Source of the DNA: Eublepharis macularius
Lineage: Eukaryota > Chordata > Lepidosauria > Squamata > Eublepharidae
Length of the DNA stretch: 64,000 bases
Direction of reading: 5' to 3'
Assembly: GCF_028583425.1 (NCBI RefSeq)
Contig: NC_072801.1
Span: forward strand, 63,441,766 to 63,505,765
In this document: piece by piece, positions 1-64,000 of the stretch
How the letters are laid out: each line of letters begins with the position of its first letter
How positions within the stretch are numbered: the first letter of the stretch is position 1
Position numbers and translations under genes: made by a program
The notes under the pieces: generated by a model
The model's input: only the letters and a program-made list of their open reading frames with translations
Databases searched by the model: none
What the model was told of the DNA's origin: nothing

Positions 1-929
1 TGGCCCCCTGAAAGCTTCAAGGTTTTGGGTAGGAGATTCATCTCCCTGAGGGCATGGTGGAAGCCCACCCCCCACTGTGACTCTCACAAACCTGGATGTT
101 TTACTTGCCTTCCCCCACACTGGAATAAGAGCGGGGGTGGGGGGAGTTGCCCACACAAACTTTGTGGTAAAGCAGCAGGGGCAATTTCTCTGTAGTTCCA
201 GGAGATGAATTATTGGTACAATTCAGGTTGGTGCCAGAGGCAGAAAGTTCAAATCTCCATCTCCCCAATTAGAGGGCAGAAACCACTGGGATGGGACTCT
301 TGACATGAAGCCTCACAGAAATGAGGAAGATGTTCCATTTCTCTATAGTGATGCCTACAAGCAACAGCTTCCTGGTAAATGGTGTCCCATAAGACTCATG
401 GATAGGTTTAATGTCACCCAAAATCTACTTTCAGAGACAGATATCTCAACCAATCTGAGCTACATCTCAGAACCTTGCAAAAATTACTATTTTTTGAACA
501 CTCTTTGGAATAGGTTTTAACTGGTAAGAGGTCAGTGCCACATGGATTCCAAGCTTATTTGTCTCCTGTTGGATTTAGGGGCCAAGGCTTTGGGTGTGTG
601 CGCTAAAACTTGCCCTCTGTGTTGAAAACATCGCAAGAACGAGTGGGGGGTGGGGACAAGTAAAACTATGTACAGATGTCATTAATTCCTTCGTGTGTAT
701 TTTAAATGCTTTTATGAACACTCTGGCCTTCACAAGTGCAGGAAGCTGTAATGGAAGACTTCTCAAAGCTCTGCAGGAAGTGAAGTAAGACTGAAGGCAG
801 ACAGAGGAGCAAATATGTAACATCTCCCATTTTAGAACTGACAGGCAATTCTGAATAGTTAAACCTGTGAGATGGGGACATATGGAAGAGTAAATCTGGA
901 AGTCACAGGGGGTGAAAACAGACTCATAG
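1..929. other. Left edge, no gene seen
   Basis: Short frames only, none with a recognisable family. Human gene order would place a convergent gene (HIRIP3) on this side of TAOK2, but nothing here resembles its coding sequence, so that gene probably lies outside the window or has moved. Confidence 0.35.
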
Positions 930-3814
930 CCCAGCTCCTAAGCTTAAAGTGCCCCTTTTTATTAAAAATGTGAGAAAAGAACCAAATCAAACTCAAAATA
1001 CAGCGGTGGTGAATTGTGATGCAGAATTTTTTTCTTTTATTTTTTTTCTCTTCAAAATTTCACATGCATCCACGAACAGGGAATGGAGAAATAAATAAAC
1101 CACAGATAAAACACCTGCCCCCTCAAAATGGGAGAAATAAATTAAAAATAATAGAATTTTTTTAAAAAAATGCAAGGAGGGTAGGCAAAAGGGGGGAGAG
1201 GGAAGAAATACAAGTACACTATTAAATGGACAAAACAGAATCAGTACTGAAAACAAATGTGGCCAAAAAGTCAGAGGAATGCTAAAAAAAAAGTCCATGG
1301 ATTAACAAAACTGGAATAAATAAAAGATCACAGGTGAACCAAAAAAGGGAGAAATACAATGATGTGCCAAATGCACAAATGGGTCCAAAATCTAGAAACA
1401 CAGTAAACATAATGGATGAATGAAGTGGAATTTAAACTAAAATTAAAGAGTAATCTCAGAATGGTAAAAAAAGAAGAAGACGTGGTAACACTGCTGGACT
1501 AATAAATGCTGTGAAAATGAACAGAAATACAAATAGAAAACAAAAATAAATTTCCAACCAGAAATGTAGAAAATAGTTCCAAAGTGATTTGGACTATAAA
1601 GATCAGGATCTTCCAAGGCATTTATATGACAAAGAATTAGTAAGAAGGGAAGCTAAAAATCCTAGCTATGCCTGTCACTCTCAGCTCACTTACTTGAAAT
1701 AAGCAAGATTATATTCTCGCAGGTAACTGTGTTGAGAAATGCTCTTCAAGATTAAGCCTCCCAATTCAGGTAAAAAAATAAATTAGCAATTTTTTTGCCA
1801 ATTTGTTAGTGCATTAGTTATAAATAAGATATGAAATAAAAGGCTAATGTTCTAAAAAATAAAAATAAAAGGAAGTCCATTGATAAAAGTAGTTATGCTA
1901 TCCTCTAGTGTTCTGACGCTTGATTAGAAAGAAGAAATATACAGTAATGCTTGTATTGGCAGGACTACAATCAGCACAGGAACGCGCGAGTCCTTGGGCT
2001 TACACAGAACACAGCTGTTGCTTGCATTACAAGGAAGGGCATCTGATTAAGGGCCGCCAAGCAGCAAGGGCTGCCGTCTCAGGCTAAACAGAGAGCTCAG
2101 GTTCTCTAGGCCCTTGCTATCTTTGAGTGTTACCAAGCTGTAAAAAATGAAGGGAATCTGAATGTTCAGTTATCAAAACACTTTTCACTTACCTGCGATT
2201 TCAATACTTTCAAATTCTGGCTCGTGAATAGCTTCCAGACATGCAAAGTATTGGAATTTCAGGTACATAGGCAGTCTCTTCTGTTTTTTTTAAGATGGAC
2301 TCACACATATCTATGTGTGCTTAAGACATTAAACCGATGTAAGATTATCTTACATATTTTCTGACATTAATCTTCCTAGACCAGGGGGCAACTACCTAAA
2401 AAAATCAGCAATTTTTCTGAACTCTCAGCATATGGTATTTGACCATTTTCAGCCACATAAAGAAAATACTGGTTTGCCTATCATGCTTTAAAGTGAACAT
2501 TTGTATATTTAGTGGATTTCTCCCATTTTCAGTCAAATTATAAAAATATATATCTCACATTAGCTTCCCTTCCCTCTTCCCCACAAAACTTTTTAATATA
2601 AAATTTACAAAAAAAAGTCACAAACATACACACAAACAAAGTCAGCTTGAAATATATACATTCAAGGCAAAACAAAAAAACCCAAAGTGATAGGGATATT
2701 ACAAATAGGGTGGAAATGATAAATATATATATTTATAAAATGGTGAAATATATATATATATATATGGGAACGGCGAAAGAATCACCTAGGACTGGTTAAC
2801 CCCTTAGGAGCTGGGAAGAGTCTGAGTTCTCAAAGCACAAACACCCCTTTGTCATATACTTTCCAGACCAACAGAAACACGGGTCATTATTATGTGGAAC
2901 TGGTGTGTGTGTGTGTGTGCGCGTGTGCGGGGGTAGATTCAAGTGGGATTCAGATACTGATCTTTTGAAGACAGATGGCAAGGAATGGGCACCCCAACAA
3001 TATCTGTACATTAAGCCCTAACAGCTTCTTCATCTTTGGGAGGGTTTCCTAAGTTGGCTGGAATTGAAGACAGATAACCCATTCAATGTATGGTTTAAGG
3101 TGGAACCAGTGGCACCTGAAAATTTTAAAGGGCATTATTGCAAGAGCAGAGCACTGAGCAATCCTGCCCCCCACCCCAGTCCCCATGATACTCAAGGGTG
3201 CGTGGACTGAGGCCAGTCTGCTTCAACTCTACGGATAACGGTAGAGGCCTGACTCCTTTTGGCACCAATCACATATCCCAAATTCTCCCGTCCTCCCCCA
3301 GCAGAACCATTAAGTGGGTGGAGATACAGCCGTCCTATCCACACCAGCAGCTCAAAAGGGCGTCAGGTGATTCTTTCCTCGTTAGGATAATGAACACGCA
3401 ACAACGCCTCACCCCACCCCCAACCTGTAAACAAACAAGGAGCCGGCACACACTCCTGTATGTTCCCCCACCCCAAACAACAACAACAAAAAGCCTTTTC
3501 TCAAGTAGTCCCTGGCCTGGGCGGAGGCCGCCCAGGGATCCTTGGCGTTAAGACCTCAATTTACCTTCCCTCTGTCATGTCTCTTTCTGCCCCACCACTG
3601 CCAACTTCCCCCCAATACTTCATCTTAATGAAAAGTAGTAACTTTCAGAAAAAAAACACTGGTCGGTTCTGCTCAATCTCCCCAAACACACTCTGTGTGT
3701 GTCACACATGAAGGGCCAGGACACCACTGGAACTGTCTGAAGGGTTCTACAGCCTATTTTCACAGTTTCAGAATTCGGCTTGTCAAGTCACAGCACAGCT
3801 GCCCCTTCTGATGC
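930..3814 (-). other. TAOK2 3' UTR and downstream sequence
   Basis: No coding frame or repeat family stands out below the TAOK2 stop. Candidate minus-strand poly(A) signals are ATTAAA (TTTAAT on plus at about 2592-2597), AATAAA at about 1035-1040 and AATAAA at 958-963. I cannot choose between them, so the 3' UTR is about 1.2 or about 2.8 kb. A TA run lies near 2754-2764 and a GT/GC run near 2906-2925. Confidence 0.4.
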
Positions 3815-18606
<14,792 letters not shown>

Positions 18607-18929
18607 GGTGGCTGCAGAGGGGGCTGGGCCTCACCTTCGATCTTCTCCTAAGGAGGGAAACAGGTGTTATGAAGCTGGCCAAGATAGCAACATACATGGC
18701 TACAGCCAACTGGAAACCAGACAATATTAGAGTTACTTGCAACAACCTCATATCTTATTTCAATGTGTCCACTTTCCAACAGACTGCAGTTCTTCCCAAG
18801 AAATTTCACAAGTCCTAATTCCACTCTCTCCCCATTATAGAATCTCAAGACATTTTAACTCAGCACATTTGTCTGAGCTTTCCAAGAAAGACAGCCTTCC
18901 CATTTGCTCCTTTAATTACAGGATTATGG

Positions 18930-19560
18930 TTCCTGCTCAGGTTTTTGTTCTTATTTACTTTATAGTCTGCCTTTCTCACTAAGACTCAAGGCAGATTATA
19001 ATAATGTAATCAGATCACATAAACCAACCAATGAATAATGTAATAGGACTAAGATTACAGAATTAGAGAGTATGAACAAAAAACTTGCTAAGACAAGGTA
19101 TATTATAAACAATATAGAAAGTGGATTACTAGGTGTATATCAATGCAGTTACAGTATATGATAATAACTGCAGTGGACTATAACCCTATTTCTTTATACA
19201 GGTGCCCTCATGGACTGGTCCATTCTACCACAGGGCTAATCTTTTTAAAAATCCCCTCTTGTACATTAGTGTTTTGCACATTCTGGGAAATAACAGAAGT
19301 GTAAGAGCCTTCCTGATCTCCTCAGGCAAGCTGTTCAACAAGGTGGGAGCTACTACTAAAAAGGCATGTGAAAGGGCAGCTGCCAGACGTAACTCAATTA
19401 CAGGGTGCTTCCTGTAGAAGGCTTTGCTCAGATGAGAAAAGCTGTCACAGGATAGCACAGTAGGATGGCTGCCCATATTACAGCTGCATGCATCTGTATG
19501 ACAAACACTGGCTTCACCTTGTAACTGGCATATATGTATATGCACAATGGCCAAGTTCTT
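18930..19560 (-). mobile_element. L2/CR1-type LINE 3' part
   Basis: The frame 19225-19554 contains VAPTLLNSLPEEIRKALTLL, the L2 C-terminal block, and the region near 18960-19010 carries the shared 3' tail (CTTGAGTCTTAGTGAGAAAG). It lies in the long 5' UTR intron inferred for TAOK2. Confidence 0.7.
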
Positions 19561-19599
19561 GGATAGTTATTTCAGTTCACTAAACCTTTTTGTTTCTTC

Positions 19600-22500
19600 A
19601 GTTTTTCTTCTATTTTCTCTGAAAGAGTCAGGCTACATTTACAAGTCAAGATGAACCTTTGTTTATTCATGAATCCAGCTTGCCTACCATGCTTGTGTGC
19701 TCCCCTCACCCCTCCTGGTGCATTGAGCAAGATCGAAAGCCTCCCAGTCTGCGAAGCCTTTGATCAAACTCAATTTGCCAGGATGTTCAAAGGCAGGCAC
19801 CTGGGCCAATAGGAGCTTGTTTCCTCCCTACAAGATTGCAGGAAGAAACAGACTACAATTTGCCCAAAGCTTGTGCTTGGACATCACTGCCAACTGGGGG
19901 TTGACTGGATGCTTCCCAAACCAGGAAGTTTTAAAGTTATGCTCTGCATACGAGAGGATGAGTACAGTGAAGAAGTTGTTCATACCTGTCACAAACAGAT
20001 TTGTCATGGTGTCTGAGTGCAGCCTTAGAGTGAGGGAGAAGATACAAGCTGCTATTCCAGAGCAGCAGTAGGGCTCTTTTTTTAGTTACCCACCACAGGA
20101 CCCTTCCTTGCACAACTGTCCACAATAGAGTGAATGACTGGTTTCCACCACTCTGTATAGCAGTCGTTTGGTGAATACAGGGCAGAAGAAGATTAAAGGG
20201 AATTCTGGAACACAGCAAAGAGGAATCCCAGGATATTTGTGCAGGACTTGGTATTCCTTATAGGGGAGGAAATAATGTACTTCTGAACACATAAAGCATG
20301 AACCATATGGAAGTTGCTTTCTCTAGAACAATCCTCACAAGATGAAGCTGAAGTTGTTCACAATTACAAAATGCAGCCTTGGTCATATAATTAAATGCTA
20401 GCATTACTTGGCTGCACACAAAACAACTGCACACTACTACACAACAAGTGACTTGCGACAGAGCAGCTGGAGACAAAACCAAGCAAAAGAACCCACTACA
20501 CATTTTCTCCTGAACCAGAAGCATTATTTACACAGTGGCATCCATGTGCAGGAGTTGCCACTTTGGGCGGCCTCCCTCTGTCATCAGAAGAACTAATGTT
20601 CTCTATGAGTGGGAGAGTGGTGCTGTTGTATTCTCTCCTTTAACCACCCCCCTGCTGGCACATTTGTGGGGGTCTATTTTTATGAGCCCAGGAAGGGACA
20701 TGGACCCATGTTTACATTCAAATGCTAGCTGTTCTGAGCCTATGGGACAGGGCGGGGGAAGAAGTCAAAATTACATAAAAACATCTAGTTCACTTCTTAT
20801 TGTGGGGATTCAAAGCATCAGAGGGAGCCTTGCCCGGAAAGTAGGAGGCCAAGGCTGCCTGGGAAGCTGTACTCTTGCCATCAACTCAGTGACAAACAGT
20901 ACAAATTAAAACATACAAACAAATCCACCAAAAAAACCAACAACCTGGTCCTCAAGGACCCCTTCAGATACCTGGAGAGCAGTTTGAGAGGGCACATGAA
21001 CTTGCAAATGTCTGACACTCATATTAAGAACATCTGGAGACACGACCTGTGGTGCTCCACTGAAGGGATGCGAGCTGGACGGACACACAATCTCTACCCT
21101 GCCCAATCAAGACTTCCACTCCATGGCCTGCCTAGTAACTGTCATAGCCTCCCTGAGAAAGGTCTCATGTTACAGTGTGGAAATCACTGGTCTGAAAGTA
21201 GGAATAAGCTCTGGGATCCAAAGTACTTCCTGCTCACCAGAATAATCAGACCTAGTTAAGAATTACATGGAGGCAGGAGGCACACTCTTCATCTTTGCGT
21301 TCCCCAAATCTAGATGGTTTACTAGAATCTAATTTAAGCCCTGTAGCACCTAACCCACGGAAAGACAAGTAACTTCCATTAACATCACAAGGATGAAGCT
21401 CCTGCAGACAACCAATGCCACGCATCAGGTGCACAAAACAGTGGTGTGGACTAAAGCACTCTGTATGTTTAGACTTTAGAGGTCACAAGTAGTAAAACAA
21501 GACTCCTAGCTGCCAGCCACCTGGAACCGTACCCCACCCTCAGTCTTTCCTCCCTAGGACTGATTCATCAGCTTCAATTCTGATTCAGGTTGGCTCAGAT
21601 GAACACTAGGAATGTAAGAACCAGAGCCTTTTCCAACCTCCGTGGCACCAACCTGCATCTCATCTGTATTTGCTGAAACTAAATATTTCGGACTCAGTCC
21701 AACCACATTAAGTTCAGAGCCCTTCCTCTTCAGCCTCTGGGACCAGCAGTGGCCACTGAACAGATTCTCCTCCTCCACCCAAGCAATGAACAAAAAAACA
21801 AGGAAATCAAGAGAGTGCAGGCAGGCCGCACCAGCAAGAGGAAATCCTTGCATTGTTCAGTTGCTTCCCAGGGAACCATCTGAAGCGTAAGTGCAGCCTG
21901 GCAGCAGTAATCCTGGTGAGAAGGTATCTCCGGCTGAGAGAGTTGCTACCTTAATACACTGAGGTGTGCAGAGCTTAGGCAGGGTCTTGATTTTGGGTTT
22001 ACATTCAAAGCTAGAGCAGCAAAGGGACAGGGTGTACGTAAGGCTGGAAGAGGCACCTGCAGCTAATTCTTCTGAGGGGGAAAAAACCAAACCCTGTAGG
22101 GATAAGTTTCATCACTGCAACAGAAGTGCAACATTAGATCAGGCTCTCACACAAAACATACGTTATAGAAGTCATTTGATTCTTATCCTTACCCCCAACC
22201 CCAAATACTTCACACTCATCTACTATGACTAGGAATGGGAAGCTGAAAGTTAATTTATATACTTCTATATGTATCCCATATAGTAACTCAACGTGGTTAG
22301 ATCAATATGCAAAACATAATATAAAAATATAGTCTAAGATACAACAGCTTAAAACATTGATGCTAGAGGGGCTACGGAAGTTCCCTTAAGAGGCCTGGTG
22401 ACATGTTTGCTCCCCACTTGCAGACTCTGAACTGAAGACCACATGTGAAAACAGGAAGGGGCTATTCCTTCAGAACAGGAGAGCAGACAACACACACACA

Positions 22501-24600
22501 CTTGCAAACACACTATGCGATTTGGCTTGCTTGCTTAAGTCATATAAATATTGTAAGCAACCAAAACAAATTATGCAAGCAGCTCCTGACACAGGGTAAC
22601 TTGCTACACTCAGCTCTCTGCTTTTATTTTATTTTTTAAAATTTACATTATTTTTATATACTTGTAGAACTCTATGAAGAGAACTATGAAGGATCTGCTT
22701 TACAGCATAATGCAGGAGCAGATGGCCCCAGAGGCTATTCAGACCTGGTGCAGAACTGCAGGTTGCTATCCTGGATCCTCCAATTCATTGTTCCAAACTG
22801 AGGGAGTTATTCAAGAATCCCCAAAAGCAATAGCTCTTTGTGCCTGGAAAGGAGCCACTAGATTTCAGTCAGTAGTGAGGTGTCCATCTGTTGAACTGGG
22901 CCCCCCTGCTGTGTCAGATGAACAAGGGTGAGGCTAACTGTGCAGGGCACAGAATCAAGAGAGCGTCTAGGAATAAAAATGCGTTACATAACATATACTC
23001 CACAGGTAAAAGCCCTTTGTCCCATATGGTGGGCTGAGGAAAGGGTGTGTTTGTTCCCACCATCACTGCAGTGGAGTTGTTTGCATTTCAGACAGCCTAA
23101 GGTGATGGAGGGTGACTTTTGCTTACCAGCCGCTGTGCATATAATGACAAGTGTCAGGTACTGAGTTGTTTATGCCATGTTTTACATCGTTTTTTTTTTA
23201 ACCTAAAGGCACCAAAAAGAGCACTCTGATTATTCTGTGGCTACTTCCTTCTCTTTGATACAGTAACAAGACATAAACACAGGACAGGAGTAGACAAGTA
23301 AAATGATCACAAGATGCCAGGTCACTAGAGGTCCAACTCTGAAAATCAAACTGTTATGACAGCAGCCAATAGTGAAATGTACTGTCCATAGGCAGACTTT
23401 CTTCAGAAATAAATTTTCTTAAATCTTAAAGGCTTCCCCAAACAAGAGCAGAAAACCAGGGGGCCTAAAAATCACTAGACTGAAGTCTTAAGTGTAACTG
23501 CTCCCCATCTCCAAGTGTTATCCCATCATCCTTTGCAGTACTAGCACCCAGCAAGTGTGGCAATACTACAGTCCCCATAGCCACTGTTAAGCATCTAACG
23601 AGGAGCCACTACTATCTGGTAATGAAATGCTCTAGTAAAAAAGGCACCCTGAAATAGGCTTATGTGCTTATCCAGGAGAACGACTGGTATATCCCCACAA
23701 AGTTCTTTCAAGTCCTTCTCATTTACCACACCTACAAAACCTTCACAAACAGACCCTCTATAACTATCTATCCCATTTATAGTGGTTTTGATAGAAAACT
23801 GTCATAGGCATTCAAGCTCTACTACCTAATAATTAAAAGGCTGACTCAGCCATCTAGCTTTAATTGTTATCACCGTTCCTACTACTGGCAAGCATGAGGC
23901 CTAGAAACTTTAAAAAGAGCCTTGATGACTTCCTATACTTGCACAGTGAATCCAGCAGCATTGAACACAGAGATTTGTTTTTAGTCTTTGCTGCCAGCTT
24001 TTTCCCCTCCACCTGTTCTCTAGTTAACTCCCCCTCCTCACCTTTTATGACTTTTTTTTGAAGTTATTCTGCACCTGCCCTGTCAAGAGGCTCCAGGAAA
24101 CTTGGATTCCAAGGGTTACTTTCTCTTGAACTCCACCTGTCCATGCTGGAAGAAGACAGTGTGCTTCCAGAGGGACTGTGGTTAACTCCGGAGCAACCCC
24201 TAGGGGCTGTATTCTACCACAACAACGTAAGAGAAAATAATGCTTTGGGAACACACTGAAGTCATTTTCAGAGATTTTGCTGCAACCATTTGTAAACTAT
24301 TTTAAGAAGGGAAAGCTGAGAGCCTCCTGATTCTAACAAATGACCTTTGCTAGCAAGGGGAAATATATTTGGCCAGCAACTTCCAGCAAGTTACTACATG
24401 CTCCACCACACATGTTAAAAACACAGGAGTATCTGAAATCTCACATTCATCTAAAGAAAGAGCTTAGAAGGTGCATCCACATTTCCTACATCATGTCCAA
24501 AGTAAAACTTATTTCTGATAGCCAGGGGTGGAAAAAGACAGCACCATTTTTTTGTCCTTAGAGCTGGTTCTGAAAATGGGATTGCATGAATGAATGGATG
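19600..24600. other. Part of the long inferred TAOK2 5' intron, no gene seen
   Basis: Only short frames; none resembles a family. No exon-like acceptor/donor pair with coding sense was found. Confidence 0.45.
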
Positions 24601-24630
24601 ATATATCTGATGAATACATATTATCTAGGT

Positions 24631-24930
24631 AAAAAGGTAAAGGTAGTCCCCTGTGCAAGCACCGAGTCATTACTGACCCATGGGGGGATGTCGCATCATG
24701 ACATTTTCTTGGCACAATTTTTACAGGGTGGTTTGCCATTGCCTTCCCGAGTCATCTACACTTTACCCCCAGGAAACTGGGTACTCATTTTACCAACCTC
24801 GGAAGGATGGAAGGCTGAGTCAACCTTGAGGTGGCTACCTGAACCTGGCTTCTGCCGGGATCGAACTCAGGTCGTGAGCAGAGCTTGGACTGCAGTACTG
24901 CAGCTTACCACTCTGCGCCACGGGGCTCAT
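24631..24930 (-). repeat. Sauria SINE, near full length
   Basis: Read on the minus strand it begins GAGCCCCGTGGCGCAGAGTG (A box) with GTTCGATCCC (B box) from a tRNA-like head. It continues through CAAGGTTGACTCAGCCTTCC and ends with GTCAGTAATGACTCGGTGCT and GGGGACTACCTTTACC, the tail shared with Bov-B LINEs. This family is typical of squamates and is the main clue to the host group. Confidence 0.85.
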
Positions 24931-24934
24931 CTTA

Positions 24935-27405
24935 CCTATTATCTATGACTGCTCAAAAAAACCTTCCATGTTTATATGACGTGTACGTTTGAATACCACT
25001 TACTAGGAGATAGTCTGATGTCCTCTTTTTGCTCTGCTGCTGGGCTTCTTGTGGCAGGGGAATCTGATTAGCCAATGAGGGAAAGAAAATGCTGGACCTT
25101 AGCATAATACAGCAAGGTCCTTCTTCTTATGGCCTTACAGCAAGTGCTTCCACTTTTTACACTTCTGCCACCATGTTCAAAGGCAACTTGATGTGAGTGG
25201 AGATATGAAATTTGTACCTGCATCTTGAGTTTCAACAAGTGCAGTTTCAGACTTTATGATGGCAGTGCAAGTTAATCATCCTTTTGCTTGCTGCTGAATG
25301 CTGTAGGATCTGAGAAAGCACAAGATCAGAGTTGGAAACTCCTAGCTCCTAGAGACTTTTGTTCAGAAACTTCATCATTCATTAGCTTATATACCAGACT
25401 GTGATGCCATGAGCAAAGCAGAAGCAGATGCTTGACACTCAGTGGCTTAAGAAGCAACAGTTATCTTGGTCTCTCCTGCCAAGGCTAGTCAGGATGACTT
25501 TTGTCTCTTGCTCTGGAATGGACTACATGCTACTCCGTGACTCAAAACAACACTTTGCACATTAACTGCTTTTCTTAACCTGGAGTGTCAAGAGGGCCTG
25601 CCTAGAGCACAAGCAGCTCAAGATTCACTTCTGGAAGCTGAAAGAGACATTTGTATCAATATCCTCAAAGACAGGTTGGGGAAATGCTGTACAGAAAGAA
25701 CTGGAGGTCACCTTAACAAAGACTAGGCTTGCTTTTGCCTGGTCATGAGTGGTTAGAATCACCAGTCAAGAAAACTGGAAACAAACTGATTCTTGTATTT
25801 CCTTCAGGCTGTTAAGACCATATAAGGAGACCTGCTGAATCAGATTATAGGTCCACCAGCCCAGCACCCTGCCTCCCATAGCGGCTACCCAGAGGCCTTA
25901 GAGAAGCCCAAGAGAAGCACAGGAAGGCTCACCCCTACTATTTAACCCCTGCAACCAGCATTCAGAGGTGCCTCTGAACATGAAGATGGCACTTAACGAT
26001 CATAACCAATGGCCATTGGAACCCATTACCCACAAATGTGTTTAATCCATTTTTACAACCATTAAAGCTAGTGACCATCATTATATGCTGAAGCATTGGA
26101 TTGCATAAAATAACGATACATTGCAAGAATGCTCTCTTGGATCTATTGCTGTAACAAAAGGTGCTAACATAGGCATAGACTGTTGGGCTAATAACTTCTG
26201 TACAATTATTTGCCAAGCTGTGCAAAACTAAAGAGGTTATTGGCGAGGACAGAACTGCTGGCCACAAATGAAAACTAAGAAACCTAAAAGCCATGACAGC
26301 CACTATGATCTGGCACGATCATAAAAAAGAAATATCTGCTCCACTCTCTTCATCACACATTTCTAAAAGTTTCTTCTTGTAAATAAATATCAAATATGTT
26401 GTCAAAAGACAACCAAGGAGATAGCATGCTCTGTCTTGTATGATGAAACTACCAGCTATTAGGACAGGGTCAGATGCAGGAGCCCCAAAAGCAACAGAGC
26501 TCACATGGATACTTACTCATCTTTGACCAGGGCTACTTTAAAGTCCTATCCATCCTTGTGCAGACATGGCTGTGTACATATCAAAAGAGAGAGCCTCCTT
26601 CATTCCCTACCTCAAGCTAACATGCTCCAGAGCAGTGTGTAACAGGCTCCCCTGGTCAGATAATATGTTTCATTACGCTACAAAGCCTCAAATCTGCTTG
26701 CTTTGCACCAATGACACTTGGTACAAATGCAGCCTTTCACTATTTTATTTATACACTGCTTTCTAGTTCCTCCAGCACAAAGAACAGCTTATAGTGCTAC
26801 GTGTGCACAACTGCAAAAGATGTCTGGAATTCTGTATAATTCTACTTTTTATTAGAAGTAGAAAAGTTACTAGCACTCATGCATTTCATGTTTCAAAAAA
26901 CACAATTCCTGAAGATAAAAAGAAAAAATTCTCAATGCTCAGGCGCTAGAGTTCCCACCCCCCTCCACAGCACAATGCCCAATTCTACTAAAATTCAAAT
27001 ATGAAGTTCTGATAGAACAGGAAATTGAAAACTGTTGAAAATGAATCAATCTGAATTCATTTTCTCTACAGTATATGCTGAATGCTAAATTGGATATTTT
27101 TGCTTGTGCAATTTGGATGTCCTTGGCATTTAATTTTGTTCCTATTTTTTGGACCTCAGAATATTAACAGCTTTGAAAGACAAGCTAAGAAGCAAGACCT
27201 TTGGTATCAGGGACAAATGATCAGTAGCAAACCAACAGAAAAGTAAAAACAAGGTGCCTGGTAGAACAATAAAAACAAATACTTTCACTGAGGCAAATGG
27301 TTTCCAAGAGTTAGAACTCACTTCAACAGATGCATGAAGTGTATCCTCAGTTGGCAGAAAAACTTTAGACTGCAAGGTGTCATATTCATACATACATGAA
27401 CACAT
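24935..27405. other. Intronic stretch, no gene seen
   Basis: At about 25810-25990 (GACCTGCTGAATCAGATTAT, CAGCACCCTGCCTCCCATAG) there is a typical squamate interspersed repeat of unknown class. Otherwise nothing is recognised. Confidence 0.4.
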
Positions 27406-27409
27406 AAAA

Positions 27410-27605
27410 CTAGCTTATATTGAATTAGGCCATTGATCCATCAAGGTCAGTATTATCTACTCAGACTGGAAGCAGCTCTCCAGGGTATCAGGTTGAGGTC
27501 TTTCACATCACCTACTACCTGATCCTTTTAACTAGAGTTGCCTGGAATTGAACCTGGGACCTTCTGCATGCCAAACAGATGCTCTACCAGTAAACCACAG
27601 CCCCT
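27410..27605 (-). repeat. tRNA-derived SINE
   Basis: Minus strand begins GGCTGTGGTTTACTGGTAGA with CAGGTTCAATTCCAGG (B box) and continues AGGTGATGTGAAAGACCTCA and CCCTGGAGAGCTGCTTCCAG. The family is shared with the copy near 10540. Confidence 0.75.
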
Positions 27606-29499
27606 CCCCAGACCAGTCATAAGACTACTTTTTTTGGTTTTGCTGCAACAGCCTAACAGACTACCTCTCTGGAATTTGTCACCATTGAGGAGTAGGACTT
27701 TCTAGTTGCAAGGATGTCAACCGTGAGATCTTTAAGAAAAACCACTCCAGTCAGGAGACACCTCATCCTTTCCCCCATCCAAGTCCTCATGTCAAAACTC
27801 ATTCTTCTGCAGTGCTGGTGTGACACCGGTCCCCTCCCAAAGTAACTAAACACAACTCTACCATTTCCAAGTTTTAAAAGAAATGTGATGGAACACAAAC
27901 ATGAGATACAAAGAAACGGTCACTCACCTCACCTTCCTGAAATGCACTTTTAAGAAAAGGCCCTGTGTTTACTCCTGTTCCCCTCTCCCCACTAGATTGT
28001 TAACTCCTAAGGAACCCCACTACAGTCCTTCATTCTAACCTGCCTCACTAATGCAAACCTCTCAAATATCTAAACACGTAAAAACAGACCTCTTTGGAAG
28101 TAGAAAAGGGGGGCTGAGAACTAGGATCCCAGACATGTCCGGGAGAGGAATGGATAGGAGGAAGGGCAGGCCTGAACCCTGATTTGCCAGTTCCAGAGAG
28201 AGAGAATGTGTGTGTGTATGGGAGGAAGTAATAGGCTGGGGGGAGCCAAAGCCAGTCTTTCCAATTCTGTGGAAAAGAAACAGGGCATCAAGGAGTCTGG
28301 ATGGAAGAATTGGGGGGGGGGCAGAATCCATTATTTCCTGCAGGAGGTTGTTGGGCCCCCAAAATAAAAGTTTAACAGGAAAGGTAGAGGAAGAAAGGTA
28401 TTGGAGCCAGAACTCCTGGGCTTGCCAGAACAGAGGTGGGGCCTAGAAGATTTGTGGGGAGAAAAAGGGATAAACCACTACTAATTTAATCCTTCAGAGG
28501 AAGGGGGGGAGAAAGGGGAGGACTGGATCATAACAGAACTGTCGCAAAACTGGTTTATCACTTCTGCTTTTGTTCCCCTTCCCCACCCCAACCTTTCACC
28601 GCAAAAGATTCCACCGCCACCCCCCTTAATCTCTGTACTTGAGTCTCACCTGTAAGTCTTTGCAGCTGCCTAGATATTGTTCCCCCTTGCGGCTCCAGCT
28701 CCAGGATATTAGGGGTGGGGAGTATACCCCCGACTTCCTCCTCTTTCCCAACTCCTCCAATCAAAGAAGGGGCTCAGAGGGAACTATCACTGGCTCCCCT
28801 GGATGAGGAAGGCCCCTTTGATAGGAGACATAGGGCATCCGTGGTCTCGCCAGCCTTTTCCTCTTTTGCTTGGCTTTTAGAGGAGCAAAGGAAAAAAGGG
28901 GCTACGGGAAAAGGAGCTACAGAAGTGAAGCCTTGACAGGGGAGGGGGGCTTCACTAAAAAGAACAGGCTTGGGGCATCCCAGTGAAAGGGAGGGGAGTC
29001 TCCAAGAGGCTCCAGCGCTATGGGGGGTCTCTTTATGAAGCGAGAAGAGGAATCTTGTAAAAGAAGCTACCAGAGACAAGGTTGAAGGGTGCCCGCAAAT
29101 GGCTGGGGGTGGGGGGCGCTAAGGGACAAGCTAGGAGGGGAAGACGACGTGGGCTAAGAAAGCTGTTGCAGCTTCTCCTAGGTGATAGGAGCTTCTACAT
29201 ATACATATAACAGGGTGAGCTATAAGGGTCCCCTCCCTCAGCAAATGGACAGAACGAGGGTTCAAGGAGGTATCTAAAAAGGACGTACAAAGCTCCTCTT
29301 AGGAAACTGGAGGGGGGGGGGGGTTGGGTGGGCGGGATAGTCCTACAGGAGCCCAAGAAATTCTCTTAAGGTTTGGGGAGCGCTAAGGGTTGAGGGTGGG
29401 GTAGGGAGGGTGGGAGTCCCTATACGGCAAGGGGGTGCTGTGGGGGTGGGGGGCCTTGTTCTATCCGGCCCCCCCTCCCCTCGCTCGCCTCCTCAGGTT
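27606..29499. other. Intronic approach to the TAOK2 promoter, purine-rich
   Basis: Many G-rich runs, especially at 28310-28320 and 29312-29325; no coding exon recognised. Confidence 0.4.
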
Positions 29500-30260
29500 C
29501 CTCCGCCTCCTCCCTCCCTCTCACTCACTCCAGTTGTCCCCAAATCCAAGATGGCGCCCAAGGCAGGAGCCAGACCGGAACCAAGCCAGAGAGAACTTCA
29601 GGCGCACGCGCGAAGTTGAAGGGTGGGGAAGCAACGTTGAAAAGAAGCGCACGCGCAGTAAGCAAAGAATCAAGCAGTCGCAAGCCACATGCGCTGCAGA
29701 GAGCGCAGGCGCTAAAAGGCTTCCTGAAGCAAAAAGTAACGCCGGCACAGAACGGAGTAGAACTGCATTATACGCATGCGTACTGTCGAGACCATAACAA
29801 AGATGGTGTTTGTTGACGCTCAGCGTGTAACACGCAGAGGGAGAAGGGTGCCAGCAAGGACCTCCGCGTTCCATGGATTGTTCTAATGTACGTGAATGTG
29901 GTTTACTTCACAAAAACGAAAAAAAATTATGAATGAAAACTGGCTTAAGAATAAAAGAGGGGTTTAAGAAAAGGCGACCACTAGCGTGTGATCGGCATCC
30001 GGGTGAAAGGATGCCAGATTGGAATACCAAGATGCCCTCAAGCGGTTTTGATTGGACGCTGTGTGAAAGGCGGAGCGTGATTGGTAGCCTGATGTTCTTA
30101 GGGGCGGGGCACCATCTCTCAGCTGTTACTGGGGCAAGATTCAGAAAGAGCCGCGCTCTCGCGGCGGTACAGACATAAAGGGGGAGGGGGAAGCAGCTGT
30201 TCAATGAGAGTAAAGGGAGGGGCGGTTGCAGGCGACAGTTAAACTGTCGCCTCGCACGCT
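29500..30260 (-). promoter_or_regulatory. TAOK2: Probable TAOK2 CpG-island promoter and 5' UTR exon
   Basis: This CpG-rich block is the only island upstream of the TAOK2 start codon before the foldback element. In minus orientation it shows a GC box (GGGGCGGGGC on plus at 30101-30110), then CCAAT boxes (ATTGG on plus at about 30018, 30051 and 30080), then a region of CG-rich sequence suited to initiation near 29.75-29.9 kb. A good donor (GTGAGTGAG) lies at 29528, which would end a non-coding first exon of about 250-350 nt. A matching acceptor lies close before the start codon at 18606: a CTCTGCAG immediately before CCACCATGCC, or a TCCTTAG about 38 nt further upstream. The implied intron is about 11 kb. 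A YY1-like AAGATGGCGCC occurs at 29548 on the plus strand. The exon boundaries are inference. Confidence 0.55.
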
Positions 30261-30401
30261 AGCGCGCCTTGGGGGGGGGGATTACTTGTCTGGAGTGTGA
30301 CCTTTTCTTCACCTCCTAGGCACCTTGACTGAATCCAGGCTAAACCCTTCTGTCAGACGAAGTGATAAATCACACGCCCTTTTGGCAGAAAGTTACAAAC
30401 A

Positions 30402-30502
30402 TGTAAGGCGGGTCCAATAGCACTTTAAAGACCAACTAGATCTCCAGGGTATGAGCTTTCGAGTCAAAGTTGGTCTTTAAGGTGTTGACTGGACCCCACT
30501 CT
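30402..30502. repeat. Left part of the older interspersed repeat hit by the foldback element
   Basis: GGTCCAATAGCACTTTAAAG, ACCAACTAGATCTCCAGGGT and ATGAGCTTTCGAGTCAAA, followed by an inverted TTGGTCTTTAAGGTG, are the words of a common squamate foldback repeat also seen at about 45760-45850, 49150-49250 and 57900-58230. Its other part resumes at 35478 and ends near 35535. Confidence 0.6.
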
Positions 30503-30699
30503 GGGGTGTACTAAAACGAATGACAGGATTGCCCATTGAAAATAATGGGAGAGGCTTGAATGCCCATTGGAAATGGGAACCTGGAATGCCCATTGACTTA
30601 CATGGGCTCCATTGAAACACATTAGAGCAAAAAAAAAGTGCAAAGAAAACGTGGAATGGATTTTGAAGGAAAGTGTCTGGGCTCAGATAGACTGTTCTG

Positions 30700-33600
30700 G
30701 GACTGGATTGACAGGCCTCTGAGTGCAATGACGGCCCCTGGGTGTGGCAGAAAGGGTCTGGGACTGGAATGACAGGCCCATGACTGGAATGACGGCCCCT
30801 GGGAGTGACAGAAGGGCTCTGGGACTGGAATGACAGGCCCATGACTGGAATGACGGCCCCTGGGTGTGACAGAAGGGCTCTGGGACTGGAATGACAGGCC
30901 CCTGACTGGAAAGATGGCCCCTGGGGGTGACAGAAGAGCTCAGGGCCTGGAATGACAGGGCCCTGACTGGAATGATAGCCCCTGGGAGTGACAGAAGGGC
31001 TCTGACTGGAATGACAGGGCCCTGACTGGAATGACGGCCCTTGGATGTGACAGAAGGGCTCTGGGACTGGAATGACAGGGCCTGACTGGAATGACGGCCC
31101 CTGGGTGTGACAGAAGGGCTCTGGGACTGGAATGACAGGCCCCTAACTGGAAAGATGGCCCGTGGGGGTGACAGAAGGGCTCGGAGACTGGAATCACAGG
31201 CGCTTGGGTGTGACAGAAGGGCTCTGGGACTGGAATGATAGGGCCCTGACTGGAATGACGGCCCCTGGGTGTGACAGAAGGGCTCTGGGACTGGAATGAC
31301 AGGCCCCTGACTGGAAAGATGGCCCCTGGGGGTGACAGAAGGGCTCGGAGACTGTAATCAAAGGCGCTTGGGTGTGACAGAAGGGCTCTGAGACTGGAAT
31401 GACAGGCCCATGACTGGAAAGATGGCCCCTGGGGGTGACAGAAGGGCTCGGAGACTGGAATGACAGGCCCTTGGGTGTGACAGAAGGGCTCTGGGACTGG
31501 AATGACAGGCCCATGACTGGAAAGATGGCCCCTGGGGGTGACAGAAGAGCTCAGGGACTGGAATGACAGGGCCCCGACTAGAATGATAGCCCCTGGGAGT
31601 GACAGAAGGGCTCTGGGACTGGAATGACAGGGCCCTGACTGGAATGACGGCCCCTGGGTGTGACAGAAGAGCTCTGGGACTGGAATGACAGGCCCATGAC
31701 TGGAAAGATGGCCCCTGGGGGTGACAGAAGGGCTCGGAGACTGGAATCACAGGCGCTTGGGTGTGACAGAAGGGCTCTGGGACTGGAATGATAGGGCCCT
31801 GACTGGAATGACGGCCCCTGGGTGTGACAGAAGGGCTCTGGGACTGGAATGACAGGCCCGACTGGAAAGATGGCCCCTGGGGGTGACAGAAGGGCTCGGA
31901 GACTGGAATCACAGGCGCTTGGGTGTGACAGAAGGGCTCTGAGACTGGAATGACAGGCCCTTGACTGGAAAGATGGCCCCTGGGGGTGACAGAAGGGCTC
32001 GGAGACTGGAATGACAGGCCCTTGGGTGTGACAGAAGGGCTCTGGGACTGGAATGACAGGCCCATGACTGGAAAGATGGCCCCTGGGGGTGACAGAAGAG
32101 CTCAGGGACTGGAATGACAGGGCCCCGACTAGAATGATAGCCCCTGGGAGTGACAGAAGGGCTCTGGGACTGGAATGACAGGGCCCTGACTGGAATGACG
32201 GCCCCTGGGTGTGACAGAAGAGCTCTGGGACTGGAATGACAGGCCCATGACTGGAAAGATGGCCCCTGGGGGTGACAGAAGGGCTCGGAGACTGGAATCA
32301 CAGGCGCTTGGGTGTGACAGAAGGGCTCTGGGACTGGAATGATAGGGCCCTGACTGGAATGACGGCCCCTGGGTGTGACAGAAGGGCTCTGGGACTGGAA
32401 TGACAGGCCCGACTGGAAAGATGGCCCCTGGGGGTGACAGAAGGGCTCGGAGACTGGAATCACAGGCGCTTGGGTGTGACAGAAGGGCTCTGAGACTGGA
32501 ATGACAGGCCCTTGACTGGAAAGATGGCCCCTGGGGGTGACAGAAGGGCTCGGAGACTGGAATGACAGGCCCTTGGGTGTGACAGAAGGGCTCTGGGACT
32601 GGAATGACAGGCCCATGACTGGAAAGATGGCCCCTGGGGGTGACAGAAGAGCTCAGGGACTGGAATGACAGAGCCCTGACTAGAATGATAGCCCCTGGGA
32701 GTGACAGAAGGGCTCTGAGACTGGAATGACAGGGCCCTGACTGGAATGACGGCCCTTGGACGTGACAGAAGGGCTCTGGGACTGGAATGACAGGGCCCTG
32801 ACTGGAATGACGGCCCCTGGGTGTGACAGAAGGGCTCTGGGACTGGAATGACAGGCCCATGACTGGAAAGATGGCCCCTGGGGGTGACAGAAGGGCTCGG
32901 ACACTGGAATCACAGGCGCTTGGGTGTGACAGAAGGGCTCTGGGACTGGAATGACAGGCCCCTGACTGGAAAGATGGCCCCTGGGGGTGACAGAAGAGCT
33001 CAGGGACTGGAATGACAGGGCCCTGACTGGAATGATAGCCCCTGGGAGTGACAGAAGGGCTCTGGGACTGGAATGACAGGGCCCTGACTGGAATGACGGC
33101 CCTTGGATGTGACAGAAGGGCTCTGGGACTGGAATGACAGGGCCCTGACTGGAATGACGGCCCCTGGGTGTGACAGAAGGGCTCTGGGACTGGAATGACA
33201 GGGCCCTGACTGGAATGACGGCCCCTGGGTGTGACAGAAGGGCTCTGGGACTGGAATGACAGGCCCCTGACTGGAAAGATGGCCCCTGGGGGTGACAGAA
33301 GAGCTCAGGGACTGGAATGACAGGGCCCTGACTGGAATGACGGTGCTTGGGTGTGACAGAAGGGCTTGGAGACTGGAATGACAGGCCCTTGGGTGTGACA
33401 GAAGGGCTCTGGGACTGGAATGACAGGCCCATGACTGGAAAGATGGCCCCTGGGGGTGACAGAAGGGCTCTGGGACTGGAATGACAGGCCCCTGACTGGA
33501 ATGACAGCCCCTGGGAGTGACAGAAGGGCTCTGGGACTGGAATGACAGGCCCCTGACTGGAATGACGGCCCTTGGACGTGACAGAAGGGCTCTGGGACTG

Positions 33601-34500
33601 GAATGACAGGGCCCTGACTGGAATGACGGCCCCTGGGTGTGACAGAAGGGCTCTGGGACTGGAATGACAGGCCCATGACTGGAAAGATGGCCCCTGGGGG
33701 TGACAGAAGGGCTCGGACACTGGAATCACAGGCGCTTGGGTGTGACAGAAGGGCTCTGGGACTGGAATGACAGGCCCCTGACTGGAAAGATGGCCCCTGG
33801 GGGTGACAGAAGAGCTCAGGGACTGGAATGACAGGGCCCTGACTGGAATGATAGCCCCTGGGAGTGACAGAAGGGCTCTGGGACTGGAATGACAGGGCCC
33901 TGACTGGAATGACGGCCCTTGGATGTGACAGAAGGGCTCTGGGACTGGAATGACAGGGCCCTGACTGGAATGACGGCCCCTGGGTGTGACAGAAGGGCTC
34001 TGGGACTGGAATGACAGGGCCCTGACTGGAATGACGGCCCCTGGGTGTGACAGAAGGGCTCTGGGACTGGAATGACAGGCCCCTGACTGGAAAGATGGCC
34101 CCTGGGGGTGACAGAAGAGCTCAGGGACTGGAATGACAGGGCCCTGACTGGAATGACGGTGCTTGGGTGTGACAGAAGGGCTTGGAGACTGGAATGACAG
34201 GCCCTTGGGTGTGACAGAAGGGCTCTGGGACTGGAATGACAGGCCCATGACTGGAAAGATGGCCCCTGGGGGTGACAGAAGGGCTCTGGGACTGGAATGA
34301 CAGGCCCCTGACTGGAATGACAGCCCCTGGGAGTGACAGAAGGGCTCTGGGACTGGAATGACAGGCCCCTGACTGGAATGACGGCCTCTGGGTGTGCCAG
34401 AAGGGGCCTGGGACTGGAATGACAGGCCCCTGACTGGAATGAGGGCCCTTGGTGTGACAGAAGGGCTCTGGGACTGGAATGACAAGCCCCACGCTGGAAT
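30700..34500. repeat. Minisatellite, unit about 61 bp, large arm
   Basis: About sixty tandem units built from two half-units of about 30 bp, typified by GACAGAAGGGCTCTGGGACT, then GGAATGACAGGCCC, then TGACTGGAATGACGGCCCCT and GGGTG. Variants shorten or lengthen units, so the register drifts. Higher-order copies are visible: a block repeats at a 551-bp offset (for example the GCCCCGACTA variant at 31571 and 32122) and another at 816 bp (CGGTGCTTGG at 33341 and 34157). Minus-strand frames stay open for hundreds of codons only because the unit lacks stops; there is no support for a protein. Confidence 0.95.
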
Positions 34501-34724
34501 GGCTCTGGGAACAGAAGAACAGACAGAAGAACACTTCCCCATCTGGCAGCAGCCGAATCTTGGCCATTTTGGCCCGATCAAGGGGTGTGGCATATGTTAA
34601 TGAGTTATGCTAATGAGTTCCTGCAGTTCTTTTTCTACAAATGGTTCCCTGACAATACTATAAGGCTAACATATTCATGTTTAAAGACACAGCATTAGTA
34701 AGGATCCAAGACATAGTGTCACAC

Positions 34725-35270
34725 CAGGGGCCATCATTCCAATCAGGGGCCTGTCATTCCAGTCCCTGAGCCCTTCTGTCACACCCAGGGACCGTCATTC
34801 CAGTCCCCCAGCCCTTCTGTCACACTCAGGGGCCATCATTCCAGTCAGGGGCCTGTCATTCCAGTCCCTGAGTCCTTCTGATATACCCAGGGACTGTCAT
34901 TCCAGTCAGGGCCTTGTAAACCCAGTCCCAGAGCCGTTCTGTCACACCCAGGGCCTGTCATTCCAGTCCCAGATCCCTTCTGTCACACCCAGGGGCCGTC
35001 ATTCCCGTCTCAGACCCCTTCTGTCACATCCAGGGACCGTCATTCCAGCGTGGGGCCTGTCATTCCAGCGTGGGGCCCGTCATTCCAGTCCCAGACCCCT
35101 TCTGTCACTCCCAGGGGCCATCATTCCAGTTAGGGGTCTGCCATTCCAGTCCCAGACCCCTTCTGGCACACCCAGGGGCCGTCATTCCAGCGTGGGGCCT
35201 GTCTTTCCAGTCCTAGACCCCTTCTGTCACACCCAGGGGCCATTCATGCACTCAGGCGCCTGTCAATCCA
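34725..35270. repeat. Minisatellite, inverted small arm
   Basis: The same unit in reverse orientation (CTGTCACACCCAGGGGCCGT, CATTCCAGTC), about nine more diverged units. Variants such as CATTCCAGCGTGGGG are seen once near the edge of the large arm (CACGCTGGAATGG at about 34489-34501) and several times here. Confidence 0.9.
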
Positions 35271-36063
35271 GTCCTAGAACAGTCTATCTGGGCCCAGACA
35301 CTTTCCTTCAAAATCCATTCCATGTTTTCTTCGCATTTTTTTTCTTTGCTCTAATGTGTTTCTATGTAGCCCATGCAGGTCAATGAGCATTCCAAGTTCC
35401 CATTATTTCCAATCTGCATTCAAGCCTCTCCTATTTTTTTCAATGGGCAATCCTGTCATTCGTTTTAGTACATTCCCCCCACTCTTGCTCTTCTGCTGCA
35501 GACCCAACACGCTACCCACTTGAAACATTTAACAGTGTTTTAATTTACGTAATTGTCTCATATCTTTTTTTAACTGAAAGGCAGGCTGTAAATATTCTAA
35601 ATGAATAAATTATTTTAAAAAGTCAATCCTTTTGAAAAAGCTGACTAAACAAGATTAAACTTCTTTAAAAGGAGCACATTCCCAGTTAAGTAAAGCGGCC
35701 TCCCTTCTCAACTTAAACGATGTTACCTAAATTTGATTGATGTTTTACTGGGCTTGTGGAGGTGAAGCCTGATTGGTTTGGCTCAAGAGAAAGTGCACTT
35801 TGCAGTCTGGATTCTATGAGGAAAGGGAAGTGCTCGGTTTGCCTGGGAATTATTGTAACATCAGACAGGATGGCTGAATACTTTGATATGGTTTTAGGAA
35901 CTAGATGAGGAAAGCTAATGGACCAGAGAATGCCAATTCAGAAATAGAAACAGAAATCTGGGAGATGTACAATGGGGAGTTGAGGTAAGGAGTGCTTAAA
36001 TTGAAATTGGGTTTTGAAAAAGAAATGGTTAAATAGAAAGTGAGTTCTGTAAAAGATTAGGTT

Positions 36064-36145
36064 AATTAAAAATATTTTTTAAATTTAAAAATTTAAAATT
36101 ATTTTTAAAAATAATTTTAAAAATAATTTTTTAAAATTTAAAATT
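36064..36145. repeat. A/T-rich, self-complementary stretch
   Basis: Repeated AAATTTAAAA, TTTTTAAAAATAATTTT words that can pair with each other. In the TAOK2-TMEM219 intergenic region. Confidence 0.6.
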
Positions 36146-36849
36146 AGGTCGGAGTTTATGATATAGGGGGACAGAGGAGTGCTGAGGAAGTTGGTCAGGA
36201 AGCAGAGTGCCTTAAGGAACAAGGACCTGAGGAAACAATGAACAGTGGAGATATGGAGCTTTACGAAAGGAGTGAAGGAGAAAGCAAGACTGAGGCTAAG
36301 GGTGAGGGTTGCTGAGTTATTTGCAGGAACAGAAAGAAGCCAGTTTAGAAGGCATAAATTTTTTAAATCTAGATCTTGACATGAATTCACCCCATTGTGG
36401 TTTCAATTTATCACTCTAACCTTGAATCTCAGAGCCAGTGAAGTTTAATGAGAACCAGTAGAGCAGTGGTTCTCTGACTGCAGGTTAAGTCCCCCAAAAT
36501 GAGTCATCACCCTTCCACAGTGGGTTGCAAGTCAAGGACGAACAAACTGAGCTGGGACAGAAGGCTCCAAGAAGCACATTCTTCAGACATAAACACTAAA
36601 TGACCATGAAATGCCGCTAGTCGCTCAGTATTTTTATATAAATACTAAATACAGAAATAGCATATATGAAAAATAAAATATAAGCTCCTTCAATGTTGAT
36701 ATGCAATCTGTACATTTTATGATGTTGAGGAGGAACTTAGTAAGATGTTACTTTGCAAATAGGTCTCAAAACGCAAACACCCCCCCCCCAAGTTTAAAAA
36801 TAGGTCCCAAAAGCTATGACAAATTTAGAATTGGAGCACAGTTCAAAAT

Positions 36850-37045
36850 ACTTGAGTACTACCGGGCTACAGTGTCAGAGAGCAGCCTGGGAGACCCAGA
36901 TGATTCAGCCATGAATTTTACTGAATGCCTTTGGGCCAGTTACTCTCTTGCCTAAACTGTCTTGCAGCGTTATTGTGAAGACAAAATAGGGGGAACCACG
37001 TACATCATCTTGAAATAAAGGTAGGGTAGAAATATAATGCATTTT
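36850..37045 (+). repeat. Diverged tRNA-derived SINE
   Basis: TACCGGGCTACAGTGTCAGA head-like start and TCTTGCAGCGTTATTGTGAA then GAAATAAAGGTAGGGTAGAA end, as in other squamate SINE 3' parts. Confidence 0.45.
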
Positions 37046-38204
37046 GAAAAAGGAGGGATGGTGGTGTGGCCAAACTGATTTTGATTTGAACTAACTAGCC
37101 CAACGTTTTGATTGCAGGCTTCTAGTTTTCATTAATTGCTCTGGTTTATCATGCTTGGCTGCATGTTCAGCTGAAACCACAGAAGCAAGATTTTGAGCTA
37201 TCTTAAGGCATCCAAGTAGAGGGCCACAGCATATACATTATTATACAAAAGAATAGTATCTGTGGAGCCTATTCACATCAATGAGAAGTTATTGTCCTAG
37301 GACAAAAGCATGCCCAGACATTCCCATAGAATAGATGACCCCTTATTTCTTAGGGGTCTTAGCTCAATCAGTTCACTAGCACCACTAAAGAAAAATCCCA
37401 TCCCTGACAAACAGGTTAGGAAGTTCAGCTTGAATGCTTCAATCTCACCTTAGTGTAGTGAGTGTGACAGAGATTCTAGTCAAGCCAATGAACCCTAGTC
37501 ACAAAATAGGATGTAAATATTTCCTCCCCTCCATTCATTAGTTTTGTACTCTGTCTCATACTCAAATGCCGAATTCACTTTAAATGAATGAGATTATAAA
37601 TTCATGTTCTCTGCTTCTCCTCCATTATCTCTCACAAGCAATGCTGTTTTAGGAATATCTTTTCTGTACACCTCAGAAATCCAGGGGCACACAACCATTG
37701 CTGCTCAGGTCTGGAATCCTCTTCCTCTGAAGATCTGCCAAAACATCTTCTAGAATCAATGCAAGCAAGGCATTTGTAGTCAGAATGGTATTGGGAAATG
37801 ACAGAAAGGAACAGGGTAGTTTAACCGAGCCTCTGGATTGGTCCAGTTAAATAATGAACCAGCAATTATGACATTATTCCCATCAATAAGGAGCATCGGT
37901 GGATTCATTATGGTCACATCATTTGCTCCCACTTACTTGATTCTTAGGGACAATGACTTTCATATCAGTGAGGCAATGACTATTGATATTATGGAGAAGA
38001 GCTGTAGCCAGTGCCTTCTAATTTTAGAAGAACGTTGACTGACAGCAATGTGATAATCTTGTTACAGACAATGCTACAATAGCCTTTCCCATTTCAACAG
38101 GATGCAATTCATTTCTCACAACTGAGAAATACTTCATGAATCTTTGTGTCAATAGAAAAGCTGCTCTTAACAAAGAAAAAGCCCAAATACAGTATTTTAA
38201 AATA

Positions 38205-38220
38205 CCTGATTTATTGCATT
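38205..38220 (-). terminator. TMEM219: Probable TMEM219 poly(A) signal
   Basis: Minus-strand AATAAA at 38215-38210, preceded by an A/T-rich stretch and about 230 nt after the stop codon. No closer canonical hexamer was seen. Confidence 0.45.
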
Positions 38221-38441
38221 ATTTCACTCTATCAAGGATTCAGACAGTCCCCCCCAACAGTGACTCAAGATGGGTTTAATCTGATTCACAGCTCAGAAAT
38301 CCCTCTTATAGTTGGGTTTGCATCAGAACTGCAATATTTCAAGTGTTGGGTAACCCATGGGCTTAGAACAGGAAGGACAATTATCCAGGACACCTGGGTT
38401 TTCTGGAACAGGCCTGAGGGAGTGGCATAGGCCATACCTAC

Positions 38442-40180
38442 TTAGATTTGCCCTCGCTTGTCTCTGGGCAGAGGATAGCACAGGCCAGCCATGCAACACA
38501 GCATGGTACAGAGGCAGAGAAGGAAAGCACTGGTCAGCAGGAGACGCTGGCTGCAGAGAGCACGATCTGCCTGGGAGTGAAAGGAGTGCAACAGTGAATA
38601 GTCCTCCTCCGGTGATCAGCTAGAGAAGGGTGAGGTTCTAACTCCCGATACACCCCAATACATCATGACTTACCTGGTCCAGCATGCTGGACAGGGCAGG
38701 ATTAGCCTGGTAATGTGATTGGTAGCAAAGGCCTGGTTCTTCCAGATGTGTGTCTTGCTCCTCCATCACACATTTAGGTGGCTGTCTGGGGAAGAAAACT
38801 GAATTGTTGTATCTATTGGCCAATACCACCTTGCAATTCAAGCTTCTTGCCCTGGGGCCTACCTGGTTTTGGGGAGAAGGGACAAAGGTGCGATGATACT
38901 AAGGCAGCTCTCATGGGATAGTGAGTTCATGATGGCTATCAAAAAGTGGATTGGCTCCTGGGCATCTGGACCTGTGGGTGGAATTGATAGAAAGGAAGGT
39001 CAAGGGCAAAGGGGGTGGGGAAGAGAGAAAAGGAATGAAGATAGTTCAATCTGTCAAAAGTGGAAGATAACTCACCCTTGAGACCCAACCTTGTCCCCCT
39101 GACCGTCAGAGCCAGGTGTGTGCCATTGGGAGGATCTGTGCCATTCTGGTGCTCAAAGGTTAAGCCAACCAAAACAGAGACCGTTGTGCGGGAATCAGCA
39201 GCTGCGGAGGGAGGTAATGTTGATGTATCTTCGTGAGTCTTGTTTGGGATACAGAACATGAGGTGAGCCAGAGATGTTAGGAGCGAGTTCCAGTCCTTCA
39301 AGATAAGGGGAAAGGGTTGGAAATTGCCTCTTGGTTGCTTCTGCTCCTTTTTTCTCCTTTAGTAACTGCCTTTTTAAACAAAAACCTTCCTGTTTCAAAT
39401 GATCTTTTTTCTTAAAATTGCCTTTCTGTTCTTAGCAGTGTAAATAGTGGAAGACGGCAACCATCAAGAAAAGCAGTGCTATAAAGCTGAACTTATGGAT
39501 TTAAAGAGATCAGATTGCTAAAGTTCATGTGGTTTTTCCCAGCTTCCTCCAAGAGCCCTCTCTTCAAGGTCAGTTGCCTTTGAAAGAGAAAGTAATTTTA
39601 CAGTGAATTTGTAAAAATAAAATATCCTCTCCAAATGAAAATAGCAGGAACTATGGTTCTCAAGAGCAAATCACCATATCCTCTCAAGTCCAGCTAACTT
39701 AGCCTAACTAGTGTCTTCTGCTACAAACATTGTACACAGCTCACTTATTTCTTAAATTTTTAAAATGGCTTTTTCCTAGATCACCCTCTATGTTTAGGAA
39801 AAGTATGCGTGTTCAGTCTGAGTAGTCAACCAATAAGCCCCAGAGCTTCAGCTTAATTAACCTTAATTAAACCTCCCTTAATTAACCTGCACTGGTAATG
39901 AGCTCAACTAAGAAAAAATGAAGACTGTACACTATTTCTTTTCCTCCACACCTCCTGAAGTCTTCCTTACCCCCAAGCCCAGTTCCATCCAAAGTCCTTC
40001 AGATCTTCATCCCCAGCTCACCTCTTTGACATCAGGGTTCCGAACATCATGGGACTGGATATAAACAGCAAAACTGGCAAAGGCGACAGCCAACGAAAGG
40101 AGGCAGAAGAAGAAGGTGACCAGAGGTGGGTGTCGCTCCAGACAAACACGCAGGGAGCCCAGCAGGGGGCAGATCACCAT
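38442..40180 (-). CDS. TMEM219: Transmembrane protein 219 (IGFBP-3 receptor), complete coding region in 5 exons
   Basis: A small type I/II membrane protein known as a receptor for IGFBP-3 that mediates its pro-apoptotic signal. Coding exons in transcript order are 40180-40022, 39295-39076, 38971-38863, 38785-38674 and 38570-38442, total 729 nt, 242 residues plus TAA; human is about 240. The start MVICPLLGSLRVCLERHPPL aligns without gaps to human MGNCQAGHNLHLCLAHHPPL, which decides it over an upstream in-frame Met at 40267. A first membrane segment (VTFFFCLLSLAVAFASFAVY) follows. The ectodomain includes NPDVKEDWNSLL, an NGT sequon pair and LTVRGTRLGLKG. A PPKC cysteine follows, then ADRALCSQRLLLTSAFLLCL begins the second membrane segment and the tail ends PLPRDKRGQI. 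It lies between TAOK2 and the NUFIP2-like gene, on their strand. An AATAAA at 38215-38210 (minus), about 230 nt past the stop, is a good poly(A) candidate. Confidence 0.92.
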
Positions 40181-40744
40181 GGCAAGCCCTAAGGATGAGG
40201 GTGAGAAGGTTGCAGTATCAGACTGCCCAGAATTGGTGGAAGCTGAACCCTTTGTGGGTGAGACCACCCAGAAACCATGGGAAAGGAGAGATTGGTACTA
40301 TGCATTTACTCCCCATTTACTTCCCTTTGCACTTGTATGGCACAGTCCATAAATATCTGTGGTGATCCAGAGGAAGGCTCTCTGTTGTCCATTGCAGAGG
40401 GGAAACTGGTAGGGCTCCCATAAGCTACCATCAAACCCAGATTTTTCTTGGATTTAGAGGAATGGGTGCTGACTTTAATCCAAGCCTCTACTACCAAGCT
40501 GCATGAGCTAGTGACAGGATAAAATGAAAAGCAAAGATTACCCCTTGCTTTGTCTTGCAGGTAGCCTGGTTTTGGAGCACGTGCAGAAAAAACCAATAGC
40601 CAGACTCGTTTCAGTCAAGCAGAGAACATATTTATTCGGGTGTTAAAAGGAGATGGAACAGGGTTTGGAAAGGGTACCTCTGAGGAACAAAGTAATCTTA
40701 ACTAAGGGGCAATGCAAAAGAAAGTATAAAAACGCTGTATTGTA

Positions 40745-41095
40745 GGGAGGCAGTCTCAAATGCTTTGCATATGAGTTAGGGACCATATACTTCACTATGT
40801 TGCCTTACATACTATCTGTTGCTTTAAGTATGTGCTCCTATGTGCTACCTGTGCTTCAAGTATGATCCTACTGGGTTGTTATATGTTGTCTAATGTCAGT
40901 CCTAGAATTGCTTATGCTTTGTCTCACATTTCTTTAACTCTGTATTAGATTCTTGCTATGTCTTTGTAAATTTGTATTTATTTACTCTATGGTATTGTTT
41001 ATGGAAATGTCCTTGATATTGACTGTACTAATCTCATGTAATCCACCTTGAGTCTCAGTGAGAAAGGCGGTCTATAAATGACATAAATAAATAAA
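40745..41095 (+). mobile_element. LINE 3' end (L2/CR1-like tail)
   Basis: Ends CCACCTTGAGTCTCAGTGAG, AAAGGCGGTCTATAAATGAC and an A/AATA tail; same tail as at 47840, 48900, 57575 and 59040. No coding part remains. Confidence 0.65.
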
Positions 41096-41134
41096 ATGAT
41101 TGTATTGTCGAAGGCTTTCACGGCCGGAGAACAA

Positions 41135-41327
41135 TGGTTGTTGTGGGTTTTCCGGGCTGTATTGCCGTGGTCTTGGCATTGTAGTTCCTGACGTTTCGCC
41201 AGCAGCTGTGGCTGGCATCTTCAGAGGTGTAGCACCTCTGAAGATGCCAGCCACAGCTGCTGGCGAAACGTCAGGAACTACAATGCCAAGACCATGGCAA
41301 TACAGCCCGGAAAACCCACAACAACCA
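41135..41327. repeat. Near-perfect palindrome, 95-bp arms, 3-bp loop
   Basis: The left arm 41135-41229 (TGGTTGTTGTGGGTTTTCCG through GGCATCTTCAGAGGTG) and right arm 41233-41327 differ at one position (CCGTGG against CCATGG). The loop is TAG at 41230-41232. The unit (GATTGTATTGTCGAAGGCTT, TCACGGCCGGAG) is a known-looking squamate repeat; here it is joined to the end of a LINE tail. Confidence 0.9.
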
Positions 41328-41399
41328 AATAAAATGATTCATAGAGTTGTCCTCTATGGTCCTAAACTTTGGCTTGGATCAAAGGTGAAATGCTAGTTT

Positions 41400-42519
41400 G
41401 AAGGCTCTGCACCCTCATAAACAAAGAATATTTCCTGCTTTTTATAATTTAGAACAGGCCCCCAACATGGTGCCCACCAACACCTTTCCTGGTGCTTACC
41501 AAGTGTTTCTAGAAAGTTGGTGGGGCCAGGTGAGGCTTTTGCCAAGCAGGTCTTCTGATAGGCCACTGGAGGTTTAATTGGATGCGCAAATTTTTAAAAA
41601 CATTGCTTTGGCAGAAGCTGCTTCCACAGCACAAAAATCTTCACTATGTGACTGAAAGTAAGCTGTAGCAGCCATTTTCTGGCTAGCTCCATCTCCTGCA
41701 ACAGCCATTCTGTAGCAGCCATTTTGTTGCTGCGCCCACCCCCCTATATCCGAATGTGCCCACAGGCTTAAAAAGGTTGGGGGGCCCTGATTTAGACTCA
41801 CACCACCACCTTGTTCTGTTGGCTGAGTTTACTTCCTGTTTATTCTTTCCTGGGTGCAGTTCTTCTGCTCTGACTTGGGTTCTCCTTTCATCTACAGTGG
41901 TGGGGTGCTGTTCTAAACTTATCTCAAAAAAAGCAATCAAAGTTGGTTATCTGGTTCTAAGTCTGAGGTAATCACTGCACCCCAGCTGAGTTCTCTGTTT
42001 TGCTGAATGTTTTGGAATTTGGCTTATTTCAGAAACATGTAAAGAAAAAGTTTCTTTTTTGCAGAGGTCTTGGTTGGATGATCACAGAATGTTTCCTTAA
42101 CTGTATATTCAAGAGACTCAGAAATGTGAAATGAAATGATGTCAAATATATTCATTCTATCTCATGTTTTCTCAGATTAGATTATTTTGAGGGGGAAATG
42201 GTAGTCCTCCAGTTGGGACTCTATCACTTGTGGTCAGCATTGCTCACTCTCCATGGCAGTTGTTTTATGGTGGTACCTCCATTTTGCACTCTCATTGGCT
42301 CCTTTCCCATCCCATATTCAGAGGAATACAGGGAAAGCAGTTTATTTTAAAAATCACTTTCATCATAGGAATTGTCTTGAAAGATCATATGTCAAAAATA
42401 AAGTTACAATTTATTCAAAATCATATTATTTTTATTTAAATGTGGATACAATCACTACAGAGGTAGTATTCACACTCAGTGAAATAACATGGGGAAATGA
42501 ACTTGGGTTTTGTTTTGTT
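41400..42519. other. Inferred TMEM219 first intron between palindrome and Harbinger-type frame
   Basis: Short frames only. A TAGCAGCCATTTT-type word recurs at about 41666 and 41715, which suggests a short repeat. Confidence 0.35.
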
Positions 42520-43905
42520 TTACAGAGGATTCTTTTCAAAATAAGAGCAATAAGCAGCCCTTATCTGGCACGCTTTCTTAGTTAGTCCAGCCTCTGATAA
42601 TGGCACCCTTGGCCTGGCTGAGGCATTCTGGTTTTCAACTGCTGGAGGACTTTCCAATGGCTCCAGCAACTCATCACCTTTGATTTCACATATATTGTGT
42701 AGTATGCAGCAGGTAGCTATGACTACAGGAATGAGCTTCTCCCTCACATCTAGTCTCATTTGCAAGCATCTCCAGCGAGCTCTGAGGACTCCAAATGCTC
42801 TCTCCACACATACTCTGCATTTAGCTAGTCTCTCATTGAATTGCTCTTGTGCCGTAGTTTTGGGAGTGGGGTATGGCTTCATCAGCCAGGGACGAAGTGG
42901 GTAGGCAGCATCCCCAATTATGACAGGGGTCATTGAAACACCTTCCAAAACTGTTGTAGTTTGTGGCCCAAAGGTGCCATCATCCATACTGTTGAAAAAA
43001 GGTGAGTTGTGTAGGATGCGGGAGTCATGGGATCGTTCAGGAAAACCAACATAGATATCAGTGAAACGGGATTTACTGTCCACCAGTGCCTGCAGCACCA
43101 TTGAGTAGAAGCCCTTACAATTAATGTAGGAATCAGCAGAAAACGGGGGACACAGGATGGAAATGTGCACTGCATCAATAGCGCCAAGGCAGTTGGGGAA
43201 GCCCATCTCCTTGAAACCTTCCATGATTTTCTGAGGATCTCCCAGCTCAATTGTTTGGGCAAGGAGCCTGCTGTTTATTTCCTCGCATACCTCTTCAAAT
43301 ATCGAGCAAGCAGACGAAATCCCAACACCAAAGAGTTCAGAAACAGTCTTATAACTATCATGGTGAGCTAGCTTCCAGATGGTCATTGCAACTCTTTTTT
43401 CAACGGGGATGTGGGACCTCATTCCAGTGTCTCGCCGCTGCAGAGCAGGGCGCAACTCCTCTGCAATATACATAAGAGTGGAGCGTGACATCCTGAACAA
43501 AGAAATCCAACACTTGTCATCCTGCTCTGAAGAGATCATCCGCTCCCACCACTCACTGCATCTTGGAAGCATCCAGTGAGACCGCTCAGACAAGGCCATC
43601 AGTTCATGCTCATAGTGGAGAGCAGGAGAAGACGAATACACCATGGTGACCACTGAGACAATAGCATTTCGATGAAGCCGCAGCAAGGCTCTCTTGCGGC
43701 GGACGCTAGCAGAGAGGATACGCCTCAGCACTGCAGCAGATCTGCGGAAGCGCCTCCGCTGCAGAATCCTAGCTATGGCAAAAATCACAGTGCGCCTGTT
43801 GAGCATCCATTGCTGCACTAGCAACTGGGAGGTTTGAATGCAGGCAGCAACAAGAGCCAAGCACTCCTGCTCCATTCTTTTTTTCCAGGTGCTTCTGAAG
43901 TTCAC
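42520..43905 (-). CDS. PIF/Harbinger-type transposase or HARBI1-like nuclease, uninterrupted 461-residue frame
   Basis: One open frame with a DDE_Tnp_4-type nuclease domain. The catalytic triad appears complete: Asp244 in CLGAIDAVHIS, Asp294 in GFPERSHDSRIL and Glu369 in VERAFGVLRARWRCLQ, with GDAAYPL at 331-337. A helical region at about 166-215 (IPVEKRVAMTIWKLAHHDS, then TVSELFGVGISSACSIFEEV) is the HTH-like part of these proteins. The first 110 residues are basic and Arg-rich (RILQRRRFRRSAAVLRRIL) and make it longer than human HARBI1 (349). An AATAAA lies about 85 nt past the stop (42437-42432). No partner MYB/SANT-like frame is visible nearby, and I could not find terminal inverted repeats with a TTA/TAA-type duplication. 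It lies in the inferred first intron of TMEM219, same strand. It may be a young transposon copy or a domesticated gene. Confidence 0.85.
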   Translation of the reverse strand: MNFRSTWKKRMEQECLALVAACIQTSQLLVQQWMLNRRTVIFAIARILQRRRFRRSAAVLRRILSASVRRKRALLRLHRNAIVSVVTMVYSSSPALHYEHELMALSERSHWMLPRCSEWWERMISSEQDDKCWISLFRMSRSTLMYIAEELRPALQRRDTGMRSHIPVEKRVAMTIWKLAHHDSYKTVSELFGVGISSACSIFEEVCEEINSRLLAQTIELGDPQKIMEGFKEMGFPNCLGAIDAVHISILCPPFSADSYINCKGFYSMVLQALVDSKSRFTDIYVGFPERSHDSRILHNSPFFNSMDDGTFGPQTTTVLEGVSMTPVIIGDAAYPLRPWLMKPYPTPKTTAQEQFNERLAKCRVCVERAFGVLRARWRCLQMRLDVREKLIPVVIATCCILHNICEIKGDELLEPLESPPAVENQNASARPRVPLSEAGLTKKACQIRAAYCSYFEKNPL

Positions 43906-44439
43906 TGCAGGCTCAGGAGGAAGTGATGTCAGCGTGCTGCGAGAGGAAATCCTTCCCCTGCTACACCACTGGCCAAGGCAGGGATAACATCACCAGGCAG
44001 GGCTGACTAGTCCTTGCACTTCCGGCTGGAAAAGCACTGTTGAACTGAAGGGCAATAAATTGTAATTGGGTTTTTGCTCACTAACTGAAACATGTTTACA
44101 TTTCAATGGTGAAGAGCTTTTTTCTTTTTTTCATTGAGCTGAGGGGGATGGGGTTGTACCATACTCAAGAAAACACCCAGCCACTTCAAAATCCTTAAGC
44201 ATTCAAGGGGTTATCTGTGACTCTATCCAGTCACTTCATCTCAGCTTCTTTCTCGTATCCCGAAATCCTACATGCCGACTGTCCAATCACACACCTTTAC
44301 TGCTCCCTTATTATTTGCCTGGCATCAGACCACACCCTTCTTCTCTCACCTGGCCTCCACCTTCTCAAGCTAGCATCTGTTAAAGTTCCACACAGCCTGG
44401 CACCTGGTATTTAAATTCCAAAGCTTGTTCTACACACGT

Positions 44440-44712
44440 ATTGGAATGAGGTGGTAAAAATCCAAAGCTGTAGACTGTACCTCTTCAGAGGCTGAGTAGA
44501 GAATAAATACCATTTCTGAATGCTCCATTCTGTATTTTTAAACTTTCTACTGGTATAAAAGTAGCACAGCAAGGAGCAAGTGGGCTCAAAACTTTCTCCT
44601 TATGTTTTTAAAATACTGGAGAAACATTCAAACACAATCTGGTATATAAACTCTGAAGCAGTACATTCCACTGTCCAACCTTGGGATTCTACCACCTCAT
44701 TCCACTGTTTGC
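44440..44712. repeat. Imperfect inverted repeat, arms about 110 bp
   Basis: TGGAATGAGGTGGTA at about 44445 is matched in reverse at about 44690 (TACCACCTCATTCCA). Similarity extends through CTTCAGAG and TATTTTTAAAC-type words on both arms, with about 40 bp between them. No coding potential. It lies between the Harbinger-type frame and the TMEM219 island. Confidence 0.65.
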
Positions 44713-45277
44713 ATAGCTGCAGATGTTCTAGCTCACCTGGGGCCCATGTCCTGTGACTTGAAATCCAAATCTCAAGTTTATTGAGTTTGGCTATACAGTT
44801 ATTCAATGGTAAAGAAAAAGCACTCTGCACAGGCCCAGAGAAACTTGCAACCAAACCCTCGTCCAGGCTCAATTTAACTCACACCAGTTCTCATAGGCCT
44901 TAATTCACCCCACTGTTCTGATGCAATGAAACCTGTTAAGGCCCCTCAGTACTATTCTCTTTCCCAAACTATTCAGATTAGTGAAACAGCAATAAACCGA
45001 ACTGCAATCATAGCTGAATGAAAATTTAAAATCCTCTTTCCATGAAATGAGCAAAATCCTAAAATATCTTCAGTGGTTAAAGCCTGAGGAATCAAAGCAG
45101 TTCTTTTGACCTAGTAACCCAGATAATTCTGCTCGGGTACTCCTTCCCCACCCATAGCAATGCTGCCATTGATTTTTTTTCTTCCAAGGAGGGATGGGGG
45201 AAGAGAGGGAACATACAGAACTGACTCACATCTAAGAGTGTATTTCTTTTCTTCTTATGTTACAACTTCCAATAGGT

Positions 45278-45545
45278 TTGTAATAATAATAATAATAACA
45301 ACAACATTCGATTTATATACCGCCCTTCAGGACAACTTAATGGCCACTCAGAGCGGTTTACAAAGTATGTCATTATTATCCCCACAACAAAACCCCCTGT
45401 GAGGTGGGTGGGGCTGAGAGAGCTCCAGAGAACTGTGACTAGCCCAAGGTCACCCAGCTGGCTCCAAGTGGAGGAGTGGGGAATCAAATCCGGCTCTCCA
45501 GATTAGAGTCCTGTGCTCTTAACCACTACACCAAACTGGCTGTCT
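45278..45545 (-). repeat. tRNA-derived SINE with AAT/AAC-type tail
   Basis: Minus strand starts AGCCAGTTTGGTGTAGTGGT, has GGATTTGATTCCCCACTCCT as B-box region, the conserved GTGACCTTGGGCTAGTCACA, and ends with an ATT/GTT repeat tail. A very common squamate family. Confidence 0.8.
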
Positions 45546-45754
45546 CACCTTAGGGAGATAAAATCCTAAGTATCCTTACTTTAAAGCATATTCAATAGAA
45601 CTCAGTGGTACTTGTTTTTGGTTGTACAATAACCCAGAGGGTACCAGTTTTAATGGACATCAGGGTTTCTACATGGGTTTCTCTAGGAGACACTTTGTCT
45701 TCTGATTCTCCCAGTATGGTAATACATAGGGAGCACGCAAGAAGAAAGGGAGAC

Positions 45755-45855
45755 ATTGTATCAGGCATCTGACGAAGAGAACTTGATTCTCGAAAGCTTA
45801 TGCTACAATAAAATTGGTTAGTCTTAAAGGTGCTACTGGACTCTTTTTGATTGTA
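45755..45855. repeat. Single-arm piece of the same foldback family
   Basis: CATCTGACGAAGAGAACTTG, ATTCTCGAAAGCTTATGCTA and GTCTTAAAGGTGCTACTGGA. Confidence 0.55.
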
Positions 45856-46429
45856 TTTTGGAGGACAGAAAGATAGAAAGTTGGAGGGGACTTCTAGAAG
45901 CAGAGGTGCTGGCATTCTGCAACCTGGAAGTGCTGCGTTCTGACCTGAAGCCAAGTCCCCTAGTTTCAGATGTGTATGGGTCTGGCTATAGTTATCCAGA
46001 GAGAGACATGGACACTATGCCCATGCTCAGAAGCACTCTTTTTATCACTATAAAATTTAGATTTGGCATTCAAAACAGGTTTCAGGCAAGTTAAGCTCTC
46101 AGGAAGAAAAGATAAATTGGAATACACATGTACAAATGGCTAACTGTGATTCTACAGATATTTGTGAGTTACAACTTAGCTTTCAAATTTCCTTCTCAGC
46201 AAGCCCTCCTTGACTTGTTGACTGATGTCCTTTCCAGGGTGATGCAAAAAGCAAGATGAGAATTGTAAACCAGGTTGCTTGCAGAAAAGTGTTTAGAAAT
46301 CAATAAAGAGGGCAGGTGGATTGGGCTGCTTTTTATTAATTTATATTTTTAAAAATTCTTAATGTAAATAATCAACAACAAAATCTAAAAATGAAGAAAG
46401 AGGGGAAGATCTCTAAATATGAGTTGGTG

Positions 46430-46655
46430 TACCACAGCAGCTGAGAGAGTCGTTATCTCCTAGGACCTAGTTCAAATGTCACTTCTGCTATGACACATCA
46501 GGTAGTTTTAGTCAAGACACGTTCTCTCAGCCTCTTCACCCCTTCCCATCTGCAACACGGGGACAATAATATTAGCCATCTTACAGAGCTGTTGTAACGG
46601 TGACAAGAAGATCATGTATATAAAACACCTTGAAAGTGCTATAGAAATGCCATTA
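46430..46655 (+). repeat. Old MIR/CORE-like SINE
   Basis: The 3' part, CCATCTGCAACACGGGGACA then TATATAAAACACCTTGAAAG, resembles the MIR consensus (Pol III head weak). Confidence 0.45.
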
Positions 46656-46799
46656 AAAGCAGCTTGGGGATGCTCCTGGACTTCTTTGACCTTTGATAAA
46701 CAGATGGCCAAGTGCATTTTTACCAACTTAGGCTGATCAGCAGACTGCAAATAATCCAGGAAGAAACTGATGTAGCTACCTTCACACATGCCTTGGTAG

Positions 46800-47330
46800 A
46801 TCCAGACTAGGTTACTGTAATCCCTTCTACCTAGGGCTGTCTTTAAGGACAGTGAAGAAGCTTCAGTAGGAATGAAATGCAGCGGCTACAGTATCAACCA
46901 AAAGCCACTGTAACAAGCACCTTTAGCACCATCAAGTACCAGTTCCTATGTTGTTTCCAGACCCAATTCAAAGTGCTCATTTTGACCGTTTCATTCGCTT
47001 AATCACCTGGGTCAAAGGACCTGCAGGATCTTCTCCACTTGAAGGAACCAGGCAAGTTCTTTAAATTGTCTGGGAGTCACATGGTGGGACCCCTCCTTCC
47101 CTTCAGAAGTTATCAGTGGAAAGAACATCTTAGCTGCTCTTCCAAGACTGAAATTCCCACCCCTGGGAATGGCCGCCAGCTTCTTTACAGGCCTTCTGTA
47201 AAATGCTGAAGATCCACCCATCCCAGGAAGCACTTCATTGTGTATAACTGTGCTTTAGTCTCTGACTAAAATGTTAACATTGGATTGCTGTATCTTGGAT
47301 TTCAGTTGCATGCCATTTTGCATGTTATTT
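46800..47330 (+). mobile_element. Decayed L2-type LINE fragment
   Basis: The plus strand encodes words like TRLGYCNPFYLGLSLRTVKK, matching the L2 DYCN...GLPL motif, with several stops. Confidence 0.5.
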
Positions 47331-47839
47331 AACAGAAAAGCAAGATACAACCCTTCTAAAGTAATTTTTAAAAGTTTAAATAAATGCACATTAATTTTGG
47401 CAAAAATAATTGATTTTGGAGCACGTGCTTTTCATGCATAAAGTCTAAGGTTCAGTCCCTCGACAAATCCTGCTAAAGGATTTCAGGAAACAGGGCTGGG
47501 GAACGTCCCCTGGCAGCAACAGTGGGGACCTACAGTTAATAAAAGGAGGCTGTACGAGGCTACATAGGCCAATTGTGTGTCTGTGCAACGTAACTTTTTA
47601 CATTTCTTTTATCCAGGCGGCTAAATTCTTCCAAAACTAAACTCTTGAAAATTCTACCTCCACTGTTAAGAAAAAGGTAGATTGCGCTGCGTTTGAACAA
47701 AAAGGGATATGACGGGGTCTTTGCTTTCCACAAACTTTGCAAAACTGAATTATTGACGAGGGCTTTTCACTCAGAAGGGAAGGCTATTCTGTAATGAAGT
47801 GTTCTGAAAGAGATGCCTCAGTAAAGGGAGAGGGGCTAA

Positions 47840-48092
47840 AGAATTTACTACTGTCTGTTGCTCTAAGTATGATCCTATGGGGTAGTTTCTATGTTGTTTA
47901 TATGTTAGACTAGCTTGTGCTCTGTTTCAGCATTTCTTCAACTGGTTTTAAATCTTTGCAAATTTGCATTTCTGTACCCTATCACATTGTTTATTGAAAT
48001 GTCTAGGACATTGACTATAAAGACATACTGTAATTAGCCTTGAGTCTCGTCGAGAAAGGGGAACTATAAATAAATAAAATAAAAACAACCCT
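47840..48092 (+). mobile_element. LINE 3' end (same tail family)
   Basis: CTGTCTGTTGCTCTAAGTAT start region aligns with 40805, and CCTTGAGTCTCGTCGAGAAA then CTATAAATAAATAAAA ends it. Confidence 0.65.
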
Positions 48093-48199
48093 ACATATGA
48101 TTACTGAGATATGTGATTAATGCACCTTATTCCAAAGCGTGGATTGCAGCTATCTAAGTAGGGTAATACCCAAGCGAGAAATTGAGCCAGAAGGCCAAA

Positions 48200-48700
48200 A
48201 AAGGAAGCAAAAAACAAGATAAGAAAAGGGACGCAACACCATCTTACCTCTGCTCGTTCACCAGGCAGCTTGTAGCTACACGGCGTCTTCCTCCTCTGGG
48301 GGGACCCTTTCAAGGCCCCTGTCCCTTTAAGAAGACACGGAGCCTTACCATTTCCTTCTTTCCTAGGCAAGGCTGGTCGACTACGTACGACATGCGAGCG
48401 CGTGCGCAAACGACACCCTCGCCCCAACCCTCAACCTTTTCCGCTCTGAATTACACAGGCGCATTCTCTGCTGTTCTGCATCGCGCACGCGTCCCACTGG
48501 GACGACTACTGCTTCTTCCCCGCCCTAACGTTCCGGGTTCCTTTCGGGCAGGGCGCTAATTAGAGCGCGCGCGCGCGCGTTACCCAACGGCTTTTTGGCG
48601 CCGTGGAGAAAGCTTTCCCAAAAGTATAGAACGGTCGCTGAGCCGGAAGCTTCGAGAGCCATTTTCAGTGAGGGCAAAAGTACCCTTTTATGGAATCCTG
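48200..48700 (-). promoter_or_regulatory. TMEM219: CpG-island promoter, probably of TMEM219
   Basis: A dense CpG block with a (GC)n run at about 48565-48580. On the minus strand a strong donor (CAGAG then GTAAGA) lies at 48247, so a non-coding first exon could end at 48248. A plausible acceptor (CATCCTTAG) sits nine bases before the TMEM219 start codon at 40180. This pairing gives a first intron of about 8 kb. It is inference: no other gene start between 40.2 and 52 kb would use this island, and a plus-strand non-coding transcript could share it. Confidence 0.45.
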
Positions 48701-48899
48701 GATTTGTCAGGGTGAAACGATCTTATTTCAGATTGATATCTGCTTCCATATTACAGGAGCCTAAGCTCACTTGGACGTACAGCAGGCTTTCTGCAAACTA
48801 TGCAAAACTGAATTATTCAGGAGCGATTTTTACTCATTATGGGGCTGTGTCATTAAAAAATAGCTCAGAGAGATGTAGAGATGCTCCTGGTAGGAAGTT

Positions 48900-49130
48900 T
48901 CCACGTTGCTAAAGTTGCCATGTTAATTAGTTATGCTTTGTTTCAAAAAGGTTTCATCTGTTTCGGCTTTTTGCTTGTTTTCAAATTTTCCACTGCTACC
49001 CTATTGTACCTGTTCATTGAATGCCCTGTTGATCATAGTAGACTTTGTTCAGTGAACGTCCTAGCTCTTGTTTACATTGTATTCATTTGCACTGGGTCTC
49101 GGTGAGAGAGGCGGACTAGCAATAGATCAA
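48900..49130 (+). mobile_element. LINE 3' end (same tail family)
   Basis: GTTATGCTTTGTTTCAAAAA, GTACCTGTTCATTGAATGCC and TGGGTCTCGGTGAGAGAGGC follow the family order. Confidence 0.55.
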
Positions 49131-49139
49131 GTGGTATCT

Positions 49140-49265
49140 TAGTGTATCTGTAGCAGCAGAAAAGAGCAAGAGTCCAGTGGCACCTATAAGACAAACATTT
49201 CTGGTAGGCTATGAGCTTTCATGAGCTGCTTCTCACTTCTTCAGATACTGTTACTATTTTCTACT
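49140..49265. repeat. Single-arm piece of the same foldback family
   Basis: GAGCAAGAGTCCAGTGGCAC, GGTAGGCTATGAGCTTTCAT and CACTTCTTCAGATAC. Confidence 0.55.
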
Positions 49266-49559
49266 GCTATAAATAATTTTTGAGCAAGGACTCCCAGTTA
49301 CCACAATTCCCACCCCTTGCCCTGCTGCCTCCCCACCCCCATCTCAATACATTTGGCTTCTTTTTCCGAGCACTGCTGCTCAAGTGATGTCCTTTTTTCC
49401 TAAGCACATTGTATAGCTTGGGCCACTTCTGTTACTTTGTTTTTTGTGGTAAAAAGACCAGCCCTAATAGTGAAACAAAACAGATCCAGGTTTGTATAGA
49501 GAAGGACCACCACAGACAGGCTGGCCAGCCAAGAGCTTAAACGGAGGGCTTTCCCTATT

Positions 49560-51160
49560 GTTTGTAACGAACACAACTTATTTATAATACATCTGTGCCA
49601 CTTCTTTTAGAGTCCTGTTCGAGGTCGCTTACAATTAAAAACCACTGTACAAAACACAAGCCAATACACACAACCAACACAAAAACTCTCCATAAAACAG
49701 AGCGGACCATTAAAGAGCTCAGATAAAACCCCTAATTAAAAGCTTGGATAAAAAGATGTGTTTTGTCCTGTTATCTGAAAGAAATTTAAACTAGATGACA
49801 TACAAGCCTCAAGGGGAACGGCGTTCCAGAGGGGTGCCACCACAGAAAATGCCCTCACTCTAGTCACCATCCACTTTGCCTCTGAAGGCAGGGGCAGAAA
49901 GAGCAGGACTTGAGAGGCAGATTTTAACTGTCAGACTGGATAGTATGGGAGGAGACATTCCTTCAAGTACCCTGGCCAGGAAACATTTAGGACCTTAAAT
50001 ATAAGAGCCAGCACTTTGAATTGTACCCAAAAACAGATGGTTGCAAATCTTTCAGCGATATTATCCCTGTAACCAATACCTGACAGTAGCCTGGCCACCG
50101 CATTTTGGACCAATTGAAATTTCGGAACCATTTTCAAAAGCAACCACACACAGAACATGTTACAGTAATCTGACCTGAATGTGATCGGAGCATGGATCTC
50201 TGTGGCCAGATCACATTTTTCAACAAACAGCCATAGCTGGTGAACCAACTGGAGCTGATAAAAGGCATATGCCACAGAGGTGACCTGAGCCTCTAACCAT
50301 AAGCCAGGACCTAATAGCACCCACGATCTACAAAACTGCTCCTTCAGGGGGAACGCAACTCCCCACAGGACAGGCTGGCTCCACAGTCCATGAACAGCTT
50401 CTTCACTGACATTACAATTTTGTCTGGGTTGAGCTAGCGTATTGGCCCTTATCCATCCCATTTCTCCAAGCACCTTGTCAGGACTTCCACAGACCCACAC
50501 CTGGCTTAACAGTTAAGGAGAAATAGAGCAGGGTGTCATCTGGATATTGATGGCAACTTCAAATCCCTGGAAGACCTTATCAAGCAGTTTCATTTAGATG
50601 GTAAATAGCATGAGGGGCAAGATAGAACTCTGTAGGATCCCACAGTATAAATGCCACAGGGCTGAGCAGGTGCCCTAGCGCCACCTTCTGGAACCAGTTG
50701 GTCAAAAAAAGAGCAGAACAACCAAAGGTCAGTGTCCCTCACACCCAGCCGGGACAGTCTCTTCACAAAACCAGTCAATGGTACTGGAAGTTGCTGAGAG
50801 GTCCAGGAGAATCAACAGGGACATACTCTCCGTCATTCTCCCAGCAAGCGTCATCAATCAGGGAGACCAAGACCACTTCAATCCTCAAACCAGACCTGAA
50901 TCCAGATTGAAATGGGTCTCGATAATTATTCCTCTCCAAAATTGCCCAAAGCTATGTAGCCACCTCCCACTCAAGCACCTTGCCCAAGTATGAAATATTA
51001 GACACTGGATAGTAGTTTTGGACAATTCCGGCCCCAGTAATGCTTAGAGATCATTCTTACTAAAGAACCCTCCCTCAGCCCAACAAAGTACCAATCTTTC
51101 ACTATCAGCATTGTCTTGGCTAGCCTTCCCCACCAGGATACAGCAAGTTTTGTTTATTCC
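49560..51160 (-). mobile_element. L2/CR1-type LINE fragment
   Basis: A minus-strand frame at 49931-50500 contains SDYCNMF then LVQNAVARLLSGIGYRDNIA and FKVLALIFKVLN, the C-terminal reverse-transcriptase region of L2-clade LINEs. More remnants follow to about 51.16 kb in stretched, broken frames. It lies in the region between the TMEM219 island and the NUFIP2-like gene. Too decayed to be active. Confidence 0.7.
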
Positions 51161-51804
51161 CTTGCATGAACCAACACAGACACACCCAGTATCAACTGAC
51201 TGTTCTTATTGTAGCAATTGACTGCCTGTACCAACTCGCAAATTTTTATTTTAAAAATCATATGCTTTTAAAGAGAGAAAATCCAACAGGCTGTTTAGTA
51301 TCTCCCTGCCCCCCATATTTTTATTACCTGACACACCAACATAGCCATGTTTTTTTCAGCACTTGGGCCAAAAGGCCCCGTATTGCTGTTCTAGGTAATC
51401 CAGATGGCTGCTGGGTTGTGAATGTGTATCTCCGAAAGAATCATTAAAGGAAAATCCACACTAGCTTCTCCCTTCACTAGGAAGGCAGAGGCACACTTTT
51501 AAAGAAAGGAAAATTTTGCCCAGGCAGATGCAAAACAGCCTTCCACTATCTAGCAGTAATTACATGTTCAGATAGCATGTTTTATAAATTAAATATTTTT
51601 TCTTCCCTCTAGGGAGAAGCGACTTCTTTCTCTGCTTTCAAAAATTCCTAAGCTTTTCACCTGTCTCTTTTTTCACTTTCTCCAAAACTCTTTCATCCCC
51701 AGCCTCACCACCATCATTCTCTGTCACAATCACCCCAGAGTGGCATTGGGTAAAAAACAAAACACACAAACAAAGAGAAATGAATTTAAATAAATTCTTT
51801 TTTT

Positions 51805-52102
51805 TTTGCGCCTTTATTTTCAGGGGAATCCAGAGAAATTAAAAACCATGTGAAGAAATTAAAAACCAGAGCATTAAATCAGAGGGGGTAAGGAGGGTGA
51901 GACATCAGCCCCATCCAGGACAATTTGGGCTATTACAGCATTAGAACGAGGGAGGGAGGAAGGGAGGCAGGTGGCACAGCTTCCCCTTGCAAGATGTTTG
52001 AGCTTCTCCAGTCTTCATGGGGTGGGGTGGGGGGTGGGTGCCTTGCCTCTCCCCATGTGCCCCCCTAGATTTTAGCGGTGTTTCCCCAAGGAATCCTTGG
52101 TG
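51805..52102 (-). other. 3' UTR and poly(A) signal of the NUFIP2-like gene
   Basis: Below the stop codon at 52105-52103 lies a short purine-rich UTR. A minus-strand AATAAA at 51818-51813 sits about 285 nt past the stop, followed by an A-rich run. This is the first canonical signal after the stop. Confidence 0.5.
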
Positions 52103-55100
52103 TTAACCCTTCCCATCCAAGGTGTCCGTATAGACCGTCACTTTGCTAGGAGCTGTACAGAGGAAAAAAGAATAAAAAGTGAGAATGCAGAGGAACAGAG
52201 AGCTGGGAGCTAGGTAGCACACGTTCCAGTGCTTATTCTCACCCCTCCACCACCACGCCTATACTGTACTAGACAGCTGCTGTAGCACAGTGGTTGGGAT
52301 GCAAATAAGCACTCTGCTGGTTTGAATCCCATTACTGTCATGAGCTCAGTAGGTGGCTGGGGTAAGCCACTCCTTTCAGCCCCAGCTGTATTGTGGGGAT
52401 AACAACACTGAGTGGGTCACTAATCTGTCTAGAAGAGTGGTATATAAGCACAGTTACTGGTGTTGTTATAATAAAATGGGCAAACAACTCCCATGTTGCC
52501 TCCCTGGACACAGTTCTCCCATGGCTTGGCTGAATTAACTTAGAGCAGCCTCATCCTCTTCATTTCCCCACTCCAAAACTATATAGTTGTACTAGTAGTT
52601 CCAGGTCTCCTGCTGTACAGTTTCTGCATATTCTCATACTACAGAAAACTGAATAGCCCCTGCCCCTCAATTCCCTCTGAACCCACTATTGCAGAAACCT
52701 CAAGTAGCTCGGACTAATATCTGTACTCTTGGGGTTTTCTCTGCTGTAGGGTTGTTGGGTCAGTGGAAGTATTTTACTAGACAGTCCAGTCCACTGAAAG
52801 CTGATCAGCTAGCATGACCTACCAGTAAAGGATCTACAGTTATGGAGCATATTGTATCCATGTTATGCTGGGGAATTATATACAAAGGCCAAAGGAAAGA
52901 AATAACATTAAATCAGCATATCAAAACTTAAGAAAACTATTTTATTTACAAAAGCAACATGACTTTTTAGAAACACATAGGTAACTAGATGAAATTGCTT
53001 GGTGGATGGATACAATTGGTTATTCTAATTCTAGGACTCCCGCGAACAGCTCTCCAAGTTCACTGAACTGGACCCCCTGCAAATCCTAAGACCTCCTTAA
53101 CTGAAACTATAGGGGCCATAATTCAAGAGGGTACATGTACAAGTCACAGGTTCAATTTCCAACACCTCCAGTTAAGATTTAATAAACCCGTGTATGACAT
53201 ATCCTAACCCCCTAAACAGAGTTTGAAATCTGCAGTTAACTGGGAGAGTAATCACATTTGATTTGAGATTCCTTACCTTGACTGTGTAGCTCCCATATAT
53301 GAGTCCATTCTGTATTAGGAAGAGAGAGGAATGAGGGAAATTAGAAGGCAAGCATTGATGCCAAAGTAAGCCCCAGAACCCACCCCATCCAATCCCACAC
53401 CTAGTTTAGGCAGCTCACTCCATAGAAGTCCCTAAATTCCAACGGCTCTCAGACTTGGGATTCAGATTCTAATTCCTGTGCACCCCAAGAGAGGAAAAAA
53501 TTCTTTCAAATGCTTTCACTGAACCTGCCTAATAGTGGGTGTGGGGAATTTGTGCTGTCAGCAGAAAAAAGGGAAACTATAGAATTTGACACCCATTTCA
53601 TCCAGTCCAGGAGTAGTATATTAGCTGCACATGATGAAGAATCAGCTGCAAACCCCAAAAAGCTGACACTTCAGTCTTGCTAGTTTCTAGGCATCCCCAG
53701 GCTTTTTCACATATCAAGCAATGAAAAGTTGAGGAATGCAAAGGGTGAAATACTTAGCACTCATCCTTTAACTCCCTACAAGTCCTTACACATAGCCAGA
53801 ACTATCCTAGGTGTCATCTCTTCCATTCATTGTAACAAGCACTATTCTAACCCCTGGAATATTCCTGCCACTCCCATCTCACACAATTCCATACTACTCT
53901 TCCCCCCAAAATTTCCACATTCCATTCACTCTCTACTCCTGCCCTCAAATTTATATATCCATTCTTCCCCCTCCTAGATTGCAACATCAATATCTTTCCT
54001 CCAGCTTACCTTCCAGGTGATAATTTCTTGCAGCCTGCCAGTCATTTGCTTCCATTTTCTCCCAGCATGCTCCAGTATCTGCATCTTCCACATCTTTTTC
54101 TGGTGCTGTCCCACCACCCCCTCCATGGCCAGCTCCTGGCTCATTGATAAAGGATAAGCCCCACTCATTCTGAAAAATAGCTCCCAGGTGCTGTTGCCGA
54201 CTACTGTCGGATGGTGGGGGGCTGCTTGGGGGAGGCGCCAGGACACAGTTGGGGAGGCTATTGGTGGTGCGGACAGCTGAGGCGGGAACATGGCAGGCTT
54301 TCCCAGGTTGATCCAAGTTCTCTTTCAGCTTGCTAGCATAAGAGATCTTAGGAATGATCCGGGCGCTGCTGCTATCGACTGGGAAAGCAGGAAGGGGCCG
54401 GAAAAGGGACCATGTTTCCTTCCCGGAATCCTCAACGGCTGCATTGGTGGCATTTGATGTAACGGCTGGCTTCTCACCAACTTTGACGGTGCTATCTCGT
54501 TCTGATTCCGGAGAGGATGATGGAGAGGGTGGGTCAGAATAGCCACGGCGCCGGTGTTGCCATCGCCCATTAGAAATGCCTTCAGGAGCACAGTGGTGGC
54601 CATTGGTGCTGGGCCCCCATTCCTTGCGCTCAGAGGGGCTGCCTCGGTATGTTTTGCGGTAGGCAGAAGTATGGAAGGGCCGCCCGTGGTAGAAGCGATG
54701 GGGATAACGGTGGACGTGGTGGGTGGTTGGAGGATCCCGCTCAGACAACTGAAGGTTACGGATGTTAAGGCTGTTAGAAGGGCTCAAGGGAACACTGGGC
54801 TCATCAGCAATCTCTGAGGATGCAGTATAGCCATTGGACTCCCAGGAACCTAGAGAGGAACGATTGTGATGTGAACTCAATGTCTGTATTGATGGCGGAT
54901 ATAAAGCATGGTTGGTTGTTGCTCCCCAATACATTATAAAAGGTTTCCCTCCTCCCTTTTGAAATTTATACTGTAAACCCACAAGGCTGGGATCTGGCAC
55001 TTAAAGGACAGCTTGTGTTAGTTTGTACATGTATAGCATGATTTTGGTGCATAATTTATCATCATCATATTTGATCCTTCCTGTAATAACAACAAAACAA

Positions 55101-56376
55101 GGTAGACTGCTTGACTAGCATTTGAGGGCTGTGTAAGAAAACTGGGGATAAGCCAGGCACCAGAATACCTAAACAATGAATGCTGGCACCTAAAAAAGTT
55201 CTTTTAAAGATGGGAATACGTATGCATTTCTTCCCATCCCTGGGAACATAGATTAAAAATAAGTCAAGCGTGCAGCAATTACAGCCATGCATCCAGAAAG
55301 ATCCCCCTCTTTCACCAGCCCAAATGTTCTTGTCAAGCGTTTTAAACAAAAGTCTTTAGTGCTACCAGCTCTCAGGGCTCTAAAACAGTGATTCAAACAA
55401 GAACTACAGGGTCACTTTTACACAATTTGCCACGGTAATTAGGCTTTCCGAATGTCATGATTTTTTTCAGTGTCCCTCTGACACTGGCGTAGAAAAACCA
55501 TCAGAACTGAAGAGACTGTTCCTAACAAAAGGAAGTAATCTGTGGGCCATGCATCAAAGGTGTATAAGGGAAAGAATTAGGAGGTGCATGGTTTTTCTAG
55601 CACTGAGGCCCAGCTACCTCTGGGAGTGAAACACACACAAACAACATGACAGAAGGGGAAGAGGGGAAACCCCAGTCCCAAATTCACCTTCTCTGGAGCC
55701 CTGGCTTGGCCTGTAGCCCAGCTCTGCTCCAGTCCCTGCATGACAGAAAGAAGGTTTCACTTAATAGTGACAGGCATTAAGGACAGATATACATTACAGT
55801 GGGCAGCAGCTCAAACTGGAGCCACAGAACAAGACTTGCCTCAGTGAGAAACAGAAACTGACGCTCTGGGACCAAGGAAGAGAATAGGACCATGGACCGC
55901 TGGATTTTGTGGAATGGTTAGGGGGCAAGTTAATAAGGGGAGGGCTTTCCAAACTAGGCTGTCTGATTGTACCAGAGTGTAAGATTTGCAGCATGGCAAA
56001 TCCGTTTCAAATACAGACACTAAGTGAAAAATGAGTGTGCTCTAGTAGTGCATTTCTATTTCCCAAGAAAGGGAGAGGGGCACATCTTACTAGACCAGGG
56101 GAACAGGGGAATGGAGATGGACGCCAGAACTCTGAGATCTCTATGGTAAAGCCAATCTTTTTTTTTAAAAAATCAAATTTTTATCAACTGATGGAGAACT
56201 ATTAGAATCTGAATGCCCATGCACCTAGATTTATTTCTACTTGGCCAGAGATCAAAGCAGTTACCTGTCCGGATGCGGCTGCTGAGGTTGTGGCATTTCT
56301 CCTTCTTCCCCCCCAGAAGTCGCAGCTCTTCCTCAGGGTTGCGGTTCTCATCCATGCCCAACTCCTCTTTCTGCAT
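52103..56376 (-). CDS. NUFIP2-like protein, complete coding region in 5 exons
   Basis: Coding exons in transcript order are 56376-56265, 55735-55688, 54849-54010, 53309-53277 and 52152-52103, total 1083 nt, 360 residues plus TAA. Three blocks match NUFIP2, an FMRP-interacting RNA-binding and stress-granule protein. Block 1 is ETWSLFRPLPAFPVDSSSAR plus IIPKISYASKLKENLD (NUFIP2: DSWTLFKPPPVFPVDNSSAK). Block 2 is LGAIFQNEWGLSFINEPGAG (NUFIP2: LGDIFQNQWGLSFINEPSAG). Block 3 is the C-terminus ANDWQAARNYHLEEWTHIWE then KVTVYTDTLDGKG (NUFIP2: SFDLRAAIVYHTKEMESIWN then RIITYNEAMDSPDQ). The weaker SNGYTA matches SGYTTP. It is about half the length of human NUFIP2 (695) and lacks the His/Gln-rich N-terminus. 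The start MQKEELGMDENRNPEEELRL is the first Met in the open first exon, but an upstream 5' exon is possible. It lies between KCTD13 and TMEM219 on the same strand. Family assignment is strong; a paralogue rather than NUFIP2 itself is inferred from neighbours and divergence. Confidence 0.87.
52268..52475 (+). repeat. tRNA-derived SINE
   Basis: GCTGCTGTAGCACAGTGGTT head, GGTTTGAATCCCATTACTGT B-box region, GGTAAGCCACTCCTTTCAGC and AGAAGAGTGGTATATAAGCA near the end. Same family as 13823. It lies in the last intron of the NUFIP2-like gene. Confidence 0.75.
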
Positions 56377-56399
56377 GGTCTACGGCTAGTCTTGGATGC

Positions 56400-57480
56400 A
56401 GGCAGCCAACAACACAGCAGCCTCAAGGATGTGAGCGATGTTCCTTAACAACCCAAGGCCCGACTATACAGCGCTGCCCCAAACCTCTCTCTGTTTAGAG
56501 ACGGCCGTTACTCTATCTCCCTAAAAACTAGTGGCTCGTTCCTAGAAGTGGCAATACCAGATCTAAACACACACCCAGCCACAAAAAAAAAGGCAGCTCC
56601 GCTCCAGAGATTTGTCTCAGGCCTGCCTCAAGAAGCCTTGCCCCCACACCTTGCAGGAAGGAAGCGAAATGCCTAGTGCCGGTTTGGAGACTCCTTCTCC
56701 CTCGCCGGTTCTTAAGCTTCGGTGACCTAAAGTAACCCCCAACAGATGTGCCTATTATATGAAGCGAGCAAAAATCAAATTAATAGCTGCTCCTCTAGCC
56801 TGCCTTCCGGCGCCTGCCTTCCCTCCACGCACCCCCTCCCCTCAGCACAGCTTCCACCGATCCAATCCGAAATGCCTCCGCCCACGCCCAGAGGGACCTC
56901 CTCCCCTCCAGCCGAACCCGAATGCCGCCCGGGGCCCTTCCTGGCGCCCCCCAGCCGAGATCCTCTAAGGGCCTTCCAGAAGCCCCAGTTCGAGCCTTCG
57001 CCTCCCTCGCTGACGCCCCTCCCGGCCTTCGCAGCCCTTCGGCTCCTCCCGGCTCAGCCCCGCCGCCCCTCCACGCGACTCCGGGGAGGCCCTCGGCGAA
57101 AGCGCCGGTCCCGAGCAAGGCCCTGAAGGGAGGCAGCGGCTACCTTCCGCCCTCGGCCCCAAGCGCGCCTCTAGTCCCTGGCCGGCCGCCCACCCGCCGC
57201 ACTGCGCCCGCCTCGGCTCCGATCTGGCGCCCTCCGTCCGCCGCTCTCAGGCCCAGGCTGCCCCGAAGCCCGCCCGGCACATTCACCCAACCAGCCCCCG
57301 CCACGTGACCGATCCCCCCTTCGGCCTCCTCGGGTCATGTGACCGGTAAGAGCGGCGGCTTCCGGGGAGGTAACCCTCGCACGTGACCTCACGTCTACCA
57401 CGTGACCTCGCCATTACCATGTGACCTGAGATCGCGTCCACTCGGTCGCCTCACCCCTCCCATCCCGAGGCGGGCAGGGT
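56400..57480 (-). promoter_or_regulatory. CpG-island promoter of the NUFIP2-like gene
   Basis: A long GC- and CpG-rich block directly upstream of the first coding exon. Its far side carries five CANGTGAC motifs (57302-57309, 57336-57343, 57380-57387, 57399-57406 and 57418-57425), four of them followed by C as CANGTGACC/CANGTGACCT. Long open frames in both directions here are a by-product of high GC and match no family. Beyond the island no plus-strand gene is visible, so bidirectional use is possible but unsupported. Confidence 0.6.
57302..57425. promoter_or_regulatory. Cluster of five E-box/CLEAR-like motifs
   Basis: Three are CACGTGAC and two are CATGTGAC, the core bound by USF and MiT/TFE factors. 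The last three are spaced exactly 19 bp apart, as if from a short local tandem duplication that later diverged (CACGTGACCTCACG, CACGTGACCTCGCC, CATGTGACCTGAGA). Binding is inferred from the motif only. Confidence 0.6.
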
Positions 57481-57569
57481 TGGCTCGGTTGCTTTGCGGG
57501 AAGAGGCGGGGAGTGGATTTTGAAATTATTTCCTTTCAACGCTTTAAGAGGGGGGAGAGCGATGTTCTG

Positions 57570-57810
57570 TTTATTTATTTTCGTTATTTATAGTCCTTCC
57601 TCTTACTGAGACGCAGTGTGAGTCAGTACAGGCCATTTCAAAGACATTTCAAGAAACAATGGAATAGGGTATAGAACTGCAAATTTGCAACTCGCGGCAA
57701 TCCAATAGAGTTGAACAAATGCCGAAACAGCATAAAACTGCTGATTACATTCTATTTTCACTTGCACTGTGTAACCCTCTTTGCATTTCAATGAAAGGCG
57801 GACTATAAAT
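57570..57810 (-). mobile_element. LINE 3' end (same tail family), inverted
   Basis: Read on minus it carries the family's Pre-tail words (CTGTTTCGGCATTTGTTCAA, GCAAATTTGCAGTTCTATAC, TTGAAATGTCTTTGAAATGG) and ends in an A/TAAAT-rich tail. A plus-orientation tail (GAAAGGCGGACTATAAAT) abuts at 57795. Confidence 0.55.
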
Positions 57811-57879
57811 AATGATAACTACTTGGGAGTAAGTCTGGGGTTTTACTTTGCTAACAAATTAGAAACAATGGAAACCCCC

Positions 57880-58020
57880 CTCCCCCTTCATAGGGGCATT
57901 GGATTCTTCTCTCAGCATCTGAGGAAGGGAGCTTTGACTTTGGAAAGCTCATACTATAAACCTTGGAAATTTAGTTGGTCTTTGTGCTGTTGGACCTGAA
58001 TCTTGCTCTTCTCACTACAG
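57880..58020. repeat. Single-arm piece of the same foldback family
   Basis: TCTCAGCATCTGAGGAAGGG, AGCTTTGACTTTGGAAAGCT, TTTAGTTGGTCTTTGTGCTG and AATCTTGCTCTTCT. Confidence 0.55.
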
Positions 58021-58054
58021 ATACTGATTGTCTGCTTTTCACACTCCAACTCTA

Positions 58055-58235
58055 TCAAGCAAGAGTCCAGTAGCACCTATATAACAAAATTTGTGGTAGG
58101 GCATGAGCTTTTGTGAGTCACAGCTCATTTCTTCAGATTCTTCAGTGAGCTGTGACTCAGGAAAGCTCATACGTAGCCAAAAATGTTGTTAGTCTTACAG
58201 GTGTTACTGGATTCTTGCTCTTTTCTACTGCTACA
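58055..58235. repeat. Foldback repeat with AGCAAGAGTCCAGTAGCACC ends
   Basis: The left arm (GCAAGAGTCCAGTAGCACCT, GCATGAGCTTTTGTGAGTCA, CAGCTCATTTCTTCAG) is mirrored in the right arm (GTGAGCTGTGACTCAGGAAA, GCTCATACGTAGCC, GGTGTTACTGGATTCTTGCT). Arms are about 80 bp, diverged. Related single-arm pieces lie at 45760-45850, 49150-49260 and 57890-58020. Confidence 0.7.
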
Positions 58236-59029
58236 AACATGACCACCCATCTTGATCTATCAAGCTAATTACAGTATAATACCTTATACCCTTACTTTAA
58301 GTAACGTTCCCACCTTCTGGCTGGATAAAACTTTACATATTTCTACTTCTACATGTATCTGAAGAAAAGGAGCTTTGACTCAAAAACACACCCTTGGAAT
58401 TTAGTTGGTCTTGAAGGTGCTACTGGACTAGAATGTAACACTTTAAGGAGGAATGGATATGCTGTATATTGCCCCCTGTATTTTTACTTGAGAGTAAGGA
58501 CTTAGTGGGATTTTCCTTTGCTAACAAAAACCAGTAATGTAGATTTAAATACAGTAGCCCTTCGATGCAAACAACAATAAAAAAGCTTAAAACTATAAAA
58601 GCAGCACAATCATGCCTAATAGGCAGCCAATATAAAGGACCGTGCAAGAGTTTACACTGCCTTGGAGAGATTCTGGAGAGAGGATTTACAAATTGTTTAT
58701 CCTTCCCCAGTTGGTCACAACAGCACCTAAAACTTGTAAACTGGCATCAAATAATAAAGCTGGCAGCTTGTGCTAATCACAGAGGTGGCAAAACAAGCAG
58801 GAATTTCTGAATGTTCAGAGGATCCTCCAGAAACGCAAACAAAAAAGTCAGTTGTGGAGAGCAGTTTAATGTCAAATTCAGGGAGAGGAGGAGGAGAATT
58901 GAGGGGCTTGAGGAAGGCCTTTCCCCTAAGACTACACAGCAAAGGAGATTTGGGTCAATTTTCCAGTGACTTCTCTGCGATTCCTGATACCCCCTCCCAA
59001 CAGGTAAAGACTAACAATAAATGCCATTT

Positions 59030-60110
59030 TTATTTATTTACGTTATTTATAGTACGCCTTTCTCGCTGAAACTCAAGGCAGGTTACACAGTGGGACTCAG
59101 TACAGACAATATCAAAGACATTTCAATAAATATGTAGTGGGTATATATACAAATTTGCAAAGATTTTAAAAACCAGCAGAAGTCCAATACAGAGCTAAAG
59201 AAATGCTGAAACAGAGCATAAGCAATTATATGATAGACACATGAAACAACATAGGAACTACCCAGTAGGTTCATAGTTATAGCAACGGTAGTGAAGTCTA
59301 TGGTCCCTCAATATTTACAGCCATAGTAATAAGAGTCTGTGGTCCCTCCTTATCCCTTTACTAATGGGTTCTGATGGCTGTCTTGAGACCACTTTCTTCC
59401 TCGGCAGCCCTCCTATTTGAGTAAAAGTCCTCTTGAATAATCCAGTTTTGCATCATTTGCAGAAGGCCAGGAGAGTGCAAGCTTTCCTAACCTCCTCAGG
59501 TAGACCATTCCATAAAGTAGGGGTCACCAGAGAGAATGTAAATATATGGGCAACTGTTGATTTTGCCCATGTGCACATGCAGAAGTTCCTTGTGATAAGT
59601 GAAGCTGCCACGGTAGAATACAGGGAGAGAGCCCATCCCATACGTATGAGGACCAAGGTTGTGAAGAGCTTTGTAGGTGACTGGGGTCGGTAACTGATGG
59701 GTAGCCAATGGAGTGACTGTAGAATGGGAGTAATATTCATGGTCCTCCGAGCTCCCAATAATAGCTAAGCTGCAGCATTCTGCACTAATTGGAGTTTCTG
59801 AGTTAACTTAGAGGGGAGACCTATGTACAGTGCATTATAGTCAAATCTTGAAGTTACCATGGGGCATGGATCCAGGCGGCCAGATTGACCATGTTGAAGC
59901 TAGGTGAGTTTTTGGAAAGCATTTTTTGTAGCTGCCTTCATTTGTTTTCTAGTAGTAACACTGGATCCAGTATAACCCCTAGCCTCTTAACTGAGTCTGC
60001 AAGGGTCAGATGAACTTCTTCAAAGTGGGGAGTACAATGTCTTTCAACACGTCTGCCTTCTCAACCAACATCACTGCCGTCTTGTCTGGGTGCAGGTGGT
60101 TCATGACTCT
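59030..60110 (-). mobile_element. L2/CR1-type LINE 3' part
   Basis: A minus-strand frame at 59453-59758 reads ITPILQSLHWLPISYRPQSP and ends VTPTLWNGLPEEVRKACTLL, the usual L2 C-terminus. The 3' tail is the family end (CTTGAGTTTCAGCGAGAAAG, GCGTACTATAAATAA) at about 59040-59090. Frames further out are interrupted. Confidence 0.75.
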
Positions 60111-60204
60111 TGTGTTCAGTATATATAAAATGCACAACAACAAAATCTGTGACAGAAAGGAAGTGCAGAAACAGCTCTTGAAGGCTTCTAGCAGCAGCAG
60201 GAGA

Positions 60205-60405
60205 GCCAATGTGCTGCAGTGGTTAGAGTGGTGAGAAACCCAGTTTCAAATCCTAGTTAACCACGAAGCTCACTAGGTGACTTCAAACATATCATTCGCC
60301 GTCCGCCTAACCTACTTCATAGAGTCCTTATAAGGATAAAATGGAAGGAGAACCATATATGCCACCTTGAGCTCTTTCAAGGAGAAGCAGGATAAAAATG
60401 GAATA
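60205..60405 (+). repeat. tRNA-derived SINE, diverged
   Basis: GAGCCAATGTGCTGCAGTGG start, CAGTTTCAAATCCTAGTTAA B-box region, and a CACCTTGAGCTCTTTCAAGG 3' part. Intergenic between KCTD13 and the NUFIP2-like gene. Confidence 0.6.
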
Positions 60406-61427
60406 AACTCAACATGAGGGACTAGAAGCAGAGGAGAGACAGGGTAACAATGCCTCCAAGACAAGGGTTTTGTACACCAATGAGACTGCTCCAGAACACA
60501 TGCCTGAAAGGTAAGCATTATTGGGCATGTCTCACATTCATATGGGTGTTTGTGCTCCATGACAAGAACCTATAGCAGTGTGCTTCAGCCATTTCTCCCT
60601 TCCAAAACATCAAAGCCTTCCAAGCCACCAAAACACACCAAACTACAGTGCTCTAATCACCACATATCAACCCCTAAATCCTGCCCTATAGTCTTCTCAA
60701 GATAATGTATTCTCATTTCTTTGCCAAGTCCCCCAGTTAGGAGATCAAGTGCTGCATGAGCACTCCTCTTCCAACATCAAGACTTTCATTCCCACCACTA
60801 TGAAGAAGTCAGGATGCCTTGTTGAAATGCATTCTATTCTACTGTGAAATATCAGCAGTCAATGACAAGATAAAACCAGATGTGCCCCAACTGGAACATT
60901 AGACTTTCTACAATTCTTTACTTGTTATTCATACAGTGCTTCCTACATCTCTCCACCCCCCACCCCCCCCGATCTGTATACATTTCCACTGTATTTCATG
61001 GGATCTAAAGTGTGTGTATGGGGGTGGGGGGGGCATAGCTCTACTGATACAACAGCACATCAAGAAAGGCAGAAGTGGAGAAAAAACAACCATCTAACTC
61101 TCTTTGAGCAGAGGTCTGCATTTTCTAGACCCTAAAGAAGGAAGTAGGCCCACAGGGTCCCCGTTTCCCTTCTCCTGAAAGGCCATGGAAAAAGCTGAGA
61201 AAGGGTAGCTGTCAAGCTTCTGTAGGGCAGGATTTGGCACATGCACTTCTTCTAGGATTTGTAATTGGCTTCTAGCAGCCAGGGTCAGAGGAAAGGATGG
61301 TCTGGCCCACGAGGGACATTTTCAAAAGCTATTTGGTACACAAAAAACACTGGAAAATAAAATTGTGTTTTTAAGTCTCTCTTTGCAGTACAGAAAAGAA
61401 CAGGTTTTTTTTTTTTTAAAGCAGAAG

Positions 61428-63076
61428 CCTTTATTATAATAATTTAATAGAAAAAACAAAGTTGTTTTTTTTAAATAAATTATACAAATACAAAAAATGT
61501 ACAATAATTAATGCAAGATTACCTCCTCCAGGGAGGAGAGGATGTACGGAAGGAAAGAAGAGGGGAAGGAGAAAGAACAGTACCATCCTCCCTCGAAAAG
61601 TACCTTGACAGCCTTGAGTTTCATGAAATGCAATGGTTCATTACACCTTCCAACCCTCAGCAGCTGGAACAAACTCCTCCCATCAAACAAAACAAATGGC
61701 TAAAAGGCCAGCCAGAACGTTCCAAAGTATGTTTGTAAAGGAACATCCCATTCCCTAGGGAAAACAGAGAGGAGGGAAAGAATTCCTGGGGTGGGTTGCA
61801 GGAGGGTAATTATTCCCTGTACGCATTCTAGAACATTAGAAAGTGCAAGGGGGGGGGTGTCAGAATGACTCTATGGCCCAGTCTTGCAGTGCATTTTGAG
61901 AAGAAACTGTTCAACCATGTTGCACTGTTTGGGAATGATTCAAAGATGCCTACTAAACTTTGGGTTCAAAGCATCCTCTCTCTTTTGAAGCACGGTCATG
62001 CCTTGTAGTAGAAGCGGGTGGCAGCTGCACGAGCAGAAGGAAGTAGGGTCCAGCTCACACAACATCCACTGAAGGAGAACAACACATATTTGACTCAGAC
62101 CAGTTACCCAGCAAGACAAGAACTTTCTGGTCAGACCGGCTCTAGTCTGAAAACTGAATGTGTCAGGGTTTTGCCAACATGAGGATTCTTTCTGGATGAT
62201 TTCAAAGAGGATTTAGCCTCCTTGGCTGACCGACTCAAATAAATAAAAAGTGTAGTCACAACTTTCCCTAGAACAATTATGGTCTTTTATCTTAAATTCA
62301 GATTTCTTCCACATGGGAAATACCAATAATTTAAAAACAGGTGAACAAAAAAGCAGAGAGAGAGAATGTCTGTGTGTGTGTGTGTGTCCATCCTTGGGGG
62401 GGGGGCAGAATGTAAAAATCAAATCTATTATGAGATGTTCAGAGGTCAAAGAGCATAAGAAGGTTAGAGCATAAGTATCAAAAAAGATTTAGGATGCCCC
62501 TGACCAGCCAGCTCCTTACCCATGACCCTCAAGTCACTGAAGAAGAGGTCAGTGTTCCAAAGTGGAATATGGGAGGAAGATCCCTCTGGTTTGTGTACAC
62601 TGAACACACCCACACCCACAGACACCTGTTCTTGTATTAATGCTATTTCTGTGGATCCAGTCCGATAGGAAAAAATTCTAGGTCAAAGAGGTTATGAATA
62701 ACAAATGGGACACTATCCAGACTTGAGAGGTTTTCAAGGATTATGAGGCAAAAAGAGGATTGGAGCATATAGGTGGAGTAAAGAGCAAGAGAAAAAAAGA
62801 TGTTTAAGATTAAGACTTAGATATTAAAGGAGGGGGAAAATCAACTATTGGAAAGAGCATGCGAGTCAAGTGCAAGGTGGACTAATGTATCAGTTGTCAC
62901 AATAAGGTAGATAAGGGATTCGGGTAGGAGAAAGGCAAAGGCTGAGGAGGAGAAAGGAATGGGTTAGAAAGGATGCAAACACCCTTGAGAAGACCTTGGG
63001 GCCGAAGGTCGAAAGGAGGAAACGGCCTCCTTTGGCACAAAATGGGCGGAGTGACAACACTGGGATTGAGGCAGGA
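61428..63076 (-). other. KCTD13: KCTD13 3' UTR and probable poly(A) signal
   Basis: Between the stop and about 61.43 kb no other gene or clear repeat is seen apart from a short GT run near 62366-62388 and G runs. A minus-strand AATAAA at 61435-61430, followed by an A-rich run, is the likely end, giving a 3' UTR of about 1.65 kb. An earlier end cannot be excluded. Confidence 0.4.
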
Positions 63077-64000
63077 TCAGTCCTTAAAAACGGCTTGGTG
63101 ACCGTGAGGACGTTCATCATGCATAATATGCCTGCGGACATGAATGCGCCGGACACGGTGCTCCCGCCCATCTTCGTCATCACCTGCGCGGAGAGGGCCT
63201 CCACCACCACCTGCCACACCACCTGTCGCTTCCAGCAGAGCCTTATCCGGCACCCTTGGTGTCTCATAAATCAGGATGTTCAGTGTTTCCTCAAAGATCC
63301 GTGCCTCTGGGAACTCCACCTATATAGAAGAAAGTGAGAGATCACACCAATTCTACCCACCAGTGGAAAAAGAAAAAGCAGTGTGAGTGATCAGATTTGA
63401 CATGGAATTCCAGGCTAAAATCCTCACGCTGGTTCAGGCTCATTCCTTACCCTCATCTATGAAACAGTAATAAAATCAGCAACCTTACTGAAAGGCAAAT
63501 AAGAACATGTATCCTGAATATAAAACCAAAATCAACCAGACCCCCACATTGCAAAAGAAAAGCAATGAACTATACTGAATCCATCAACTGGGGTATCAAA
63601 CGGGCAACATAAGAGGCCTCACAAAATACTCATTGATTGCAAGCAGCTGAACCAAATTAAGAGGTTATGTTTCTTGGAATAAATTAACTAAAATTAAAAC
63701 TGATTTTAAAATGGTGACATCTTGAAAGGGTCTGCTTCTTTGAACCTACCTAGGGATAATCCACCCAACACCTCTTCAAATGAAGGAAGGGATCTATTAA
63801 GATACATCAGATACATCAGTTACCAAACGGAAGTGCTCTCTCTTGCAATAAACCAAGTACTCAACACGGCATGGTATAAGCAGCTAATCCACACAGTGAG
63901 TTACCTTAGTCTGTTTCTTCTCAGTGGCATACACAATAGAGGTGCAACAGACTTCTGCAATCTTGCGGCCCTGCCCGTAGAATGACCAACAGCAGATCTC
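63077..64000 (-). CDS. KCTD13: KCTD13, last two coding exons (gene continues past right edge)
   Basis: KCTD13 (BACURD1) is a BTB-domain substrate adaptor of a cullin-3 ubiquitin ligase that targets RhoA. The window holds exon 64000-63905 (partial), reading [20 protein letters not shown] then [12 protein letters not shown], and the terminal exon 63319-63077, reading [20 protein letters not shown]. It goes on through a Gly-rich insert [14 protein letters not shown] and ends [29 protein letters not shown] then stop. These match the end of human KCTD13 almost exactly, including the KCTD13-type tail that separates it from TNFAIP1 and KCTD10. Exon junction phase is 0. The BTB domain lies beyond the window. 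Confidence 0.96.

Follow-up and report, generated by a model that had tools for sequence, protein, structure and literature searches.

A dispersed foldback element with minisatellite arms in the gecko Eublepharis macularius, probably of the Mutator superfamily, and giant units bounded by the same ends

What kind of unit has inverted ends that each lead into the same minisatellite, and did it move to where it now lies? We studied such a structure in a window of 64,000 nt (the whole stretch of DNA analysed) from Eublepharis macularius (GCF_028583425.1, NC_072801.1, positions 63,441,766-63,505,765, forward strand), and searched the 2.24-Gb genome of the same species. We propose, with a probability of about 0.85, that it is an old and non-autonomous member of a dispersed foldback (FB)-type cut-and-paste transposon family that makes 9-bp target duplications, belongs most probably to the Mutator (MULE) superfamily, carries tip-like arrays in its arms, and has ends that also bound giant units.

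A preliminary description had placed a foldback element at 30503..35477, with outer ends inverted for about 250 bp, both arms entering one minisatellite in opposite orientation, and an exact 8-bp duplication. The architecture was confirmed: positions 30507-30759 match 35472-35215 in inverse at 89% over 258 columns of the window alignment (the ends are 91.4% alike across the outer 190 bp, gaps excluded), and the same 61-bp unit lies in + orientation on the left and − on the right. The duplication is perfect as claimed, but its length is 9 bp; CCCACTCT is found in the window at 30495 and 35478 only and CCCCACTCT at 30494 and 35477 only, so that the two copies of the duplication lie at 30494-30502 and 35477-35485, with the element between them at 30503-35476. 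The start thus stands, and the former end, 35477, is the first base of the right duplication. The left outer repeat starts GGGGTGTACTAAAACGAATGACAGG, of which the commonest form in the family is GGGATGTACTAAAACG. Beyond the 61-bp unit the left array contains higher-order duplications (Tandem Repeats Finder rows of 61, 103, 164, 286 and 347 bp); a core, GAATGACAGG, is present 54 times in the element and has + orientation in the left arm.

Table 1. Parts of the window copy and its target-site duplications (window positions)
Feature	Positions	Strand	Basis
Left target-site duplication CCCCACTCT, 9 bp	30494..30502		Exact match to 35477-35485
Left outer terminal inverted repeat	30503..30697	+	Inverted match to right end
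Left arm minisatellite, 61-bp unit	about 30696..34501	+	Tandem Repeats Finder
Middle domain: relic of CAGGG...CCCTG insertion	34529..34651		Match to L021, L028
Middle domain: part of captured genomic repeat (ACAATAC...CATAGT)	34652..34717		Uninterrupted copy at L041 4811-4948
Right arm minisatellite, 61-bp unit as in left arm, opposite orientation	about 34717..35278	-	Tandem Repeats Finder
Right outer terminal inverted repeat	35279..35476	-	Inverted match to left end
Right target-site duplication CCCCACTCT, 9 bp	35477..35485		Exact match to 30494-30502; joined flanks match genomic repeats

The ends are widely dispersed. An exact 24-mer of the end has 302 genomic occurrences (reversed control, 0), and the first 158 bp of the left end yield 1699 candidates genome-wide, with all 40 scored matches, self included, at 93-100%. 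Long inverted arms with mirror-oriented internal tandem repeats, the FB-type plan, are found in 16 of 18 two-ended copies including the window's (15 of 17 without it), and array lengths differ among them. Nine fetched two-ended copies have one site in common, co-amplified with another repeat, and are thus not independent insertions. Among nine independent two-ended sites, the window's included, five have a duplication of at least 9 bp with at most one mismatch; at the other four it is degraded or unclear (L023 7/8, L026 7/9, L028 6/8, L011 5/8). This scoring tolerates end shifts of as many as 2 bases; under it, the highest values among 72 swapped controls were 7/10 (three) and 7/8 (one). The copies therefore show the dispersal, target duplications and variable arm length of FB-type elements, with the reservation of those four sites. 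The earlier expectation of many copies with varying arrays was correct; that of 8-bp duplications was right as to their presence at the five sites and wrong as to their length.

The middle domain also varies in composition and size, as in FB-type elements. It is absent or nearly so in most short copies; in L021 and L028 it is ~1.5 kb, made up of a captured repeat plus a CAGGG...CCCTG insertion (~1.38 kb in long copies, and presumably hAT-like, judged by its ends); and in L023 it is longer still, with an additional nested insert. Window positions 34529-34727 match L021 at 94.5% and L028 at 87%. The uninterrupted copy of the captured repeat has an 8-bp overlap (ACAATACC) where the insertion point falls. 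L030 and L041 were rejected as elements with foldback ends: the two blocks that they have in common with the middle domain come from the captured repeat, present there without interruption.

The core of the minisatellite is the element's own subterminal motif, located 15 bp inside the tip and in the same orientation as the tip. Tip and array unit have a 10-bp identity, which was matched by 7 of 5000 base-by-base shuffles. Across 16 copies, 181 arm occurrences of the core point as the near tip does and 0 point the opposite way; 4 further occurrences are within middle domains. Galileo, which is foldback-like, has extra transposase-binding sites in the tandem repeats of its long terminal inverted repeats (TIRs), (PMC3688188), and with this as the model we infer that the 61-bp array is a putative transposase-binding array. 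Each arm comprises a 195-bp outer repeat and, inside it, an array whose unit holds the tip-motif core. In the proposed mechanism a transposase supplied in trans would bind the tip and the tip-like array sites in both arms, pair the ends and excise the element, which would insert at a 9-bp stagger, and the arrays would grow and shrink through unequal exchange or gap repair. The copying of the tip motif in the array core lets one test whether minisatellites in transposons grow as transposase-binding sites, and the family suggests one origin for hypervariable minisatellites.

The view that this plan lacks a described family did not hold, since Drosophila FB, Tetris, Galileo and the nematode Tm1 have it in small elements. 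Drosophila FB has long inverted repeats composed of short tandem repeats, variable arm length and a 9-bp duplication, as here, the likeness being one of plan. Sea urchin TU elements have foldback ends that contain tandem repeats, and they make 8-bp duplications; the target duplications of Galileo are shorter. The account of Tetris in Drosophila virilis describes, as in our family, tandem repeats in each TIR and a variable middle domain without apparent coding capacity, along with 8-10 bp duplications, no transposase found, and placement in Mutator from the duplication length; unlike our family, Tetris has a 220-bp repeat unit and three structurally complete copies, and that account describes no giant members (PMC4079207). 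Tm1 of root-knot nematodes (Mutator/Foldback) is alike in its composite TIRs with variable tandem repeats, its mostly 9-bp duplications, and its non-autonomous and MITE-like members (a feature noted for Tm1), and differs in its ~14-bp repeat unit (61 bp here) and in that its transposase, a MULE of Phantom type, has been identified in an element of 2.6 kb (PMC3169594).

The ends of the window family also bound giant units of 24-108 kb elsewhere in the genome. Twelve end pairs, 10-108 kb in size, were checked for target duplications, and one (C2:124.4) was dropped as a false pair. All 11 remaining pairs have a duplication, in seven cases a perfect 9-mer; the duplications match across the whole unit while the flanks are different at each, and 90 swapped pairs gave at most 5/9. 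Further pairs, outside this count, were seen at C1:8.47-8.55, C2:212.42, C3:31.89 and C5:21.19 Mb, as were mid-size pairs at C3:127.29, C7:49.12, C7:94.27, C8:67.67 and C8:102.91 Mb. C2:212415400-212425373, C3:127287074-127294601, C7:49124647-49134573, C7:94274210-94282615 and C8:67673695-67681675 form, with C4:182439292-182449618, a class of 5-12 kb.

Two observations point to Mutator as most probably the superfamily, as judged by sequence features: the ~9-bp target duplication and, within one copy, a fragment of a MULE. The latter spans 182 bp at 93% identity to a MULE transposase gene and lies in the 10.3-kb element C4:182439292-182449618, which has a perfect 9-bp duplication; the fragment is of 62 aa, its alignment ends sharply on both sides, and it could be a captured piece. 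A possible objection is that a transposase of another kind (P type like that of Galileo, hAT, or undescribed) moves the family. Galileo indeed combines a foldback plan with membership in the P superfamily, unlike our Mutator-leaning family (PMC3688188). No intact MULE was found between the ends, and four giant pairs were read as having 8-bp duplications. Three of these four readings become 9 bp once the duplication is taken to include one C of the right CCC, and the fourth is a false pair. The prevailing perfect 9-mers fit neither hAT nor P, for which duplications of 8 bp are the rule; hAT ends are furthermore of CA...TG type, and here they are GGGATG...CATCCC. The P-element domain (PF21787) is found at 2 genome loci only, both more than 110 kb away from any exact giant-type end. 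With the MULE fragment also against it, we consider this alternative unlikely. Merlin was rejected on finding no DDE_Tnp_IS1595 (PF12762) match in the genome, with the control matching in 1 of 14 genomes; KDZ (Zisupton, PF18758) had 0 genome matches, but its control was silent everywhere.

A search for a complete transposase between family ends found none. None of the 17 Pfam MULE matches in the genome has an exact giant-type end within 110 kb, and none of the 12 loci fetched has family ends within 1.5 kb; as candidate autonomous copies 11 of these 12 were set aside as another family, ~1.8-2.6 kb long with GGAAAAAAGCCCACA-repeat ends. In L040 a 577-aa MULE frame precedes an Ulp1-protease frame, and no foldback end was found in the 3.3 kb examined; loci of the L040 type are at C9:105.21, C7:59.03, C12:8.13 and C16:8.14 Mb. 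Of 36 stretches matching the L040 MULE protein, 1, the 62-aa fragment described above, has an exact giant-type end within 110 kb. A frame in L023, which we took to be 'Penelope-like' and which Pfam assigns to GIY-YIG, was rejected as the transposase because it belongs to a nested insertion whose 678-bp inverted repeats are 99.7% alike.

Are the giants themselves transposons? We think it likely that they form a young, dozens-strong giant foldback family of 24-108 kb, whose minisatellite-armed ends took up a large segment rich in retroelements and transposed it again and again, a self-amplified vertebrate counterpart of the Drosophila Ising element, with the small foldbacks, the window's included, as miniature relatives. 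Among the matches listed, interior pieces recur in 7 of 10 giants tested, one piece at 98-99%, which suggests a recently amplified family; C2:179.24, C2:211.25 and C2:213.33 Mb are absent from those matches, and 63 of 120 interior-match places listed have no exact giant-type end nearby. Random host DNA is ruled out as the interior, since three interior pieces recur in other giants. A DNA virus is disfavoured: in the ~20 kb of giant interiors read, only LINE-like, retrovirus-like and satellite stretches were noticed, and no viral capsid or polymerase genes (Maverick or Teratorn type), and Maverick and Teratorn targets of 6 bp or TTAA do not fit the family's duplications.

The giants might instead be segmental duplications, or separate small foldback pairs that lie 24-108 kb apart by chance. 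C2:124.4 is just such a pair, with ends of the short-copy type at a shared ACAAGGGG site. We regard this as very improbable for the remaining pairs, given their matching duplications in different flanks, the inward orientation of neighbouring diagnostic ends (12/12), and a subfamily base present in 20/20 giant ends and 0/36 short-copy ends (the latter chosen as best matches to the window's end).

Giant units with a recently amplified and mostly common interior thus indicate that the family ends move very large DNA. In Drosophila, units of hundreds of kb (the Ising giant element) were mobilised between foldback elements (PMC6431247); that is a composite mobile segment, whereas the giants studied here, in a vertebrate genome, make up a repeated family whose interiors recur. 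Teratorn and the Ectocarpus giants are likewise single moving units of tens of kb or more, and the Ectocarpus giants have nested elements fixed among copies, some families being presumed non-autonomous; Teratorn, however, is a fusion of piggyBac with a herpesvirus, those of Ectocarpus belong to KDZ, EnSpm and Sola, and the accounts consulted describe foldback minisatellite arms for neither (PMC12477816 for Ectocarpus). Among the papers listed by searches of an open-access library, there was none on a giant vertebrate foldback family.

Cut-and-paste transposition is usually thought to drop steeply as length grows. In this family the same ends delimit units as short as 0.4 kb (L019) and as long as 108 kb, and this range, together with duplications at giant size and the 98-99% recurring interior, opens long-distance end pairing to study in a vertebrate. 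The family also offers a route by which large blocks of DNA can spread other than by retrotransposition.

Finally, although inverted duplication and minisatellite expansion are common in genomes, formation of the arms in place from a local minisatellite, with a chance 9-bp match and no transposition, is refuted by ends at hundreds of genomic places, by different target duplications at independent sites, and by unoccupied relatives of the window site. When the window flanks are joined, the first 40 of 64 matching rows include 38 non-self ones, of which 28 run across the junction, so that an unoccupied form of the target site exists; these sites are further copies of the matched repeat and not the orthologous empty sites proposed earlier. 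The mobile unit of the preliminary description is thus upheld by dispersed ends, target duplications, varying arrays and related unoccupied sites, of which L012 has six.

Two size classes share the inverted ends of the foldback element in the window: short copies like the window element itself, and giants of 24–108 kb. A search of 2.24 Gb in 72 contigs with the element's first 158 bp turned up 1699 candidates. Forty were scored and all proved to match, namely the element itself and 39 others at 93–96%; most of these matches cover bases 1 to 158. The 24-mer GGGATGTACTAAAACGAATGACAG is present, letter for letter, at 302 places (163 forward, 139 reverse; positions are those of the first 100), and the same letters backwards at none. 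The preliminary description was right that the outer ends are inverted copies and that both arms enter one minisatellite in opposite orientation, and the recurrence of the ends is what it had asked for in support of a mobile foldback unit.

Features of the window and of two larger elements bounded by the same ends
Feature	Location	Strand	Details
Foldback element	window 30503-35476		inverted ends, 258 columns at 89%
Left arm minisatellite	window ~30696-34501	+	61-bp unit
Right arm minisatellite	window ~34717-35278	-	61-bp unit
Target duplication CCCCACTCT	window 30494-30502 and 35477-35485		9 bp, both flanks
Open frame, 719 aa	window 3815-5974	-	
Open frame, 489 aa	window 42520-43989	-	DDE_Tnp_4 domain over full profile length, E 4e-30
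NUFIP2 coding exon	window 53987-55000	-	Pfam NUFIP2
Giant	C1:99372250-99420255		48.0 kb; both ends full minisatellite arms, TTTCTGCGC on both flanks
Mid-size element	C4:182439292-182449618		10.3 kb; AGCCCAAAG on both flanks

Among twenty 10-kb loci carrying the end, a two-ended copy of 0.4–5.4 kb could be delimited in 17; L016, L017 and L025 show a single end. Counting the window element, 16 of 18 two-ended copies have the mirror-oriented minisatellite in both arms; in L011 and L019 a single arm carries it. In these 16 the array starts 194–202 bp inside the tip (exception: the L018 right arm, 113 bp); the arrays vary in length, as had been anticipated, the shortest arm having about 90 bp and the longest 3.8 kb. 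Three long copies (L021, L023, L028) contain a middle domain, a captured fragment of another repeat into which a CAGGG...CCCTG element of about 1.38 kb has inserted, flanked by an ACAATACC duplication. The window element, with about 215 bp between its arms, retains a relic of this domain: 34529-34727 matches L021 at 94.5%. Nested in the middle domain of L023 is a recent insertion (L023 5471-7723), a GIY-YIG-frame element that we read as Penelope-like, between 678-bp inverted repeats 99.7% alike.

Nine copies (L010, L013, L014, L015, L018, L020, L022, L024, L027) sit at the same point, ACAAGGGG, of another repeat; they multiplied along with this host repeat and therefore are not independent insertions. 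The host repeat at their flanks is partly palindromic and was amplified with the short foldback at one fixed site. We compared flanks at nine independent sites, letting the ends shift by up to 2 bases. The best matches were the window (9/9), L009 (10/10), L012 (9/9), L019 (10/10) and L021 (9/10). Since the best of 72 swapped pairs reached 7/10 (three times) and 7/8 (once), the duplications of L023 (7/8), L026 (7/9), L028 (6/8) and L011 (5/8) are weak or absent. The reported exact 8-bp duplication in the window is indeed exact but 9 bp long, the 8-mer being the last eight bases of CCCCACTCT, which is absent from the window outside the two flanks; the duplications expected at other copies are present at four of the eight other independent sites at 9/10 or better, but span 9–10 bp.

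With the window flanks joined, the search gave 64 rows; among the first 40, 38 are non-self and 28 of those match across the junction, small indels changing their length by −13 to +15 bp. Empty orthologous sites had been predicted earlier; the unoccupied relatives found here are other copies of the target repeat. The window target is a dispersed repeat whose other copies lack the element. L012 shows the same pattern, with six related unoccupied loci, and at the L021 locus there is a further unoccupied relative of the window site, a weaker one at 77%.

The listed exact 24-mer ends include inward-facing pairs tens of kilobases apart. The ends of the 48.0-kb giant are inverted over 942 columns at 89%, their outer 190 bp being 98.9% alike. 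Ten further pairs, of 24–108 kb, gave five perfect 9-mer duplications, one at 8/9 and four perfect 8-mers, against a maximum of 5/9 in 90 swaps; for three of the four 8-mers, assigning one C of the terminal CCC to the duplication brings the length to 9. The pair with the fourth 8-mer, C2:124.4, was dropped as two separate short copies, with short-copy ends and the shared ACAAGGGG site. A duplication is present in all 11 pairs kept (the 48.0-kb giant, nine further giants and the 10.3-kb element). A single base separates the classes (TTGGAAA in giants, GAAAA in short copies), the giant form occurring in 20/20 giant ends and 0/36 short-copy ends; because the short copies had been chosen for their similarity to the window's end, the comparison is biased towards the short-copy form among them. 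A 60-mer containing the giant-type base is found 78 times, 44 of them forward and 34 reverse, against 0 for its control. All 12 pairs of neighbouring giant-type ends up to 120 kb apart point inward, their spacing running from 4.6 to 108 kb.

The giants also share content. A 2-kb piece from inside the 48-kb unit gave 40/40 scored matches at 98–100%, many within other giants, and at least seven inverted pairs of matches span 25–38 kb; a second piece, adjoining that unit's right arm, and a third, from a 40-kb unit, each gave 40 scored places (91–100% and 93–100%). Of these 120 places, 57 have a correctly oriented, exact giant-type end no more than 50 kb away, though they are not independent, as one giant can contain several; chance predicts 0.17%, or about 0.2 of 120. 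For the other 63 the list shows no such end: either the ends have mutated, or the piece also occurs elsewhere as a repeat in its own right, as where the second piece forms a run at C1:4.8-7.2 Mb. The 120 places group into 72 clusters, 29 with two or three kinds of piece. Among the matches listed, seven of ten giants contain at least one piece, and those at C2:179.24, C2:211.25 and C2:213.33 Mb none. Six 1.2-kb samples and two 8-kb ends of giant interiors contained satellites and frames for reverse transcriptase (L043) and retroviral protease (L065); by eye, a frame in L064 looks LINE-like (no Pfam match) and one in L066 env-like. No transposase was seen in these samples. Given the recurring pieces and this retroelement and satellite content, most giants are members of a single family, recently amplified and carrying nested debris. 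The small-element plan, not recognised at first as that of a described family, is already known; among the listings of our open-access literature searches we found no giant amplified foldback family in a vertebrate.

The DNA next to the 48-kb giant's left arm (L042 1572-3398) contains two kinds of array: a GC-rich 66-bp satellite, perfect over 7.3 copies, and TGTCTT/CGGGCA hexamers over 1.3 kb. Giants C1:57.7 and C1:99.4 contain a second large inverted repeat spanning 25–31 kb, a foldback within a foldback; that of C1:57.7 is at least 4 kb at 96–99%.

The 9-bp duplication points to Mutator. Tetris was assigned to this superfamily by duplication length, according to its report (PMC4079207); for the Mutator/Foldback family Tm1, the published account gives 8–10 bp, mostly 9-bp, duplications at 45 of 53 elements and one member encoding a MULE-type (Mutator superfamily) transposase (PMC3169594). 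In this genome, L040 (C9:105.21 Mb) has a 577-aa MULE frame and, after it, an Ulp1-protease frame. The MULE protein has 36 matching stretches, and just one of these is as close as 110 kb to an exact giant-type end: 182 bp at 93% DNA identity, inside the 10.3-kb C4:182.44 element. This fragment is suggestive of a tie between the family and MULE, short of proof. None of 17 Pfam MULE matches in the genome lies within 110 kb of such an end. Genome searches found no Merlin domain, no KDZ domain (its control was also silent) and two P domain loci, both away from exact giant-type ends. On C4, C7, C8 and C16, C-terminal L040 fragments are found no more than 1 Mb from a contig end. Separately, L029-L039 represent a second foldback-like MULE family, decayed, about 1.8–2.6 kb long, with inverted ends of tandem GGAAAAAAGCCCACA repeats.

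Within the 61-bp unit, GAATGACAGG is identical to element bases 16-25; when the first 40 bases of L012 were shuffled base by base 5000 times, an equally long match arose in 7. The 16 two-array copies have 102 occurrences of the motif in left arms, every one +, and 79 in right arms, every one −; middle domains contain four more. Our model is Galileo, for which further transposase-binding sites within the tandem repeats of long TIRs are described (PMC3688188). From the tip-motif identity, the mirror orientation and this precedent, we infer that the arrays are putative transposase-binding sites grown from the element tip; so multiplied, they may let distant ends pair.

Elsewhere in the window, the 719-aa frame, without a Pfam match, resembles a TAO kinase 3' exon, and the 489-aa frame is a Harbinger/HARBI1-type transposase.
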